In this document: positions 1 through 64,000 of the stretch, one piece after another
Layout: each line of letters starts with the position of its first letter
Position numbering within the stretch: the stretch's first letter is position 1
Assembly (NCBI RefSeq): GCF_000830005.1
Contig: NZ_CP010407.1
Coordinates: forward strand, 4,445,001 to 4,509,000
Reading direction: 5' to 3'
Source of the DNA: Streptomyces vietnamensis
GTDB taxonomy: Bacteria > Actinomycetota > Actinomycetes > Streptomycetales > Streptomycetaceae
DNA length: 64,000 nucleotides
Notes under the pieces: model-generated
The model's database searches: none
Seen by the model: the letters and a program-made list of their open reading frames with translations, nothing else
What the model was told of the DNA's origin: nothing
Program-made: the position numbers and the translations under genes

Positions 1-920
1 TGGAGCCCGAGCACCTGGAAAGCCTGTACCGCCGGATGCAGAAGAACGGCAGTAAGCCCGCCACGGCTCACCAGGCCCACCGCACCGCTCGTACTGCGCT
101 CGGAGAAGCCGTCCGTCGCGGCTACGCGGCGAAGAATGCCGCCGCCCTGGCCAAGCCGCCCCGGATGGAGGGCGACGAAGACGAGATCGAGCCCTACTCC
201 GTCGAAGAGGTGCAGAGCCTACTGATCGCGGTGAACAAGCGTCGCAACAGCGCTCGCTGGATGCTCGCGCTCGCCCTCGGACTGCGCCAGGGCGAGACCC
301 TCGGTCTGCGATGGTCTGACGTGGACTTGGACAACGAGTATCTGAAGCTGCGCCGGAACCGACTGCGGCCGAAGTACGCGCACGGATGCGCCGAAGCGTC
401 GCCATGCGGTCGCAAGGCCGGGTACTGCCCCAAGCGCGAGCAGGTGCGGAGGGAGACCAAGAACACCAAGTCGCGGGCCGGCCGCCGGGCCGTTCCGCTG
501 CCCGGTCCGCTGGTCGTGATGCTCCGTGCCCACAGGGAGGCGCAAGCCCTCGAACGGGCGAAGGCGGGGAACCTGTGGACACCGTCCGACTACGTCTTCA
601 CCAAGCCCCTCGGTGGCCCGCTCAGCCCGAACACGGACTACCACGACTGGAAGAAGCTGCTGGGCGACGCGGGGGTGCGTGACGCGCGCCTGCACGATGC
701 CCGGCACACGGCTGCCACCGTGCTCATGCTGCTCGGGGTCCCGGACCGCGTCATCGACCAGATCATGGGGTGGGAGCCGGGCACGTCCTCCCGGATGCGG
801 GCGCGGTACCTCCACGTGCCGGACGCCATGCTGAAGGACGTGGCCCGGAAGATCGCTGAAGCGATCTGGGGGCCTCCGGAAAAGCTCCCTGTGGACAAAG
901 ACCAGGACAACGAGGGCTGA
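1..920 (+). CDS. Tyrosine site-specific integrase, 5'-truncated by the window edge
   Basis: The reading frame is open from the first bases (codon phase begins at base 3) and ends with TGA at 918-920, so about 305 C-terminal residues are seen; the N-terminal SAM-like domain lies outside the window. The catalytic domain of the lambda-integrase/XerD family is clear: the first catalytic Arg lies in ALGLRQGETLGLRW, the HxxR box in LHDARHTAATVL, and the nucleophilic Tyr in RMRARYLHV. A Cys-containing insertion (HGCAEASPCGRKAGYCPKR) sits between the first Arg and the HxxR box, as in many actinobacterial plasmid and phage integrases. It reads toward the 3' end of a tRNA-Ser gene, the usual place for int in elements that use tRNA 3' ends as attB. 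Whether the element is a conjugative plasmid (AICE) or a prophage cannot be told from this window. Confidence 0.9.
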   Translation, partial: EPEHLESLYRRMQKNGSKPATAHQAHRTARTALGEAVRRGYAAKNAAALAKPPRMEGDEDEIEPYSVEEVQSLLIAVNKRRNSARWMLALALGLRQGETLGLRWSDVDLDNEYLKLRRNRLRPKYAHGCAEASPCGRKAGYCPKREQVRRETKNTKSRAGRRAVPLPGPLVVMLRAHREAQALERAKAGNLWTPSDYVFTKPLGGPLSPNTDYHDWKKLLGDAGVRDARLHDARHTAATVLMLLGVPDRVIDQIMGWEPGTSSRMRARYLHVPDAMLKDVARKIAEAIWGPPEKLPVDKDQDNEG

Positions 921-926
921 GGCAAC

Positions 927-964
927 GTCGAAGGGCCCCACCGCGAACGGTGGGGCCCTTCGAC
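927..964. terminator. Bidirectional hairpin terminator between int and tRNA-Ser
   Basis: A perfect 17-bp inverted repeat with a CGAA tetraloop lies between two converging genes. There is no long T-run, which is common for high-GC actinobacterial terminators. Confidence 0.8.
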
Positions 965-986
965 AACGTGCCCGGTGAGGCACTGG

Positions 987-1071
987 CGGAGGATACGAGA
1001 TTCGAACTCGTGAGGGGTTGCCCCCAACACGCTTTCCAAGCGTGCGCCCTAGGCCTCTAGGCGAATCCTCC
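987..1071 (-). tRNA. tRNA-Ser(GGA)
   Basis: Read on the minus strand, the acceptor stem GGAGGAT pairs with ATCCTCC, followed by discriminator G; CCA is encoded at 984-986. The anticodon loop TTGGAAA gives anticodon GGA, and the long variable arm expected of tRNA-Ser is present. Its 3' end faces the integrase gene, so it is the likely attachment site of the element to the left. Confidence 0.95.
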
Positions 1072-1189
1072 GTGGAGAACATTACATGACCGGAGAGGGT
1101 GCTCGTGCACACGATCGCGGGCGGGGGTCGTCGAAGGGTGCAGGTCGACGGGGGTGGCCGGGGAGGGGCGTGGATCGGGTACTCTGGGC

Positions 1190-1281
1190 GGAGCCCCTCA
1201 CGTGGCGCTATCTGACTGAACTCCCCCAGGGCCGGAAGGCAGCAAGGGTAGGTCGGCTCTGGCGGGTGCGTGGGGGGCGCT
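1190..1281 (+). ncRNA. ffs: 4.5S RNA of the signal recognition particle
   Basis: The conserved Ffh-binding helix 8 is visible at about 1228-1252 (GGGCCGGAAGGCAGCAAGGG, the GGAAG...AGCA signature). The flanks CCCCTCACGTGGC and GCGGGTGCGTGGGG can pair to close the rod. It sits just upstream of dnaX, as the SRP RNA gene does in Bacillus subtilis and streptomycetes. The exact ends are estimated. The RNA scaffolds Ffh for co-translational membrane targeting. Confidence 0.85.
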
Positions 1282-1284
1282 TGC

Positions 1285-1394
1285 GTTTCCCGGCCCGTTC
1301 GTTTCCCGGCCTGTTCGTTCCCGGCCTGTTCGTTCCCGGCCCGTTCGTTTCTCGGCCCGTTCGTTTCTCGGCCCGTTCGTTCCCCGGCCCGTCC
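1285..1394. repeat. Seven tandem copies of a 15-16 bp GTTcCCGGCCcGTTC unit
   Basis: Directly after the 4.5S RNA, a unit of the form GTT(T)CCCGGCC(C/T)GTTC is repeated about seven times with small variations. It carries no convincing reading frame and occupies the whole gap up to the dnaX promoter. Confidence 0.85.
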
Positions 1395-1432
1395 CGGTGC
1401 GGGCTTGTTTTCCCGGGTTGTCGGTGGGCGCC

Positions 1433-1438
1433 TATAAC
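1433..1438 (+). promoter_or_regulatory. -10 box of dnaX (leaderless arrangement)
   Basis: TATAAC lies 9 bases before the dnaX GTG start and there is no ribosome binding site, which suggests transcription starts at or next to the start codon. No -35 at normal spacing is obvious. Confidence 0.5.
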
Positions 1439-1447
1439 CTCGTATAC

Positions 1448-3580
1448 GTGTCGTCTCTCGCGCTGTACCGCCGCTATCGTCCCGAGTCCTTCGCCGAGGT
1501 CATCGGGCAGGAGCATGTCACCGACCCGTTGCAGCAGGCCCTGCGGAACAACCGGGTCAATCACGCGTACCTGTTCAGCGGGCCCCGAGGGTGCGGAAAG
1601 ACGACCAGTGCGCGCATTCTCGCGCGGTGTCTGAACTGTGAGCAGGGTCCCACTCCGACGCCCTGCGGCGAGTGCCAGTCCTGCCGGGACCTCGCGCGGA
1701 ACGGGCCCGGGTCCATCGACGTCATCGAGATCGACGCCGCCTCCCACGGTGGTGTGGACGACGCCCGTGACCTGCGGGAGAAGGCCTTCTTCGGGCCCGC
1801 CTCCAGCCGGTACAAGATCTACATCATCGACGAGGCCCACATGGTCACCTCGGCGGGCTTCAACGCCCTCCTGAAGGTGGTCGAGGAGCCGCCGGAGCAC
1901 CTCAAGTTCATCTTCGCCACGACCGAGCCCGAGAAGGTCATCGGGACCATTCGGTCCCGGACCCATCACTATCCCTTCCGGCTCGTGCCCCCCGGCACCC
2001 TGAGGGACTACCTCGGCGAGGTCTGCGGGCACGAGGGCATTCCCGTCGAGGACGGCGTGCTGCCGCTCGTCGTCCGCGCCGGTGCCGGGTCCGTGCGTGA
2101 CTCGATGTCCGTCATGGACCAGCTGCTCGCCGGTGCCGCCGACGACGGTGTGACCTATGCCATGGCGACCTCTCTCCTCGGTTATACGGACGGGTCCCTG
2201 CTCGACTCCGTCGTCGACGCCTTCGCAGCCGGGGACGGCGCCGCCGCGTTCGAGGTCGTCGACCGGGTCATCGAGGGCGGGAACGACCCCCGGCGGTTCG
2301 TCGCCGATCTGCTTGAGCGGCTGCGGGACCTCGTGATCCTCGCCGCCGTGCCCGACGCCGCCGAGAAGGGGCTCGTCGACGCCCCCGTCGACGTCATCGA
2401 GCGCATGCAGGCGCAGGCGTCGGTGTTCGGGGCCGCAGAGCTCAGCCGGGCCGCCGATCTCGTGAACGCCGGGCTGACCGAGATGCGCGGCGCCACCTCG
2501 CCCCGCCTCCAGCTGGAGCTGATCTGCGCGCGCGTGCTGCTGCCCGCCGCCTTCGACGACGAGCGCTCCCTCCAGGCGCGGCTCGACCGTCTCGAGCGTG
2601 GGGCTGCCGCCGCGCCCGCGCCCGTCTTCACGCCCGGACCGCCGGCGCCCGCCATGGCGTACGTGCCCGGGCCCGAGGCCCACACCCCGATGGCCCCGCC
2701 CCCGCCGGCCCCGGCGCCCGCGCCCGTTCAGCAGGCCGCGCCCGTTCAGCAGCCCGCCCCCGTGCAGGCCCCCGTACAGGACGGGCCCCGGCCCGGTGCC
2801 TGGCCCGGTGCCGCCACCCCCGGCGGCGGCGCTCCCGGCGCCTGGCCCGGCGCGTCCGCGCCCGCGGCGCCCGCCGCCCCGGCCCCCGCGCCCGTACACG
2901 CGCAGCCCGCGCCGCAGTCCGCCGCTCCGGCTTCCTCGGGCGGGGACACGGCCCAGGTGCGGAACCTGTGGCCGCAGATCCTCGACGCCGTGAAGAACCG
3001 GCGGCGCTTCACCTGGATCCTGCTCAGCCAGAACGCCCAGGTGGCCGGGTTCGACGGTACGACCCTCCAGCTCGGCTTCCTCAACGCCGGCGCCCGCGAC
3101 AACTTCGCGAGCAGCGGCAGCGAGGAGGTCCTCAAGCAGGCCCTCGCCGAGCAGTTCAACGTGAACTGGAAGATCGAGGCGATCATCGACCCCTCGGGTG
3201 GCTCCGCGCCCCCGCCCGCCGCCACCGGCTTCGGAGGCGGAGGCGGGAGCGGAAACGGCGGCTTCGGTGGAGGCGGCGGCTTCAACGGAGGAGGAGGCGG
3301 TCGGTCCGCCGTGCCCGCCCCCGCCCCGGCCCCCGCCTTCCAGCAGGCCCCGCCGCCCGCCCCCGTACAGGCGCAGCCCGCCTCGGCTCCCGCCTTCCAG
3401 CAGGCTCCGCCGCCCGCTTCCGCGCCCGCGTACGCGCCTCCGGCGCCGCAGACCGTGGCGCCCGAGGACGACGTCCCCGAGGAGGACGACCCGGATCTCG
3501 TCGAGTCGGCGCTGTCCGGGCACGATCTGATCGTGCGCGAGCTCGGAGCCACGGTTGTGGAGGAATATCCGAACCAGTAG
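1448..3580 (+). CDS. dnaX: DNA polymerase III subunits gamma and tau
   Basis: This is the clamp-loader ATPase of the replicative polymerase. The protein has 710 residues from GTG 1448 (SSLALYRRYRPESFAEVIGQ, the usual DnaX N-terminus). Walker A is GPRGCGKT near residue 45, a four-Cys zinc module (CLNC...CGECQSC) lies at about 61-80, and Walker B (YIIDEAH) near 124. After the AAA+ and lid domains (to about 380) come a long Pro/Ala linker, a globular stretch at about 500-585, a Gly-rich segment and an acidic tail. The frame is open upstream to 1397, but that extension runs through the promoter and lacks homology. I see no evident A-rich slippage site for making gamma by frameshifting. The long antisense frame over this gene is a GC-bias shadow. 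Confidence 0.95.
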   Translation: MSSLALYRRYRPESFAEVIGQEHVTDPLQQALRNNRVNHAYLFSGPRGCGKTTSARILARCLNCEQGPTPTPCGECQSCRDLARNGPGSIDVIEIDAASHGGVDDARDLREKAFFGPASSRYKIYIIDEAHMVTSAGFNALLKVVEEPPEHLKFIFATTEPEKVIGTIRSRTHHYPFRLVPPGTLRDYLGEVCGHEGIPVEDGVLPLVVRAGAGSVRDSMSVMDQLLAGAADDGVTYAMATSLLGYTDGSLLDSVVDAFAAGDGAAAFEVVDRVIEGGNDPRRFVADLLERLRDLVILAAVPDAAEKGLVDAPVDVIERMQAQASVFGAAELSRAADLVNAGLTEMRGATSPRLQLELICARVLLPAAFDDERSLQARLDRLERGAAAAPAPVFTPGPPAPAMAYVPGPEAHTPMAPPPPAPAPAPVQQAAPVQQPAPVQAPVQDGPRPGAWPGAATPGGGAPGAWPGASAPAAPAAPAPAPVHAQPAPQSAAPASSGGDTAQVRNLWPQILDAVKNRRRFTWILLSQNAQVAGFDGTTLQLGFLNAGARDNFASSGSEEVLKQALAEQFNVNWKIEAIIDPSGGSAPPPAATGFGGGGGSGNGGFGGGGGFNGGGGGRSAVPAPAPAPAFQQAPPPAPVQAQPASAPAFQQAPPPASAPAYAPPAPQTVAPEDDVPEEDDPDLVESALSGHDLIVRELGATVVEEYPNQ

Positions 3581-3628
3581 GGGCGTCTCGCTCGGTGGCC
3601 CGCACAAAGGGCATCCCGCCCCGCGGGC

Positions 3629-3634
3629 TACCCT
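3629..3634 (+). promoter_or_regulatory. -10 box of purD
   Basis: TACCCT lies 7 bases before the purD GTG with no Shine-Dalgarno sequence between, indicating a leaderless transcript. No good -35 is visible. Confidence 0.4.
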
Positions 3635-3641
3635 GGCAGGC

Positions 3642-4895
3642 GTGAAGGTCCTCGTCATCGGCGGCGGCGCCCGCGAACACGCCCTGTGCCGCTCTCTCTC
3701 CCTCGATCCCGACGTCACCGCTCTGCACTGCGCGCCCGGCAACGCCGGAATCGCGGAGGTCGCCGAGCTGCACCCCGTCGACCAGCTGGACGGCGCGGCC
3801 GTCGCCGCGCTCGCCACCGAGCTGGGCGCCGACCTCGTCGTCGTCGGCCCGGAGGCCCCGCTCGTCGCCGGCGTCGCCGACGCCGTCCGCGCGGCCGGCA
3901 TCCCCGTCTTCGGCCCGTCCCGGGAGGCGGCGCAGCTGGAGGGCTCCAAGGCCTTCGCCAAGGACGTCATGGCCGGCGCCGGGGTCCCCACCGCCCGCAG
4001 CTACGTCTGCACCACTCCGGCCGAGATCGACGAGGCGCTCGACGCCTTCGGCGCTCCGTACGTGGTGAAGGACGACGGCCTCGCCGCCGGCAAGGGCGTC
4101 GTCGTCACCGAGGACATCGAGCAGGCCCGGGCGCACGCGCTCGCCTGCGAGCGTGTCGTCATCGAGGAGTACCTGGACGGCCCCGAGGTCTCCCTCTTCG
4201 CGATCACCGACGGCACGACCGTCCTCCCGCTGAAGCCCGCGCAGGACTTCAAGCGTGCGCTCGACGGCGACGAGGGCCCGAACACCGGCGGCATGGGCGC
4301 CTACTCGCCGCTGCCCTGGGCCGACCCGAAGCTGGTCGACGAGGTCATGGAGACCGTCCTGCAGCCGACGGTCGACGAGCTGCGCCGTCGCGGCACCCCG
4401 TTCTCCGGCCTCCTGTACGCGGGTCTGGCGATCACCAGCCGCGGTGTCCGGGTCATCGAGTTCAACGCGCGCTTCGGCGACCCCGAGACCCAGGTCGTCC
4501 TGGCCCGCCTGAAGACCCCGCTCGCGGGCGTCCTGCTGCACTCCGCCAACGGCACCCTGGCCGACCAGGCCCCGCTGAGCTGGAGCGACGACGCCGCCGT
4601 CACCGTGGTCGTCGCCTCGCACAACTACCCGGGCACCCCGCGCACGGGCGACCCGATCGAGGGCCTGGACGAGGTCGCGGAGAAGGACGCCCCGCACGCG
4701 TACGTGCTCCACGCCGGTACGAAGCGGGGCGAGGACGGTGCCGTCCTGAGCGCCGGCGGGCGGGTCCTGTCGGTCACCGCCACCGGTTCGGACCTGGCGC
4801 AGGCCCGCGAGCGCGCGTACGCGGCGGTCGGCCGTATCCGCCTTGACGGTTCGCAGCACCGTACGGACATCGCGCGGAAGGCCGCCGAGGCCTGA
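3642..4895 (+). CDS. purD: Phosphoribosylamine-glycine ligase (GAR synthetase)
   Basis: Catalyses ATP-dependent joining of glycine to 5-phosphoribosylamine, the second step of de novo purine synthesis. The 417-residue protein starts at GTG 3642 with VKVLVIGGGAREHALCRSL, the canonical PurD N-terminus. It has the ATP-grasp fold: KDDGLAAGKGVVV (nucleotide loop), NTGGMGAYSP and EFNARFGDPETQ (metal-binding end) are all present, and length is normal. It lies 61 bp after dnaX but has its own -10. The purine genes in this window are dispersed into several transcription units. Confidence 0.97.
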   Translation: MKVLVIGGGAREHALCRSLSLDPDVTALHCAPGNAGIAEVAELHPVDQLDGAAVAALATELGADLVVVGPEAPLVAGVADAVRAAGIPVFGPSREAAQLEGSKAFAKDVMAGAGVPTARSYVCTTPAEIDEALDAFGAPYVVKDDGLAAGKGVVVTEDIEQARAHALACERVVIEEYLDGPEVSLFAITDGTTVLPLKPAQDFKRALDGDEGPNTGGMGAYSPLPWADPKLVDEVMETVLQPTVDELRRRGTPFSGLLYAGLAITSRGVRVIEFNARFGDPETQVVLARLKTPLAGVLLHSANGTLADQAPLSWSDDAAVTVVVASHNYPGTPRTGDPIEGLDEVAEKDAPHAYVLHAGTKRGEDGAVLSAGGRVLSVTATGSDLAQARERAYAAVGRIRLDGSQHRTDIARKAAEA

Positions 4896-4928
4896 TTCCG
4901 CTCGTTTTCGCCTGAATCCTTGTGATTC

Positions 4929-4977
4929 CACTTGTGGCCGTGGGGTGCCGAACCTGTGCACCACACGGCCACAAGTG
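4929..4977. terminator. Hairpin downstream of purD
   Basis: A perfect 14-bp inverted repeat (CACTTGTGGCCGTG / CACGGCCACAAGTG) is extended inside by GGGTGC/GCACC pairing. Position and strength suit a terminator for purD. Confidence 0.6.
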
Positions 4978-5176
4978 CGCCATCACCTTTACCCAAAGCC
5001 ATTCCATCGAGTGACGGCTCGGCCATACGGATGACGCCCGCCACAGCCCCAACTAGGGTGCGGCGAAGGCATTCCGGCACTTGGCCCACCGGCATTGCGA
5101 TGTCAGTGGCGGGTGCCACAGTGGGGGGGGTGAGCAACACCGCCACAGGCAATCCCGTCGAGGGCAGGAGGGGGTG

Positions 5177-7165
5177 ATGAACGGCGTGTCCGGTACCGGT
5201 TCCGTTGTCGGCGAGGAGTGGGGTGCGCGCGCCGCGCACTCCCGGGCCCTCGCCGTCCTCCGCGTCCGCGGCAGGGCACTGGGCCTCGCGGTGCTCCCCG
5301 CCGCGGTGGCCGTCGTCCTGTACGCGGGCGGGGTCACCGGCCACTTCACGGGAGCGGCCTGGGACGCGGCCCGCTGGGTCGTGACCGTCCTCGCCGTGCT
5401 CGTCCTCCTCGCCGCCGCGGCCGTCGCCCTCGTCATCGCCCGGGCCCGCCCCGCTGCCACGCCGACGGTGGAGCTCGCCGAGACCGCCGCCCCCGATCTG
5501 TACCGGCTCCCCCCGGGCCCCCCCCACCGGCTCGGCGTCCCGGCGCCCGCCGCGATAGCCCTCACCCCGGACTGCGACAGCTGGCTGGAGGACCGCACCC
5601 ACCGGGCCCACCGCCATCTCCACCGCACGTCCGGCGGCGACGGCGCCCCGGTCCTGGTCATAGGCTCGCCCTTCCTGTGGTGGATGCGCGTCGGCGAGCT
5701 GCGGGCGGTCCTCGCCCCCGTCGTCGCCGGTACGGGACCGGCCGCCCAACCCGACATAGCCGCCGCCCGCCGCTTCGTCCGCGGCCTGGACGCCGCCGTC
5801 GCCGTGCCCCGGAGCCCCGGCCTCGATCCGCTCCGCCGGCTCGGCGCCCACGGCGTCGGGCAGGTCGCCCGCGTGCTGCTCCGCGCCTGCCGCGGACACG
5901 CCGCCGAGATGGAGCGCGGGGTCGCCGCCGCCGGCTCGGAGCGCGCCCAGGCCGTCGACTACGGCGTACGGATCGTCGCCCAGGAGCAGGTCGGCCTGGC
6001 CTACGCGGGCTGGGACCGGCTCCTCACACGGGTCGCGCTGCCCGCCTGGCGCATGGGCCGCTGGCCCGCCAAGCTCGACGCGGGCGTGGTCTCCGCCCTG
6101 ACCGAGCTCTCCCGCCGGGACCGGCTCGCGGAGGGCTTCTCCTCCCGGCTCGGCGAGCGCCCCGCCTGCGACCTCCTGGAGGAGCCGGGCGCCGTCGACG
6201 AGGCCACCTCGCTGCTCGCCGCCCGTCTCTTCCACGGCGGCCCGGCCGAGCCCGGCCCCGACTGGGCCCCGGTGGAGTGGAGCCAGTACCCGGAGGAGGT
6301 CGTCGACCGGAAGTGGCGCACCGACGCGGCCCGCCTCCACCAGGTCCTCGACGGCCTGGGCGTGACCGAAGCCGCCGGAGGCCGGACCTCCGACGCGGCC
6401 GGCCCGACCCTGACCCGCGTGATGGCCCACCTGACGACTCCCCGGCCGGATGCCGGACCCGAGGCCGACGCCGGGTCCGAGACCGGGTCCGAGACCGGGT
6501 CCGAGACCGGATCCGAGACCGGGTCCGAGACCGGGTCGGAGAACGGATCCGAGACCGGATTCGAGACCGGGTCGGAGTTCGCCCCCATGCCCGCGCCCGA
6601 GTCCGAGTCCGAGGTCGGACCCGCGCCCGAGGCCGGGCCCGAAGCCGCCCCCGACCTCCCCGCCGACCCCGCCGCCCCCGACTTCCCCGACGAGGACGAC
6701 GAGGGCGACGAAGAGCCCGTCAATCCCGCCGCCGACGCGCTCGCCGGGGCGCTCAGTGCGCTGCTCGCGCGGGAGGAGGCGGCCCGGGAGGCCCGGGTCG
6801 TCGCGGCCGCCGAGTCCGCCCGTACCGCCGAGAAGGCCGACCGGGCCGGCACCGCCGCGCCCCACGTGGTCGTGAGCGGCCCCGACGGGCCCCTGCCGCT
6901 GTTCCCGCTCCAGCCGCCCCGTACCGGCCGTGACCTGCTCGCCGACCACGTGACCGCCATGGTCTGCTGTGCGGCCGTGGACACCGCCGAGGCCGCTCCC
7001 GGCCTCGACTGGCTCGACGGTCCGGCGCTGCTCGTCGGGGGCGAGCGGGCGGCGGACCTCGGTCCCCGGGTCCTCGCCCTCGTCGAGGACGGCGACCCGG
7101 AGCCCCTGCGGGCCTGGCTCACCCGCACCGGGGTGCGCCCGGAGAAGCCCGTACGCCTGGTCTGA
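5177..7165 (+). CDS. Membrane-anchored protein of unknown function with Glu-Thr-Gly-Ser repeats
   Basis: 662 residues from ATG 5177, preceded by a strong purine-rich GGCAGGAGGGGG. Two hydrophobic helices (about residues 33-52 and 67-88) anchor the N-terminus; the remainder is predicted soluble. No family is recognised; orthologues between purD and purC are typical of streptomycetes (recalled, not checked). Around residues 430-465 there is an array of Glu-Thr-Gly-Ser tetrapeptides encoded by 12-base repeats, then an acidic Pro/Glu-rich linker and a last globular segment. A 15-codon frame starting at GTG 5130 ends in TGA overlapping this ATG by one base, so translation may be coupled. Confidence 0.85.
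   Translation: MNGVSGTGSVVGEEWGARAAHSRALAVLRVRGRALGLAVLPAAVAVVLYAGGVTGHFTGAAWDAARWVVTVLAVLVLLAAAAVALVIARARPAATPTVELAETAAPDLYRLPPGPPHRLGVPAPAAIALTPDCDSWLEDRTHRAHRHLHRTSGGDGAPVLVIGSPFLWWMRVGELRAVLAPVVAGTGPAAQPDIAAARRFVRGLDAAVAVPRSPGLDPLRRLGAHGVGQVARVLLRACRGHAAEMERGVAAAGSERAQAVDYGVRIVAQEQVGLAYAGWDRLLTRVALPAWRMGRWPAKLDAGVVSALTELSRRDRLAEGFSSRLGERPACDLLEEPGAVDEATSLLAARLFHGGPAEPGPDWAPVEWSQYPEEVVDRKWRTDAARLHQVLDGLGVTEAAGGRTSDAAGPTLTRVMAHLTTPRPDAGPEADAGSETGSETGSETGSETGSETGSENGSETGFETGSEFAPMPAPESESEVGPAPEAGPEAAPDLPADPAAPDFPDEDDEGDEEPVNPAADALAGALSALLAREEAAREARVVAAAESARTAEKADRAGTAAPHVVVSGPDGPLPLFPLQPPRTGRDLLADHVTAMVCCAAVDTAEAAPGLDWLDGPALLVGGERAADLGPRVLALVEDGDPEPLRAWLTRTGVRPEKPVRLV
6466..6578 (+). repeat. 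12-bp coding tandem repeat GAGACCGGGTCC
   Basis: About nine units of GAGACCGG(G/A)TCC and variants sit inside the gene starting at 5177 and encode (Glu-Thr-Gly-Ser)n. The 12-base period keeps the frame, so copy-number change would only alter linker length. Confidence 0.9.
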
Positions 7166-7335
7166 GGGCCCGCCGGACCCCCGAATACCCGGAGGTACGG
7201 CTTCCGCTCTCGTCAATTCACGACGAACGGTGACGGAGTGCGTGCGTTATGTGATGTGCTGGAGACCGCGACTGACAGAGGCACGATCCAGAGGCACTGA
7301 CCGGCCGACCCGGGGGAGTCGAGGGAGGGGCGCAC

Positions 7336-8796
7336 ATGGGGGCGGAGCAGATCAGACGGTGGGAGTCGGGTGCGCTCGCGCACGCCGTCTCCGATCCCTT
7401 CGGCCAGGGCCCGCTGCCCTGGCTGCGCGGCTCGGACAACTACTTCGACGACACCGGCCAGATGGTCCCCTGGTACGCGGACGAGGTCCTGGCCCGGGGC
7501 GGCAGCGGCGGCCCGCGCACGGCCGACGACGTCCGGCGCCAGATCAAGGGCTTCGCGTCCGGCGGGGCCGTGGCACCGGGCGAGTCGATCGACTTCCACA
7601 TCACCGTGGACCCGCCGCAGCAGTTCTCGGTCGACGTCTACCGGATCGGGCACTACGGCGGCGACGGCGCCGCGAAGATCACCACCAGCCCGCGCCTCTC
7701 CGGGATCGTCCAGCCGGCCCCGCTCACCGCCGACCGCACGGTCTCCTGCCACCACTGGTGGCAGTCCTGGCGGCTGCAGGTCCCCACGTACTGGTCGATC
7801 GGCGCGTACGTCGCCGTGCTCACGACCGTCGACGGGTACCGCTCGCACATCCCCTTCACGGTCCGCGACAACCACCCGGCGGATCTGCTGCTCGTCCTCC
7901 CGGACGTGACCTGGCAGGCGTACAACCTCTACCCGGAGGACGGCCACACCGGCGCCAGCCTGTACCACGCCTGGGACGAGGAGGGCAGGCTGCTCGGCGA
8001 GGAGGAGGCGGCCGTCACCGTCTCCTTCGACCGTCCGTACGCGGGCGCGGGGCTGCCCCTGCACGTCGGGCACGCCTACGACTTCATCCGCTGGGCCGAG
8101 CGCTACGGCTACGACCTCGCGTACGCGGAGACGCGCGACCTGCACGCCGGCCGGGTCGACCCGAGCCGCTACCGGGGTCTTGTCTTCCCGGGCCACGACG
8201 AGTACTGGTCGGCGCCGATGCGCCGGACCGTCGAACTCGCCCGCGACCAGGGCACCTCGCTCGTCTTCCTCTCCGCCAACACCATGTACTGGCAGGTGGA
8301 GCTCGCCCCTTCGCCGTCCGGGGTGCCGGACCGCCTCCTCACCTGCCGCAAGCGCCGCGGCCCCGGCCGCCCCGCGCTCTGGCGCGAGGTCGACCGGCCC
8401 GAGCAGCAGCTCCTCGGCATCCAGTACGCGGGCCGGGTGCCCGAACCACACCCGCTGGTCGTACGGAACGCCGACCACTGGCTCTGGGAGGCCACCGGCG
8501 CGGGCGACGGCGACGAGCTCCCGGGCATGGTCGCGGGCGAGGCCGACCGCTACTTCCCGCGCACCGCGCTCCCGGAGCACCAGGGCCGCATCCTGCTCTC
8601 CCACTCGCCGTACCGGGACAGCGAAGGCGCCCTGCGCCACCAGGAGACGAGTCTCTACCGGGCCCCGTCCGGCGCCTGGGTCTTCGCGTCCGGCACCTTC
8701 GCCTGGTCACCGGCGCTCGACCGGCCGGGCCACGTCGACGCCCGGGTCCAGCGGGCCACCGCGAACCTCCTCGACCGCATCTGCAAGAGGGAGTGA
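7336..8796 (+). CDS. N,N-dimethylformamidase beta-subunit-like protein
   Basis: 486 residues from ATG 7336, with GGGAGGGG six bases upstream. It belongs to the family named after the C-terminal domain of the large subunit of N,N-dimethylformamidase, with typical segments SCHHWWQSWRLQVPTYWS, NLYPEDGHTGASLYHAWD and GLVFPGHDEYWS. Activity on formamides is not implied; streptomycete members are uncharacterised as far as I know. No signal peptide or membrane segment is visible. It ends 89 bases before purC. Confidence 0.75.
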   Translation: MGAEQIRRWESGALAHAVSDPFGQGPLPWLRGSDNYFDDTGQMVPWYADEVLARGGSGGPRTADDVRRQIKGFASGGAVAPGESIDFHITVDPPQQFSVDVYRIGHYGGDGAAKITTSPRLSGIVQPAPLTADRTVSCHHWWQSWRLQVPTYWSIGAYVAVLTTVDGYRSHIPFTVRDNHPADLLLVLPDVTWQAYNLYPEDGHTGASLYHAWDEEGRLLGEEEAAVTVSFDRPYAGAGLPLHVGHAYDFIRWAERYGYDLAYAETRDLHAGRVDPSRYRGLVFPGHDEYWSAPMRRTVELARDQGTSLVFLSANTMYWQVELAPSPSGVPDRLLTCRKRRGPGRPALWREVDRPEQQLLGIQYAGRVPEPHPLVVRNADHWLWEATGAGDGDELPGMVAGEADRYFPRTALPEHQGRILLSHSPYRDSEGALRHQETSLYRAPSGAWVFASGTFAWSPALDRPGHVDARVQRATANLLDRICKRE

Positions 8797-8885
8797 GCGG
8801 GGGCTCACAGGGTCCGACGGCGGGATTCGTCCCCACGTGCGAGAGAATCGGACACGTTCCCTGGATCAACCTACGCGGAGGAACC

Positions 8886-9794
8886 GTGTCCGGATTCGTA
8901 GAAAAGCCCGAGCCCGTCCAGGTCCCGGGCCTGACCCATCTCCACACGGGCAAGGTCCGCGACCTGTACCGGAACGAGGCGGGCGACCTCGTCATGGTGG
9001 CGAGCGACCGCATGTCGGCCTACGACTGGGTGCTGCCCACCGAGATCCCCGACAAGGGCCGGGTCCTCACCCAGCTCTCCCTGTGGTGGTTCGACAAGCT
9101 CGTCGACCTGGTCCCGAACCACGTGATCTCCACCGAGCTGCCGACCGGCGCCCCCGCCGACTGGGCGGGGCGCACGCTGATCTGCAAGTCGCTGGACATG
9201 GTCCCGGTCGAGGCCGTCGCCCGCGGCTACCTCACCGGCTCCGGCCTCCTGGAGTACAACGAGTCCCGCACGGTCTGCGGCCTCGCGCTCCCCGAGGGTC
9301 TGACCGACGGCTCCGAGCTGCCCGCGCCGATCTTCACCCCGGCCACCAAGGCCGCCGTCGGCGACCACGACGAGAACGTCTCGTACGAGGAGGTCGCCCG
9401 CCAGGTCGGCGCCGAGACGGCCGCCCTGCTGCGTCAGACGACCCTCGCGGTCTACTCCCGGGCCCGGGACATCGCGCGCGACCGCGGGATCATCCTCGCC
9501 GACACCAAGTTCGAGTTCGGCTTCGCGGGCGAGACGCTCGTCCTCGCCGACGAGGTCCTCACCCCGGACTCCTCCCGCTTCTGGCCGGCCGCCGAGTGGG
9601 AGCCGGGCCACGCCCAGCCCTCGTACGACAAGCAGATCGTGCGGAACTGGCTGACCTCGCCGGCCTCCGGCTGGGACCGCAAGAGCGAGCAGCCGCCGCC
9701 GGCGCTGCCGCAGGAGGTCGTGGAGAAGACCCGCGCCAAGTACATCGAGGCGTACGAGCTGCTGACCGGGAACGCCTGGTCCGACAGCTTCTAG
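8886..9794 (+). CDS. purC: Phosphoribosylaminoimidazole-succinocarboxamide synthase (SAICAR synthetase)
   Basis: Condenses CAIR with aspartate using ATP in purine synthesis. The 302-residue protein starts at GTG 8886 behind GGAGGAA. SAICAR synthetase motifs are evident: HTGKVRDLY near the N-terminus, VASDRMSAYDWVLPTEIPDKG, and the signature around LADTKFEFGF. The much longer in-frame extension upstream overlaps the preceding gene and is spurious. A strong hairpin follows the stop. Confidence 0.97.
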   Translation: MSGFVEKPEPVQVPGLTHLHTGKVRDLYRNEAGDLVMVASDRMSAYDWVLPTEIPDKGRVLTQLSLWWFDKLVDLVPNHVISTELPTGAPADWAGRTLICKSLDMVPVEAVARGYLTGSGLLEYNESRTVCGLALPEGLTDGSELPAPIFTPATKAAVGDHDENVSYEEVARQVGAETAALLRQTTLAVYSRARDIARDRGIILADTKFEFGFAGETLVLADEVLTPDSSRFWPAAEWEPGHAQPSYDKQIVRNWLTSPASGWDRKSEQPPPALPQEVVEKTRAKYIEAYELLTGNAWSDSF

Positions 9795-9800
9795 TCGGCA

Positions 9801-9839
9801 GATGCCGTACGGGCCCGGAAGCGGGGCCCGTACGGCATC
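9801..9839. terminator. purC terminator
   Basis: GATGCCGTACGGGCCC and its exact inverse complement enclose a short loop 7 bases after the purC stop codon. Confidence 0.8.
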
Positions 9840-9871
9840 CCGGCCTCCTGCCGCCGTAGGCACACACGACG

Positions 9872-9901
9872 AAGGCCCCGGTTCCTGAGAACCGGGGCCT
9901 T
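9872..9901. terminator. Terminator of tRNA-Gly copy 1
   Basis: AAGGCCCCGGTT / AACCGGGGCCTT (12-bp stem, loop CCTGAG) lies immediately downstream of the minus-strand tRNA-Gly. The same hairpin recurs at 13,859-13,888. Confidence 0.85.
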
Positions 9902-9910
9902 CGCTTTCTG

Positions 9911-9983
9911 AGCGGACGACGAGATTCGAACTCGCGACCCTCACCTTGGCAAGGTGATGCTCTACCAACTGAGCCACGTCCGC
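9911..9983 (-). tRNA. tRNA-Gly(GCC), copy 1
   Basis: Minus-strand cloverleaf: acceptor GCGGACG/CGTCCGC, D-loop containing GG, anticodon GCC in TTGCCAA, T-arm GAGTTCGAATCTC, discriminator T. It is identical to the copy at 13,897-13,969. CCA is not encoded. Confidence 0.97.
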
Positions 9984-10005
9984 ATGCGCCGTAGCGCGCT
10001 GCTAA

Positions 10006-10620
10006 CTATACCCAACCTCTGGACCGCGCGAGACGCACCGCCGTGTGACGGTTCTCCGCACCCAGCTTCGCGGTGGCGGAAGAGAGGTAGTTCCGGACCG
10101 TTCCGGGGGAGAGTGCGGCCCGCCGGGCGATCTCCGCGACGGGGGCGCCGTCGGCGGCGAGTTCGAGCACCTCGGCCTCGCGGGCGGTCAGCGGCGAGTC
10201 CCCGGAGGCGATCGCGTCGGCAGCCAACTCGGGGTCCACATAACGGTTTCCGGCGTGGACGGTACGGATCAGCTCGGCCAGCCGCTGGGCACTGACCGTC
10301 TTCGGGGCGAAGCCGCGGACGCCCGCCGCGAGCGCCCGCTTGAGGTGGCCGGGGCGGCCGTGGCTGGTCACGATCATCGTGCGGCAGTCGGGGAGTTCGT
10401 CCCGGATCGATGTGGCCACCGTCACACCGTCCGCCCCCGGCATCTGGAGGTCGAGGACGGCGACGTCGGGCCGGTGGGCGCGGGCCATGGCGAGCGCCTC
10501 GGGGCCGGTCGCGGCCTCGGCGACCACGACCAGGTCGTCCTCCAGGGCGAGCAGGGCGGCGAGGGCGCCCCGGATCAGGTGTTCGTCGTCGGCCAGCAGT
10601 ACGCGCACGGGCTCGGTCAC
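10006..10620 (-). CDS. NarL/FixJ-type response regulator
   Basis: 204 residues from GTG 10620. The receiver domain has the acidic pair (ADDEH), phospho-acceptor Asp57 in VLDLQMPGADG and a conserved Lys in GFAPKTVSA. A LuxR-type helix-turn-helix occupies about 139-195 (LTAREAEVLELAADG...SPGTVRNYLSSATAKLG). The start overlaps the stop of the kinase gene in the four bases GTGA, so translation is coupled. It probably controls the adjacent ABC exporter genes and the palindrome upstream of them. Confidence 0.93.
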   Translation of the reverse strand: MTEPVRVLLADDEHLIRGALAALLALEDDLVVVAEAATGPEALAMARAHRPDVAVLDLQMPGADGVTVATSIRDELPDCRTMIVTSHGRPGHLKRALAAGVRGFAPKTVSAQRLAELIRTVHAGNRYVDPELAADAIASGDSPLTAREAEVLELAADGAPVAEIARRAALSPGTVRNYLSSATAKLGAENRHTAVRLARSRGWV

Positions 10621-11978
10621 GCGACCGTCTCCTCTTCCTGTCGGGCGTCGGGTTCCTGTCGGGCGTCGGGCTTTCGGGTGGCGGCCTCTCGGGTCTCGGG
10701 CTTTCGGGCGGCGGCCTCTCGGGCGGCGGACGGGGCGGACTGAGGGGCGGGCCGCGGGGCGGCCGACGGCACGCGGGCGGTGACGCGGAAGGACTGCGGA
10801 TCCGCGAACCCCGCCTCCAGGGTGCCGCCCACCGCCCCGAGCCGTTCGCGCAGTCCGGCGAGTCCCGAGCCGGTACGGCCGGGGGCGCCGGCCTCGTCCC
10901 GTACCGCCGCCCCGTCGTTCTCCACGGTCAGCACGGCCTCCCCCTCCCGGGCGCGCAGGGTGATCGCGCAGCGGCGGGCGTCGCCGTGCCGCAGCACGTT
11001 GGTGGTGGCCTCGCGGACGACCCAGCCGAGCGCGGACTGCACCTCGACGGGCAGGTCGAGGGCGGGGGCGTCGACGGCGCAGGCGATGCCGGCGGCGTCG
11101 AGGACGCCCCGGGCGCCCTCCAGCTCGACCCGCAGGTCGGCCTCCCGGTAGCCGCGGACGACCTCCCGCACCTCCCGCTGGGACTCCTGGGCGATCCGCT
11201 GGACCTCGACCATCTGGTCCACGGCCTCGGGGCGGCCGCGCCGGGCGAGCTGGACGGCCAGCTCGCTCTTGAGCGCGATCACCGAGAGGTTGCGGCCCAT
11301 GACGTCGTGCAGGTCGCGGCCGAAGCGGAGCCGCTCCTCGGCGACGGCGAGCCGGGCCTTGAGGTCGCGGGAGCGCTCCAGCTCCTGGACGACGCCGAGC
11401 AGCCAGGAGGAGAAGCCGCAGGCGGAGGCGTAGGCGCCGCCGCCGACGAGGACGCCGACCAGGGTGATCAGGCCCTCCGGGGCGCCGTGGCCGAAGGCGG
11501 TGACGGGCAGCGCGGCGGCGACGGCGGTGCCGGCGACCGCGTACGCCATGTGCCGCACCCGGTCCAGGCAGAAGACGAGCGCGCCGGTGGTGAAGACCGA
11601 GGTGCCGACGAGCACGCTCGCGACGACGGAGGCGTCGGTCAGCACCCCGGCCGCCCAGAGGCCGGAGACGGCGAGGTTCGCGAGGAGGGTGGCGGCGGCG
11701 AGGGCGGCGGCGAGCCGGACGGGACGCGGCCGCGTGCCGGTGGTGTGGTCGAGGGCGCGGGAGGCGACCACCCCGCAGAGCACGGCGTGGACCAGGACCC
11801 ACAGGGCCAGGCCGAGCGCCCCGCCCGTGCCGAGCCCGCTGCGCCCGCCGCTGCTCAGCGGGGCGCCGCCGAACGCGAGGACCTCGACCGGGGCCATGAG
11901 GTGGAAGGTCCACCGGGTGTACAGCTCGACCTTCCCGGCGACGCTGCGCCGTGACCACCATCCCGTCATCGCGGACAT
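10617..11978 (-). CDS. DesK-type sensor histidine kinase
   Basis: 453 residues from ATG 11978 (ATG 11969 is an alternative). The N-terminal half has five or six hydrophobic helices (about 22-195) and no large extracellular loop. The HisKA_3 box RDLHDVMGRNLSVIALK places the phosphorylated His near residue 224, and the HATPase_c domain follows (REATTNVLRHG, GSGLAGLRERL). This architecture resembles DesK and related kinases that sense membrane or antibiotic stress. The C-terminus carries an odd Arg/Glu/Ala/Lys-rich tail of near-repeats (REAAARKPETREAATRKP) of unknown role. It is cotranscribed with the response regulator. Confidence 0.92.
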   Translation of the reverse strand: MSAMTGWWSRRSVAGKVELYTRWTFHLMAPVEVLAFGGAPLSSGGRSGLGTGGALGLALWVLVHAVLCGVVASRALDHTTGTRPRPVRLAAALAAATLLANLAVSGLWAAGVLTDASVVASVLVGTSVFTTGALVFCLDRVRHMAYAVAGTAVAAALPVTAFGHGAPEGLITLVGVLVGGGAYASACGFSSWLLGVVQELERSRDLKARLAVAEERLRFGRDLHDVMGRNLSVIALKSELAVQLARRGRPEAVDQMVEVQRIAQESQREVREVVRGYREADLRVELEGARGVLDAAGIACAVDAPALDLPVEVQSALGWVVREATTNVLRHGDARRCAITLRAREGEAVLTVENDGAAVRDEAGAPGRTGSGLAGLRERLGAVGGTLEAGFADPQSFRVTARVPSAAPRPAPQSAPSAAREAAARKPETREAATRKPDARQEPDARQEEETVA

Positions 11979-12006
11979 CGCGTCCCGTCTCCCCTCCGGT
12001 CCCGCC

Positions 12007-12801
12007 CTAGCGCCGGGGTTCCCAGCGGAACCAGCGGCGGACCGCCCACCCCGTCAGGACGCCCCAGGCCACTGTATTGAGGGCGGCGGTGAGCAGGCTG
12101 CCCGCGTGGGCGGTGCCGAGCCAGCCGGCTCGGACGAACTCCATGACGCCGCTGAGCGGGAGCAGTTGGGAGAGGTCGGCGGCGAGCTCGGGCAGGGCGT
12201 CGTGGGGGACGAAGAGGCCGGAGCCGAAGGAGGAGATCAGGAAGAGCGGCAGGGTGGTGAGGCCGGCGCTCTCGACGGTGCGGGTGATGGTGGTGGTGAC
12301 GGCGGCGAGCCCGGCGAGCAGCACGATCGCGCCGACGAGGCCGAGGGCGAGCAGGTCGGGGCGGGCGGGGGCGTCGGAGCCGAGGAGGGTGAAGCCGCCG
12401 ACGGTGAGGATCGCGCTCTGGACGAGGGCGATGGCGGCGGCGGGCAGGGCGGTGCCGGTGAGGATCTCGGTGTCGGTGGCCTCGCCGGTGCGCAGCCGCT
12501 TGAGGACGAGTTCCTCGCGGCGGGCGACGAGGCTGGAGGTGAGGCTCATGTAGACGACGAGCAGCAGGATCATGCCGGTGCCGCCGATGAGGGTGGCGGC
12601 GCCGGGGGAGATGCCGAGGGTGGTTTCGTCGACGTTCTTGAGCGAGGACCGCAGCACGAAGATCATCAGCAGTGGCATGGCGGCCGCGACGAAGAGGTTG
12701 TTGCGGTTGCGGCCGAGGAGGGTGAGTTCGGCCCGGCCGAGGGCGGTGAGCCGGGTGAGGGCGGTGGACGGCCGGCCGGTGGTGAGGGTGGAGGTACTCA
12801 T
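12007..12801 (-). CDS. ABC-2 type exporter permease
   Basis: 264 residues from ATG 12801, with about six membrane helices spaced as in the ABC-2/DrrB permease family (for example LFVAAAMPLLMIFVL, TLIGGTGMILLLVVYMSL, LLALGLVGAIVLLAGL). It overlaps the ATPase gene by ATGA and lies 29 bases before the kinase gene, so the four genes probably form one operon. The substrate is unknown; such kinase-linked DrrAB-like systems commonly export toxic or membrane-active compounds. Confidence 0.9.
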   Translation of the reverse strand: MSTSTLTTGRPSTALTRLTALGRAELTLLGRNRNNLFVAAAMPLLMIFVLRSSLKNVDETTLGISPGAATLIGGTGMILLLVVYMSLTSSLVARREELVLKRLRTGEATDTEILTGTALPAAAIALVQSAILTVGGFTLLGSDAPARPDLLALGLVGAIVLLAGLAAVTTTITRTVESAGLTTLPLFLISSFGSGLFVPHDALPELAADLSQLLPLSGVMEFVRAGWLGTAHAGSLLTAALNTVAWGVLTGWAVRRWFRWEPRR

Positions 12802-13748
12802 CGGATCACGGGCTCCTTCGGGCCGGCGGGGGTGTCCTCCGTGCGGGAGGCGATGTCGAGGAAGGCCTCTTCGAGGGAGGCGGTGCGGGCGTCGAGCCCG
12901 TCGAGCCGGACGCCGTGGTCGTGGGCCCAGCCGAGGAGTGCGGTGAGGTCGTCCTGGAGGGCGTGGGTGCGGATCTCGATGCGGCTGCCGTCGGCGGCGG
13001 CCTTCAGTCCGAGCGGCAGCCGGGCGGCGGGCACGTCGGCGGGGAGCGCGAAGCGGATCCGGGCGGGCTGGGCGGCGGTGACCTCGGCGGGGGTGCCGGA
13101 GAGGACGATCCGGCCCTGGTGCATGATCGCGAGCCGGTCGGCGAGCGCCTCGGCCTCCTCCAGGTAGTGCGTGGTGAGGAGGACGGTGGTGCCCTGTGCG
13201 CGCAGGGCGCGGACGAGTTCCCAGGTGTCGCGGCGGCCCTCGGCGTCGAGGCCGGTGGTGGGCTCGTCGAGGAAGAGGACCTCGGGGCGGCCGAGGAGGG
13301 CGCAGGCGAGGTCGAGGCGGCGGCGTTCGCCGCCGGACAGCTGCTTGATCCGCACCTTCTCGCGGTCGGCGAGACCGACGGCGCCGAGGGCCTCGCCGGT
13401 CGGCCGGGCGCCGCTGGTGCAGCCGGCCCACATCCGTACGGTCTCGGCGACGGTGAGGTCGGAGGGGAAGCCGCCCTCCTGGAGCATGACGCCGATGCGG
13501 GGGCGGACGACGGACCGTTCGCGGTACGGGTCGTGGCCGAGGACGCGGACGGTGCCGCCGGTCGGGGCGGCGAGGCCCTCCAGGAGTTCGACGGTGGAGG
13601 TCTTGCCGGCGCCGTTGGTGCCGAGCAGGGCGAGGATCTCGCCCCGGGGCACGGAGAGGGAGATGCCGCGCACCGCCTCGAAGCCGCCGTCGTAGCTGCG
13701 GCTCAGGTCGGTCGCCTCGATGGCCGGTGTCAGGGCTTCAGCTGTCAT
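12798..13748 (-). CDS. DrrA-type ABC exporter ATPase
   Basis: 316 residues. Walker A GTNGAGKTS, Q-loop in GVMLQEGGFPSD, signature LSGGERRRLD, Walker B VLFLDEPTTGLD and the switch His in LLTTHYLEEAE are present. The C-terminal 90 residues are the DrrA-like extension. First gene of the ATPase-permease-kinase-regulator operon; its promoter must lie in 13,749-13,850 where a palindrome is seen. Confidence 0.93.
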   Translation of the reverse strand: MTAEALTPAIEATDLSRSYDGGFEAVRGISLSVPRGEILALLGTNGAGKTSTVELLEGLAAPTGGTVRVLGHDPYRERSVVRPRIGVMLQEGGFPSDLTVAETVRMWAGCTSGARPTGEALGAVGLADREKVRIKQLSGGERRRLDLACALLGRPEVLFLDEPTTGLDAEGRRDTWELVRALRAQGTTVLLTTHYLEEAEALADRLAIMHQGRIVLSGTPAEVTAAQPARIRFALPADVPAARLPLGLKAAADGSRIEIRTHALQDDLTALLGWAHDHGVRLDGLDARTASLEEAFLDIASRTEDTPAGPKEPVIR

Positions 13749-13806
13749 GGCTCCAGCCTCCGGGCCGTATGGGGCGGAGGGCAGTGCGCGCTGTCATCGT
13801 CCCGGC

Positions 13807-13818
13807 TGACAAATGTCA
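13807..13818. promoter_or_regulatory. Palindrome upstream of the ABC/two-component operon, candidate operator
   Basis: TGACAAATGTCA (arms TGAC/GTCA) lies about 58 bases before the ATPase start; a further TGTCAT half-site occurs at about 13,792. Position suits autoregulation by the NarL-type regulator. Inference only. Confidence 0.35.
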
Positions 13819-13858
13819 TGCCCCGGGGAGGCGGGGGAACACTCCGGGGGTACGACAA

Positions 13859-13888
13859 AGGCCCCGGTTCCTGAGAACCGGGGCCTTT
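13859..13888. terminator. Terminator of tRNA-Gly copy 2
   Basis: Same AAGGCCCCGGTT...AACCGGGGCCTT hairpin as at 9,872-9,901, immediately downstream of the second tRNA-Gly. Confidence 0.85.
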
Positions 13889-13896
13889 GCTCCCTG

Positions 13897-13969
13897 AGCG
13901 GACGACGAGATTCGAACTCGCGACCCTCACCTTGGCAAGGTGATGCTCTACCAACTGAGCCACGTCCGC
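13897..13969 (-). tRNA. tRNA-Gly(GCC), copy 2
   Basis: Identical in all 73 positions to the tRNA at 9,911-9,983, in the same orientation, and carrying the same downstream hairpin. The duplicated unit of roughly 115 bp therefore brackets the ABC/two-component block. Confidence 0.97.
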
Positions 13970-14052
13970 ATTGCTACCGGTCAGCTTTCGCTGCTCGGTG
14001 CGAGCACCACTCTACCTGATCCACCGGAGTGGTCGGTAACGCGTTTCTCGCA

Positions 14053-14125
14053 GAGCGGGTGACAGGGATCGCACACTGCGCCTTCCCCCTGGAAGGGGGC
14101 TGTTCTGCTACTGAACTACACCCGC
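14053..14125 (-). tRNA. Divergent tRNA-Gly(TCC), unusual D- and T-loops
   Basis: The acceptor stem GCGGGTG/CACCCGC is perfect, discriminator T and anticodon TCC (loop CTTCCAG on a GC-rich stem) are those of tRNA-Gly, and the D-stem GTTC/GAAC is intact. However, the D-loop AGTAGCA lacks the invariant G18-G19. The T-arm reads CAGTG-TGCGATC-CCTGT: positions 53-56 are GTGC instead of GTTC, and the T-stem pairs poorly. It could be a specialised non-translating tRNA or a degenerate gene. Confidence 0.75.
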
Positions 14126-14215
14126 ACGCTGCTGGGGACTCGGCTTTTCGGCCTCGCCCCTCGGCGTGATCCAGACTCTAGCCGATCAAGGGGGGTGCAA
14201 TGCAAATCGGCTCCG

Positions 14216-14325
14216 ACCGAGGCTTCGGCCGAGGCTTCGGCCGAGGCTTCGGCCGAGGTGCACGGCCGAGGTGCACGGCCGAGGTGCACGGCCGAGGTTC
14301 GCGGCTGAGGTTCGCAGCCGAGGCC
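14216..14325. repeat. Tandem 12-bp repeats GGCCGAGGCTTC / GGCCGAGGTGCA
   Basis: Three copies of CGAGGCTTCGGC, then three of CGAGGTGCACGGC, then two of GAGGTTCGCGGC-like units fill the gap between lsrL and the tRNAs. No gene is supported here, although frames stay open in several phases. Confidence 0.85.
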
Positions 14326-14364
14326 GGCGGCCCCGCGCCCCGTCACCCCTCTCGGGGCCCCCGC

Positions 14365-14706
14365 TCAGCTCGCCGCGCGGAAGGCCTCGTAGACGCGCTT
14401 GGGGATCCGGCCGCGGGCGGGCACGTCCATCTTGTTGGACTGGGCCCAGGCGCGGACCGCCGCCGGGTCGGGGGCGAGGGCGGTGTGGGTGTACGAGTCG
14501 GCCGCGGGGCGCCGGCCGACCGTCGCCCGGACGGGGATCTTGCGTCCGGCGGCGAGGTAGGGCGCGAGGGCCTTGCGGAGTTTCTTTGCATTGGCAGCAT
14601 TCAGGTCGATCTCGTACATCTTCCCGTCGAGGCCGAACGCAACCGTTTCAGCAGCTTCTCCGCCTTCGATGTCGTCGGAGAGGGTGACCACCACACGCTG
14701 AGCCAC
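14365..14706 (-). CDS. lsrL: Lsr2-family nucleoid-associated protein (second paralogue, LsrL type)
   Basis: 113 residues from GTG 14706 with GGAAAGG 11 bases upstream; a 32-residue in-frame extension has no ribosome site. The N-terminal dimerisation domain (VVVTLSDDIEGGEAAETVAFGLDGKMYEIDL...) and the C-terminal DNA-binding Arg-Gly-type loop (VPARGRIPKRVYEAF) are characteristic of Lsr2, the AT-rich-DNA xenogeneic silencer of actinobacteria. Location next to purSQL matches the second Lsr2 paralogue of Streptomyces rather than the main Lsr2 (recalled). It diverges from purS across a 366-bp gap. Confidence 0.9.
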   Translation of the reverse strand: MAQRVVVTLSDDIEGGEAAETVAFGLDGKMYEIDLNAANAKKLRKALAPYLAAGRKIPVRATVGRRPAADSYTHTALAPDPAAVRAWAQSNKMDVPARGRIPKRVYEAFRAAS

Positions 14707-15072
14707 GGATATCGGTCCTTTCCTGCGGCCGCCGAGGTCGGGAGAGCGCTTGTGGCGCCCCTGACGTGCGACGATGCCGACCGTACGGCTGTGTCGGAAC
14801 AATGCTGCTTTCTTCTGGATTCCTTTGTACAGCGGTAGGCGTCGTATGGGGAAGCCCCGGCAATTGTTTCAGCGTGTCCCGGTGCAATGCGGTCCGCAAT
14901 ATTTCACTCGAATTTTGGGCGGGAGTGTGCGTTCGGCGTGTGGGGGTTGTCCGTGTGACGCACACCGCTCTGAACCGGGCTTTTGTAGGATCCTTCAGAT
15001 CTCTACCCGCGTAGAATTTGGAGGCAGGTACGCTGAGGGAACCGCCCACGCAACACACCACCGGGAGTGCCA
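14707..15072. other. Divergent intergenic region lsrL / purS
   Basis: 366 bp without a supported gene. It is less GC-rich than its surroundings in parts (AATATTTCACTCGAATTTT at about 14,898). TAGAAT at 15,012-15,017 is a possible -10 for purS, but no convincing -35 is at the right distance. It must contain both promoters. Confidence 0.5.
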
Positions 15073-15318
15073 GTGGCACGCGTCGTAGTCGACGTCATGC
15101 TCAAGCCGGAGATTCTCGACCCTCAGGGGCAGGCGGTGCAGCGTGCACTGCCTCGCCTGGGATTCGCCGGAATCGCCGACGTCCGTCAGGGGAAGCGCTT
15201 CGAGCTGGAGGTGGAGGGACCGGTCGACGACGCCGCCCTCGCCCGCATCCATGAGATGGCCGAAACCTTCCTTGCCAACACCGTGATCGAAGACTTCGTC
15301 GTGAAGGTGGAGTCGTGA
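15073..15318 (+). CDS. purS: Phosphoribosylformylglycinamidine synthase subunit PurS
   Basis: 81 residues from GTG 15073 ([19 protein letters not shown]), placed 5 bases after GGGAG; the alternative GTG at 15067 would overlap that ribosome site. PurS is the small structural subunit that channels ammonia between PurQ and PurL in the three-part FGAM synthase. Its stop overlaps the purQ start in GTGA. Confidence 0.95.
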
Positions 15319-15994
15319 CCGCACGCATCGGCGTCGTCACGTTCCCCGGAACGCTCGACGACCAGGACGCGCTGCGTGCCGCCCGCCTCGCGGGCGCCGA
15401 GCCCGTGTCGCTCTGGCACCGGGACAAGGACCTCAAGCAGGTCGACGCCGTGGTCCTCGCCGGCGGCTTCTCCTACGGCGACTACCTGCGGGCCGGAGCC
15501 ATCTCCCGCTTCTCGCCGGTGATGGAGACGATCATCGAGCAGGCGAAGGCGGGCATGCCCGTCCTCGGCATCTGCAACGGCTTCCAGATCCTCACCGAGG
15601 CCCATCTGCTGCCGGGCGCGATGCTGCGCAACAACCACCTCCACTTCATCTGCCGCGACCAGAAGCTGCGGGTGGAGAACGCGGAGACCGCCTGGACCTC
15701 GGACTACTCCGAGGGCCAGGAGATCGAGGTCCCGCTCAAGAACATGGACGGCCGGTACGTCGCCGACGAGCGCACGCTCGACGAGCTGGAGGCCGAGGGG
15801 CGGGTGGCCTTCCGCTACCTGGACATGAACCCCAACGGCTCGCTGCGCGACATCGCGGGCATCACCAACGCCGCGGGCAACGTGGTCGGCCTCATGCCGC
15901 ACCCGGAGCACGCCGTCGAGCCGCTGATCGGCACCGGCAAGACGGACGGCCTCGGTTTCTTCACCTCGATCCTCAAGAAGCTGGTCAACGCCTG

Positions 15995-15995
<1 letters not shown>
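15315..15995 (+). CDS. purQ: FGAM synthase glutaminase subunit PurQ
   Basis: 226 residues. Class I glutamine amidotransferase with nucleophilic Cys87 in GICNGFQ and the His/Glu of MPHPEHA near residue 195. It releases ammonia from glutamine for PurL. Start overlaps purS by GTGA and its TGA overlaps the purL ATG by one base, so the three subunits are translationally coupled. Confidence 0.97.
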
Positions 15996-18244
<2,249 letters not shown>

Positions 18245-18265
18245 TCGTCGGTACGCAGACGGTGT

Positions 18266-18294
18266 GAGCCCCCGCTTTCGGGCGGGGGCTTTCC
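18266..18294. terminator. purSQL terminator
   Basis: AGCCCCCGC-TTTCGG-GCGGGGGCTTT just after purL; also converges with the minus-strand gene ending at 18,303. Confidence 0.85.
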
Positions 18295-18302
18295 GTTGCC
18301 GG

Positions 18303-18713
18303 TCAGTCGTCCAGGGACATGAAGGCATCGAGTTCGGCGATGTCCTCGACACACTCGTCGATGTCGGAGGCCTTGCCGCCGACGAGGGTGAAGAAGAGGG
18401 CGCCGCGCATCTCGATCCCGCGGTCGCCGTGCTCGGCGAACCACTTGTGGGTCGAGATCACATGGCCCCGGCCGTCGGCGAAGACGCCGTCGAGTTCGAC
18501 GCGGAAGGTGCCGCCGGTGTACTCGACCATGTCCCGGTACATGCCGAGGACGTTGTCCCGGCCCTTGAAGTGCCCGCCGAACCGGGTGGTGCCGGGCGCG
18601 TGGTGGGTGCAGTCACTGGTCAGCAGGGCGCCCAGTGCCTCCATGTCGCCTTTGCTGAACGCTTCGTAGCCCTGCCGCACGAGGGCGGCGTCGGGGTGCT
18701 CGTGGTGGGTCAT
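18303..18713 (-). CDS. SnoaL-like (NTF2-fold) protein
   Basis: 136 residues from ATG 18713. The sequence has the pattern of the SnoaL-like domain: VRQGYEAFSKGDMEALGALL, HAPGTTRFGGHFKGRDNVLGMY and a long amphipathic beta sheet. Stand-alone members of this fold include cyclases, isomerases and proteins of unknown role, so no reaction is assigned. It is transcribed alone, convergent with purL and divergent from the next gene. Confidence 0.8.
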   Translation of the reverse strand: MTHHEHPDAALVRQGYEAFSKGDMEALGALLTSDCTHHAPGTTRFGGHFKGRDNVLGMYRDMVEYTGGTFRVELDGVFADGRGHVISTHKWFAEHGDRGIEMRGALFFTLVGGKASDIDECVEDIAELDAFMSLDD

Positions 18714-18768
18714 GGTCCCGTCACAGCCTCTCGCGAAAAAGGGGACCTTCTCTTTCCAGTCTCAGCGC

Positions 18769-18774
18769 TAGCCT
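18769..18774 (+). promoter_or_regulatory. -10 box of the 18,781 gene
   Basis: TAGCCT lies 6 bases before ATG 18781, with no ribosome site; a leaderless transcript is likely. Confidence 0.4.
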
Positions 18775-18780
18775 CGGGCC

Positions 18781-19572
18781 ATGCCACCCGCCAAGAAGCG
18801 CCCCCGCACGTACGACTCCGCAAAGACCCGGGCCGCAGTCCTGGCCCAGTTCGGGCACGTCGCCGACGCCGTACGCGGTCTCGCACCGGACCAGTTGGCC
18901 CGTCCCACGCACCTGGGGGAGTGGACGGTCGCCGACCTCGCCGGGCACGTCGCGTGGATCGCCGACTCGCTGGCCCGCGGCCTCGACCGGCCGCCCGCCG
19001 CCGAGGGACGGCTCCTTCCGCACGACTGGCCCTTCACCACGGTCGCGCTGGCCGGGAAGATCTCCGACGCGGCGCGCGAGACGCTCACGGGGGCGCCCGT
19101 CCCCGAGCTGTACGAGCGGGCCGGCGCCAGGCTCACGGAAGCGCTGGCCAAGTACGGCGACGACCATGTGCTCGACCTGTGGATCGGGCCGATGCGCCTG
19201 GGGGACTTCCTCGTCACCCGTACCGTCGAACTCGTCGTCCACACCGACGACTTGAACCGGGCCGCCGGTCTCGACATCCCCTTCGACCGGCAGGCGCTCG
19301 CCGCCTGCACCCGGCTGCTCGCCGACGCGCTCGCCGTGAAGGCACCCGGCGGGGCGGTCGAGGTGCGGATCCCGCCGTTCGCGGTGGTGCAGTGCGTGGA
19401 GGGCCCCCGGCACACCCGGGGCACCCCGCCCAACGTGGTGGAGACGGACCCGCTGACCTGGATCAGGCTCGCCACGGGCCGTACGGAGTGGGCGGCGAAG
19501 CTGGACGAGGCGCACGTCAGCGCGAGCGGGGAGCGCGCGGATCTGAAGGACCTCCTCCCCCTGATGGCCTGA
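18781..19572 (+). CDS. Maleylpyruvate-isomerase-family (DinB-like) protein
   Basis: 263 residues. The N-terminal half is a DinB-like four-helix bundle of the mycothiol-dependent maleylpyruvate isomerase group (GEWTVADLAGHVAWIADSLARG); a His later in the bundle (TVELVVHTDDLNRAAG) completes the expected metal-site pattern. The C-terminal half resembles the SCP2-like domain usually attached to it. Streptomycetes carry many such paralogues; the substrate is unknown, but use of mycothiol, the actinobacterial thiol, is likely. Confidence 0.8.
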   Translation: MPPAKKRPRTYDSAKTRAAVLAQFGHVADAVRGLAPDQLARPTHLGEWTVADLAGHVAWIADSLARGLDRPPAAEGRLLPHDWPFTTVALAGKISDAARETLTGAPVPELYERAGARLTEALAKYGDDHVLDLWIGPMRLGDFLVTRTVELVVHTDDLNRAAGLDIPFDRQALAACTRLLADALAVKAPGGAVEVRIPPFAVVQCVEGPRHTRGTPPNVVETDPLTWIRLATGRTEWAAKLDEAHVSASGERADLKDLLPLMA

Positions 19573-19663
19573 GCTCCCCCTGATGGCCCGGGCCCCGGAC
19601 GGCCCCGGCCCCCCGGACGGCCCACGCCCGGAACCGTACGCCCTCCCGCTCCGTCCCACCGAC

Positions 19664-20476
19664 ATGCCGAAGCCACGCGCACTCGCCGTCCTGGTCCCCC
19701 TCCTGCTGCTCACCGCCTGCGGTACGGAGGGAGGCACCGGGTCCGGCGGCGCGGGCACCGTCTCCCCGGACCTGCCGGTCGCCGGCACGCACTGGACGGT
19801 CGACGCCGTCACGGTCGACGGCCGCAGGTCCACCGCGCCCGACGGCGCCCGCGTCGACTTCGAGGAGAACGGCCGGGCCCAGGGGAACGGCGGCTGCAAC
19901 GCCTTCGGCGCCGACGTCGCCGTGCAGGGGGACACCCTCACCGTCACCCGGCACCAGTTCACCATGATGGGCTGCTCCGGCGACCGGGCCGCCTTCGAGC
20001 CGGAGTTCCTGGAGGCCTTCTCCGGTCCGCTGAAGGGGACGCTCAAGGGCGAGGACCTGCGGCTGACCTCGCCCGACGGCCGGAACGTCCTGGAGCTGAC
20101 CGCCGAGCCGGCCGTCCCGCTGCGCGGCACCACGTGGAAGATCGACGGTCTCGTCTCGGGGGACACGGCATCCTCCCTGCCCGCCGGCAGCGGGGCCAAG
20201 GCCCGGTTCGTCATCGGCGCCGACGGCCGGGTCACCGGCAACCTCGGCTGCAACAACTTCTCCGCGCACGCCCGCCTCGACGAGAAGGCCCGGACCCTCA
20301 CCGTCGAGGGCCCGGCGGCGACCACCCGGATGATCTGCACGCCCCCGCAGATGAAGCTGGAGACGAGGCTGTACGAGCTCCTCGACGGCCCGCTCACCTA
20401 TCGGCTGAACCACCGAACCCTGACGCTCACCGACGCCTCCGGCGAGGGCCTCACGGCGGCCGCGACCGCCCGCTGA
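19664..20476 (+). CDS. Lipoprotein with two META (HslJ-like) domains
   Basis: 270 residues from ATG 19664. Signal peptide PKPRALAVLVPLLLLTAC with lipobox Cys19. Two META repeats follow: one at about 45-150 (GNGGCNAFGADV, TMMGCSGD) and one at about 155-262 (GNLGCNNFSAHA, TTRMICTPPQM), each with the paired Cys typical of HslJ-type domains. An upstream in-frame ATG at 19,583 would put 27 Pro-rich residues before the signal peptide and is rejected. Extracytoplasmic; function unknown. Confidence 0.85.
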   Translation: MPKPRALAVLVPLLLLTACGTEGGTGSGGAGTVSPDLPVAGTHWTVDAVTVDGRRSTAPDGARVDFEENGRAQGNGGCNAFGADVAVQGDTLTVTRHQFTMMGCSGDRAAFEPEFLEAFSGPLKGTLKGEDLRLTSPDGRNVLELTAEPAVPLRGTTWKIDGLVSGDTASSLPAGSGAKARFVIGADGRVTGNLGCNNFSAHARLDEKARTLTVEGPAATTRMICTPPQMKLETRLYELLDGPLTYRLNHRTLTLTDASGEGLTAAATAR

Positions 20477-20656
20477 GCGGCCGCCGACTGCGGCGTCCGT
20501 CACATCGCGGGACCGCCCCGGGCCTGGTACGAGCGTCCGCTCGACGGGGCCCGGGGGTCGGAATCCCTTACCCCGCCTGCTTCGTGGGCCCCTCCAAGCC
20601 GCAATCGATCATTTGGTGCGATCGCACGAGTGCGGCCACCTCTGCATTTCGCCAAT

Positions 20657-20685
20657 TCGGACCAGTGGTCGAGCCCGTCTACACT
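20657..20685 (+). promoter_or_regulatory. purF promoter
   Basis: TTCGGA (-35, 20,657-20,662) and TACACT (-10, 20,680-20,685) are separated by 17 bases. The -10 ends 7 bases before the purF GTG, so the mRNA is probably leaderless. Confidence 0.55.
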
Positions 20686-20692
20686 CGGAAAC

Positions 20693-22219
20693 GTGCCACG
20701 CGGAGACGGTCGACTCAATCACGATCTGCTCCCCGGTGAGAAAGGCCCCCAGGACGCTTGTGGCGTCTTCGGTGTCTGGGCTCCGGGTGAAGAGGTCGCA
20801 AAGCTCACGTACTTCGGGCTCTACGCCCTCCAGCATCGGGGTCAGGAATCCGCGGGAATCGCGGTAAGCAACGGCTCCCAGATCCTCGTCTTCAAGGACA
20901 TGGGACTTGTCTCCCAGGTCTTCGACGAGACTTCTCTCGGTTCCCTCCAGGGTCATATCGCGGTCGGTCACGCCCGCTACTCGACCACTGGTGCTTCTGT
21001 GTGGGAGAACGCGCAGCCGACGTTCCGGGCAACCGCCCACGGCTCGATCGCGCTCGGCCACAACGGCAACCTGGTCAACACGGCGCAGCTCGCCGAGATG
21101 GTCGCCGACCTCCCGAAGAAGGAGGGGCGCACCAACCGGGTCGCCGCCACCAACGACACCGACCTGGTCACCGCGCTCCTCGCGGGCCAGGTGGACGAGG
21201 ACGGCACGCCGCTCACCATCGAGCAGGCGGCCGCGAAGGTCCTCCCCGACGTCCGGGGCGCCTTCTCCCTCGTCTTCATGGACGAGCACACGCTCTACGC
21301 GGCCCGTGACCCGCAGGGCATCCGCCCGCTGGTCCTCGGCCGTCTGGAGCGCGGCTGGGTGGTCGCCTCCGAGTCCGCCGCCCTCGACATCTGCGGCGCC
21401 AGCTTCGTCCGCGAGGTCGAGCCGGGCGAGATGATCGCGATCGACGAGAACGGCATCCGCACCTCGCGATTCGCGGAAGCGAAGCCCAAGGGCTGTGTCT
21501 TCGAGTACGTGTACCTGGCCCGTCCCGACACGGACATCGCCGGCCGGAACGTGTACCTCTCCCGCGTGGAGATGGGCCGCCGCCTCGCCAAGGAGGCGCC
21601 GGTCGAGGCCGACCTGGTGATAGCGACGCCGGAGTCCGGCACCCCGGCCGCCATCGGCTACGCCGAGGCCTCGGGCATCCCCTTCGGCGCGGGCCTGGTG
21701 AAGAACGCCTACGTCGGGCGCACCTTCATCCAGCCCTCCCAGACCATCCGCCAGCTGGGCATCCGGCTGAAGCTGAACCCCCTCAAGGAAGTCATCAAGG
21801 GGAAGAAGCTCGTGGTCGTCGACGACTCGATCGTCCGCGGCAACACCCAGCGCGCCCTGGTCCGGATGCTCCGCGAGGCCGGTGCGGCCGAGGTCCACAT
21901 CCGGATCTCCTCGCCGCCGGTCAAGTGGCCCTGCTTCTTCGGCATCGACTTCGCGACCCGCGCGGAGCTGATCGCCAACGGGATGTCGGTCGAGGAGATC
22001 GGCAAGTCGCTGGGCGCGGACTCGCTCTCGTACATCTCCCTGGAGGGGATGATCGAGGCGACCACGATCCAGAAGCCGAACCTCTGCCGTGCCTGCTTCG
22101 ACGGCGAGTACCCGATGGAGCTCCCGGACCCCGAGCTGCTCGGCAAGCAGCTCCTGGAGACCGAGCTGGCCGCAGGACCTGCCGCCACCGCGGCCTCCGA
22201 CGCCCTCCGTCGCCCGTAA
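20693..22219 (+). CDS. purF: Amidophosphoribosyltransferase
   Basis: First committed step of purine synthesis: PRPP plus glutamine to phosphoribosylamine. 508 residues from GTG 20693. A 22-residue propeptide precedes the N-terminal nucleophile Cys23 (DACGVFGVW), as in the Bacillus-type enzyme, and cysteines of the 4Fe-4S site are present (VKWPCFFGID, CRACFDGEYP). The PRPP loop VVVDDSIVRGNT is intact. The frame extends upstream to 20,630 through the promoter; that start is rejected. Confidence 0.97.
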   Translation: MPRGDGRLNHDLLPGEKGPQDACGVFGVWAPGEEVAKLTYFGLYALQHRGQESAGIAVSNGSQILVFKDMGLVSQVFDETSLGSLQGHIAVGHARYSTTGASVWENAQPTFRATAHGSIALGHNGNLVNTAQLAEMVADLPKKEGRTNRVAATNDTDLVTALLAGQVDEDGTPLTIEQAAAKVLPDVRGAFSLVFMDEHTLYAARDPQGIRPLVLGRLERGWVVASESAALDICGASFVREVEPGEMIAIDENGIRTSRFAEAKPKGCVFEYVYLARPDTDIAGRNVYLSRVEMGRRLAKEAPVEADLVIATPESGTPAAIGYAEASGIPFGAGLVKNAYVGRTFIQPSQTIRQLGIRLKLNPLKEVIKGKKLVVVDDSIVRGNTQRALVRMLREAGAAEVHIRISSPPVKWPCFFGIDFATRAELIANGMSVEEIGKSLGADSLSYISLEGMIEATTIQKPNLCRACFDGEYPMELPDPELLGKQLLETELAAGPAATAASDALRRP

Positions 22220-22226
22220 GACCCCG

Positions 22227-22257
22227 CCGCCCGCGCCGCGACCCGCGGCGCGGGCGG
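22227..22257. terminator. Hairpin between purF and purM
   Basis: A perfect 14-bp stem (CCGCCCGCGCCGCG) with a 3-base loop and no T-run lies in the 84-bp gap. It may attenuate or process the purF-purM transcript rather than end it. Confidence 0.55.
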
Positions 22258-22303
22258 TACGAGCAGCACGAGCTGTAGTACGACGACACGAAAGTTCTCA
22301 CCC

Positions 22304-23371
22304 ATGTCTGAGACCACCGGTGCCAGCTACGCGTCCGCGGGCGTCGACATCGAAGCGGGCGACCGCGCCGTCGAGCTCATGAAGGAGTGGGTGAAGAAGA
22401 CGCAGCGCCCCGAGGTCCTCGGCGGCCTCGGCGGTTTCGCCGGCCTCTTCGACGCCTCCGCCCTCAAGCGCTACGAGCGTCCGCTGCTCGCCTCCGCGAC
22501 CGACGGCGTCGGCACGAAGGTCGACATCGCCCGCCAGATGGGCGTGTACGACACGATCGGCCACGACCTGGTCGCGATGGTCATGGACGACATCGTCGTC
22601 TGCGGCGCCGAGCCGCTCTTCATGACCGACTACATCTGCGTCGGCAAGGTCCACCCCGAGCGGGTCGCCGCCATCGTCAAGGGCATCGCCGAGGGCTGCG
22701 TCCTCGCCGGCTGCGCCCTGGTCGGCGGCGAGACGGCGGAGCACCCGGGCCTCCTCGGCCCGGACGACTTCGACGTCGCCGGCGCGGGCACGGGCGTCGT
22801 GGAGTACGACCGGCTGCTCGGCGCCGACCGCATCCGTATGGGGGACGCGGTCATCGCCATGGCCTCCTCGGGCCTTCACTCCAACGGGTACTCGCTCGTC
22901 CGGCACGTGGTCTTCGACCGCGCCGGCATGACCCTCGACCAGCAGGTCGAGGAGCTCGGCCGGACGCTCGGCGAGGAGCTCCTGGAGCCCACGAAGATCT
23001 ACTCGCTCGACTGCCTGGCCCTCACCCGGACCACGGACGTCCACGCCTTCAGCCACATCACGGGCGGCGGCCTCGCCGCCAACCTGGCGCGGGTGATCCC
23101 GGACGGGCTGCACGCCACGGTCGACCGTTCGACCTGGACGCCGGGCGCGATCTTCGACCTGGTCGGCAAGGCCGGTCAGGTGGAGCGCCTGGAGCTGGAG
23201 AAGACCCTGAACATGGGCGTCGGCATGATGGCCGTCGTGCCGGCCGGGTCCGTGGACGTGGCCCTGGCGACGCTGGCGGACCGCGGGGTCGAGGCCTGGG
23301 TCGCGGGCGAGATCACCGAGCGCGGGGCGCACACGACCGGCGCCGAGCTGGTCGGCACGTATTCAAATTAG
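22304..23371 (+). CDS. purM: Phosphoribosylformylglycinamidine cyclo-ligase (AIR synthetase)
   Basis: 355 residues from ATG 22304. Converts FGAM to AIR with ATP, the step after PurSQL. Typical PurM segments include ASATDGVGTKVDIA, MVMDDIVVCGAEPLFMTDY and SHITGGGLAANLARVIP. Probably cotranscribed with purF. Followed by a hairpin terminator. Confidence 0.97.
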   Translation: MSETTGASYASAGVDIEAGDRAVELMKEWVKKTQRPEVLGGLGGFAGLFDASALKRYERPLLASATDGVGTKVDIARQMGVYDTIGHDLVAMVMDDIVVCGAEPLFMTDYICVGKVHPERVAAIVKGIAEGCVLAGCALVGGETAEHPGLLGPDDFDVAGAGTGVVEYDRLLGADRIRMGDAVIAMASSGLHSNGYSLVRHVVFDRAGMTLDQQVEELGRTLGEELLEPTKIYSLDCLALTRTTDVHAFSHITGGGLAANLARVIPDGLHATVDRSTWTPGAIFDLVGKAGQVERLELEKTLNMGVGMMAVVPAGSVDVALATLADRGVEAWVAGEITERGAHTTGAELVGTYSN

Positions 23372-23419
23372 AAACGCCGCGAAGCAGTAGTCGAAGTAGT
23401 AGTCACGAGAAGTACGAGG

Positions 23420-23445
23420 CGGGGCGCTCCTGAGGGGGCGCCCCG
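23420..23445. terminator. purM terminator
   Basis: CGGGGCGC...GCGCCCCG hairpin about 50 bases after the purM stop. Confidence 0.65.
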
Positions 23446-23510
23446 TCGGCGTATCCGCCCACAGAGGCGTCCCGTGTGCGGAAGAGGCGTCTTGTGTGCG
23501 GACAGCACAG

Positions 23511-23541
23511 AAACCCGGCCGGGTGACCCCGGTCCGGGTTT
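23511..23541. terminator. Terminator of the DUF3073 gene
   Basis: AAACCCGG...CCGGGTTT, with an inner GGG/CCC, lies 16 bases downstream of the minus-strand DUF3073 stop. Confidence 0.7.
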
Positions 23542-23556
23542 CGGTGATTCAGAAGG

Positions 23557-23811
23557 TCAAGCGCGACGCGGGGACGCAGAGGGACCGGACTCGTCGTCCT
23601 CGTCCTCGTCGTCCGTGTTGTAGAGATCCGCGTACTGGGCGTACGGGTCGTCTTCCTCGTCGTCGTCCTCGAACGGCTCGCCATTCGGCGGCTGGCTCGA
23701 AGTCGAAGCGCCCAGCTCATTGGCCAGACGCGTCAGGTCTGTCCCGCCGCTGCTGTACTTCAGCTGGCGGGCGACCTTGGTCTGCTTGGCCTTTGCCCGG
23801 CCGCGCCCCAT
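23557..23811 (-). CDS. DUF3073 protein
   Basis: 84 residues from ATG 23811 (MGRGRAKAKQTKVARQLKYSS), the invariant DUF3073 N-terminus: basic for about 25 residues, then strongly acidic and disordered (EDDDEEDDPYAQYAD). Actinobacteria-specific family with no known activity; the basic head suggests nucleic-acid binding (inference). The 49-residue in-frame extension upstream is not supported. It sits between purM and vdh as in other streptomycetes (recalled). Confidence 0.88.
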   Translation of the reverse strand: MGRGRAKAKQTKVARQLKYSSGGTDLTRLANELGASTSSQPPNGEPFEDDDEEDDPYAQYADLYNTDDEDEDDESGPSASPRRA

Positions 23812-24111
23812 GGCTCGACCCCCTCGGTGACGGGGCTCGTCGGCCCCAGAGTCTTGACACGCGTTCATGATTCGGAACGGACTCTCGGTAGAGAGACCGG
23901 TCCGTAGGGCTTCAACGGTACCTGTTTCCGTGGGTCTACGGTACGCCGCGCGCATCACATACCCCGGTACAGAACCATCGAGGTGCCCTTTCCTCGCTGG
24001 TCAATCGCGATTTTAACCTCTTCTTGAGGGCCGACCCGCCGAGAGGCGTGAGCGAAGTCTCTCCACGGGCTTCCCGTGGTCTCCCCTGCGGCGGGCCCGC
24101 CCCCGTGCGGA
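23812..24111. other. Intergenic region DUF3073 / vdh
   Basis: 300 bp holding the minus-strand promoter of the DUF3073 gene and the 3' end of the vdh unit. CCACGGG-CTT-CCCGTGG at 24,063-24,079 is a small hairpin that could end vdh transcription. Nothing else is recognised. Confidence 0.45.
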
Positions 24112-25203
24112 TCAGCCGCGGCGGGCGTCCGCCATGCGCTGCTCGGCGATCCGGTCGGCCGCGGCGGCCGGCGGAATGCCGTCGGACTTCGCACGTGCGA
24201 AGATCTCCAGGGTGGTGTCGAAGATCTTCGTCGCCTTGGCCTTGCAGCGGTCGAAGTCGAAGCCGTGCAGCTCGTCGGCGACCTGGATCACGCCACCGGC
24301 GTTGACCACGTAGTCGGGCGCGTAGAGGATCCCGCGCGCCTCCAGGTCCTTCTCGACGCCCGGGTGCGCCAGCTGGTTGTTGGCCGCGCCGCAGACGATC
24401 TTCGCGGTGAGGGCCGGGACGGTCTCGTCGTTCAGGGCGCCGCCCAGCGCGCAGGGGGCGTAGACGTCGAGGCCCTCGACGCGGATCAGGGCGTCGGTGT
24501 CGGCGACGACGGTGACCTGCGGGTGCTTGTCGGTGATCCGGCGCACCGACTCCTCGCGCACATCGGTGATCACGACCTCGGCGCCGTCCTCCAGGAGGTG
24601 CTCGACGAGGTAGTGGCCGACCTTGCCGACGCCCGCGACGCCGACCTTGCGGCCGCGCAGCGTCGGGTCGCCCCACAGGGTCTGCGCGGCGGCGCGCATG
24701 CCCTGGAAGACGCCGAAGGCGGTGAGGACGGAGGAGTCGCCGGCGCCGCCGTTCTCGGGGGAGCGGCCGGTGGTCCACTGGTTGGTGCGGGCGACGACGT
24801 CCATGTCGGCGACGTAGGTGCCGACGTCGCAGGCCGTGACGTACCGGCCGCCGAGGGAGGCCACGAAGCGGCCGTAGGCGAGGAGGAGCTCCTCGGTCTT
24901 GATCTTCTCCGGGTCGCCGATGATGACGGCCTTGCCGCCGCCCAGGTCGAGTCCGGCCATGGCGTTCTTGTACGACATGCCGCGCGACAGGTTGAGCGCG
25001 TCGGCGATCGCCTCGGCCTCGGTGGCGTACGGGTAGAAGCGGGTGCCGCCGAGGGCCGGGCCCAGGGCGGTGTTGTGGATGGCGATGACGGCCTTGAGGC
25101 CGGTGGCGCGGTCCTGGCAGAGCACGACTTGCTCGTGGCCACCCTGCTCCGAGTGGAACAGGGTGCTCAGTACGTCAGCAGGAACGCCGGTCACATCGGT
25201 CAC
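24112..25203 (-). CDS. vdh: Valine/leucine dehydrogenase
   Basis: NAD-dependent oxidative deamination of branched-chain amino acids, which in streptomycetes supplies precursors for polyketides. 363 residues from GTG 25203 ([11 protein letters not shown]), 8 bases after GGGAG; a TTG five codons earlier is the alternative. The Glu/Leu/Phe/Val dehydrogenase fold is clear: catalytic Lys in [10 protein letters not shown], second active-site segment AMAGLDLGG, nucleotide-binding [12 protein letters not shown], and [30 protein letters not shown] near the end. Confidence 0.95.
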
Positions 25204-25359
25204 GGTGGTGACTCCCAAGTACGAAGCGGCGGTTTGCGGCCCTCCCTACGGGTGGGGGAGGACCAGTTCGGCAAGAGGGTAAGTCCTACCTGGGCGTAGA
25301 TCGGCCGCAGTGCCGAGGATCACCCCCTCGGGGAGTACCTCCGTGGAAGGATTCGCGAC

Positions 25360-26211
25360 ATGTCGGTCGCTCCCACGGTCCCCGTTCCCTACGCGTCCTA
25401 TCTGCGGGTGTACGAGCCGCTGGCCGCGTTCCCCGAGCCGGAGCGGTCCCACTGGGCCCGGTACGCCCGCCGGCCGCGCACCCCGGGGGCGCAGGAGGAG
25501 CTGCGGCGCTCGCTCGCGGACCTGCTGCCGACGCCCCCGGTGCCGGTGCCGGTCCACGAGAGCGGGGAGGCCTTCGTCGCGCACCTGGACGGGGTGGTGG
25601 TGATCTGCCCGTGGCGGACCCGGCTGCGCGGCTGGCTGGCCATGGAGGAGCTGGCGGCCGGTCCGTACCCGGCGCCGGTGCTCGACGCGATGCTGCCGCC
25701 GGTGGTGCGCCGGCAGGTGGCCGGCGACTACGAGCGGTGGTTGCTGCGGAACCCGGACGCCCGGCCGTGGATCCGTACCGGGGTGTGGCAGGTGCCGCTG
25801 CGCTGGTTCGCGCTCTTCGGGGACGAGGACAGGGAGTACGAGCCGGGGGACCGCGCGGCGGGCCGGGCGCCGGTGCTCCGCTACCGGACGACGATGGCGC
25901 AGGCGCGGCGGCGGCTCGCGCGGGCGCTGAAGGCGCTGCGGGAGTCGATCGACGACGGTCCCATGACGGAGGGCCTGATCGAGGTGGGGCGCTGGCTGGA
26001 GGAGTTCCATCCGCGGGCGCTCGTGGAGCTGGACTTCGGGGGGCTGGTGCACGCGCTGCCGGCCCGGTGGCTGGCGGAGGATCGCTCGGCGGCCCAACTG
26101 GCGGAGGGGATCGCCGCGCTGCGGGCCGGGGACGGCGAGGCGGCGAGCGAGGTGTACGGACGTCTCGCGGAACGCTGGCGGACGGTCAGGGACCTGCGGT
26201 TCGCGAACTGA
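25360..26211 (+). CDS. Conserved protein of unknown function upstream of bldC
   Basis: 283 residues from ATG 25360 with GGAAGG 9 bases upstream. Rich in Arg, Trp and Pro, with no signal peptide, membrane segment or motif I recognise. Segments such as EELRRSLADLLPTPPVPVPVHE and FHPRALVELDFGGLVHALPARW suggest a single alpha/beta domain with a helical C-terminus. The vdh/unknown/bldC order is, from memory, conserved in Streptomyces, which favours a real gene. Confidence 0.82.
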   Translation: MSVAPTVPVPYASYLRVYEPLAAFPEPERSHWARYARRPRTPGAQEELRRSLADLLPTPPVPVPVHESGEAFVAHLDGVVVICPWRTRLRGWLAMEELAAGPYPAPVLDAMLPPVVRRQVAGDYERWLLRNPDARPWIRTGVWQVPLRWFALFGDEDREYEPGDRAAGRAPVLRYRTTMAQARRRLARALKALRESIDDGPMTEGLIEVGRWLEEFHPRALVELDFGGLVHALPARWLAEDRSAAQLAEGIAALRAGDGEAASEVYGRLAERWRTVRDLRFAN

Positions 26212-26745
26212 CATCAGTCGGACAGATTCGTCAGGTCGGTATCGACAAGACATGTCAGGCGGGTGTAAATGATCTTCAGGCGACCGGGTGACGTCGTGCA
26301 AGGACGTTGGTCCCGATCCGGGCCTTTGGCTCAAGCGTGACGGACAGCACGTAACGCACCCTTGCGTCGATCGCCCACCCTCGTGCCAAAATAGGACAAG
26401 GAGTCCGGGGAGGGTTCCTTCCGCCCAAGTTCGGGCGGAACGCTCAGCATTGCACTCTATGGGGGGTCTGAGGACTCCTGATCGCTCTGTGACTGATCGT
26501 CACAGCGGTGTGACTGTCCGTTATGGCATGGTCGGTCGACTTCCGCCGCTGATGAACACCTGCGAGGGCAATTCCATCGGTTTGGCCGACGCGGCTGGAC
26601 GGATGGTGTAGTTGTAGTGCCGAGGACAAGCCGTTCGTCCTATAACCGACTCGACCCGCTTCTGCCATTTCGGGCAAGGCGGGTCAAGGTGCAGAATTTA
26701 GAGGAAAGAACCGAGATTGGTTCGGTTCTCCCGAGGAGGCCGCTC
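26212..26745. promoter_or_regulatory. Long bldC upstream region
   Basis: 534 bp with no supported gene and lower GC than the flanks. Contents: the CTGTGAC/GTCACAG palindrome (own entry), a TATAAC at about 26,641 and several AT-rich stretches around 26,570-26,720. A long, signal-rich leader suits a developmental regulator. Confidence 0.55.
26487..26505. promoter_or_regulatory. Palindrome upstream of bldC, candidate operator
   Basis: CTGTGAC-TGATC-GTCACAG: perfect 7-bp arms around 5 bases, about 240 bp before the bldC start. It resembles a CRP/FNR-type site but the spacing is one base too long for the classical 16-mer. Confidence 0.4.
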
Positions 26746-26952
26746 ATGACCGCTCGCACCCCTGATGCCGAGCCGCTGCTGACCCCTGCCGAGGTTGCCA
26801 CGATGTTCCGCGTGGACCCGAAGACGGTGACCCGTTGGGCAAAGGCGGGCAAGCTCACGTCCATCCGCACCCTGGGTGGGCACCGCCGGTACCGCGAGGC
26901 CGAGGTTCGCGCTCTGCTGGCGGGCATTCCGCAGCAGCGCAGCGAGGCCTGA
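26746..26952 (+). CDS. bldC: Developmental regulator BldC (MerR-like DNA-binding domain)
   Basis: 68 residues from ATG 26746, 6 bases after GAGGAGG. The whole protein is a single winged helix-turn-helix: LTPAEVATMFRVDPKTVTRWAKAGKLTSIRTLGGHRRYREAEVRALL. This length and sequence match Streptomyces BldC, a small MerR-related protein that binds DNA cooperatively as head-to-tail oligomers and delays entry into development. The 43-residue upstream extension of the frame is rejected because the strong ribosome site fits ATG 26746. A classical terminator follows. Confidence 0.97.
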   Translation: MTARTPDAEPLLTPAEVATMFRVDPKTVTRWAKAGKLTSIRTLGGHRRYREAEVRALLAGIPQQRSEA

Positions 26953-27076
26953 GGTCGCGCAGAACCCTGCAGAACCCTGCAACACCCCGTAACACCGGGC
27001 CCGTCCGGATCCCCCAATCCGGTCGCCCACCCCTAGTACTGCCGACGGACTCCTGCCCCAACAGGTCTTCGTCAAC

Positions 27077-27116
27077 GATCGCGCTGGACTCCGCCGGGTC
27101 CAGCGCGATCTTTTTT
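27077..27116 (+). terminator. Rho-independent terminator of bldC
   Basis: Perfect 13-bp stem GATCGCGCTGGAC/GTCCAGCGCGATC followed by six T residues, one of the few canonical T-run terminators in the window. Confidence 0.95.
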
Positions 27117-27145
27117 GTGCCCGGCGCCACACTCTCTCCGGAGTG

Positions 27146-27157
27146 GTGCAATTGCAC
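27146..27157. promoter_or_regulatory. Perfect 12-bp palindrome GTGCAATTGCAC
   Basis: Lies in the AT-richer gap after the bldC terminator, followed by ATATTAAATC. No plus-strand gene downstream explains it. Confidence 0.35.
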
Positions 27158-27202
27158 ATATTAAATCGGGGTGGTGTAGGGAGGGTGTAAGTGTGGTCGT
27201 TC

Positions 27203-27217
27203 CTGAAACGGTTTCAG
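27203..27217. promoter_or_regulatory. Palindrome CTGAAAC-G-GTTTCAG, LacI-type operator-like
   Basis: Seven-bp perfect arms with a central base; the TGAAAC...GTTTCA form is common for LacI-family sites. It lies just beyond the 3' end of the small minus-strand gene and upstream of no clear plus-strand gene. Confidence 0.35.
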
Positions 27218-27293
27218 TGACACCCGTCACATCGGCGATCTCTTGCCAAGGAACAGCCTCCCACTTCGCGGAGCGCCCCCAACCCGCCGTTGG

Positions 27294-27515
27294 TCATGGG
27301 CTGGTGGGACTTTCGTCCTCACTGCTCTCCGCCGCCGCCTCCGGCTCCTCCGCCACCTCCGCCGGCTCTTCCGGCTCGGGGAGCTCCATGGCGAGCCGCA
27401 GGAGGCGATGGCAGACCGCGCACTGACGGGTGAGGTGTCCGTACCGCGACGCGGCCGCCAGATGGGCACGCAGCAGCGCTCGTGTGTCATGCCGTGCTGC
27501 GGACGCCGCGGCCAT
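27294..27515 (-). CDS. Small CxxC protein (DUF6274-like)
   Basis: 73 residues from ATG 27515, with GGAGGTGG six bases upstream; the frame is open further but without support. The core ALLRAHLAAASRYGHLTRQC followed by AVCHRLLRLAME contains a CxxC-H motif and matches my memory of the streptomycete DUF6274 family. The remaining C-terminus is an acidic Pro/Glu/Ser tail. Function unknown; a zinc site needs more ligands than are seen, so it may be shared between subunits (inference). Confidence 0.7.
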   Translation of the reverse strand: MAAASAARHDTRALLRAHLAAASRYGHLTRQCAVCHRLLRLAMELPEPEEPAEVAEEPEAAAESSEDESPTSP

Positions 27516-27602
27516 GCGCGACCACCTCCGGTGTGGGCCCCCGATTCCCTGAAGTCCGGGGTACCGGCGGGCGCGCGACCCCGTCAAGACACGGGAACAC
27601 AA

Positions 27603-27633
27603 CGAAGGCCCGCATCTCACGATGCGGGCCTTC
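27603..27633. terminator. Hairpin GAAGGCCCGCATC / GATGCGGGCCTTC
   Basis: 13-bp stem; very like the next hairpin at 27,708 except for the loop. Together they form an imperfect direct repeat downstream of tRNA-Asp. Confidence 0.7.
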
Positions 27634-27707
27634 GGCGAGGCGATCCTGACGGGACTTGCTGTGTCGATTCGCGGCTCCGCCGCGTGGCGCGACCTCGGTG
27701 CACGGCG

Positions 27708-27743
27708 AAGGCCCGCACCTTCTGGTGCGGGCCTTCGTTTTTG
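27708..27743. terminator. Terminator of tRNA-Asp
   Basis: GAAGGCCCGCACC...GGTGCGGGCCTTC with a T5 run on the plus strand, immediately 3' of the minus-strand tRNA-Asp. Confidence 0.85.
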
Positions 27744-27817
27744 CGATCCTGACGGGACTTGAACCCGCGACCTCCACCTTGACAGGGTGGCGAGCTAACC
27801 AACTGCTCCACAGGACC
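27744..27817 (-). tRNA. tRNA-Asp(GTC), copy 1
   Basis: Acceptor GGTCCTG/CAGGATC (with G2-T71 wobble), anticodon GTC in CTGTCAA, T-arm CGGGTTCAAGTCCCG, discriminator G. The copy at 33,745 shares the whole body and differs in the acceptor stem. Confidence 0.95.
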
Positions 27818-27917
27818 TTGGCTGCGAGACAGACTGTACAGCAGGTCAGGGGGTGCGGTCGAACTCACCGACGGCGAGGGGTCCGCTACGGGGCCGCTCG
27901 CCGTCGGCGGGGCCCCC

Positions 27918-30900
27918 TTACGGGGCCGCCGCGTCGATCGCCTTCACGATCCGCTTGTCCGAGATCGGGTACGCCGTGCCCAGCGCGTGCGCGAAGTAGC
28001 TCACCCGCAGCTCCTCGATCATCCAGCGGATGTCGGTGACCTCGGACGGCACCGGACGCCCCTTCGGGAGCTGCTCCAGGAGCCAGGCGTACTCGTCCTG
28101 CATCTCCTGGACCTTCTCCATCCGGGTGGTGTCCCGCTGGACCCCGGTCGGCATCTGCTGGAGCCGCCGGTCCACCGCCACCAGGTAGCGCATCAGGTCC
28201 GGGAGCCGCTTCAGGCCCGTACGGGTGACGAAGCCGGCCGGCATCAGCCAGGCGAGCTGCGCCTTCACGTCGGTCAGGTTGTTGATCAGGGCCAGGCTGT
28301 TCGTCGACTTCAGCCGGCGCTCGCACGCCTGCCAGGCCGCCAGGATCTGCTGGACCTGGCCCACCGTCCGCACCGTCGTGTCCACCAGGTCGGCGCGGAC
28401 CTTGTCGTACAGCTTCCGGAAGGACTCCTCGTCCCAGGCCGGGCCGCCGTGGTCCGCGATCAGCTTGTCGGCCGCGGCGGTGGCGCAGTCGTCGAAGAGG
28501 GCCTGGATCGAGCCGTGCGGGTTCGACGACAGGGCCAGCTTCTGCTGGTTGGTCAGCTTGTCCGAGGCGAACTTCGCCGGGTTCACCGGGATGTTCAGCA
28601 TGATCAGCTTCCGGGTGCCCCGCCACATCGCCTGCGCCTGCTCGGCCTCCGAGTCGAAGAGCCGCACGGCCACGCTGTCGCCCTCGTCGACCAGCGCCGG
28701 GTACGCCTTGACCGGCTGGCCGCCCCGCTTGGTCTCGAAGACCTTCGTGAGCGTCCCGATCGTCCAGTCCTTGAGGCCCGTGCGCTCCAGGGAGGGCCCG
28801 GAGCCGTCCGGGCCGCCCGTGGCCGCCGCAGCGGCCTTGGAGAGCGCCTGACGGGCCTTGGGACGCAGCTTCAGCCGCAGCGTCTCCAGGTCCTTGTCCT
28901 CGGCCAGCTTCCGGCGCCGCTCGTCGACGATCCGGAAGGTCACCTTGAGGTGCTCGGGGACCTTCGCCCAGTCGAAGTCCTCGGCCGTCACCGGGACGCC
29001 GACCATCCGCTGGAGCTCCCGGGCGAGCGCGCCCGTCAGCGGCTCCTGGACGGGGACGACCGTGTCCAGGAAGCGGGTCGCGAAGTTCGGCGCCGGGACG
29101 TAGTGGCGGCGGATCGGCTTCGGGAGCGACCGGATGAGCTCGGTGACGACCTCGGCGCGCAGACCCGGGATCTGCCACTCGAAGCCCTCGTCCGTCACCT
29201 GGTTGAGCACCTGGAGCGGTACGTGGACGGTCACGCCGTCCGCGTCCGCGCCCGGCTCGAACTGGTACGTCACCCGGAACTTCAGCGCGCCCTGGCGCCA
29301 GGAGTCCGGATAGTCGTCCTTGGTGACCGCCCCGGCCTTCTCGTTGATGAGCATCTCGCGCTCGAAGTCGAGGAACTCCGGCTCCTCGCGGCGCTTGTGC
29401 TTCCACCAGGAGTCGAAGTGGGCGCCGGACACGACGTGTTCGGGGACGCGCTTGTCGTAGAAGTCGAAGAGCGTCTCGTCGTCGACGAGGATGTCCCGGC
29501 GCCTGGCCCGGTGTTCGAGCTCCTCGACCTCGGTCAGCAGCTTGCGGTTGTCCGCGAAGAACTTGTGGTGCGTGCGCCAGTCGCCCTCGACGAGCGCGTT
29601 CCGGATGAACAGGTCGCGGGAGACCTCCGGGTCGATCCGCCCGTAGTTCACCTTGCGGTCGGCGACGATCGGGACGCCGTACAGCGTCACCTTCTCGAAG
29701 GCCATCACGGCCGCCTGGTCCTTCTCCCAGTGCGGCTCGCTGTACGTCTTCTTCACCAGGTGCTGCGCGAGCGGTTCGATCCACTCGGGCTCGATCCGGG
29801 CGTTGACCCGGGCCCAGAGCCGCGAGGTCTCCACCAGCTCGGCGGACATGACGAAGCGCGGGGGCTTCTTGAAGAGCGCGGAGCCGGGGAAGATCGCGAA
29901 CTTGGCGTTCCGCGCGCCCAGGTACTCGTTCCGAGTGCCCTCGCGCTTCGAGCCCTGGCTCTCCTTGCTCTCCTTCACGTCCTTCAGACCGATGTGGGAG
30001 AGCAGGCCGGAGAGCAGGGAGACGTGCACGGACTGCTCCGGCGCGTCCTCCTCGTTCAGATGGATGCCCATCTGCTTGGCGACCGTCCGCAGCTGGGCGT
30101 AGATGTCCTGCCACTCGCGGATGCGCAGGAAGTTCAGGTACTCCTGCTTGCACATCCGGCGGAAGGACGAGGAGCCGCGCTCCTTCTGCTGCTCGCGGAC
30201 GTACCGCCACAGGTTGAGGAAGGCGAGGAAGTCGCTCGTCTCGTCCTTGAAGCGGGCGTGCTGCTGATCGGCCTGCGCCTGCTTGTCGGACGGCCGCTCG
30301 CGCGGGTCCTGGATGGACAGCGCCGCCGCGATCACCATGACCTCGCGGACGCAGCCGTTCTTGTCGGCCTCCAGGACCATCCGGGCGAGCCGCGGGTCCA
30401 CCGGCAGCTGGGACAGCTTCCGGCCCTGCTGCGTGAGCCGCTTCTTCGGGTCCTTCTCCGCCGGGTCGATCGCGCCGAGCTCCTGGAGGAGCTGCACGCC
30501 GTCCCGGATGTTCCGGTGGTCCGGCGGGTCGATGAAGGGGAACTTCTCGATGTCGCCGAGGCCGGCCGCGGTCATCTGGAGGATGACGGAGGCCAGGTTC
30601 GTACGGAGGATCTCCGCGTCCGTGAACTCCGGACGGGTGAGGAAGTCGTCCTCGGAGTAGAGGCGGATGCAGATGCCGTCGCTCGTACGGCCGCAGCGGC
30701 CCTTGCGCTGGTTGGCGCTGGCCTGGCTGATCGGCTCGATCGGGAGGCGCTGCACCTTGGTCCGGTGCGAGTAGCGCGAGATGCGGGCGGTGCCCGGGTC
30801 GATCACGTACTTGATGCCGGGGACGGTCAGGGAGGTCTCGGCGACGTTCGTCGCGAGGACGATCCGGCGGCCGGAGTGCGCCTGGAAGACCCGGTGCTGC

Positions 30901-31886
30901 TCGGCGTGCGAAAGCCGGGCGTAGAGCGGGAGGATCTCGGTGTTGAAGAGCTTCTTCTTGATCAGCGCGTCCGCCGTGTCGCGGATCTCGCGCTCGCCGG
31001 AGAGGAAGACCAGGACGTCGCCCGGTCCCTCCTTCTGGAGCTCGTCGACGGCGTCGCAGATCGCGGTGATCTGGTCCCGGTCGGACTCCTCGCTGTCCTC
31101 TTCGAGGAGCGGGCGGTAGCGGACCTCGACCGGATACGTACGGCCGGAGACCTCGACGATCGGGGCGTCGCCGAAGTGGCGGGAGAAGCGCTCCGGATCG
31201 ATCGTCGCGGAGGTGATCACGACCTTCAGGTCGGGGCGCTTCGGAAGCAGCTGGGCCAGATAGCCGAGCAGGAAGTCGATGTTGAGGGACCGCTCGTGGG
31301 CCTCGTCGATGATGATCGTGTCGTACGCGCGCAGCTCGCGGTCCGTCTGGATCTCGGCGAGCAGGATGCCGTCCGTCATCAGCTTCACGAAGGTCGCGTC
31401 CGGGTTCACCTGGTCGGTGAAGCGGACCTTCCAGCCGACGGCCTCGCCCAGCGGGGTCTTCAGCTCCTCGGCGACGCGCTCGGCGACCGTGCGGGCGGCG
31501 ATCCGGCGGGGCTGGGTGTGCCCGATCATGCCCCGGACGCCCCGGCCCAGCTCCAGACAGATCTTCGGGATCTGCGTGGTCTTTCCGGAACCCGTCTCAC
31601 CGGCGACGATCACGACCTGGTGGTCGCGTATCGCCTCCAGGATCTCGTCCTTCTTCTGGGAGACGGGCAGCTGCTCGGGGTACGTGACCGCGGGCACGCG
31701 GGAGGCGCGCCCGTCGGTGCGCTCCTTGGCCTTGGCCGCCTCTGCGGCGATCTCGTCCAGGACGGCCGCGCGGGCCTCGGGCTTGCGGATGCGGCGGGCG
31801 CCTTCGAGACGGCGGCCGAGCCGGTGCGAGTCCCGCAGCGAGACCTCGGCCAGGACGGACTGGAGGGCGGCGAAGGAAGTAGACAT
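27918..31886 (-). CDS. hrpA: ATP-dependent RNA helicase HrpA
   Basis: 1,322 residues from ATG 31886 (MSTSFAALQSVLAEVSLRDS); the upstream ATG at 31,931 lacks a ribosome site. DEAH/RHA family: Walker A GETGSGKTTQIPK near residue 95, TQPRRIAA, DEAHER, SATID, then the helicase C domain (VLATNVAETSLTVPGIKYVID, QRKGRCGRT), HA2 and OB-fold domains and a C-terminal DUF3418-type region. In bacteria HrpA acts in mRNA processing and rescue of stalled ribosomes. Transcribed alone, divergent from the DsbA-like gene. The 1,577-residue frame on the other strand is a shadow except for its last quarter. Confidence 0.95.
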   Translation of the reverse strand: MSTSFAALQSVLAEVSLRDSHRLGRRLEGARRIRKPEARAAVLDEIAAEAAKAKERTDGRASRVPAVTYPEQLPVSQKKDEILEAIRDHQVVIVAGETGSGKTTQIPKICLELGRGVRGMIGHTQPRRIAARTVAERVAEELKTPLGEAVGWKVRFTDQVNPDATFVKLMTDGILLAEIQTDRELRAYDTIIIDEAHERSLNIDFLLGYLAQLLPKRPDLKVVITSATIDPERFSRHFGDAPIVEVSGRTYPVEVRYRPLLEEDSEESDRDQITAICDAVDELQKEGPGDVLVFLSGEREIRDTADALIKKKLFNTEILPLYARLSHAEQHRVFQAHSGRRIVLATNVAETSLTVPGIKYVIDPGTARISRYSHRTKVQRLPIEPISQASANQRKGRCGRTSDGICIRLYSEDDFLTRPEFTDAEILRTNLASVILQMTAAGLGDIEKFPFIDPPDHRNIRDGVQLLQELGAIDPAEKDPKKRLTQQGRKLSQLPVDPRLARMVLEADKNGCVREVMVIAAALSIQDPRERPSDKQAQADQQHARFKDETSDFLAFLNLWRYVREQQKERGSSSFRRMCKQEYLNFLRIREWQDIYAQLRTVAKQMGIHLNEEDAPEQSVHVSLLSGLLSHIGLKDVKESKESQGSKREGTRNEYLGARNAKFAIFPGSALFKKPPRFVMSAELVETSRLWARVNARIEPEWIEPLAQHLVKKTYSEPHWEKDQAAVMAFEKVTLYGVPIVADRKVNYGRIDPEVSRDLFIRNALVEGDWRTHHKFFADNRKLLTEVEELEHRARRRDILVDDETLFDFYDKRVPEHVVSGAHFDSWWKHKRREEPEFLDFEREMLINEKAGAVTKDDYPDSWRQGALKFRVTYQFEPGADADGVTVHVPLQVLNQVTDEGFEWQIPGLRAEVVTELIRSLPKPIRRHYVPAPNFATRFLDTVVPVQEPLTGALARELQRMVGVPVTAEDFDWAKVPEHLKVTFRIVDERRRKLAEDKDLETLRLKLRPKARQALSKAAAAATGGPDGSGPSLERTGLKDWTIGTLTKVFETKRGGQPVKAYPALVDEGDSVAVRLFDSEAEQAQAMWRGTRKLIMLNIPVNPAKFASDKLTNQQKLALSSNPHGSIQALFDDCATAAADKLIADHGGPAWDEESFRKLYDKVRADLVDTTVRTVGQVQQILAAWQACERRLKSTNSLALINNLTDVKAQLAWLMPAGFVTRTGLKRLPDLMRYLVAVDRRLQQMPTGVQRDTTRMEKVQEMQDEYAWLLEQLPKGRPVPSEVTDIRWMIEELRVSYFAHALGTAYPISDKRIVKAIDAAAP

Positions 31887-31973
31887 ACGGGATCCAGGAT
31901 CGCACCTGCGGACGAGAAGCGGCGAACCCATTTACGAGCGGCTTCCCCGGGGGTGGATGCCTATCGTTCCTGC

Positions 31974-32720
31974 ATGCCCACGTCCACGTCCACGTCCAAG
32001 TCCAAGCCGCTCATGATCGTCTCCGGGGTGGCGGTTGCCGCCGTACTGGCCGGCCTCGCCTCGTACACCGCCACCAAGCCCGCGTCCCCCGGCGCCTCCG
32101 GCTCCTCGTCCGTCGCCGAGGTCTCCGCCGACCCCTCCGCCGGCGTCTACGCCGACCTGGAGGCGTACGCCCGCCGCGACGCCTCCGACAAGCTCGCCCT
32201 CGGCCGCGCCGACGCGCCCGTCGTGCTCATCGAGTACGCCGACTTCAAGTGCGGCTACTGCGGGAAGTTCGCCCGCGACACCGAGCCCGTCCTGGTGAAG
32301 AAGTACGTCGAGAAGGGCGTCCTGCGCATCGAGTGGCGGAACTTCCCGATCTTCGGCGAGGAGTCGGAGAACGCCGCCCGCGCCTCCTGGGCGGCCGGGC
32401 GGCAGGGCCGGTTCTGGGAGTTCCACAAGGCCGCCTACGCCGAGGGCGCCAAGGAGAAGGGCTTCGGCAAGGAGCGCCTCGCCGCCCTCGCGAAGGAGGC
32501 CGGCGTGGCCGACCTCGGCCGGTTCGCGAAGGACAGCGACAGCGCGGCGGCCCGGGAGGCCGTCGGCAAGGACCAGGAACAGGGGTACGCGCTCGGCGCC
32601 ACCTCCACCCCGTCCTTCCTGATCAACGGCCGCCCGATCGCCGGAGCCCAGCCCCTGGAGACCTTCACGGAGGCCATCGAGGCGGCGGCGAAGGCCGCGC
32701 CTTCGAAGGGCGAGCAGTGA
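31974..32720 (+). CDS. DsbA-family thiol-disulfide oxidoreductase, membrane-anchored
   Basis: 248 residues from ATG 31974; TATCGT 6 bases upstream may be a -10 of a leaderless mRNA. An N-terminal hydrophobic segment (about 12-31, no lipobox) exports or anchors the protein, then a Ser/Ala linker and a thioredoxin-like domain with active site Cys93-Gly-Tyr-Cys96. A cis-Pro region is seen in GATSTPSFLINGRPI. Overlaps ccdA-like gene by GTGA; the pair probably moves reducing equivalents across the membrane or forms disulfides in secreted proteins. Confidence 0.88.
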   Translation: MPTSTSTSKSKPLMIVSGVAVAAVLAGLASYTATKPASPGASGSSSVAEVSADPSAGVYADLEAYARRDASDKLALGRADAPVVLIEYADFKCGYCGKFARDTEPVLVKKYVEKGVLRIEWRNFPIFGEESENAARASWAAGRQGRFWEFHKAAYAEGAKEKGFGKERLAALAKEAGVADLGRFAKDSDSAAAREAVGKDQEQGYALGATSTPSFLINGRPIAGAQPLETFTEAIEAAAKAAPSKGEQ

Positions 32721-33550
32721 CCTCGGGCATCGGCTACTTCGCCGCCTTCCTCGGCGGCCTCCTCGCCCTGCTCAGCCCGTGCAGCGCCCTGCTCCTGCCC
32801 GCCTTCTTCGCGTACTCGATCGACACGCGCGCGAAGCTCGTGGCCAGGACCGGCATCCTCTACGCGGGCCTGGCGACCACCCTCGTCCCGCTCGGCGCGG
32901 CCGGCTCCCTCGCGGGCCGGTTCTTCTACGGCCACCGGGACCTGCTCGTCACCGCCGGGGGCTGGCTGATCATCGGGCTCGGCGTCCTCCAGATCCTCGG
33001 CCTCGGCTTCACCTCCCGCCGGATCGCCGAGGCGAGCGGCCGCATCCGGCCCACCTCGGCGCTCTCCGTCTACGCCCTCGGCCTGGTCTACGGCCTCGCC
33101 GGCTTCTGCGCGGGCCCGATCCTCGGCAGCGTCCTGACGGTGGCGGCGCTGAGCGGCAGCCCGGCGTACGGCGGACTGCTCCTCGCGGTGTACGCGCTCG
33201 GCATGGCCGTCCCGCTGTTCGTCCTGGCGCTGCTCTGGGACCGGTACGAGCTGGGCCGGCGGCGCTGGCTGCGCGGCCGCCCGCTCCGTATCGGCCGCTT
33301 CGAGGTGCACTTCACCTCGCTGCTCTCGGGCCTCTTCTTCATCGCCCTCGGCACCCTGTTCCTCGTCTTCGACGGGACGACGGCGCTGCCGGGCCTGCTG
33401 TCGGTGGACGAGTCCTTCGCCGTGGAGGAGCGGGTCGCCTCGCTCGGCCGTTCGGTGCCGGACTGGGCGCTGCTCGTCGCGGTCGTGGCGGCGGTGGGCC
33501 TCGGGTTCGCGCTGCGGGGCCGCAGGGCGCGGCGGCGCGAGGAGGTCTGA
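32717..33550 (+). CDS. CcdA/DsbD-type cytochrome c biogenesis membrane protein
   Basis: 277 residues from GTG 32717, overlapping the DsbA-like gene by four bases. Six or more membrane helices with the paired cysteines of CcdA: one in ALLSPCSALLLPAFF (about 22) and one in GLAGFCAGPILGS (about 131). Such proteins carry electrons from cytoplasmic thioredoxin to extracytoplasmic thiol proteins; the DsbA-like neighbour is the natural partner. One more membrane helix lies near the C-terminus (WALLVAVVAAVGLGFAL). Confidence 0.88.
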   Translation: MTSGIGYFAAFLGGLLALLSPCSALLLPAFFAYSIDTRAKLVARTGILYAGLATTLVPLGAAGSLAGRFFYGHRDLLVTAGGWLIIGLGVLQILGLGFTSRRIAEASGRIRPTSALSVYALGLVYGLAGFCAGPILGSVLTVAALSGSPAYGGLLLAVYALGMAVPLFVLALLWDRYELGRRRWLRGRPLRIGRFEVHFTSLLSGLFFIALGTLFLVFDGTTALPGLLSVDESFAVEERVASLGRSVPDWALLVAVVAAVGLGFALRGRRARRREEV

Positions 33551-33612
33551 GCGGTGGCTGCGGGGAGGGGCGCGGGCCCCTTCCCGTACGGCCGCACCTC
33601 TCGGGGAACGAA

Positions 33613-33642
33613 GAAGGCCCCGTTCTTTCGAACGGGGCCTTC
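33613..33642. terminator. Bidirectional terminator ccdA-like gene / tRNA-Phe
   Basis: GAAGGCCCCGTTC/GAACGGGGCCTTC, 13-bp stem, between a plus-strand gene and the minus-strand tRNA cluster. Confidence 0.85.
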
Positions 33643-33648
33643 TCTCTG

Positions 33649-33722
33649 TGGCTGGGGCCGGGGTCGAACCGGCGACCTATCGCTTTTCAGGCGATCGCTC
33701 GTACCAACTGAGCTACCCAGCC
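33649..33722 (-). tRNA. tRNA-Phe(GAA)
   Basis: Acceptor GGCTGGG/CCCAGCC, anticodon GAA in CTGAAAA, T-arm CCGGTTCGACCCCGG, discriminator A. Last gene of a minus-strand Glu-Asp-Phe cluster. Confidence 0.96.
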
Positions 33723-33744
33723 ACGAGGTCATTGCTGACCTCAG

Positions 33745-33818
33745 CGACTCTGACGGGACTTGAACCCGCGACCTCCACCTTGACAGGGTGGCGAGCTAAC
33801 CAACTGCTCCACAGAGCC
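33745..33818 (-). tRNA. tRNA-Asp(GTC), copy 2
   Basis: Acceptor GGCTCTG/CAGAGTC; the stretch from D-arm to T-arm is identical to tRNA-Asp at 27,744. Anticodon GTC. Confidence 0.96.
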
Positions 33819-33859
33819 TTGCTTTGTGCGCGATCACTAGTCTCGCACACGGTACTGCG

Positions 33860-33932
33860 TGCCCCCAACGGGATTCGAACCCGTGCTACCGCCTTGAAAG
33901 GGCGGCGTCCTGGGCCACTAGACGATGAGGGC
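33860..33932 (-). tRNA. tRNA-Glu(TTC)
   Basis: Acceptor GCCCTCA/TGGGGGC with one G-T pair, anticodon TTC in CTTTCAA, T-arm CGGGTTCGAATCCCG, discriminator A. First gene of the Glu-Asp-Phe cluster. Confidence 0.96.
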
Positions 33933-34036
33933 TAGAGGCTCACCTGCGCACTTCTCAGTGCGTCGGGGACGTGAGAAGCATATGGGATGCCGGCCGCTAT
34001 CGCCAAAACGGATTCCGGCAGGGGGAGAATGGGCCC

Positions 34037-34387
34037 GTGCTGGAGATGACGCGCGAGGAGTTCGAGGAGCTTGTCGCCGAGGCCCTGGACCGGATCCCGC
34101 CGGAGCTGACACGGCTGATGGACAACGTCGCCGTGTTCGTCGAGGACGAGCCCTCCCCGGAGGACCCCGAGCTGCTCGGGCTCTACGAGGGGACGCCGCT
34201 GACCGAGCGCGGCGAGTGGTACGCCGGGGTGCTGCCCGACCGGATCACGATCTACCGGGGGCCGACGCTGCGGATGTGCGAGTCGCGCGAGGACGTGGTC
34301 GCGGAGACGGAGATCACCGTCGTGCACGAGATCGCCCACCACTTCGGCATCGACGACGAGCGGCTGCACGCGCTCGGTTACGGCTGA
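34037..34387 (+). CDS. Small zincin-like metallopeptidase
   Basis: 116 residues from GTG 34037, with GAGAAT eight bases upstream as possible -10; ATG 34046 is the alternative. The motif HEIAHHFGIDDERL at residues 97-110 has the HExxH plus downstream Asp pattern of the actinobacterial Zincin_1/metallopeptidase family, and length is normal for that family. Cytoplasmic by sequence; no substrate is known. Confidence 0.85.
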   Translation: MLEMTREEFEELVAEALDRIPPELTRLMDNVAVFVEDEPSPEDPELLGLYEGTPLTERGEWYAGVLPDRITIYRGPTLRMCESREDVVAETEITVVHEIAHHFGIDDERLHALGYG

Positions 34388-34484
34388 GGCTCGGGCCTCT
34401 TCCCGCGTGTCCCTTGTGGTGCCGGGGGAGTTGGGCAGTGCGACGCGTTCCGTTCCTGCCCGTTGTGTCCTGGAGGTGCCCCCC

Positions 34485-35177
34485 GTGCGCCATTTGCCCA
34501 CCCCGGTGAGATGGGCCGCCACCGCGCTGGCCGTCGCGGCCTGTGCCGGTCTGAGCGGCTGTATGAGTGTGAGTGACGAGGGGGCGAAGCCGGCGCCCGG
34601 CGCGTCCGGGGGGAAGCACGGCGCGGCGGCCGAGAGCGACGGCGGCGGGGGCGTCCGGGGCGGGGGCGGCGGCTCGTGGAACGGCCGGCCGGAGAAGGGC
34701 GGGCCGGCCCCGGCCGGTGCGGGCGAGGAGTCCCCGGTCCCGAGCGGCTCGCCGTCGGGCACCGCGAAGCCCTCGCCGGGCGCCGTCCTGCCGGTGGAGG
34801 GCCCGGGCGGGTCCGGCGGGCCGCCGAAGTCGCAGCCGACGGGTGGCGGCCACGAGGTGCCGGGCGGCGGCTCGGGCGGCGGCGGGAACGGCGGCAGCGG
34901 GGGCAGTGGCGGCAGCGGAGGGAGCGGCGGCAGCGGGGGAGGTGCGGGGGGCCCGGACGGGGGCGGGTCCACGCCCACGCCGGAGCCGACCCCGGAACCG
35001 CCCACCCCGACCCCGGAGCCGCCCACCCCGACCCCCGAGCCGACCCCGGAGCCGACCTCGAACCCCAGCGATCCGCCGACGCCGGGACCCGACACCCAGA
35101 TGGGTGCGATGCGGGCGGCGGACGGACCGGGCGCGCCCCCGGAGCCGGCGGCGTCACCGCAGGCCGAGCCGGTGTGA
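34485..35177 (+). CDS. Gly/Pro-rich lipoprotein of unknown function
   Basis: 230 residues from GTG 34485, 8 bases after GGAGG. Signal peptide ends in lipobox LSGC (Cys26). After it the protein is almost entirely low-complexity: Gly/Ser-rich to about residue 160, then a (Pro-Thr-Pro-Glu)n stretch at about 163-195. This looks like a flexible cell-wall-spanning protein without a folded domain. The extension upstream of GTG 34485 is not supported. Confidence 0.7.
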   Translation: MRHLPTPVRWAATALAVAACAGLSGCMSVSDEGAKPAPGASGGKHGAAAESDGGGGVRGGGGGSWNGRPEKGGPAPAGAGEESPVPSGSPSGTAKPSPGAVLPVEGPGGSGGPPKSQPTGGGHEVPGGGSGGGGNGGSGGSGGSGGSGGSGGGAGGPDGGGSTPTPEPTPEPPTPTPEPPTPTPEPTPEPTSNPSDPPTPGPDTQMGAMRAADGPGAPPEPAASPQAEPV

Positions 35178-35374
35178 CGCAGTCCGATTTGCCATAGGTG
35201 GGGGAGAGTCCGTATGGTGGTAGATCGCTTGATCCTATTGCCCGGCGCCGACACAGAAGAGCGCCGCGTGGCGCGTACTCTCCCTAGCCGTGGCTGACCG
35301 CATTGAGGCGGTCGTTTGCGAAATCACGGAGTTGACGGGCGCGTGCCGAGACTCCGGAAGGTTTCGCATTTCGC

Positions 35375-37660
35375 ATGTCCATTTTCAGTTCTGACCACGC
35401 CGTCATGCCCGAGAACGACGAGATCGTCGAGGCCGTAGAGGCCACCGAGACCGTCGAGATCGTGGAGATCGAGTCCGACGACACCGCCGAGGCGGTCGTC
35501 GAGGAGACCGAGTCCGACGAGCCCACCATCACCTTCGGCGACCTCGGTCTGCCCGAGGGCGTCGTGCGCAAGCTCGCGCAGAACGGCGTGACCACCCCCT
35601 TCCCGATCCAGGCGGCGACCATCCCGGACGCCCTGGCCGGCAAGGACATCCTCGGCCGCGGCCGCACCGGCTCCGGCAAGACCCTCTCCTTCGGTCTGCC
35701 GCTGCTCGCCACCCTCGCGGACGGCCACACCGAGAAGAAGAAGCCCCGCGGCGTCATCCTCACCCCGACCCGTGAGCTCGCGATGCAGGTCGCGGACGCC
35801 CTCCAGCCCTACGGCGACGTGCTCGGCCTCAAGATGAAGGTCGTCTGCGGCGGTACGTCCATGGGCAACCAGATCTACGCCCTGGAGCGCGGCGTCGACA
35901 TCCTCGTCGCCACCCCGGGCCGTCTCCGCGACATCATCAACCGCGGCGCCTGCTCCCTGGAGCAGGTCCAGGTCGCCGTCCTCGACGAGGCCGACCAGAT
36001 GGCCGACCTGGGCTTCCTGCCCGAGGTCACCGAGCTGCTCGACCAGGTCCCCGAGGGCGGCCAGCGTCTCCTCTTCTCCGCCACCCTGGAGAACGAGATC
36101 GACACCCTCGTCAAGCGCTACCTGGTGAACCCGGTCACGCACGAGGTCGACCCGTCCGCCGGCGCCGTCACCACGATGACCCACCACGTCCTCGTCGTGA
36201 AGCCGAAGGACAAGGCCCCGGTCACCGCCGCCATCGCCGCGCGCAAGGGCCGCACGATCATCTTCGTCCGCACCCAGCTGGGCGCCGACCGCATCGCCGA
36301 GCAGCTGCGCGAGGCCGGTGTGAAGGCCGACGCCCTGCACGGCGGCATGACCCAGGGCGCCCGCACGCGCACCCTGGCCGACTTCAAGGACGGCTACGTC
36401 AACGCGCTCGTCGCGACCGACGTCGCCGCCCGAGGCATCCACGTCGACGGCATCGACCTGGTCCTGAACGTGGACCCGGCCGGCGACCACAAGGACTACC
36501 TGCACCGCTCGGGCCGCACCGCCCGCGCCGGCCGCTCCGGCGTCGTGGTCTCCCTGGCCCTGCCGCACCAGCGCCGCCAGATCTTCCGCCTGATGGAGGA
36601 CGCGGGCGTCGACGCCTCGCGCCACATCGTCGGCGGCGCCGGCGCCTTCGACCCGGAGGTCGCCGAGATCACCGGCGCCCGTTCGCTGACCGAGGTCCAG
36701 GCCGACTCCGCGAACAACTCGGCCAAGCAGGCCGAGCGCGAGGTCGTCGACCTCACCAAGCAGCTGGAGCGCCTGCAGCGCCGTGCCGTCGAGCTCCGCG
36801 AGGAGGCCGACCGCCTGGTGGCCCGCGCCGCCCGCGAGCGCGGCGAGGACCCGGAGGCGGCCGTCGCCGAGGTGACCGAGGCCGCCGAGGCCGAGGTCGC
36901 CGCCGCGGCCGTCGAGGCCGAGCGCGCCGCGAAGGCCGAGGAGCGCCGCGAGGAGCAGCGTTCGACCTACCGCGACGAGCGGGGCAACTTCGAGCGCCGC
37001 GACCGCGGTGACCGCGGTGGCTTCAACCGTGACGACCGCGGTGACCGCGGTGGCTTCCGCCGGGACAACGACCGTGGCGGCTTCCGCCGCGACAACGACC
37101 GTCCGTCCGGTGGCTTCCGCCGTGACGACCGTCCCTCGGGCGGCTTCAACCGCGACGACCGCGGTGGCCGTTCCTTCGAGCGTCGTGACAACGACCGCCC
37201 GTCCTTCCGTCGCGACGACCGCCCCTCCGGCGGCTTCAACCGTGACGACCGCGGTGGCGACCGTGGCGGCTTCCGTCGTGACGACCGTCCGTCCGGTGGC
37301 TTCCGTCGTGACGACCGTCCGTCGGGCGGCTTCAACCGCGACGACCGCGGCGGCCGTTCCTTCGAGCGTCGTGACAACGACCGTCCGTCCGGCGGCTTCC
37401 GCCGCGACGACCGTCCCTCGGGTGGCTTCCGTCGTGACGACCGTCCGTCGGGCGGCTTCAACCGCGACGACCGCGGCGGCCACCGCGGCAGCGACCGTCC
37501 GTTCAACCGCGACCGTCGCGACGACCGCCCCGCCGGCGGCTTCCGCTCGGGCGGCGACCGCCCGTACGGCCGTCGTGACGACCACCGCGGCAGCACCGGC
37601 TCGACCGGCGGCTCCTTCGGCCGCCGCGACGACAAGCCGCGCTGGAAGCGCAACGGCTGA
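35375..37660 (+). CDS. DEAD-box RNA helicase with Arg/Asp/Gly-rich repeat tail
   Basis: 761 residues from ATG 35375 (ATG 35405 possible). An acidic N-terminus is followed by the full motif set: Q-motif region (GVTTPFPIQAATIP), GRTGSGKT, PTRELA, ATPGRL, VLDEADQM, FSATLE, and HRSGRTARAGR. A helical stretch (about 450-530) leads into about 230 residues of tandem repeats of the type RDDRPSGGFNRDDRGG, resembling RGG-type RNA-binding tails. The 197-base leader upstream is long, as in cold-induced helicase mRNAs (inference). A terminator follows. Confidence 0.93.
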   Translation: MSIFSSDHAVMPENDEIVEAVEATETVEIVEIESDDTAEAVVEETESDEPTITFGDLGLPEGVVRKLAQNGVTTPFPIQAATIPDALAGKDILGRGRTGSGKTLSFGLPLLATLADGHTEKKKPRGVILTPTRELAMQVADALQPYGDVLGLKMKVVCGGTSMGNQIYALERGVDILVATPGRLRDIINRGACSLEQVQVAVLDEADQMADLGFLPEVTELLDQVPEGGQRLLFSATLENEIDTLVKRYLVNPVTHEVDPSAGAVTTMTHHVLVVKPKDKAPVTAAIAARKGRTIIFVRTQLGADRIAEQLREAGVKADALHGGMTQGARTRTLADFKDGYVNALVATDVAARGIHVDGIDLVLNVDPAGDHKDYLHRSGRTARAGRSGVVVSLALPHQRRQIFRLMEDAGVDASRHIVGGAGAFDPEVAEITGARSLTEVQADSANNSAKQAEREVVDLTKQLERLQRRAVELREEADRLVARAARERGEDPEAAVAEVTEAAEAEVAAAAVEAERAAKAEERREEQRSTYRDERGNFERRDRGDRGGFNRDDRGDRGGFRRDNDRGGFRRDNDRPSGGFRRDDRPSGGFNRDDRGGRSFERRDNDRPSFRRDDRPSGGFNRDDRGGDRGGFRRDDRPSGGFRRDDRPSGGFNRDDRGGRSFERRDNDRPSGGFRRDDRPSGGFRRDDRPSGGFNRDDRGGHRGSDRPFNRDRRDDRPAGGFRSGGDRPYGRRDDHRGSTGSTGGSFGRRDDKPRWKRNG
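37004..37640 (+). repeat. Coding repeats of the helicase tail (27-30 bp units)
   Basis: Imperfect units encoding Arg-Asp-Asp-Arg-Pro-Ser-Gly-Gly-Phe and Asn-Arg-Asp-Asp-Arg-Gly-Gly are repeated about fifteen times, some nearly identical at the DNA level. Confidence 0.88.
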
Positions 37661-37678
37661 CATCGCGTAGAACGCTGA

Positions 37679-37718
37679 GCAGGGCCCGTACGACACTTCG
37701 GTGGCGTACGGGCCCTGC
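37679..37718. terminator. Helicase terminator
   Basis: GCAGGGCCCGTACG / CGTACGGGCCCTGC, 14-bp perfect stem, 18 bases after the stop. Confidence 0.85.
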
Positions 37719-37744
37719 TGCTTTGAACGGGTTCGAAATCGCTG

Positions 37745-37772
37745 TCGACAGGTGGGGGACGGCTGTTAGCAT
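37745..37772 (+). promoter_or_regulatory. Possible promoter of the first FG-GAP gene
   Basis: TCGACA and TAGCAT separated by 16 bases, about 110 bp before the GTG start. Moderate match to the vegetative consensus. Confidence 0.35.
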
Positions 37773-37880
37773 CGGCGCACTCGCATGGGGGCGGTGCGGC
37801 CGGGGGGCCGCGAACCTACTGTTCAGCACGAGCGCCGCCGTCTTTCCATGCCTCTACTTGATCCTCAGGGGAGGACCCGA

Positions 37881-40070
37881 GTGCCTCGTAGCGCTCTTCT
37901 ACGCCATTCCATCGCGGCCGTCACCGCCGCGACCCTTCTCGCCGGCGTCGGCCCGCTGGCCGCGACGGCGACCGCCGTGCCGGCCGCCGCTGCCGCCGCC
38001 GCGGCGATCGACCCGTGGGCGGCGTCCGCTCCGCTGACGGACGGCACGTCCATCCACAGCCTCAAGGACCTCAAGACCGCCAAGGACGGGACGGTCGTCG
38101 CCCTCTGGTACCGGATCGCCGCGGACCACAGCACGACCGAGCTCGTCGTCTCGCACCGTCCGGCGGGCAGTTCCGCCTGGAGCGCGGCGCACGTCCTGCG
38201 CACCCTGCCGAGCGAGCGCTCCGACGCCAACCTCACGGTCTCGGCCGACGGGTCGGTCACGGCGGCCTGGATGGAGTATCCGAACGACGGTGGGCCGGGG
38301 GACGAGAAGCCCGGCGGTGTGTTCCGAATGGCCACCCTCGCGGCCGGGGCCACGACGTGGTCCGACCCGACGGACATCATGAGCGACCCGGGTTGGGTGC
38401 ACAGCGGGCAACTGGCCGGCTCGCCGTCGGGCGAACTCGTCGCCGTCTGGCAGGGCTTCTCGGCGGGGAAGGCCGGGGTGTACTCCTCGGTCCGTACCGC
38501 CCCGGACGCCGCCTGGTCCGAGCCGGTCCGCCTCGACGAGCCCGTGGCGGACGGGGGGCTCAACGGCCCGCCGCAGCTCATCTACTCGGCCCAGGGCACG
38601 GCGACCGTCGCCTACGTCCAGGGCGACGCCAAGACCGGTGAGGTCAAGGTCACCGACCGGGCGGCGGGCGGCACGTGGTCGAAGCCGGTCACCGTCTCCA
38701 AGCCCGGTACCTACCCCACCGGCCCCACCCTGACCGTCGGCAGCGGCGGACACGCCGCGCTGGCCTGGAGGTCGACGGACGACCCGACGTCCGGGTCCGA
38801 CACGCAGGTGATCGCCGTGCGTCCGGCCGGCAGCCTGACCTGGGGTGCCGAGGAGCCCGCCAACGGCTTCCGGACCGGTGCCTGGCGCAAGGTCGCCATC
38901 AACCCGCAGGGTGACGTCACCCTGCTCGGCGTCGCCTACGACGAGGGCACCGGGTTCACCGCACGGACGACCACGCGGTCCGCCTCCGGAACCTGGTCCG
39001 CGCTGAAGACGATCTCCACCGGCTACGTCCCCGACGACCAGTTCGACCTGACGGCTGGCCCCGACGGCACCTTCCACGCCGTCTGGACCCAGGGGAACAC
39101 GAACCGGAAGCTGATGGCCTCCTCGCGCGTCGACGGTGCCTGGTCCGCGACCCCGACGCCGCTCTCCACCAACACCAGCGGCTATGCACTGGGTCTGGTC
39201 ACCGTCGATGCCGCCAACCGTCCCGTCGCCGTGTGGGAGCAGTCCACCGGCGACTTCACCACCCAGCTGCGGGCCGCCACCACCGCCCCCGCCCCCGTCA
39301 AGCCGCTCCCCAAGTGGCGCGACCTCAGTGGCGACGGCAAGGGCGATCTGCTCGGCCTCACCCCGACCGGGACGCTGGCCGTGCGGACCGGCACGGGCAC
39401 CGGCGGCCTCGGCACCGGCGCCTCGGCGGCCGGCTGGCCCGCCACCTCGACGGTCGTCCCCTTCGGGGACCTCTCGGGCGACCGGTGCAACGACCTCCTG
39501 GTGCGCGACGCCGCGGGCGTCCTGACCCGGTACGACGGCGGCTGCGGCACGGCGTTCGCGCCGAGCGGTCCGAAGCGGACGATCGGCAGCGGCTGGCAGA
39601 TCTACAACAGCCTCACCGCGTCCGGCGACCTGACGGGCGACGGCCGGACCGACCTCCTCGCCCGCACGCCCGCCGGCGAGCTGTGGATGTACGCCGACGA
39701 CGGCACGGGCAAGTTCAAGCCGAGGGTCAGGATCGGCGGAGGCTGGCAGATCTACAACTCCCTCGTGGGCGTCGGCGACTTCACCGGTGACGGCAAGGCG
39801 GACCTGGTGGCCCGGGACACGGCCGGTGTGCTGTGGCGGTACGCCGGGACCGGCACCGGCGCCTTCGCCGCCCGGGTCAGGATCGGCAGCGGCTGGCAGG
39901 CCTACAACTCCCTGGTGGGCGTCGGCGACTTCACCGGTGACGGCAAGGCGGACCTGGTGGCCCGGGACACGGCCGGTGTGCTGTGGCGGTACGCCGGGAC
40001 CGGCACCGGCGCCTTCGCCGCCCGGGTGAAGATCGGCGGCGGCTGGCAGATGTACAAGACGCTGTCCTGA
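37881..40070 (+). CDS. Secreted FG-GAP/VCBS-repeat protein 1
   Basis: 729 residues from GTG 37881, chosen because GGGGAGG lies 6 bases upstream; two earlier in-frame ATGs lack this. A Sec signal peptide (to about residue 40, ending in an Ala-rich run) is followed by a large beta-rich region of about 440 residues that looks like a propeller of sialidase/exo-repeat type. Four FG-GAP-like repeats with Ca-binding DxTGDGxxDL motifs follow (for example FTGDGKADLVARDTAGVLWRYAG). The last two repeats are almost identical at DNA level. Extracellular; function unknown. Confidence 0.85.
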   Translation: MPRSALLRHSIAAVTAATLLAGVGPLAATATAVPAAAAAAAAIDPWAASAPLTDGTSIHSLKDLKTAKDGTVVALWYRIAADHSTTELVVSHRPAGSSAWSAAHVLRTLPSERSDANLTVSADGSVTAAWMEYPNDGGPGDEKPGGVFRMATLAAGATTWSDPTDIMSDPGWVHSGQLAGSPSGELVAVWQGFSAGKAGVYSSVRTAPDAAWSEPVRLDEPVADGGLNGPPQLIYSAQGTATVAYVQGDAKTGEVKVTDRAAGGTWSKPVTVSKPGTYPTGPTLTVGSGGHAALAWRSTDDPTSGSDTQVIAVRPAGSLTWGAEEPANGFRTGAWRKVAINPQGDVTLLGVAYDEGTGFTARTTTRSASGTWSALKTISTGYVPDDQFDLTAGPDGTFHAVWTQGNTNRKLMASSRVDGAWSATPTPLSTNTSGYALGLVTVDAANRPVAVWEQSTGDFTTQLRAATTAPAPVKPLPKWRDLSGDGKGDLLGLTPTGTLAVRTGTGTGGLGTGASAAGWPATSTVVPFGDLSGDRCNDLLVRDAAGVLTRYDGGCGTAFAPSGPKRTIGSGWQIYNSLTASGDLTGDGRTDLLARTPAGELWMYADDGTGKFKPRVRIGGGWQIYNSLVGVGDFTGDGKADLVARDTAGVLWRYAGTGTGAFAARVRIGSGWQAYNSLVGVGDFTGDGKADLVARDTAGVLWRYAGTGTGAFAARVKIGGGWQMYKTLS
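39745..40044 (+). repeat. 150-bp tandem duplication inside the FG-GAP region
   Basis: Two adjacent copies of a 150-base unit (50 residues) differ at only a few positions, including a stretch of more than 100 identical bases (about 39,763-39,879 versus 39,913-40,029). Recent duplication or gene conversion is implied. Confidence 0.85.
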
Positions 40071-40083
40071 CGCAGGACCCTCA

Positions 40084-40118
40084 GGGCCCGTACGAGCACT
40101 CCGGTGCCGCACGGGCCC
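40084..40118. terminator. Hairpin after FG-GAP protein 1
   Basis: GGGCCCGT...ACGGGCCC pairs around a loop that itself contains GCACTCCGGTGC; placed 14 bases after the stop. Confidence 0.6.
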
Positions 40119-40252
40119 CGTCTCGTACGACCGTTCGGCCGGGATACGCTCGGCCGGACGACCGACGCGGGTGAGGAGTGCCGGCCAGGGGGCCCGGCCC
40201 AGACCCCTCCCCGCATCCCGCACATCAGGTTTCCCCGGGGAGGGACCTCTCT

Positions 40253-43200
40253 TTGACCCGTCACCCACGCGCGCGGCTGCCCCGCGCGCGTACCGCCGTC
40301 CTCGCCGCAGCGCTGCTCGCCTCGGGGATCGGCCTCTCGCCGACCGCGACGGCCGCGCCCGTCGTGGGCATCGACCAGCTGGACGTCACGCCGAACTGGC
40401 GGACCGTGCCCCGGAAGGAGACCGTCCTCGCGGTGGGGCCCACGGGCTACGCGCACCGCACGGAGGACTCCGACGAGCACAGCGGCGAGGAGCCGCAGTG
40501 GACCGACTTCGCGAGCGGCACGAGCGTGCCGCTGGGATACGGCGACGGCAACGACGCCTATGCCGACCGGGGGACCGGCGGTCCCTACGTGTACCTCCAG
40601 CACGGCATCGGCACCCACTACCTCCGCGACGTGCGGACCGGCGAGGAACAGCCGCTGACCATCCCGGAGGACACGAGCTTCCGGGGGATCCTCGGCGAGA
40701 CGCTGCTCTTCCAGCAGTACGCGCCCGGCTCCTCGCTCGCCACCACCACCGGCTACTTCCTCCGGCGCGTCGGCGACGGGACGACCGTCCCCGTCACCGG
40801 CTGGCCCGAGGGCGCCGACCTGCACATGGCGCGGCTCGTGGCCGGTGACGCCGACACGGCCGTGATCCGCTTCGACCGCTCCCCCTCGTACGCGTACACC
40901 GACCTCGGCGTCGTCGACCTGCGGACCGGGACGATGCGCGTGATCGCCTCGCCCACCCCGTCGCTCGACGTCCTCACCGGGCCGGTGGCGGTGACCCCGG
41001 AGCGCATCGCCTGGGTCGACAGCGGCCGTACGGTCCACATCCGGCAGCTGGCCGACCTCGACGCGCCCGAGACGACCTACCCGCTGCCCGAGGGACTCTC
41101 GGTCCGCCGCATCGGACTCGTCGGCGACCGGGTCCTCGCGGTCGACGACGAGGAGGGCACGGACGCGGCGCTCCACCGCCGCCTCGTCGCGCTCTCCCCG
41201 ACGGGCGAGCAGCAGACCCTCCTGGAGCGGGCCGAGGGCGAGATCACCCAGATCGGCGACGGTTCCGGCGCGGCCGTCGTCGGCGGCACCTCCGCCACCG
41301 ACTGGTCCCTGCTCAAGGTCGTCCCGGGCAAGAGCGGCGGCGCACCCGCCCTGGAGAAGCTGCGCCGCCTCGACCCGCTCCCGGCGAAGATCGACGCGCT
41401 CGCGCTGGGCGCCGGCCGGCTCACCACCCTGGAGTACGACGGACCGAAGGGTCCCGGCTTCTACGGCCGGACGCTGCCCGTCGGCCCGGTCCACACCGGG
41501 CAGTCCGCGCCGGCCTGGCAGGGCGTCGAGGCGAACGCCGAGTGGAACGGCTCGCCGCTCCTCGACACCGGCGACGGCCGCACGGTCTCCTACCCCCGGA
41601 TCCCGTACACCCAGCGGGCGGTCATCGCCCGCGGCACCACGGGGAAGACGACCCGCGTCACCATCGACGGCGACAGCGACGGCTGGATCGGCGACGCCTT
41701 CGGCCGCTGGGCGGTCGTCCAGAGCGGGCAGCCCATGTTCCCCGGTGAACTCGCCGCCGACGCCGAGACGATCGTCGTGGACCTGGACGCCTCGAAGGTC
41801 GTGTCGCGGCAGGAGCAGGCCGCCGTCGCCCTGTGGGGCGACACGCTGTTCACGAGCACGGAGACGGACGGCGAGGTCGCCCGCAGGGACCTGGCCACCG
41901 GCAAGGACCTCGGCAAGATCACGACCGGTTCCGGCTGCCCGCTGACGGAGCTCCAGACCGCGGGCGGGCGCTGGCTCTACTGGGCCTGCGCGCGGTACGC
42001 CAAGCAGGGCGTCGTCGACCTGAAGAGCGGCGCCAGGATCGCGCTGCCCCGCTCGTACGGGGACGGCGGCCTCCTCGGCGACGGCTACTACGTCGACCGG
42101 AACAGCCCGTACCTCCGGATCACCGACTTCCACACCGGCACGGCGGCGGCCCGTACGCTCGTCGACTCCACGCCCGTGTACGGCGGCCGCCGGGTGGCCT
42201 GGACCGTCGACCGCTTCGGCGGGGGCGTCGCGTACAAGGACGCCGACAACCGCATCCACACGGTGTGGACGGGCGTGCCCGCCTCCGACCTCACCGCCGC
42301 CTCGGCGAAGGTCCCGGCGGGCATGCGGGCGAAGGACGGCTGGAAGCCGTCCTGGACGCTGTCCAAGCCCGCCTCGATCTGGCAGCTGACGCTGCGGGAC
42401 GTGTACACCGGGGCCGTGATCCGCAGCTACGGCGGCGGCGAGACCCGGGGCCGCATCGACGTCTCCTGGGACGGCCGTACGGCGGCGGGCAAGCCCGTCG
42501 TGAACGGCCGGTACTCCTGGCACCTGGCGGCGAGCACGGCCGACGGCCAGGGCAAGGACCTGTCCCTCACCGGCACGGTCTCGGTCACCGGCGGCCGCCC
42601 GGCCTGGCGGGACCTGGCCGGGAACGACACGCAGGGCGACCTCCTGGTGATGGACACCGCGGGCCTGGTGTCCATGTACAAGGGCAACGGCTACGGCGGC
42701 TTCTCGGCGCGGACCGCGGGGACCGGCACGAAGTTCGCGACCTCGTCCGTCCTGGTGCCCTTCGGGGACGTGAACGCCGACGGCTGCGCCGACGTGCTCG
42801 TCCGGGTCGGCGACCAGCTGCGGGCCTACCGGCCGGGCTGCGACAAGGTGGTCTCGGCCTCCTCCCCGTACACCGCCATCGGCTCGGGCTGGGGACAGTA
42901 CGACGTCCTCACGTCCCCGGGCGACGCGAACGGCGACGGATACGCCGACCTGGTCGCGCGTCAGGCGTCGACCGGCGACGTGTACTTCTACGCCGGCACG
43001 GCCGACCACCGGGTGAAGGCCCGCGTCAGGATCGGAGCCAACTGGAAGCTGTACAAGAAGATCGTCGGCGCCGGCGACCTCAACGGCGACGGCCGCGGCG
43101 ACCTCCTCGGCGTCGACGCCTCGGGCGTGCTCTGGCGGTACTACTCCACCGCGACCGGCGGCGTCACCGCGCGCGTGAAGGTCGGCAGCGGCTGGGGCGG

Positions 43201-43369
43201 CTACTCCTCCCTGGTGGGGACCGGCGACATCTCCGGCGACGGCTGCGCGGACCTCGCGGCCCGCGACACGACGGGCAGGCTCTACGCCTACAACGGCACC
43301 TGCACCGGCCCGTACGGCTCCCGCGTCCTGGTCGGCTCCGGCTGGAACGCCTTCAAGGCCCTCTTCTGA
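40253..43369 (+). CDS. Secreted FG-GAP/VCBS-repeat protein 2
   Basis: 1,038 residues from TTG 40253, behind GGGGAGGGA with 7-base spacing; the GTG at 40,178 would add 25 Pro-rich residues before the signal peptide. Signal peptide TRHPRARLPRARTAVLAAALLASGIGL..., then a beta-propeller-like region to about 680, a FlgD-like Ig domain (GRIDVSWDGRTAAGKPVVNGRYSW), and four FG-GAP repeats (VNADGCADVL, ANGDGYADLV, LNGDGRGDLL, ISGDGCADLA) whose layout matches the protein encoded just upstream. The two genes are tandem paralogues in their C-terminal thirds. Extracellular; function unknown. Confidence 0.85.
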   Translation: MTRHPRARLPRARTAVLAAALLASGIGLSPTATAAPVVGIDQLDVTPNWRTVPRKETVLAVGPTGYAHRTEDSDEHSGEEPQWTDFASGTSVPLGYGDGNDAYADRGTGGPYVYLQHGIGTHYLRDVRTGEEQPLTIPEDTSFRGILGETLLFQQYAPGSSLATTTGYFLRRVGDGTTVPVTGWPEGADLHMARLVAGDADTAVIRFDRSPSYAYTDLGVVDLRTGTMRVIASPTPSLDVLTGPVAVTPERIAWVDSGRTVHIRQLADLDAPETTYPLPEGLSVRRIGLVGDRVLAVDDEEGTDAALHRRLVALSPTGEQQTLLERAEGEITQIGDGSGAAVVGGTSATDWSLLKVVPGKSGGAPALEKLRRLDPLPAKIDALALGAGRLTTLEYDGPKGPGFYGRTLPVGPVHTGQSAPAWQGVEANAEWNGSPLLDTGDGRTVSYPRIPYTQRAVIARGTTGKTTRVTIDGDSDGWIGDAFGRWAVVQSGQPMFPGELAADAETIVVDLDASKVVSRQEQAAVALWGDTLFTSTETDGEVARRDLATGKDLGKITTGSGCPLTELQTAGGRWLYWACARYAKQGVVDLKSGARIALPRSYGDGGLLGDGYYVDRNSPYLRITDFHTGTAAARTLVDSTPVYGGRRVAWTVDRFGGGVAYKDADNRIHTVWTGVPASDLTAASAKVPAGMRAKDGWKPSWTLSKPASIWQLTLRDVYTGAVIRSYGGGETRGRIDVSWDGRTAAGKPVVNGRYSWHLAASTADGQGKDLSLTGTVSVTGGRPAWRDLAGNDTQGDLLVMDTAGLVSMYKGNGYGGFSARTAGTGTKFATSSVLVPFGDVNADGCADVLVRVGDQLRAYRPGCDKVVSASSPYTAIGSGWGQYDVLTSPGDANGDGYADLVARQASTGDVYFYAGTADHRVKARVRIGANWKLYKKIVGAGDLNGDGRGDLLGVDASGVLWRYYSTATGGVTARVKVGSGWGGYSSLVGTGDISGDGCADLAARDTTGRLYAYNGTCTGPYGSRVLVGSGWNAFKALF

Positions 43370-43383
43370 TTCCTTCCGTCCCT

Positions 43384-43417
43384 CCGCGGGCCCGGCCGAC
43401 ACCGACCGGGCCCGCGG
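43384..43417. terminator. Terminator after FG-GAP protein 2
   Basis: CCGCGGGCCCGG/CCGGGCCCGCGG, 12-bp stem with a 10-base loop, just after the stop. Confidence 0.75.
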
Positions 43418-43463
43418 CGCGGCCGGTGTCGGATACCCGATCGGTTCCCGGGCCCTCTCGGGC

Positions 43464-43469
43464 TATGCT
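43464..43469 (+). promoter_or_regulatory. -10 box of tRNA-Lys
   Basis: TATGCT lies 20 bases before the mature tRNA 5' end; no clear -35. Confidence 0.4.
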
Positions 43470-43489
43470 GCACGGGTGTGCTTGTCCAC

Positions 43490-43562
43490 GGGCCGTTAGC
43501 TCAATTGGCAGAGCAGTGGACTTTTAATCCATTGGTTGTGGGTTCGAGTCCCACACGGCCTA
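43490..43562 (+). tRNA. tRNA-Lys(TTT)
   Basis: Cloverleaf with acceptor GGGCCGT/ACGGCCT (the first pair is G1-T72, a wobble), D-arm GCTC/GAGC, anticodon TTT in CTTTTAA, T-arm GTGGGTTCGAGTCCCAC, discriminator A. Its 3' half from base 43,518 is repeated at 47,072 and marks the attachment site of an island. Confidence 0.95.
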
Positions 43563-43588
43563 CAGGTACAGAGGAGCGCCCCGACCGG
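43518..43588. repeat. Island left attachment site (attL), overlapping tRNA-Lys
   Basis: 71 bp that recur at 47,072-47,142 with four mismatches (43,524, 43,526, 43,543, 43,568). The repeat begins in the anticodon stem and runs through the tRNA 3' end into the terminator hairpin. Confidence 0.9.
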
Positions 43589-43610
43589 TTTCGGCTGGTC
43601 GGGGCGCTCC
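43573..43610. terminator. tRNA-Lys terminator
   Basis: GGAGCGCCCCGACC/GGTCGGGGCGCTCC, 14-bp stem. A variant of the same hairpin follows the right-hand repeat (about 47,131-47,160). Confidence 0.8.
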
Positions 43611-43683
43611 GTCGTTCGGGGGCGCTTGCGTGAGCGATGCGTGAGCGGACGGGCCGGTACTCCGGGGCAGAGGCCGAATACGT

Positions 43684-44193
43684 TCAGGACGTCAGGTCGA
43701 ACTGCTTGAGCCAGTTCGGGTCCCTGTCGCCGACCGTGGCGACCAGACCGCCGGACAGCAGCACCATGGAGAGGACGAAGGCCATCGGGTCTCCGTAGTG
43801 CTCCACCGCCTGGTTCAGGGTCAGGTCGGGGGCGTCCGGGTGGCCGATGAACCCCGACACCTGGAGAAGGTCGTCGTGCTGGATTCCCAGGTTGTCCGAC
43901 ACCCAGAGGACGGAGTCCCGGGCCTGATCCTCGGCGATCTGCTCCCTTGCCCCGATGAGCCAGGCCATGAGGATCGCCATGACCATGGTGGGGTCGGAGG
44001 GATGTTCACCTTCGAGGAAGGACCCTCCGGGGCCCTTCGAGGGGTTCTCCATCCAGGTGGCGATGTCCGCCCGCAGGCGCTTCCGGGTTCGGACCCGGGA
44101 GATCTCGGAGAGGTCGGGCCTCAGGTCGTGTGCTGCCCGAGCGACGCGTGCGCTCCGGCGGCGCTGGCTGTTTCGTCCCATGGCCTGGAGCAT
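43684..44193 (-). CDS. Island protein of unknown function
   Basis: 169 residues if ATG 44193 is used (GGGAGG 11 bases upstream); ATG 44181 and 44247 are alternatives. The N-terminus is basic (MGRNSQRRRSARVARAAHDL), the middle has two hydrophobic helices (TMVMAILMAWLIGAREQIAED and near the end DPMAFVLSMVLLSGGLVATVG), and the rest is mixed. No motif recognised. It is the first island gene beside attL, reading toward the tRNA. Confidence 0.5.
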   Translation of the reverse strand: MLQAMGRNSQRRRSARVARAAHDLRPDLSEISRVRTRKRLRADIATWMENPSKGPGGSFLEGEHPSDPTMVMAILMAWLIGAREQIAEDQARDSVLWVSDNLGIQHDDLLQVSGFIGHPDAPDLTLNQAVEHYGDPMAFVLSMVLLSGGLVATVGDRDPNWLKQFDLTS

Positions 44194-44279
44194 GACGCCG
44201 ATGGCCTCCCGGCCGAGGAGTCGGTGACGCGGAGACCACCCAAGCAACGCACCCTCATGTTCATGCAGCAGTACATGGG

Positions 44280-44321
44280 CGCCGCCAGGGCCGGCTCATC
44301 TCAGTGCCGGTCCTGGCGGCG
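44280..44321. terminator. Terminator of the NUDIX gene
   Basis: CGCCGCCAGGGCCGG/CCGGTCCTGGCGGCG: 15-base arms with one mismatch, 20 bases beyond the NUDIX stop on the minus strand. Confidence 0.75.
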
Positions 44322-44340
44322 TGTTGACGTACTCGAAGGC

Positions 44341-44778
44341 TCAGAGCGATGCCCCGGCTCCGAGGCTTCCGGCGCTGACGGCTCCCCGCAGGACGTGGGC
44401 GATCTCCTCGGGCCTGAGGTCGATGCCGTCGAGGCCCTCCACGGTCAGCGGGATCTCCTCCAGGGCGTATTCGCCGCGTCCTTCGGCGCTGTACTCGGGG
44501 CCGGTGCGGTCCTCGAAGGACCAGGTCGCGATGCGGGCGAGGTAGAAGAGCTGGCGCTCGTCGTCGGACTCCAGCGTGTGGAGAAGGCGGACGATGTCGG
44601 CCTTCCCCGCGATCTCCTCGTGGATCTCCCGGTGGAGGGCGGCCTCGCGGGACTCGTCGCCGGGTTCGACGCCGCCGCCGGGCAGGACCCAGTACTCGGG
44701 GATGCCGGGCCGGGTGCGGCGGATGACCAGCATCGTGTCGTCGGCGGTGATGAGGACGGCGCGGACTCGTTCGATCAT
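44341..44778 (-). CDS. NUDIX hydrolase
   Basis: 145 residues from ATG 44778 with AGGAGA nine bases upstream. The NUDIX box GGGVEPGDESREAALHREIHEE follows the Gx5Ex7REUxEExGU pattern, with all catalytic Glu present, and a typical preceding segment PEYWVLPG. Acts on a nucleoside diphosphate linked to another group; substrate not predictable. Located in the tRNA-Lys island, 30 bases after the stop of a truncated SDR gene. Confidence 0.88.
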   Translation of the reverse strand: MIERVRAVLITADDTMLVIRRTRPGIPEYWVLPGGGVEPGDESREAALHREIHEEIAGKADIVRLLHTLESDDERQLFYLARIATWSFEDRTGPEYSAEGRGEYALEEIPLTVEGLDGIDLRPEEIAHVLRGAVSAGSLGAGASL

Positions 44779-44808
44779 TTCGGTTCGTCTCCTTACTTGT
44801 TGACGGTC

Positions 44809-44950
44809 TCAGTGCAGCAGCCAGCCGCCGTCGACGTGGACGGAATGCCCCGTGATGAACGAGGCGGAGGGGCCTACGAGGAACGCCACCAGGGCCGCGG
44901 CGTCCTCGGGCCGGCCACGGCGCGGGACGCACTGGCGCTTGATCCGGTCC
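44809..44950 (-). pseudogene. C-terminal fragment of a short-chain dehydrogenase (SDR)
   Basis: The last about 46 codons read [21 protein letters not shown] then [21 protein letters not shown], the diagnostic C-terminus of SDR oxidoreductases (SxxITGxxxxVDGG). The nucleotide-binding fold and catalytic Tyr-Lys are absent: upstream, the sequence turns into an unrelated fragment on the other strand. The exact break lies near 44,945-44,968. Confidence 0.75.
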
Positions 44951-44968
44951 TCCGGCCGCGCACGGTGG

Positions 44969-45523
44969 ATGGCCCAGGACGAAGGCGACACCCCCGAACT
45001 GCGCGGACTCGCCCAGCGCTACTACGCCCACGCCTTCCGCCTGGCCGCCGAAGCCGGCGACCCGGAACTGTCCGCGACGGCCCTCCGTGGCCTCGCCGTG
45101 CAGTGCGTCGACCTCGGCTACCGGGCCGAGGCCGTCCAGCTCGGCGAAGCCTGCGTGGACCACGGCCGCCACCTCGACAATCCGCGCGCCGTTGCCTACT
45201 ACGAGGCCACCCTCGCCAACGCCGCCGCCCAGGACGACGACCGCCGCATGGCCACCAAGCACCTCGCCCTCGACATCCACGGCCTCGACCGCCGCCGTAC
45301 CCGCGCCATCGTCCTCGCCGACCTCGGCGGCGTCCGCCTCCGCCAAGGCGACGTCGACGGCACCCTGGCCACCTGGCGCGACTTCCTCGACTGCGCCGAC
45401 GGCATCCGCTGGGTCAAGGTCCAGGCCGCCTTGCAGGACATGCGCGTCCGCCTGCGCCGGTACAGCGGAGTCCCAGAGGCGCAGGAGCTTCGCATGCTGG
45501 CCGCTGAGGTCGAGACCTATTGA
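44969..45523 (+). pseudogene. TPR-containing C-terminal fragment of an XRE-type regulator
   Basis: About 184 codons ([19 protein letters not shown]...) resemble the C-terminal helical-repeat part of a large streptomycete regulator family; the N-terminal helix-turn-helix is missing. The join HLALDIHGLDRRRTR also suggests an internal deletion between two similar repeats, judged from memory of the family. It abuts the SDR fragment head to head, so two breakpoints coincide here. Confidence 0.6.
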
Positions 45524-45867
45524 TTCGGCTTTCTGTCTACCTCTCCAGGCGCACTGTGGCCATCAGGGAATGAGAGGGTTCCTTTCGCGCCGGTCTGCGT
45601 AGTTGGTTGTCGGCCATTGGCTATCGACTTCTGGCCGGTTATATACCGGTCCGCATTTCGTGTCACTACTGATGTCACGTTTTGCTGGGGAGAGATTGCT
45701 TCCTTCTAGGTCAAGCGTGGCGCGAACATGCCTGTCCTGGATGGACCCCCCAGAATCACGCCGAACCTCAAGCAAACCTCAGAGTTGCCGGCAAGCAGTA
45801 GAAAGCGGCCCGCGTGATCATTAGGTTCTTCGCAGCGCCCCAAAATGGGGTGCACGGGGAGGGGAAA
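45524..45867. other. AT-richer gap in the island
   Basis: 344 bp with no supported gene; small open frames on both strands lack ribosome sites. CCGGT-TATAT-ACCGG at 45,635-45,649 is a palindrome with an AT-rich centre. The promoter of the secreted-protein operon must lie here. Confidence 0.5.
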
Positions 45868-46518
45868 ATGATCGAATCTCGCTTAAAGCTCAGCGCAATT
45901 GCCGTTCCTGCATTCACGTTGGCTCTGGTTGCCGCCCTCACAGGCTCCGCGTCCGCGGCACCCGTGGAGGACTCCACTCCTGCCCCCAGCTATGAACTGG
46001 GGGAAACCTTCGTGCTGAACGCTTCCGACGACCCGCTCGCCCAGCTGCCCGACGCCACCGACGACACAGGCTCGGCACATCGCTGCGACAACCCCTACCG
46101 GGAGTGGCGCTCGATTGTCTCCAGCACCAGCTACTTCGTGCCCTCCCTGCTGCCGGGCACCTCGTTCAAGGACGGTCCAGGTGGCAAAATGATCGTCAGT
46201 GTCACCAAGGCGGGCTCTGTGAAGGCGGAGATCACCGCAGGTGGAGAAGCAGAACTGAGTGCCGTGGTCGCATCGGCCAAGGCGACGATCAACACGACGA
46301 TCGGCGCAGAGTTCACCTACACCATCGGCCACACCTATCAGCAGGATGTCTCTCCCCGGAAGTACGGGCACTTGCAGTACGGTTCCTACGGCTTCAAGGT
46401 CGTCTGGGGCAAGTACAGGACGAGCGCGGACCGTTGCGGCAAGACTCTCGTCAAGAGCTGGACGGCGAAGCTCCCGACGAGGGAGACCGGATGGAAGTAC
46501 TGGGAGACTCCCTCATGA
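45868..46518 (+). CDS. Secreted protein of the island, unknown function
   Basis: 216 residues from ATG 45868 behind GGGGAGGGG. A Sec signal peptide is predicted to be cut after GSASA (residue 30). The mature part has two Cys, about 140 residues apart (HRCDNPY, DRCGKTL), probably a disulfide. Between them, long stretches alternate Ser/Thr/Ala with hydrophobic residues (MIVSVTKAGSVKAEITAG, SAKATINTTIGAEFTYTIGH), suggestive of extended amphipathic beta hairpins as in aerolysin/ETX-like stalks, though I recognise no family with certainty. Its stop overlaps the lipoprotein start by ATGA. Confidence 0.75.
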   Translation: MIESRLKLSAIAVPAFTLALVAALTGSASAAPVEDSTPAPSYELGETFVLNASDDPLAQLPDATDDTGSAHRCDNPYREWRSIVSSTSYFVPSLLPGTSFKDGPGGKMIVSVTKAGSVKAEITAGGEAELSAVVASAKATINTTIGAEFTYTIGHTYQQDVSPRKYGHLQYGSYGFKVVWGKYRTSADRCGKTLVKSWTAKLPTRETGWKYWETPS

Positions 46519-46994
46519 CAGGCCCACAGCGCACAGCCGGCGTGCTCATCTGTCTTTTGGCGGCCGGCTTGACCGGCTGTACGTCGCAACCCGACCCTGA
46601 GCCGACTCCGCCCGTACACACCAGCTCCCCGAATACTGCAGCTTCCACGAGCAGCGTGGGCGAGGCCCAGGTGCGCTTGGCGCTCGGAGACGGCTCAACT
46701 GATGACGATCCGGCCTTTGTCGCCATGGGGTTCGAGCGGCTGGCCGAAGGGGCGCATACCCAGACCGTCCTCGACCGCGGCAAGGGCTACGCCCTCCAGG
46801 TCGTCTGCGTCGGCACCACAAGCGTAAAGATCACAGGAACTGGCCTGAAGCCCTCCAGCGCCGCGTGCGACGGCACGATCGTCAGCCAGAGAATCACCAA
46901 CGCGCCGGCGGACTTCACCCTCAACGTCCGCGCGACAGGCGGGGGGAACCCCAGTGGGTCGATCGGCTGGCGGCTGAACCGCCTCAGCAACTGA
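46515..46994 (+). CDS. Lipoprotein coupled to the island secreted protein
   Basis: 159 residues from ATG 46515. Lipobox GLTGC puts the lipidated Cys at residue 22, followed by a Pro/Thr/Ser linker (to about 45) and a domain of about 110 residues, beta-rich with two Cys. No family recognised. The four-base ATGA overlap with the upstream secreted protein implies made-together partners. It is the last gene before attR. Confidence 0.75.
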   Translation: MTGPQRTAGVLICLLAAGLTGCTSQPDPEPTPPVHTSSPNTAASTSSVGEAQVRLALGDGSTDDDPAFVAMGFERLAEGAHTQTVLDRGKGYALQVVCVGTTSVKITGTGLKPSSAACDGTIVSQRITNAPADFTLNVRATGGGNPSGSIGWRLNRLSN

Positions 46995-47071
46995 AACGCC
47001 CCTGGTGAGGGAGCTGCTTGCCGACCGCGCTCCCATGCCTCCAGGCTGCACCACCCATCCGACCCCAGCCA

Positions 47072-47142
47072 GGACTTCTCATCCATTGGTTGTGGGCTCG
47101 AGTCCCACACGGCCTACAGGTGCAGAGGAGCGCCCCGACCGG
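47072..47142. repeat. Island right attachment site (attR), partial tRNA-Lys copy
   Basis: Copy of 43,518-43,588 with four substitutions; it starts in the anticodon stem and lacks the tRNA 5' half, so it is not a working tRNA. One change lies in the T-loop (GGGCTCGAG for GGGTTCGAG). Confidence 0.9.
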
Positions 47143-47197
47143 ATCCTTCCGGTCGGGGCGCTTCGGCGTTCGGGGGTTTCCGGTCCGGGCGCTGCCG

Positions 47198-47737
47198 CTA
47201 CTCGTTCACGAGTACGGGGACGGAGACGACCGCGGTGGTCGGGGCGCCCTTGAGGTTCTTGGCGGGGACGGTGAAGTCGATGCCGTCGCCGGCGGCACGG
47301 GGGCCGGTGTGGGCCTCGCCGTGGCCGGTCTCGCCCTCCTCCTGGTACTGGAAGGTGCCGGTGCCGAGGAGGCGGCCGGAGGAGTCGTAGTAGGCGGCCC
47401 GCAGTTCCAGCGCCAGGACGTCGCTGATGTCGGAGGTGATGGCGAGGTGGCCGGTGACCGAGGGCTTCGGGGTGAGCGTGAGGCGGGTGAGGCGCACCCG
47501 GTCGGTGAAGGGGCCCTGTTCGATGCGGACTTCACCCTTGGCCGGGGCCGGAGAGAGCGTCGGGGCCGGAGCCGGCGCGGTGCGCGGGGCCGGGAAGGTG
47601 ACCGGTGCCGCGGACGCGGGCGGCTGCTCGGCGGCCCGGTGGTCGTCCTCGGTGCCGCCGCTGCAGCCGGTGAGCGCCACCATGGCGGGGAGGATCAGGC
47701 CGAGCGCGGCGGCCGTGGTGCGGGTGAGCGGGCTCAT
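47198..47737 (-). CDS. Lipoprotein of unknown function next to alkaline phosphatase
   Basis: 179 residues from ATG 47737 with AGGAG upstream. Signal peptide with lipobox ALTGC (Cys25), a Pro/Ala linker, then a beta-rich domain (ITSDISDVLALELRAAYYDSSGRLLGTGTFQYQEE) resembling the FxLYD-type extracytoplasmic Ig-like fold. It lies 68 bases downstream of the phosphatase gene in the same direction and is likely cotranscribed. Confidence 0.75.
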   Translation of the reverse strand: MSPLTRTTAAALGLILPAMVALTGCSGGTEDDHRAAEQPPASAAPVTFPAPRTAPAPAPTLSPAPAKGEVRIEQGPFTDRVRLTRLTLTPKPSVTGHLAITSDISDVLALELRAAYYDSSGRLLGTGTFQYQEEGETGHGEAHTGPRAAGDGIDFTVPAKNLKGAPTTAVVSVPVLVNE

Positions 47738-47805
47738 CGGCGTACTCCTGGAGGTGTGGGGGCGCGGGGCCGGGGCGTCGTCGCGCCACCGGCCCCGCGC
47801 TGCCG

Positions 47806-49323
47806 TCAGTGGGCCTGGGGGGCCCGGCCGAACAGCGAGCGGTACATCTTGCTGTACAGGTCGGTGTTGTTCTGGCTGACGGCGAAGCGCTTGCCGCCGG
47901 GGCCGTACGCGTACAGCGGGACGTCGGCACCGGTGTGGTTGCCGGACAGGTAGGCCAGCCAGAGGCTGGCCTCGGGGCTGCCGTCCTTCACGTCCGCCGC
48001 GTCGTCCGGGGTGCGGAAGGTGGCCGGGCCGAAGTTCTTCGGGTCGTTCGCGCCGGCGCCGTTGACGATGCCGGAGGAGCGGGCCGGGTCCTTGACGTTG
48101 GCCGAGGAGGAGCGCGACGGCGTGGAGTTGTTCGCCGGGTTGCCCGCGTCGGTGTTGGCCGGCGGGGCGGCCGCCTCGGCGTTGGTGAAGGAGCCCTTCT
48201 CGATGATGTTGAAGCCGGCGCACTCGTGGTCCGCCGTCACGATCACCAGGGTGTGGCCGTCCTTCTTCGCGAAGTCGACCGCGGCCTTGACGGCGTCGTC
48301 GAACGCCTTGACCTCGTCGAGGGTCTGCGCGGCGTCGTTGGCGTGCGAGCGCTTGTCGATCTGGGCGCCCTCGACCTGGAGCAGGAAGCCCTTCCTGGAG
48401 CGGTTGCTGAGCAGGGAGATGGACTTCTGGGTCATCTCCGCCAGCGTCGGCTCCTGCTTCTGCGGCGCGTCGGCCGGCAGCTTCGCCTTGGCGTTCTCGA
48501 CGGTCAGGTTGCCGCGGTTGAACAGGCCGACGACCTTGCCGCGCTTGACGTTCGCCAGGTCGTCCTTGGTGGCGACCCGCTGGGAGGCGGCGGTCTGCGC
48601 GGGCAGCGACGGGTCGCCGAAGCTGCCGAGGACCTGGTAGCCCTGGGCCTGGAGCGCCTTCTGGTCGTCCGGCTCGAAGCGGGCCAGGCCGCCACCGAGG
48701 ATGACGTCGGCGGTGCCGTTGCGGGCGATCTGCTCGGCGATCGGCGTGATCATGGTCTGGTCGGCCGGCTTGTCCTCGAACGTGCCGTCGGCCTTCCTGG
48801 GCAGGCAGGAGGCGTCCGAGTAGACCGGGCCCTGGCAGCCGCGCAGCAGCGCGTGGCTGAACTGGGCGGCCGGGGTCGCGTCGGTGATCTCGGCGGTGGA
48901 GACGTTGCCGGTGGCGAAGCCGGCCTGGTGGGCCTGCTCCATCAGCGTCGCGACGCGCTTCTCGTAGGCGTCGACGCCGAGAGCGGCGTTGTAGGTCTTC
49001 ACGCCGGACGACCAGGCGGTGGCCGAGCTGGCGGAGTCGGTGACCAGCGCGGGCTGGTCGCTGTCCTTCTCGACGGCGTACGTGGAGACGGCGCCGTAGT
49101 TCGGCAGCTTCTCCATGTTCAGCCTGCCGGTGGCGCCGTAGAAGCGCTCGCGACCGGCGGCGACGTGGGAGCGGCTCATGCCGTCGCCGAGCAGGTAGAT
49201 GACGTTGTGTATCTCGTTGTCGTCGCCCCGGTGCTGCGGGGCCGAGTTGGCGACCACGGCCGTACCGGCGGCGAGCGCGCCGGTCGTGGCGAGGACCGTC
49301 AGCATTCTGACGGACATGCGCAT
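47806..49323 (-). CDS. Secreted alkaline phosphatase (PhoA family)
   Basis: 505 residues. N-terminal signal peptide (MRMSVRMLTVLATTGALAAGTAVV). Alkaline phosphatase motifs: metal ligand Asp in YLLGDGMSRSH, nucleophilic Ser97 in VTDSASSATAWSSGVKTYN, VEGAQIDKRSHAND, and TADHECAGF. A Ser/Asn-rich loop near residue 410 is longer than in E. coli PhoA. Hydrolyses phosphate monoesters outside the cell. Streptomyces phosphatase genes are often PhoP-controlled; a single GTTCACGACCC-like unit lies upstream but a full PHO box is not visible. Confidence 0.93.
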   Translation of the reverse strand: MRMSVRMLTVLATTGALAAGTAVVANSAPQHRGDDNEIHNVIYLLGDGMSRSHVAAGRERFYGATGRLNMEKLPNYGAVSTYAVEKDSDQPALVTDSASSATAWSSGVKTYNAALGVDAYEKRVATLMEQAHQAGFATGNVSTAEITDATPAAQFSHALLRGCQGPVYSDASCLPRKADGTFEDKPADQTMITPIAEQIARNGTADVILGGGLARFEPDDQKALQAQGYQVLGSFGDPSLPAQTAASQRVATKDDLANVKRGKVVGLFNRGNLTVENAKAKLPADAPQKQEPTLAEMTQKSISLLSNRSRKGFLLQVEGAQIDKRSHANDAAQTLDEVKAFDDAVKAAVDFAKKDGHTLVIVTADHECAGFNIIEKGSFTNAEAAAPPANTDAGNPANNSTPSRSSSANVKDPARSSGIVNGAGANDPKNFGPATFRTPDDAADVKDGSPEASLWLAYLSGNHTGADVPLYAYGPGGKRFAVSQNNTDLYSKMYRSLFGRAPQAH

Positions 49324-49435
49324 GCGGATGCTCCTAGGGGAGGCTGGGCGCCGCGCACCGGCCTCTTGGCGGGCCGTGCGGCGGGCGCACCCGGACTTGC
49401 CGGGCGCCAGCGACGCTAGGAGCGGGTCGTGAACG

Positions 49436-49464
49436 CTCCTCGATGACAGGGTGTCATCGAGGAG
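49436..49464. terminator. Perfect inverted repeat CTCCTCGATGACA-GGG-TGTCATCGAGGAG
   Basis: 13-bp arms and a 3-base loop between the phosphatase promoter and the 3' end of the next minus-strand gene. Best read as that gene's terminator; an operator for the phosphatase is possible. Confidence 0.6.
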
Positions 49465-49495
49465 AACATGCAGGATGCGCTCCCTCGTTGTGCGG

Positions 49496-50089
49496 TCAGT
49501 GGGCTTCCGGGCGGCGGTAGACGCAGACGTTGACGCCCTGGGGGCTGGTGACCGTGGAGGCCAGTTCGAGGGTGCGCAGGGCGCCGTCCGCCGGGAAGAT
49601 CGACTTTCCGCCGCCGAGGAGCACCGGCATGACCATCAGGCGGAGTTCGTCGGCGAGGTCCTCGGCCAGGAGGGTGCGGGCGAGGCTGGGGCTGCCCATG
49701 ACGAGGAGGTCTCCGCCGGGCGTCCCGTGGAGTTCGCGGAGGCGGGCCACGGCCTTGTCGCCGGGGATGAGCGTGGTGTTCCAGCCGAGGTCGGCCTCGC
49801 CGAGGGTGCCGGAGACGACGTACTTCGGGAGGGCGTTCATCCGGTCGGCGAAGGGGTCGCCGGCCCGCTCCGGCCAGGCGGCGGCCATCGTCTGCCAGGT
49901 GCGGCGGCCGAAGAGGAGGGCCTCGGCCTGCGCGGTCGCCTCGTCGAACGCGCCGCCCACGACCTCCGGGTCGAAGAAGGGGTGCGTCCAGCCGCCGTGC
50001 GCGAAGCCGCCGTCGGTGTCCTCCTCGGGACCGCCCGGGGCTTGGACGACGCCGTCGAGGCTGATGAACTCGCTGATGACGATGCGCAT
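49496..50089 (-). CDS. Dihydrofolate reductase / RibD C-terminal domain protein
   Basis: 197 residues from ATG 50089 (MRIVISEFISLDGVVQAPGG), the usual start of this family; the open frame extends to 50,197 without support. Segments LLFGRRTWQTMAAAWP, KYVVSGTL and GGDLLVMGSPSLARTLL belong to the RibD-C fold, which binds NADPH. Such stand-alone proteins are not the essential DHFR and their substrates are mostly unknown. Confidence 0.85.
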   Translation of the reverse strand: MRIVISEFISLDGVVQAPGGPEEDTDGGFAHGGWTHPFFDPEVVGGAFDEATAQAEALLFGRRTWQTMAAAWPERAGDPFADRMNALPKYVVSGTLGEADLGWNTTLIPGDKAVARLRELHGTPGGDLLVMGSPSLARTLLAEDLADELRLMVMPVLLGGGKSIFPADGALRTLELASTVTSPQGVNVCVYRRPEAH

Positions 50090-50131
50090 GGGGTCGTTCC
50101 TGTTCGTCCGGGGCTGCTTCGTGGTGGGGTG

Positions 50132-50175
50132 CCGTACGGGAGTGAAGACGTGGGGTTCCGTACGGGAGTGAAGAC
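50132..50175. repeat. 18-bp direct repeat CCGTACGGGAGTGAAGAC, two copies
   Basis: Copies at 50,132-50,149 and 50,158-50,175 (26-base period), 43-86 bases upstream of the reductase-like gene on the minus strand; position is compatible with a regulator site. Confidence 0.7.
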
Positions 50176-50328
50176 AAGGCTGCCGTCGGAAAGTCATCGC
50201 TTCCCGAGAACTGTCTTCGGCGTTTCGCGGTCCTTCTTCTCGGAACTTCGTTCGTCCGAACGGCTCCGTACGGGGGCGGCGCCGGGGAACGTGGGGAAAC
50301 GTGGACGCGGAGTGTGGAGGTGGGGTCG

Positions 50329-51702
50329 GTGGCGGCGAGCGGTTCCGGTGATCCGGCGGGGGAGGCGCGGCAGCTGGCCCGCTATGCGCTGTTCGCCGTG
50401 GGGGGCGCCTGCGCGGCGCTGCTGACCGCGCTCGGCAGCGGGATGCTGATCCTGCTGAGCGGGGTCGTGGGGCTCGCCGCGACGGCCGCGGGCGTCTGGT
50501 GGTTCCTCGCGCACCGCGGGCCGGTGCGGGTGTTCGGGGCGATCCTCGCCGCGGCCGCGCCCCTCACGACCCTCGGCCTGTACGTCTCCGGGGGCGTCTG
50601 GGTGAACGCCCTCGTCGCCCTCGGCCTGTGGGGCGTCGCGCTGTCCTGCGCGCGGGCCGCGCTGCGGCGCCCGGAGGACGAGCGGAAGGCGCTGATGCGG
50701 GGGGAGAGCGTCCCCCCGCCCCGCCGGCCCGTACTGATCATGAACCCGAAGTCAGGTGGCGGGAAGGTCGCGCGGTTCGGTCTCGTCGAGCGGGCGGAGG
50801 CGCTCGGCGCCCGGGTGATCCTGCTCGACCCGTCGGCCCCGGCCGATGTCGGCGGGCTCGCCCGGAAGGCCGTGGCCGAGGGCGCCGATCTGCTCGGCGT
50901 GGCGGGCGGCGACGGCACCCAGGCGCTGGTGGCCGAGGTCGCCGCCGAGCACGATCTGCCGTTCCTGGTGATCTCGGCCGGCACCCGCAACCACTTCGCG
51001 ATGGACCTGGGCCTCGACCGCACCGACCCCTCCCGCTGCCTCGACGCCCTGACCGACGGCGAGGAGCTCCGGATCGACCTCGGCGACGTCGCCGGGCGGC
51101 CCTTCGTCAACACCGTCTCCTTCGGGGTGTACGCCGATGTCGTCCAGCGCCCCGAGTACCGCGACGACAAGGCCGGCACGGCGCTCGAGGTCCTGCCCGA
51201 CCTGCTCCAGGGCGGTTTCGGCGACCGCCTCGACGCGACCGCCGACGCCACCCCGCTCACCGGGCAGCAGGCGCTCCTCGTCAGCAACAACCCGTACGCG
51301 GCGCCCGATCCGCTCGGTACGGTCGCCGCCCGCAGGACGCGTCTCGACGGGGGCGAGCTCGGGGTCATCGGCATCCGCGTGGACGGCGCCGCCCAGGCCG
51401 CCGAGCTGGCCGTCCTGGGGAACCGGGCGACCGGCCTGAAGGTCCTGACGGCCCGCAGGGTGGAGGTCGGGGGCGCCCCGGGCGCCACTATCTCCGTCGC
51501 CGTGGACGGCGAGGCCCTGACCCTGCCCACGCCCGTCGTCTGCACCCTCCGCCCCCGAGCCCTGCGGGTCCTCGTGCCCCGCGGCCGGCCGGGGTCCCCG
51601 GTGCCCCCGCCGCCCCTCGACTGGCGGCGGCTGACCCGGCTGGCCTTCCCCGAGGAGCCCGCCGCCGGCGACGGAAACCCGTGGGACACCCGTACCTCTT
51701 GA
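50329..51702 (+). CDS. Diacylglycerol kinase-family lipid kinase with N-terminal membrane helices
   Basis: 457 residues from GTG 50329, 8 bases after GGAGG; GTG 50314 is an alternative. Three or four membrane helices (about 15-110) precede a DAGK catalytic domain with NPKSGGGK and GGDGTQALVA, then the C-terminal half of the fold. This would phosphorylate a lipid such as diacylglycerol or a sphingoid base at the membrane. Immediately followed by a PAP2 phosphatase gene that could reverse the reaction. Confidence 0.88.
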   Translation: MAASGSGDPAGEARQLARYALFAVGGACAALLTALGSGMLILLSGVVGLAATAAGVWWFLAHRGPVRVFGAILAAAAPLTTLGLYVSGGVWVNALVALGLWGVALSCARAALRRPEDERKALMRGESVPPPRRPVLIMNPKSGGGKVARFGLVERAEALGARVILLDPSAPADVGGLARKAVAEGADLLGVAGGDGTQALVAEVAAEHDLPFLVISAGTRNHFAMDLGLDRTDPSRCLDALTDGEELRIDLGDVAGRPFVNTVSFGVYADVVQRPEYRDDKAGTALEVLPDLLQGGFGDRLDATADATPLTGQQALLVSNNPYAAPDPLGTVAARRTRLDGGELGVIGIRVDGAAQAAELAVLGNRATGLKVLTARRVEVGGAPGATISVAVDGEALTLPTPVVCTLRPRALRVLVPRGRPGSPVPPPPLDWRRLTRLAFPEEPAAGDGNPWDTRTS

Positions 51703-51731
51703 ACCCCAGTACCCCTGACTAGGAGCGGCGC

Positions 51732-52313
51732 ATGACCGACGACACGAAGACCGGGACCCTCCGGGCGGTCCTGCACGACATCCGGGCCGTCGACGGCGCC
51801 GTCTACGCGGCGGTGGCCGCCACCCCCACGCCCACGCTCGACACGGCGTTCCGCCGGCTCTCCACGGCGGCGAACCACTCCAAGATCTCGTTCACCGTCG
51901 CGGCGGCGCTCGCGCTCGTGCCGGGCCGGCCGCGCCGGGCCGCGCTCGCCGGGGTCGGGGCGATCGCGGTGGCCTCGGCCTCGGCGAACCTGCTCGGCAA
52001 GCGGCTCGTCCGCCGGCCGAGGCCGGACCGGGAGGCGGCCCGGGTGGTGGTGGGCCGTCATGTCCCCATGCCGGCCTCGGCGTCGTTCCCCTCCGGGCAC
52101 ACCGCGTCGGCGGTCGCCTTCGCCACCGCCGTCGGCTCGGTGCTGCCGCCCGCCGCGCTGCCCCTCGCGGCCCTGGCGTGGACCGTGGGCTACTCCCGGG
52201 TCCACACCGGGGTGCACTACCCGGGCGACGTCGCCGCGGGCGCCCTCCTCGGCGTCGCGAGCGCGGGCGTCTCCCTGGCGGTCGGGAGCTGGTGGACCGC
52301 CAGGGAGAAGTGA
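51732..52313 (+). CDS. PAP2-family membrane phosphatase
   Basis: 193 residues from ATG 51732 (GGAGCG ribosome site). The three PAP2 signature motifs are complete: KRLVRRPRP, PSGHTAS and SRVHTGVHYPGD, with membrane helices between them. Acts on phosphatidate or polyprenyl (pyro)phosphates on the outer face. Its 29-base distance from the lipid kinase gene suggests an operon. Confidence 0.9.
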   Translation: MTDDTKTGTLRAVLHDIRAVDGAVYAAVAATPTPTLDTAFRRLSTAANHSKISFTVAAALALVPGRPRRAALAGVGAIAVASASANLLGKRLVRRPRPDREAARVVVGRHVPMPASASFPSGHTASAVAFATAVGSVLPPAALPLAALAWTVGYSRVHTGVHYPGDVAAGALLGVASAGVSLAVGSWWTAREK

Positions 52314-52319
52314 CCGACC

Positions 52320-52470
52320 CCCGGCCGGGGCCGTACTCGGCCGGGGCCGTACGCGGTCAGGGCCGCACTCGGTCAGGGCCCCACGCGGCGAGGGCCGCAC
52401 ACGACCGGGGTCGCATTCGGCCGTACCGCACACGGCCGGGGCCGCACGCGGTACGGCCCCGGTCTCAGTG
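52320..52470. repeat. Degenerate 18-22 bp tandem repeats (CCGGGGCCGTACTCGG-type)
   Basis: Seven to eight imperfect units fill the gap between the converging PAP2 and sigma-factor genes. The last part (ACCGGGGCCGTACC-like) can fold as a hairpin terminator. Confidence 0.7.
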
Positions 52471-52481
52471 CTCCGCGCGGC

Positions 52482-53396
52482 TCAGTACTCCGCGCGGGCC
52501 AGGTCCTCCTCCGTGAGGCCGAGCACGGCCATCCGCTCCGGGTCCGCCAGGATGTGCAGCTCGACGATGCGGTCCTCGACGATCGTGAACGTCATGATCG
52601 AGCCCGGGCGGCCCTGGACGACCGACACCACCGCGGGCTGGCCGTTGGCCACGACCTGCAGCACGCCCGTACGGAACTTCGCGTACGTGAGGGCCTGCGC
52701 GATGACCGCCTCGGCGCCCCGCACGACCTTGGAGACGGCCGCGAGGGTCCTGCCCCCGTCCGCGCGCAGCACCACGTCCGGGTCGAGGACGGCGAGCAGC
52801 CCCTCGAAGTCCCCGCCGTGCGCCGCGGCGAGGAAGGCGTCGGCGATCTCCCGCTGCCGCCGCGCGTCGGGACCGGGCGCCGGGGTGGCGTCCTGCACCC
52901 GGCGGCGGGCGCGGCTGGCGAGCTGGCGGGTCGCGGCCGGGGTGCGGTCCACGATCTTCGCGATCTCGTCGAAGGAGACGGCGAACATGTCGTGCAGCAC
53001 GAACGCGAGCCGCTCCGCGGGACCCAGGGTGTCCAGGACGACGAGGAGCGCGAGCCCGACGGACTCGGTGAGCTCGGCCGCGTGCTCCGGGTCGGTGGTG
53101 TCGGCGACCCGGACCACCGGATCGGGGACGTAGTACTCCAGCGGGTCCTCGCGGCGCGAGCCGCGCGAGCGCAGCATGTCCAGGCAGACGCGGCCGACGA
53201 CCGTGGTCAGCCAGCCGCTGAGGTTCTCCACGCCGCTGACGTCGCTGCGGCTGAGCTTGAACCAGGCCTCCTGGACGGCGTCCTCGGCCTCGCTGAGCGA
53301 GCCCAGCATCCGGTACGCCACCGCCCGCAGATGGCCGCGGTCGGCGTCGAAGCGCCGGGCCAGGAACCCCTTGTCCACCTTCTCGGTGTGGTCCAC
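52482..53396 (-). CDS. ECF sigma factor with C-terminal SnoaL-like domain (ECF41 type)
   Basis: 304 residues from GTG 53396, chosen because GGGGAG lies 8 bases upstream; the ATG at 53,426 is worse placed. Sigma-70 region 2 (FDADRGHLRAVAYRMLGSLSEAEDAVQEAW) and region 4 (GPAERLAFVLHDMFAVSFDEIAKIVDRTPAATRQLASRARRR) are followed by an NTF2/SnoaL-like domain. The YYVPDPV linker and DGGR motif recall those of ECF41 sigma factors, in which the C-terminal domain itself controls activity instead of an anti-sigma factor. The divergent rhodanese gene is a possible target. Confidence 0.9.
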   Translation of the reverse strand: MDHTEKVDKGFLARRFDADRGHLRAVAYRMLGSLSEAEDAVQEAWFKLSRSDVSGVENLSGWLTTVVGRVCLDMLRSRGSRREDPLEYYVPDPVVRVADTTDPEHAAELTESVGLALLVVLDTLGPAERLAFVLHDMFAVSFDEIAKIVDRTPAATRQLASRARRRVQDATPAPGPDARRQREIADAFLAAAHGGDFEGLLAVLDPDVVLRADGGRTLAAVSKVVRGAEAVIAQALTYAKFRTGVLQVVANGQPAVVSVVQGRPGSIMTFTIVEDRIVELHILADPERMAVLGLTEEDLARAEY

Positions 53397-53610
53397 TCGT
53401 CGATCTCCCCGTTCGCGTCCCGTCATGCCGTCATGACGGATCGATTCCCTTGGATGTGACACCGGAGGCGAGCCGGGCGGTCCGGTAAACGGCCCCGGCA
53501 ACGGTCCCGGTACGTGAGATCCCCGCCGTCTCGCGGCGAACGCCCGGGATTCCCCGGCCGAAGCCCCCGACCACCGTGAATCCCCACTTCAGCACGGTGA
53601 TCTTCGTCCG

Positions 53611-53616
53611 TAGATT
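53611..53616 (+). promoter_or_regulatory. -10 box of the rhodanese gene
   Basis: TAGATT ends 7 bases before ATG 53624 with no Shine-Dalgarno between, so the mRNA is probably leaderless. Confidence 0.4.
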
Positions 53617-53623
53617 GATCACC

Positions 53624-54118
53624 ATGACGACGACAACGACCCCGGTCAACCCCGTACTCCGCACCCCGCCGGCCTCCCCCGCCGCCGCGGCCGCCTACTT
53701 CTCGGCCAGCCTCGCCTTCCACGCCGACGTCTCCGACGTGGCCTCCGCGCTCGCCACCGCCGCCGCCGAGGGCACCGACCCGGGCTTCGTGGTGATCGAC
53801 TCCCGGTCCACCGCCTCCTGGGACCAGGGCCACGTCCCCGGCGCGATCCACCTGCCGACCGCGCTCATCCCCGAGCAGGCCGAGCAGCTGCTCGACCGGT
53901 CCGTGCCGGTCGTCACGTACTGCTGGGGCCCCGGCTGCAACGGCGCCACGCGCGCCGCGCTCGCCCTCGCCGAGCTGGGCTTCCAGGTGAAGGAGATGCT
54001 CGGCGGCTTCGAGTACTGGGTGCGCGAGGGCTTCGCGTACGAGACGTGGGAGGGGCCCGCGGAGAAGGCCGCCGACCCGCTGACGGCGCCGGTCGACTCC
54101 GACGACTGCGGCTGCTGA
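53624..54118 (+). CDS. Rhodanese-like sulfurtransferase domain protein
   Basis: 164 residues from ATG 53624. Single rhodanese domain: FVVIDSRSTASWDQGHVPGAIHLP, active-site Cys100 in VVTYCWGPGCNGATRAA with a second Cys105, then LGFQVKEMLGGFEYWVREGF. The CWGPGCN loop resembles the enlarged loop of arsenate-reductase/Cdc25-like rhodaneses. The protein ends in a Cys-rich DDCGC tail, which could bind metal or form a disulfide (inference). Divergent from the ECF41 sigma-factor gene. Confidence 0.88.
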   Translation: MTTTTTPVNPVLRTPPASPAAAAAYFSASLAFHADVSDVASALATAAAEGTDPGFVVIDSRSTASWDQGHVPGAIHLPTALIPEQAEQLLDRSVPVVTYCWGPGCNGATRAALALAELGFQVKEMLGGFEYWVREGFAYETWEGPAEKAADPLTAPVDSDDCGC

Positions 54119-54182
54119 CGTCGGCCCACGGAAAACCGATTTCGTGATCGCCCCGGTCATGCCGTAGAGTCATGTTCACCGA

Positions 54183-54256
54183 CGCGGGGTGGAGCAGCTC
54201 GGTAGCTCGCTGGGCTCATAACCCAGAGGTCGCAGGTTCAAATCCTGTCCCCGCTA
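54183..54256 (+). tRNA. Initiator tRNA-fMet(CAT)
   Basis: Initiator hallmarks are present: unpaired C1-T72 in CGCGGGG/CCCCGCT, GGG/CCC pairs in the anticodon stem (CTGGG-CTCATAA-CCCAG), anticodon CAT and T-arm GCAGGTTCAAATCCTGT. Confidence 0.95.
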
Positions 54257-54268
54257 CTCAGTAGCAAC

Positions 54269-54300
54269 GAAGACCCGGATTCTCAGGAATCCGGGTCTTC
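54269..54300. terminator. tRNA-fMet terminator
   Basis: GAAGACCCGGATT/AATCCGGGTCTTC, 13-bp stem, just 3' of the tRNA. Confidence 0.85.
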
Positions 54301-54371
54301 GTCGTTTCCGGTCTTCGTCGTTTCCAGGGCTTCATGGCTTCCGGGGCTTCATGGTTCCCGGATCCTCTCCG

Positions 54372-54403
54372 CTTGACCTTTACGCAACGTCAAGATTTAG
54401 CGT
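54372..54403 (+). promoter_or_regulatory. MerR-type promoter and operator of the TipA-like gene
   Basis: TTGACC (-35, 54,373-54,378) and TAGCGT (-10, 54,398-54,403) are separated by 19 bases, and the inverted repeat CTTGAC...GTCAAG (54,372-54,394) covers the -35 and spacer. The over-long spacer with an embedded dyad is the classical target of MerR-family activators, so autoregulation is very likely. Confidence 0.8.
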
Positions 54404-54410
54404 TCTCGGC

Positions 54411-55151
54411 ATGGAGTGGTCGATCCAGGAGATCGCCAAGAAGGCCGGTACCACCAGCCGCACCCTCCGCCACTACGGCGAGCGCGGACTGCTTGAACCG
54501 AGCCGGATCGGCGCGAACGGTTACCGGTACTACGACCAGGCGGCGCTCGTGCGGCTGCAGCGGATCCTGCTGCTGCGCGAGCTGGGGCTCTCGCTGCCCG
54601 CCATCGCCGAGGTCCTCGCGGGGCAGCGGGACACGTCCGCCGCCCTGCGCACCCATCTCGCCCTCCTGGAGCAGGAACGCGAGCGCATCGGACGCCAGAT
54701 CGCGTCGGTGCGGACCACTCTCGACAAGACCGAGAAGGGAGAAGAGCTCATGGCCGAGGAAGTGTTCGACGGTTTCGACCACACGCGGTACGAGGAGGAG
54801 GTCTCCGAGCGCTGGGGCCGCGACGCGTACGAGAAGGGCGACCGCTGGTGGCGCTCGCTCACCGACGCGCAGAAAAAGGCGTTCATGGCCGAGCAGGCCG
54901 GCATCGCCCGCGACTTCGGGCAGGCGGCCCGGGACGGCCTGGCCGCCGACAGCGAGGAGGTGCAGGCCATCACGCGGCGCCAGATCGCCTGGCTGTCGAC
55001 GACCACGACGCCGAGCAAGGAGTACGTGATCGGCCTCGGGCAGATGTACGTCGACGACCCGCGCTTCACCGTGAACTACGACAAGCACGGCGAGGGCACC
55101 GCGCTCCTCGTCCGGGACGCGATGAGGGTCTACGCGGAGCGGAACCTCTGA
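54411..55151 (+). CDS. TipA-type MerR regulator with TipAS antibiotic-binding domain
   Basis: 246 residues from ATG 54411, which lies 7 bases after the -10 (leaderless). N-terminal MerR helix-turn-helix (SIQEIAKKAGTTSRTLRHYGERGLLEPSR), a coiled coil at about 75-110, then a TipAS domain (about 118-246; VFDGFDHTRYEEEVSERWG). S. lividans TipAL senses thiopeptides through this domain. An internal ATG at 54,750 has its own AAGGGAG ribosome site 8 bases upstream and would yield a free TipAS-like protein of 133 residues, as happens in tipA. The N-terminal extension to 54,351 is rejected. Confidence 0.92.
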   Translation: MEWSIQEIAKKAGTTSRTLRHYGERGLLEPSRIGANGYRYYDQAALVRLQRILLLRELGLSLPAIAEVLAGQRDTSAALRTHLALLEQERERIGRQIASVRTTLDKTEKGEELMAEEVFDGFDHTRYEEEVSERWGRDAYEKGDRWWRSLTDAQKKAFMAEQAGIARDFGQAARDGLAADSEEVQAITRRQIAWLSTTTTPSKEYVIGLGQMYVDDPRFTVNYDKHGEGTALLVRDAMRVYAERNL

Positions 55152-55247
55152 GACCTGCCCGTGAGACCTGTCTGATGTAAACGGTGGCCAAAACCGGGCC
55201 CGCCTCTTTGCAGGCGTGCTGCGCCCCACCGTAGCCTCACGCGCACC

Positions 55248-55625
55248 ATGAGTGACGAGCGTGTGAGCGATGTGAGCCGGCGGGCGCCCGCCGTGCTCGT
55301 CCTGCTCGCGCTCCTCGCCCTGCTCGTGAGCGTCTGCCACGGCCCCCACGGGCACGTGCTGCCGACCTCCGGCACCGCGACCGTCTCCGCCCCCGCGCTC
55401 CCGCACGGCTGCGAGCGGTCCGGAGACGCCTGGACCTTCGACGCCCACCTTCCCGCGCAGGTCGCCGCCTCCCCGCTCGCCGTGCCCGACGCCGGCGGAG
55501 CCGTGCTCCTGCCGTACACGGCGGACCTCCGCACCGATCCCCGCGCGCGCTGCGTCCGGAACCGGGCGGGCCCCGGCCCCGAGCCGGGCCGACTGCTCAT
55601 CGCCCTCGGGGTGGACCGGAACTGA
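55248..55625 (+). CDS. Small exported or membrane protein of unknown function
   Basis: 125 residues from ATG 55248; TAGCCT at 55,232-55,237 may be its -10. One hydrophobic helix (about 14-30, APAVLVLLALLALLVSVC) then about 95 residues with Cys and His (CHGPHGHVLP, PHGCERSG) and no recognised domain. It precedes the cysteine-synthase-like gene by 64 bases and may share its transcript. Confidence 0.6.
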   Translation: MSDERVSDVSRRAPAVLVLLALLALLVSVCHGPHGHVLPTSGTATVSAPALPHGCERSGDAWTFDAHLPAQVAASPLAVPDAGGAVLLPYTADLRTDPRARCVRNRAGPGPEPGRLLIALGVDRN

Positions 55626-55689
55626 ACCGGGTCCCGCACTCGCGTGACCAGGTTCCCTTTCGCGTACCCACCCCGAGGACGTACCGATC

Positions 55690-56721
55690 ATGACCGCACC
55701 ACTGACCGGCTACCCGCTGCCCGTCGCCGAGCAGACCGTCGGCAACACCCCCCTGCTGTGGACGGACGACGGCTACTGGGCCAAGCTCGAAGGCTTCAAC
55801 TTCGGCGGCATCAAGGACCGCGCCGCCCTCCACATGGTCGAGCAGGCCCGCCGCCGCGGGGACCTGCGGCCCGGCGCCCCGATCGTCGAGTCGACCTCCG
55901 GGACCCTCGGTCTCGGCCTCGCCCTCGCGGGCGTGCTCCACGGCCATCCCGTGCACGTCGTCACCGACCCCGGTCTCGAACCGATCGTCGAGCGGATGCT
56001 CGTCGCCCACGGCGCCCGGGTCCACGTCGTCCCCGAGCCGAGCCCGCACGGCGGCTGGCAGCAGGCCCGGATGGACCGGGTCGCCGAGCTGCTCGCCGAG
56101 CTCGACGGGGCCTGGTGGCCCGACCAGTACGGGAACCCCGACAACCCCGCCGCGTACGGGGGGCTCGCCGCCGAGCTGTCCGCGCAGCTCGACCGGATCG
56201 ACGTCCTCGTCTGCGCGGTCGGCACCGGCGGCCACTCGGCCGGGATCTCCCGGGCGCTGCGCGCCACCAGCAGCCCGGCCCTCGAACTCGTCGGCGTCGA
56301 CTCCGTGAACTCCACCGTCTTCGGCCTGCCGGCCGGGGAACGCCTCATGCGGGGCCTCGGCTCCTCCATCCACCCGGGCAACGTCGACCACGGCGCCTTC
56401 GACGAGGTCCACTGGGTGGGCCCGGCGGAGGCGGTACGGGCGGCCCGCCGGCTTGCCTCGCGGCAGTTCGCGACCGGCGGCTGGAGCGTGGGCGCGGTCG
56501 CGCTCGTCGCCAGCTGGCTGGCCCGCACGCGCCCGCGCGGGACCCGGATCGCGGCCGTCTTCCCGGACGGGCCGCAGCGGTACTTCGACACCGTCTTCAA
56601 CGACGAGTTCTGCGCGGCGCACGGGCTGCTCGACGGTCCCGTACGGGAGGACCCCGCCGGGTACGTCTCCGCCGAGACCGTCAGCGGCTGGACCCGCCGA
56701 GTCCTGGAGCGGGCCAAGTGA
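55690..56721 (+). CDS. PLP-dependent cysteine-synthase-family enzyme
   Basis: 343 residues from ATG 55690. Fold type II PLP enzyme of the CysK/CBS group: NTPLL, Schiff-base Lys42 in [11 protein letters not shown], phosphate-binding [11 protein letters not shown] and [10 protein letters not shown]. It is not a standard CysK: the substrate loop differs and the gene is coupled (GTGA) to an MFS transporter, so it may make a non-protein amino acid that is exported. Product unknown. Confidence 0.85.
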
Positions 56722-57920
56722 CCACGGCGACGGCCCCCGCCAAGGGGGGCATCTGGAAGCAGAGCCGCACCTTCGAACCGGCCGTGCGGCTCCTCTTCCT
56801 CAACCAGCTCACCATCAACCTCGGCTTCTACATGCTCATGCCGTACCTGGCCGCGCACCTCGCGGACGGGCTCGGCATGGCCGCCTGGGCCGTGGGCCTC
56901 GTCCTCGGCGCCCGGAACCTCTCCCAGCAGGGCATGTTCCTCGTCGGCGGGGCGCTCGCCGACCGGCTCGGCTTCAAGCCGCTCATCGTGGCCGGCTGCG
57001 CCCTGCGGACGGTCGGCTTCGGGGCGCTCGCCTTCGCGCAGTCGCTGCCGATGCTGATCGCCGCCTCGCTCGCGACGGGCCTCGCGGGGGCGCTGTTCAA
57101 CCCGGCGGTGCGGGCGTACCTGGCGGCGGAGGCGGGGGAGGAGCGGCGCGTCCAGGCCTTCGCGCTGTTCAACGCGTACTACCAGGCGGGCATCCTGCTC
57201 GGGCCGCTCGTCGGGGTGGCCCTGACGGGGGTGTCGTTCCGGCTGACGTGCGTGGTCGCCGCCGTGCTGTTCGCCGGCCTGACCCTCGTACAGCTCCGGC
57301 ATCTGCCCGTACGGGTCTCCGAGGCGCCACGGGAGCAGCGGGGGCAGTTCCGCACCGTGCTCGCGCACCGCACCTTCTGGCTCTTCTCGCTCGCCATGAC
57401 CGGCTCGTACGTGCTGTCCTTCCAGGTCTATCTGGCGCTGCCGCTCGCGGCGGGCGGCACGGGCGTGACGACCGCGCTGTTCGTCGTCTCGGCGCTCGTC
57501 GCGCTCGCCGGGCAGCTGCGGATCACGGCCTGGTGCAAGCGCCGGCTCGACCGGGAGCGGTGCCTCGTCCTCGGGCTCGCCCTGATGGGCGGGGCCTTCC
57601 TGGTCCCGGCCGCCCTGGGGCGCGGCCCGGTGGGGCTGCTCCTGTGTGCGGCGGTCCTGGCCGTCGCGAACGCGGTGCTCTACCCGTACGAGATGGACAC
57701 GGTCGTCGCCCTGTCCCGGGGGCGCTGGGTGGCCACCCACTACGGGCTCTACAACACCGTGTGCGGGATCGGGATCACCCTCGGGAACCTGGGGACGGGC
57801 GCGCTCCTCGACGTCACCGGCTGGTCGGCGACGCCGTGGCTGGTGCTGTGCGGGGTGGGCGTGGGGTGCGCGGCGGCGATGGCACTGCTCGGCCGGGGCG
57901 GGCGCCTGGCGGCCGACTGA
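56718..57920 (+). CDS. MFS transporter, probably exporter
   Basis: 400 residues from GTG 56718, overlapping the PLP-enzyme gene by four bases. Twelve hydrophobic helices with the MFS loop 2-3 motif ([14 protein letters not shown]) and a repeat of the two six-helix halves. Translational coupling with the enzyme implies transport of its product or a derivative. Confidence 0.87.
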
Positions 57921-58018
57921 CCCGTACGGGGGTGGGGCGCCGGCCTCGTACGGGGTGGGGCGCCGACTCTCGTACGGGGTGGGGCGCCGGCCTCGTACGA
58001 GGGTGGGGGCGGCCGGCC
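57921..58018. repeat. Tandem 25-29 bp repeats CGTACGGGGTGGGGCGCCG
   Basis: Four imperfect copies of a unit like CTCGTACGGGGTGGGGCGCC lie in the 208-bp gap between the MFS and SpoIIE-type genes. Confidence 0.8.
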
Positions 58019-58128
58019 GGGCCCGTACGCCACTCGGCCCCATGGGAGTCGCCGCCCCGTCCGGCGGCGGCCACCCTGGGAGGGCGCGGTGCGGACCGCG
58101 GCCGGTCGGACCGGGCAGGAGAGCACAG

Positions 58129-59340
58129 GTGGGGCACCCCCTAGGAGCGGCGGGCGGAGGGCGGCGGGGCGGTGAGGGACGCCCCGAGTACGGCGGCGCC
58201 CGGCGGTTCATCCGCGCCCTGCCCCCGCTGGTCATCGTGGGCGGTGTCGTCTTCGACGTGGCGACCCCGCCCGAGTACACGGCGGCGCCGCTCTTCTCCG
58301 CCGCCCCGCTGATCGCCGCGCCCTTCTTCTCCACGCTCACGACCCTGATCACCGGGATCGCCGCCGTCCTCGCCTCCGTCGGGCTGCACGCCTACAACGG
58401 CACCATCGACGAGATCGCGGCCTTCACCGAGAGCATGACCGTCCTCACGGTCTCCGCGCTCGCCCTCCTCATCAACCGGGTCGTGCGCCGCAGCGGCGAA
58501 CGGCTCGCCTCGGCGCGGGTCATCGCGGAGACCGCGCAGAAGGCGGTGCTACCGATGCCCGCCGAGCGGATCGGGGGGCTGCAGTGCGCGGCGCGGTACG
58601 AGGCGGCGCAGGCCGACGCGTTCATCGGCGGCGACCTGTTCGCCGTCCAGGACACCCCGCACGGGGTGCGGCTGGTGGTCGGGGACGTCCGCGGCAAGGG
58701 GCTGGAGGCGGTCGAGGCCGTCGCCGTCGTCATCGGCGCCTTCCGGGAGGCGGCCGAGCAGGAGCGGACCCTGGAGGGCGTGGCGCAGCGCCTCGAACGC
58801 GCCCTGGCCCGGGAGGGCACTCGCCGGGACGACCTCGACTCCTTCGAGGGGTTCACCACGGCCGTCCTGGCCGAGATCCCGCGCGGCGACGGCAGCGGGA
58901 CCTTCGACGGTTTCGTACGGGTCGTCAACCGCGGGCACCCGCCGCCGCTGATGCTGTACGCGGACGGGCGCGTGGAGCCGCTGGAGCCGGGCGAGGCGGC
59001 GCTGCCGCTCGGCATGGGGGAGCTGGCGATGTGGCCGGACCGGGGCGAGGCGCGGCCGTTCCCGGCCGGCGCGACGCTGCTCTTCTACACGGACGGCCTC
59101 TCGGAGGCGCGGAACGCGCAGGGCGTCTTCTACGATCCGGCGGCGCGGCTCGCCGGGCGGATCTTCCCGGGACCCGAGGAGCTGCTCGACGCGCTCGTGG
59201 ACGACGTACGGCTCCACACGGGCGGCGGGTCGACGGACGACATGGCGCTGCTCGCGGTGAGCCGCCCGGCGACGGGGCAGCCCGAGCGGCGCCGGACGAT
59301 GCCGGTGGTGCCGCCGGGCGGGTCCGGTCACCGGGCGTAG
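58129..59340 (+). CDS. Membrane-anchored PP2C (SpoIIE-type) serine/threonine phosphatase
   Basis: 403 residues from GTG 58129, 7 bases after GGAG; the frame is open upstream through the MFS gene but without homology. Two or three membrane helices (about 28-120) lead into a SpoIIE domain with GGDLFAVQ, LVVGDVRGKG, FEGFTTAVLAEI and the final Asp in GGSTDDMALLAV. Such phosphatases often act on anti-anti-sigma factors; no partner gene is adjacent. Confidence 0.9.
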   Translation: MGHPLGAAGGGRRGGEGRPEYGGARRFIRALPPLVIVGGVVFDVATPPEYTAAPLFSAAPLIAAPFFSTLTTLITGIAAVLASVGLHAYNGTIDEIAAFTESMTVLTVSALALLINRVVRRSGERLASARVIAETAQKAVLPMPAERIGGLQCAARYEAAQADAFIGGDLFAVQDTPHGVRLVVGDVRGKGLEAVEAVAVVIGAFREAAEQERTLEGVAQRLERALAREGTRRDDLDSFEGFTTAVLAEIPRGDGSGTFDGFVRVVNRGHPPPLMLYADGRVEPLEPGEAALPLGMGELAMWPDRGEARPFPAGATLLFYTDGLSEARNAQGVFYDPAARLAGRIFPGPEELLDALVDDVRLHTGGGSTDDMALLAVSRPATGQPERRRTMPVVPPGGSGHRA

Positions 59341-59529
59341 TCGAGGGGTGTCACTGCGATAACAATTGACATAACGTCAGATCGCAAGGGTTTCACCACC
59401 CTCCCCTTACGCCTTTCTGAAGGGGGCTCAACTCGGGCGATACTCCCTCAATTCAATGAATGATCAAGAGCGACGGCTTGGAATCGGGACCCCCTGTCTA
59501 TTAACGTTCGATAACGCAGCGCGGTCGTC
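59341..59529. other. Promoter region of the riboswitch transcript
   Basis: AT-richer gap. TTGACA at 59,366-59,371 lies in a TGAC-ATAAC-GTCA dyad, and TATTAACGTTCGATAAC at about 59,499-59,515 offers -10-like boxes nearer the riboswitch. The true start cannot be fixed by eye. Confidence 0.45.
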
Positions 59530-59534
59530 CCAGC

Positions 59535-59692
59535 CGTCGCAAGAGGCGGCACCGTGCGCACGCGCCGAATCCTGAAAAGGAACCGGGGAACCACCAATTG
59601 GGGTGAATCGGACGCCTTCGTCTCGTACGGAGGGGCCCGTAGGAGACCTTCCTGCTCCGAACCCGTCAGCTAACCCGGTAGGCGAGAAGGAA
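59535..59692 (+). ncRNA. Cyclic-di-AMP riboswitch (ydaO-yuaA type)
   Basis: The core consensus is readable: AACCGGGGAACC at 59,581-59,592, GGGGTGAATCGG at 59,600-59,611, then CCGAACCCGTCAGCTAACCC at 59,657-59,676 and GGTAGGCG. In actinobacteria this class precedes cell-wall hydrolase genes and turns expression off when c-di-AMP is high. It ends about 20 bases before the start of the M23 peptidase gene, overlapping its ribosome-site region. The outer stem ends are estimated. Confidence 0.92.
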
Positions 59693-59710
59693 GGAAAGGA
59701 GCGCGCCTCC

Positions 59711-60808
59711 GTGGCGTCCAACACCCCCGCACCCGAAGCCCCCTTCGATGCCTTCGGTGGCGGTGCGGGTCTTTCCGCCCCGGACACCGAGTGGAACCCC
59801 ACCGAGGGCTCCCTCCGCGCCGAGAGCCGCTCCGGCGGCCGGCACCGGGTCGTCAAGCAGCGCTCCAACTTCGCCCGCTCCTCCACCGTCCTCGGCGTCG
59901 GCGTGATCGCGGCCGTCGGCGCGGGCGGCCTCGCCACCGCGCAGGACAAGCCGCCGGTCGCCATATCGCTGCCGGACCTCCCGGACCTGAACCTGCCGGA
60001 CGCCCACGACCTCCCCGGCGTCGGCGACCTCCTCCCCGAGGAGGAGAGCGCGCCCGTCACCACGGCCGCCGCCGCCAACCCGCTCACCGCCGCCACCTAC
60101 ACCACCGCGGCCGACGAGCAGACCACCGCCCCCGCCGCGGGCGAGGCCCTGCGCGCCCGCATCCTCCAGCAGGCCGAGCAGCAGCAGGCCTCCGCCGACG
60201 CCGCCGAGAAGGCCGCGGCGGAGAAGGCGGCGGCCGAGAAGGCCGCCGCGGAGGCCGAGGCCAAGGAAGCCGCCGCGGAGAAGGCGGCCGCCGACGCGAA
60301 GGCGAAGGCCGAGGCGGAAGCCAAGGCGAAGGCCGAAGCGGAGGCCAAGGCGAAGGCGGAGGCCGAGGCCAAGGCGGCCGAGGCCGCGCGCCTCGCCCAG
60401 CTCGCCGCCGGCTACTCGCTGCCGGTCTCCTCGTACACCCTCACCGCCACCTACATGCAGTCCGGATCGATGTGGTCCTCCGGCTACCACACCGGCCTCG
60501 ACTTCGCCGCCCCCACGGGCACCCCGCTCAAGGCGGTCCACGGCGCCACCGTCAAGTCCGCGGGCTGGTCCGGCTCCTACGGCTACCGGATCGTCCTGGA
60601 GCTGGAGGACGGCACCGAGGTCTGGTACTGCCACCTCTCGTCCATGCTGGTCGGCGCCGGCCAGACCGTGTCCACCGGCGAGACCATCGGCCGCGTCGGC
60701 GCCACCGGCAACGTCACCGGCGCCCACCTCCACATGGAGGTCCACACCCCCGGCGGCTCCGGCATCGACCCGATGGCCTGGCTCCAGTCCAAGGGCCTGA
60801 ACCCCTGA
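59711..60808 (+). CDS. M23 (LytM) family peptidoglycan peptidase
   Basis: 365 residues from GTG 59711, 9 bases after AAGGAAAGGAG. The earlier in-frame GTG at 59,603 lies inside the riboswitch and is rejected. A hydrophobic segment at about 60-75 (TVLGVGVIAAVGAGG) serves for export, followed by a disordered acidic stretch, an Ala/Glu/Lys coiled coil (about 150-230) and a LytM domain with zinc ligands in HTGLDF and HLHMEV. It cleaves cell-wall cross-links; control by c-di-AMP ties wall remodelling to turgor signals. Confidence 0.93.
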   Translation: MASNTPAPEAPFDAFGGGAGLSAPDTEWNPTEGSLRAESRSGGRHRVVKQRSNFARSSTVLGVGVIAAVGAGGLATAQDKPPVAISLPDLPDLNLPDAHDLPGVGDLLPEEESAPVTTAAAANPLTAATYTTAADEQTTAPAAGEALRARILQQAEQQQASADAAEKAAAEKAAAEKAAAEAEAKEAAAEKAAADAKAKAEAEAKAKAEAEAKAKAEAEAKAAEAARLAQLAAGYSLPVSSYTLTATYMQSGSMWSSGYHTGLDFAAPTGTPLKAVHGATVKSAGWSGSYGYRIVLELEDGTEVWYCHLSSMLVGAGQTVSTGETIGRVGATGNVTGAHLHMEVHTPGGSGIDPMAWLQSKGLNP

Positions 60809-60854
60809 GAACCCGCACGGAATAGGCCCGGCGGCGGGGAGGGTTGATCCACAC

Positions 60855-61802
60855 ATGACCTCTCTCCGCCCGCTGGGCAGCTCCGATCTGCACGTCTTCC
60901 CCGTGGCACTCGGCGGCAACGTCTTCGGCTGGACCGCCGACGAGGCGCAGTCCTTCGCCGTCCTCGACGCCTACGCCGCCGCCGGCGGCAACTTCGTCGA
61001 CTCCGCCGACGTCTACTCCGCCTGGGCCGAGGGCAACGAGGGCGGCGAGTCCGAGACCGTCATCGGCCGCTGGCTCGCCTCCCGGGGCAACCGCTCCGAC
61101 ATCGTCGTCGCCACCAAGGTCGGCGCCCACCCCCGGTTCAAGGGCCTGTCCGCCACCACCATCAAGGCGGGCGCGGAGGAGTCCCTCCGCCGCCTCGGCA
61201 CCGACCACATCGACCTCTACTACACGCACTTCGACGACGAGTCCGTCCCGGTCGAGGAGATCGTCACCGCCCTCGACCAGCTGGTGAAGGACGGCAAGGT
61301 GCGTGCCGTCGCCGCCTCCAACATCTCCCCGGAGCGGCTGCGCGCCTCCCTCGACTTCGCCGAGGCCGAAGGCCTCGCCCGGTACGTCGCCCTCCAGCCG
61401 CACTACAACCTGGTCTCGCGCGACACCTACGAGGGCCCGCTCCTGGAGACCGTCGAGCAGGCCGGGCTCTCGGCCGTCCCGTACTACGGTCTCGCGGCCG
61501 GCTTCCTCACCGGCAAGTACCGCCCCGGGAAGACCGTCGAGAGCGCCCGCGCCTACCGCGCCGCCGCGCTCGCCGAGACCGAGCGGGGCCAAGCCGTGCT
61601 CTCCGCGCTCGACACGGTCGCCGAGGCGCACGGGGCGGAGCTCGCCACCGTCGCCCTCGCCTGGCTCGCCGCCCGGCCGACCGTCGCCGCGCCGATCGCC
61701 TCGGCCCGCACGGTCGAACAGCTCCCGGCCCTGGTGGCGGCCGCGGACCTGAAGCTGACGGAGGCGGAACTGGCCCTCCTCACCGAGGCTTCCGCGAGCT
61801 AA
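60855..61802 (+). CDS. Aldo/keto reductase
   Basis: 315 residues from ATG 60855. AKR barrel with LGGNVFGW, catalytic Asp/Tyr in NFVDSADVYSAW, Lys in IVVATKVG, and HFDDESVPVEEIVTALDQLVKDGKVRAVAASN. Uses NADPH; substrate unknown. Its TAA overlaps the stop codon (TAG) of the convergent PrsW-type gene in two bases. Confidence 0.92.
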   Translation: MTSLRPLGSSDLHVFPVALGGNVFGWTADEAQSFAVLDAYAAAGGNFVDSADVYSAWAEGNEGGESETVIGRWLASRGNRSDIVVATKVGAHPRFKGLSATTIKAGAEESLRRLGTDHIDLYYTHFDDESVPVEEIVTALDQLVKDGKVRAVAASNISPERLRASLDFAEAEGLARYVALQPHYNLVSRDTYEGPLLETVEQAGLSAVPYYGLAAGFLTGKYRPGKTVESARAYRAAALAETERGQAVLSALDTVAEAHGAELATVALAWLAARPTVAAPIASARTVEQLPALVAAADLKLTEAELALLTEASAS

Positions 61803-63142
61803 CTCCGATACGGGTTGTAGCCGTCGTAGTCCAGGTACTGCGGCGGCGCCCAGGCCCGGCCCGTCGCCCGCGCCGCGTACGTGAGGGCGGGGGAGGCGAC
61901 CGCGCGGCGCTGCCACAGGTGGTGCAGCAGCTCCTGCTCCCGGGCCGGGAAGTCGGGTCCCGCCGCGCCGCGCCGGGCCCGGTTCCGCAGGAACGCGAGG
62001 GTCGTCGCGAAGGACTCGTACTCGCCGACCGCGCGGGCGGCCGGCGGGCCGTACGTCCGGGCGGCGAACGCGCGGGCCATCTGCCGGGCGCGCATCGACG
62101 ACAGCGCGACCGGCTCGGCGGGGGCGAGCCAGCCGGCCGCCGCGTACGCCGGGAGCTCCCCGGATATCGTGCGCAGCTCGCGCTGCCGGCTCCACACCGC
62201 CAGCCAGGTCAGCAGGCCGAAGGCCGGGACCATGAGCGCCCCGTACACCGCGTAGAAGGCCAGCGGGCCGCCGACGGTGGCCGAGCCGTTCCAGGTGGCG
62301 TGCAGTCCCATGGCGAGCAGCAGCCCGGTCAGCGGCAGCAGCACCCGGCGCAGCCGCTTCCCGCGCGGCGCGAGGGCGGCGAAACCGAAGCCGATGCCGG
62401 TGAGCACGGTGAACAGCGGATGCGCGAACGGCGACATCACGACCCGTACGAAGAAGGTCGCGGCGGTCACCGAACCGAGGCCGGTCGAGCCGAACTCCTG
62501 GTCCTCGCCGAAGGCGTTGCCGAGATAGAGGATGTTCTCGGTGAAGGCGAAGCCGGTCGCGGTGAAACCGGCGAACACGACCCCGTCGACGAGCCCGCCG
62601 AAGTACCTCCTGCGGAACAGGAACAGCAGCAGGATCGCGGCGGCCTTGGCGCTCTCCTCCACCACCGGGGCGACGACGGTGGCCCCGAGGGTGTCGGCGG
62701 AGTCCGGATCGGCCGTGGCCGTGGCGATCCAGCGGACCGCGAAGGAGTTCGCCAGGATCGCGACGAGCGCGGCGGCGAAGGCGCCCCAGGCGAACGCGAA
62801 CAGCAGGTTCTTCCAGGGGCCCGGCTCGACCCGGTCGAGCCAGCGGAACGCCGACATGAGCAGCGGTACGGGAAGCACGGCGAGGCCCAGGCCGACGAGG
62901 AAGCCCTGCGTGCCGGTCTGCTCGCGGACCAGCACCAGGATGACCAGGGCGCAGAGCGCGAGCAGGGTGACGACGGCGACCGCGCGGACCAGCCGGCTGC
63001 GCCAGAAGGCCCGGCGGGGCCGATAGCGCCACTGGGACCGGTCGGCGGCGGCGGGGAAGGCCGGCTCCTCGGCGTCCCGGTGCGGTACGGGAACGGGTCC
63101 CTCGACGGGCACGGGTCCTTCGACGGGCACGGGGTTCGACAC
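61799..63142 (-). CDS. PrsW-family intramembrane metalloprotease
   Basis: 447 residues from GTG 63142; TAGGGT eight bases upstream suggests a near-leaderless mRNA. A repeated Pro-Val-Glu-Gly tract at the N-terminus is encoded by 18-base repeats. Nine or so membrane helices carry the PrsW motifs: EESAKAAAIL, FAFTENILYL, and His-containing helices (SPFAHPLFTVLTG, MGLHATWNG). Homologues cleave membrane anti-sigma factors; the soluble C-terminal 120 residues are streptomycete-specific. The longer frame to 63,772 overlaps trmB and is rejected. Confidence 0.9.
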   Translation of the reverse strand: MSNPVPVEGPVPVEGPVPVPHRDAEEPAFPAAADRSQWRYRPRRAFWRSRLVRAVAVVTLLALCALVILVLVREQTGTQGFLVGLGLAVLPVPLLMSAFRWLDRVEPGPWKNLLFAFAWGAFAAALVAILANSFAVRWIATATADPDSADTLGATVVAPVVEESAKAAAILLLFLFRRRYFGGLVDGVVFAGFTATGFAFTENILYLGNAFGEDQEFGSTGLGSVTAATFFVRVVMSPFAHPLFTVLTGIGFGFAALAPRGKRLRRVLLPLTGLLLAMGLHATWNGSATVGGPLAFYAVYGALMVPAFGLLTWLAVWSRQRELRTISGELPAYAAAGWLAPAEPVALSSMRARQMARAFAARTYGPPAARAVGEYESFATTLAFLRNRARRGAAGPDFPAREQELLHHLWQRRAVASPALTYAARATGRAWAPPQYLDYDGYNPYRS

Positions 63143-63177
63143 GTGATCGACCCTAACGACCCGCACCGACAGCGGGG

Positions 63178-63972
63178 CTACTTCCTCCGGAAGAGCAGAT
63201 CGTGCACGACGTGCCCCTTGTCGAGGCCCTGTCCCTCGAAGCGGGTGAGGGGCCGGAAGTCGGGGCGGGGCGCGTAGCCGCCGTCGGCCTGCGTGTTCTC
63301 GTAGTCCGGGTGCGCGGAGAGCACCTCCAGCATCTGCACGGCGTACTCCTCCCAGTCCGTGGCGCAGTGGAGCACGGCCCCGGGCTTCATCCGCGGCGCG
63401 AGGAGGCTGAGGAACTCGGGCTGGATGAGCCGGCGCTTGTGGTGGCGGGCCTTGGGCCACGGGTCCGGGAAGTAGACCCGACAGCCGTCGAGGGTGGCGT
63501 CGCCGAGCATCTCGCGGAGCAGGATGATCGCGTCGCCGTTGGCGACGCGGACGTTGGTGAGCCCGTTGCGGTCGGCGAGCCCGAGGAGATTGCCCTGGCC
63601 GGGGGTGTGCACGTCCACGGCGAGGATCCCGGTCGCGGGATCGGCGGCGGCCATCTGGGCGGTCGCCTCGCCCATCCCGAAGCCGATCTCGAGGACGACG
63701 GGCAGTCCGTCGAACATCTCTTCGAGATCGAGGACCCGCTTGCCGTCGATGTCGAGTCCCCAGTCGGGCCACCGCTTGAGCATGGCCTCGGCCTGCCCGT
63801 ACGTGACACGGCTGCGGCGCGGCTGGAAGCTGCGGATCCGCCGCTCGTGGTGGGCCCCGGCGGGATCGGGCATGGGCCCCTCGCCGGGGGCGAACATCCG
63901 ACTGCCGCGCCGCGGGGCGGGCTGGACGGGGTCGGCGACGGGCTGCGGGCCGTTCTCAATCTGCTCAGACAC
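63178..63972 (-). CDS. trmB: tRNA (guanine-46-N7)-methyltransferase
   Basis: 264 residues from GTG 63972; TAGACT about 12 bases upstream is a likely -10. Class I SAM methyltransferase with VLEIGFGMGEATAQMA, acidic strand end LAVDVHTPG, NGDAIILL and the TrmB signature DPWPKARHHKRRLIQ, followed by DWEEYAVQML. Makes m7G46 in tRNA. A 50-residue basic N-terminal extension is usual for streptomycetes. Confidence 0.95.
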   Translation of the reverse strand: MSEQIENGPQPVADPVQPAPRRGSRMFAPGEGPMPDPAGAHHERRIRSFQPRRSRVTYGQAEAMLKRWPDWGLDIDGKRVLDLEEMFDGLPVVLEIGFGMGEATAQMAAADPATGILAVDVHTPGQGNLLGLADRNGLTNVRVANGDAIILLREMLGDATLDGCRVYFPDPWPKARHHKRRLIQPEFLSLLAPRMKPGAVLHCATDWEEYAVQMLEVLSAHPDYENTQADGGYAPRPDFRPLTRFEGQGLDKGHVVHDLLFRRK

Positions 63973-64000
63973 AATGCGACCAAGTCTACGGCGGACCGCC

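Follow-up and report, generated by a model that had tools for sequence, protein, structure and literature searches.

The window, which is the whole stretch of 64,000 nucleotides that was analysed, contained an intact tRNA-Lys (TTT) gene, a short gene island, a second copy of the tRNA 3' end and further genes to the right of it. The features are given below in window positions.

43,490-43,563, forward: intact tRNA-Lys (TTT), the integration target (ARAGORN)
43,518-43,622, forward: attL copy of a 105-bp repeat, made up of the tRNA 3' end (first 46 bp) and a remainder with a terminator hairpin (43,575-43,610)
43,627-43,647, forward: two direct repeats TGCGTGAGCG (43,627-43,636 and 43,638-43,647), probable left-end arm-type integrase sites
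43,687-44,181, reverse: gene A, 165 aa
44,344-44,778, reverse: NUDIX hydrolase, 145 aa
44,812-44,952, reverse: truncated SDR-family oxidoreductase, C-terminal 47 aa
44,963-45,523, forward: truncated NsdA-family TPR regulator, C-terminal part (NCBIfam NF053720, E=2e-33)
45,868-46,518, forward: protein E, 216 aa, signal-peptide-like start (by eye)
46,515-46,994, forward: protein F, 159 aa, lipoprotein-like start (by eye) overlapping the stop of E
47,048-47,071, forward: attR inner flank GCACCACCCATCCGACCCCAGCCA
47,072-47,176, forward: attR copy of the repeat
47,198-47,737, reverse: lip2, lipoprotein-like, 179 aa, outside the 3.55-kb unit and inside a 5.86-kb insertion
47,806-49,323, reverse: alkaline phosphatase (PF00245), inside the 5.86-kb insertion
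49,477-49,499, forward: right edge of the insertion, marked by what is left of the ancestral tRNA-Lys terminator (3' half)
49,496-50,197, reverse: RibD/dihydrofolate-reductase-like gene, named from weak NCBIfam matches below cut-off

The 71-bp repeat reported in the preliminary description is genuine, with 67 of 71 positions identical between 43,518-43,588 and 47,072-47,142 (mismatches at repeat positions 7, 9, 26 and 51). The 71-bp limit did not hold, and the repeat is 105 bp including the terminator hairpin, with 94 of 105 positions (90%) identical. Since the tRNA-Lys (TTT) gene lies at 43,490-43,563, the repeat begins, as had been stated, inside the anticodon stem, in its 5' strand. When the tRNA region was searched against the complete host genome, the second copy scored E = 4e-34 and the next best match 1e-9. 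The 46-bp core recurs as attL and attR in other genomes.

Related islands, both intact and broken, were present at the same tRNA gene in other Streptomyces. Two att cores on one contig and no more than 43 kb apart were found in 19 of the 126 genomes surveyed, and one of these (G136) is a full tRNA duplication. The tabulated set comprised 21 delimited islands from 20 genomes, with the window and G322 added, G007 counted twice, G136 omitted, and G097, G144 and G109 (cores on different contigs) left aside. A second core was not found within about 20 kb in G012, G052, G019, G021, G045, G009 and G051, and the islands of these seven genomes are therefore undelimited and outside the set. The second core of G014 was a poorer one.

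The larger integrase-bearing relatives that the preliminary description had proposed looking for were found: seven islands of 15-26 kb contained a full-length cognate integrase without stops, all of one tyrosine-integrase family. The 42-kb island of G117 contained a 57% integrase relative and a different attR flank. Integrase scraps were present in five of the 21 islands (4.5-10.8 kb), and eight, including the window island, had no integrase, meaning that neither of two cognate integrases gave a tblastn match at E<=1e-5, a definition that leaves room for another integrase type, for instance in G103. These eight measured 2.8-9.5 kb, with one of 21.4 kb (G103) that is at odds with a simple size rule. 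The single relative examined closely, G029, contained an integrase, MobC, a MobA/VirD2-type relaxase and an att pair. An integrase search of 20 genomes returned five full-length integrases of at least 68% identity and three fragments of 68-73%, all at tRNA-Lys. Relatives at or below 63% occurred both away from tRNA-Lys and in the tRNA-Lys island of G117, so identity alone is insufficient to fix the target.

By its sequence, the right copy appears to be a genuine attR, as the tRNA 5' half is absent and the preceding flank CACCC...GCCA is common to other islands. The two motifs were identically placed in 12 of the 20 other delimited islands; the exact pattern was absent from the remaining eight, and it was missing in five of the seven islands with a full-length cognate integrase (G013, G018, G023, G029 and G115). 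Both copies of the repeat run into a common downstream sequence. A search of 391 other genomes that tolerated up to 3 mismatches found this sequence in just one, at 3 mismatches. Neither sister species shows it, which would not be expected from a simple insertion, and it may be a sign of a tandem origin or of gene conversion. The four mismatches had been read as the mark of an old event; the mismatches stand, but dating by them is weak, since selection on the tRNA does not act on attR and the downstream sequence is shared by the two copies.

Alternatively, a replication or recombination error could have duplicated the tRNA 3' end and terminator locally, with genes inserted later. This reading would agree with a repeat that extends through the terminator and with the shared downstream sequence found in almost no other genome. 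It is nevertheless highly improbable, as the right copy is preceded by a flank that agrees with the attR flank in other islands, arm repeats lie at the left end, the identical 46-bp boundary recurs in other genomes, and the true tRNA duplication of G136 retains the tRNA 5' half. An ancestral duplication of the tRNA, which the preliminary description had named as a possible refutation, was rejected on the same comparison, the right copy having no tRNA 5' half.

The TGCGTGAGCG pairs are probably integrase arm sites, judging from their position and recurrence. Similar motifs in relatives lay at +135 to +149 from attL and at -122 to -146 from attR (one at -94), and the spacing of the repeats inside both ends was constant in most relatives. 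Arm motifs were found at both ends of 15 of the 21 delimited islands and in 18 of 44 genomes, the latter a convenience sample of loci made up of the best matches of the searches together with G022 and G013 (two cores) and G255 and G322 (matched to the window). In the window the left pair was kept, while the right pair was not found upstream of the attR copy, and the case for the right end therefore depends on the core plus a 24-bp flank.

The interior has the unusual composition that had been noted, with a mean of 66.7% GC against 70-76% in the nearby flanks. It is uneven, with 65-69% at 43.5-44.5 kb, 70-74% at 44.3-45.5 kb and 58-67% at 45.5-47.0 kb. Broken genes were likewise confirmed: the C-terminal 47-aa piece of the SDR adjoins the C-terminal part of the NsdA-family TPR regulator, with an internal-deletion join at about 44,966, at the TPR fragment. 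In G126 and G233 the two genes belong to one cluster, separated by about 4.5-4.6 kb. The NUDIX-SDR-TPR block, which makes up most of the interior genes, has relatives elsewhere in the genus and is not element-specific, and the DNA at 44,286-44,793 was 92% identical to a portion of the insert that Streptomyces sp. Root1304 carries at this site. Gene A was present in only 4 of 382 Streptomyces genomes searched, always within an island at the tRNA-Lys site. The refuting observation named in the preliminary description, identical interior genes at this spot in all streptomycetes, was thus not borne out. Gene A gave no match in Pfam, NCBIfam, PADLOC, PHROG or PDB, and PDB sequence searches with protein E and gene A gave E above 0.2 or nothing. 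The structure prediction for protein E had a mean pLDDT of 32. The E-F pair was also present in G200, and in G094 with a partial E. The NUDIX protein matched PADLOC PDC-S07 (E=2e-11), the sole PADLOC match among six proteins, and protein F showed a weak match to a PHROG spanin family (E=0.001).

The island contains no integrase by tblastn with the two cognate integrases, which gave no significant match, as the preliminary description had stated. Integration and transfer genes were not found with Pfam (six island genes), NCBIfam (five), PHROGs (four) or that tblastn search; no relaxase or other mobilisation gene was matched among the island genes scanned with Pfam, NCBIfam and PHROGs, and no traB translocase, replication protein or integrase of AICE type was among them. 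The host genome had no match to cognate integrase P0001 at E<=1e-10, and a resident helper of the same family was rejected on this result. A distant integrase at window positions 3-920, beside tRNA-Ser, showed 28% identity to P0001 over 157 aligned positions. Of the two options first offered for the island, a decayed element holds, while for a satellite the host genome offers no helper from the known family.

The repeat was said to bound the island; on the right, however, the foreign DNA continues beyond the repeat to about 49,476, and the island is therefore composite. The unoccupied site was recovered in S. tanashiensis and S. diastatochromogenes, both of which lack 5.86 kb (43,616-49,476), and in the two sister species the RibD/dihydrofolate-reductase-like gene directly follows tRNA-Lys. 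The att repeat taken alone can thus give too short an estimate of the inserted DNA, in this case by 2.3 kb. The alkaline phosphatase/lip2 pair as the ancestral right neighbour was rejected, with no tblastn match in eight named loci with about 10 kb downstream and with lip2 in 7 of 295 genomes, its own included. The phosphatase lay beside lip2 in five of the six other lip2 genomes (1.5-kb flanks).

The right copy may instead mark the left end of another element in tandem, with alkaline phosphatase/lip2 cargo and a lost right end, so that 43.56-49.48 kb would be a two-element array. This is a real possibility, though short of even chances. As far as CGTTCGGGGG, sequence 3' of the right copy agrees with the left ends of elements; a complete terminator is found there, half of the host terminator lies at 49,477, and stacked units are known in G007, G049 and G322. 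Arm repeats are, however, absent after the right copy, and S. diastatochromogenes has similar phosphatase/lip2 DNA at another place, with no tRNA within the 11 kb read, so the pair may simply have inserted here. A tandem origin of the right-hand DNA is compatible with the reading of the 3.55-kb unit given below.

Taken together, the 3.55-kb segment at 43,564-47,117 is very probably an end-stage CIME, an att-flanked remnant of a tyrosine-integrase element at the tRNA-Lys (TTT) 3' end. Site-specific insertion at the tRNA, as first proposed, is borne out by the att pair, the attR-type right flank, the left arm pair and the related elements at the same site. A tyrosine integrase would have inserted the ancestral element into the tRNA 3' end, restoring the tRNA, and both cores would be recombined by the cognate integrase family. 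Integrase and transfer genes would then have been lost through deletion, as the size series suggests across lineages and not within one: relatives range from 15-26 kb with integrase down to 2.8 kb without, and no direct ancestor of the window copy was seen. Lacking both a helper and the right arm pair, the island would now be fixed. The alkaline phosphatase/lipoprotein pair, which separates attR from the old host terminator, would have arrived later, unless it represents another element in tandem. The island looks stranded within a family of tRNA-Lys mobilizable elements, because the host is without a close integrase copy and the right arm pair is missing.

A satellite-like alternative, in which the segment is a functional non-autonomous cassette moved in trans by the tRNA-Lys integrases of other elements and not a remnant, is unlikely. 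Arm motifs at both ends are kept by six of the eight integrase-free islands, with cargo that differs among those annotated; in G322 a scrap-only island lies in tandem with an integrase-bearing element; and the 2.9-kb island of G016 contains a WXG100/Tox-REase-2 protein, one more gene and little else. The window copy, on the other hand, lacks the right arm pair and its host lacks a close integrase, and the integrase scraps in five other islands fit decay. A broader and rather doubtful proposal is that small (2.8-10 kb) integrase-free tRNA-Lys cassettes with both cores and both-end arms recur and are moved by the integrases of passing mobilizable elements, the window island being a dead member. 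If true, small modules for toxins, lipoproteins or enzymes would spread although they include no mobility gene. An odd repeat has led to a defined tRNA-Lys hotspot with an integrase family, an att core, probable arm sites and a range from complete mobilizable element to bare cargo. A simple prediction can be tested on it: two-armed integrase-free islands would excise given integrase, and one-armed copies like the window island would not.

Among known systems, the end-stage CIME reading places the unit with the cis-mobilizable elements (CIMEs), as defined in the sections of PMC5704250 drawn on here. Like these, it is flanked by attL and attR at a mobile-element site and has no integration or transfer genes, and the related G322 island stands in tandem with an integrase-bearing element. 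Excerpts of two further sources describe Streptomyces CIMEs, XSAM1 (42 kb, next to pSAM2; PMC4891641) and TR1 (20 kb, in the scab toxicogenic region; PMC8369830). The window unit differs from both in its size of 3.55 kb, its tRNA-Lys target, its missing right arm sites and in having no adjoining integrase-bearing partner. AICEs of actinomycetes integrate into tRNA 3' ends, and several elements may accrete at one tRNA (PMC3218068, PMC9513070, in part), which the window family shares with AICEs and defective AICEs. Unlike AICEs as presented there, the window unit has no traB, rep or int match, and its relative G029 encodes a MobA/VirD2-type relaxase and MobC, genes of the kind that mobilizable elements carry. 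G029 is likewise similar to IMEs in its integrase, MobC, relaxase and att pair, while the window unit has no mobility genes. The same portions of PMC3218068 and PMC9513070 report tRNA-Lys AICEs for Frankia and not for Streptomyces; in the parts consulted of the open-licence literature, no family of tRNA-Lys elements was found described for Streptomyces, which does not prove its absence, and only the Frankia elements were met. The kind of element is already known, and the details of the tRNA-Lys family are new.

The left (attL, from 43,518) and right (from 47,072) repeat copies of the island matched at 67 of 71 positions, and at 94 of 105 with the terminator hairpin added, so that the 71-bp repeat of the tRNA-Lys 3' end claimed in the preliminary description was confirmed and proved even longer. 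Repeat bases 1-46 (the core) were the tRNA 3' end, beginning within the anticodon stem, and the tRNA-Lys(TTT) itself (43,490-43,563) was intact. When the 9.15-Mb genome was searched with the tRNA region, the second copy came out at E=4e-34 and the match ranked after it at 1e-9. The 46-bp core was found again 3' of tRNA-Lys in other Streptomyces, at varying distances. The 24 bases immediately inside the far core most commonly read GAACCACCC..CAAG.....GGCCA, and those of the window GCACCACCCATCCGACCCCAGCCA; CACCC and GCCA stood at matching positions of this flank in 12 of 20 other islands, and 8 of the 20 (G123, G115, G117, G018, G013, G023, G029, and G322) were off by at least one base. On its sequence, the right copy is identified as attR.

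Genome G136 (locus L176) contained a true tRNA duplication, with two tRNA-Lys(TTT) copies 5.7 kb apart and no arm motifs. Both of its copies included the tRNA 5' half, whereas the right copy of the window lacked it, and an ancestral tRNA duplicate was thereby ruled out. Both window copies carried ACAGGTNCAGAGGAGCG behind the tRNA end, where aligned relatives had a different, mostly longer sequence; across 392 genomes, it occurred in two exact copies in the window's genome and with 3 mismatches in one other. The likeness of the copies past the tRNA reflects either gene conversion or a right copy that begins a second unit, truncated and from one lineage with the first.

Two TGCGTGAGCG repeats, spaced 11 bp, were present shortly past the left copy. 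Of 44 genomes whose loci were examined, 18 had the exact 9-mer 90-190 bases past the core: in 17 it lay at +135 to +149, and in the window, at +109/+120. Between tRNA and terminator, the window was missing about 28 bases kept in most relatives. Measured from the left core, the arm-like motifs of relatives lay at +135 to +149; measured from the right core, they lay at -122 to -146, with a single one at -94. With a degenerate 9-mer and 100-base search windows, the motif was found in the 21 delimited islands on the left (18), on the right (16), and on both sides (15); the right pair was absent at the right end of the window island. Their placing suggests that the paired repeats are probably integrase arm sites; integrases of the lambda type have arm sites placed in a similar way.

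P0001 (G012, 512 aa) and P0002 (G023, 543 aa) belonged to one tyrosine integrase family (Pfam PF00589), the cognate integrase. Integrases at least 68% identical to P0001 stood at tRNA-Lys in G012, G013, G018, G023, and G029, and so did 68-73% identical fragments in G051, G007, and G019; G045 had a fragment of 57 aa (53%) near tRNA-Lys. Away from tRNA-Lys were longer relatives of 47-63% (G009, G052, G057, and G019), a broken relative in G023, and, in G014, two that lay on other contigs. The window's genome gave no match to the cognate integrase at E<=1e-10. A second survey delimited 21 islands in 20 genomes, window included: 7 with a full-length cognate integrase without stops, 1 with a 57% relative, 5 with scraps, and 8 with none.

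Islands at tRNA-Lys, with size and integrase (full-length, cognate without stops; none, no match to two cognate integrases)
G018, 15.4 kb, full-length
G029, 20.8 kb, full-length
G013, 20.8 kb, full-length
G104, 21.4 kb, full-length
G023, 21.7 kb, full-length
G115, 23.0 kb, full-length
G128, 25.9 kb, full-length
G117 (L188-L190), 42.1 kb, 57% relative near right end; different flank and end sequences, no arm motif
G123, 4.5 kb, scrap
G087, 5.7 kb, scrap
G322, 5.8 kb, scrap
G007 second unit, 8.5 kb, scrap
G100, 10.8 kb, scrap
G022, 2.8 kb, none
G016, 2.9 kb, none
G121, 3.3 kb, none
Window, 3.55 kb, none
G057, 4.5 kb, none
G007 first unit, 6.8 kb, none
G049, 9.5 kb, none
G103, 21.4 kb, none

No cognate integrase was found in the window island, in line with what had been claimed, and the larger integrase-bearing relatives proposed for search were found (7 islands, 15.4-25.9 kb). 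This range of sizes and integrase content supports, but does not prove, an origin of the island by decay; the island is unlikely to be still mobile. The G029 relative, at least, looks like a mobilizable element because its island carried MobC (PF05713) and a MobA/VirD2-type relaxase (PF03432). G117 was judged a second element family at this site from its 57% integrase and differing ends. Nearly the whole G016 island (L091) consisted of a gene for a WXG100-like protein, which carried a Tox-REase-2 domain at its C-terminus, and a 165-aa gene that followed; the two look like a toxin-immunity pair.

Gene A (165 aa, no protein family found) occurred in 4 of 382 genomes, the other three times within tRNA-Lys islands (G049, G255, and G322), and the interior is therefore not common to this spot in all streptomycetes. 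Streptomyces sp. Root1304 had an insert at the same site, part of which matched the NUDIX region at 92% DNA identity. The NUDIX-SDR and TPR blocks were present in other Streptomyces (about 70-95% DNA identity), and 108 of 392 genomes, its own included, matched some island part at E<=1e-15. Because these blocks were about 4.5-4.6 kb apart in G126 and G233, the truncated SDR and TPR regulator genes, the broken genes of the preliminary description, are read as having been joined at about 44,966, where internal sequence was deleted. G191 (L162, about 3090-3180) had NUDIX and the truncated SDR and TPR regulator genes in a join that differed from the window's by only 6 bases, and the 7 kb read there contained no att core; the common join is either a shared or a repeated deletion. 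By eye, E looks like a secreted protein and F like a lipoprotein; their relatives were adjacent in G200 and, in part, in G094. No interior gene (gene A, NUDIX, SDR, TPR, E, or F) explains mobility.

S. tanashiensis (L047) and S. diastatochromogenes (L053) lacked 43,616-49,476: their tRNA and terminator ran straight into the equivalent of window 49,496-50,197; the proposed check of the flanks thus yielded two species without the island. At two further named loci (L050 and L052), the tRNA was closely followed by the next gene (window from about 50.3 kb); the remaining four had other DNA there. The right edge of the window insertion lay in the old host terminator, within its 3' half. This edge and the absence in two species indicate that the alkaline phosphatase and lip2 right of attR are inserted DNA too; of the claimed island bounded by repeats, the repeats stood, but the inserted DNA runs past the right one to about 49,476. 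lip2 was sporadic (7 of 295 genomes), with alkaline phosphatase beside it in 5 of 6 other lip2 genomes (G038, G192, G102, G249, and G248) and none in its 1.5-kb flanks in G298. Phosphatase/lip2-type DNA (87% identity, lip2 broken by stops) in S. diastatochromogenes (G248) was not at tRNA-Lys: it lay at 7.27 Mb and the tRNA gene at about 4.04 Mb. Just inside the right insertion edge, 49436-49464 held a perfect inverted repeat of 13 bp (CTCCTCGATGACA / TGTCATCGAGGAG), possibly a terminator or an insertion-related end. At locus L054, titled Microtetraspora glauca NRRL B-3735, tRNA and gene order were those of the Streptomyces loci, and the title looks wrong.

In G322 (L163, 1344-10501), the order was tRNA-Lys, the 5.8-kb island (gene A, integrase scrap only), a second core, and an intact integrase gene, a natural pair in which cis-mobilisation could be tried, as the scrap-only island adjoins an integrase-bearing element at one tRNA-Lys site. 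Stacked units were also found in G049 and G007. Elsewhere in the window, a tyrosine integrase gene (3-920, + strand, PF00589, E=2e-13), open at the left window edge and directly adjoining tRNA-Ser(GGA) (984-1071, - strand), probably marks one end of a further integrated element.

The overall view of the island in the preliminary description is judged correct. The open-licence papers searched gave no description of a Streptomyces tRNA-Lys element family with arm repeats. Several elements stacked at one tRNA are described in PMC9513070, and CIMEs (cis-mobilizable elements) are already known from Streptomyces as XSAM1 (PMC4891641) and TR1 (PMC8369830). By the definition taken from PMC5704250, the window unit has both structural features of a CIME, flanking att sites and the lack of integration and transfer genes.
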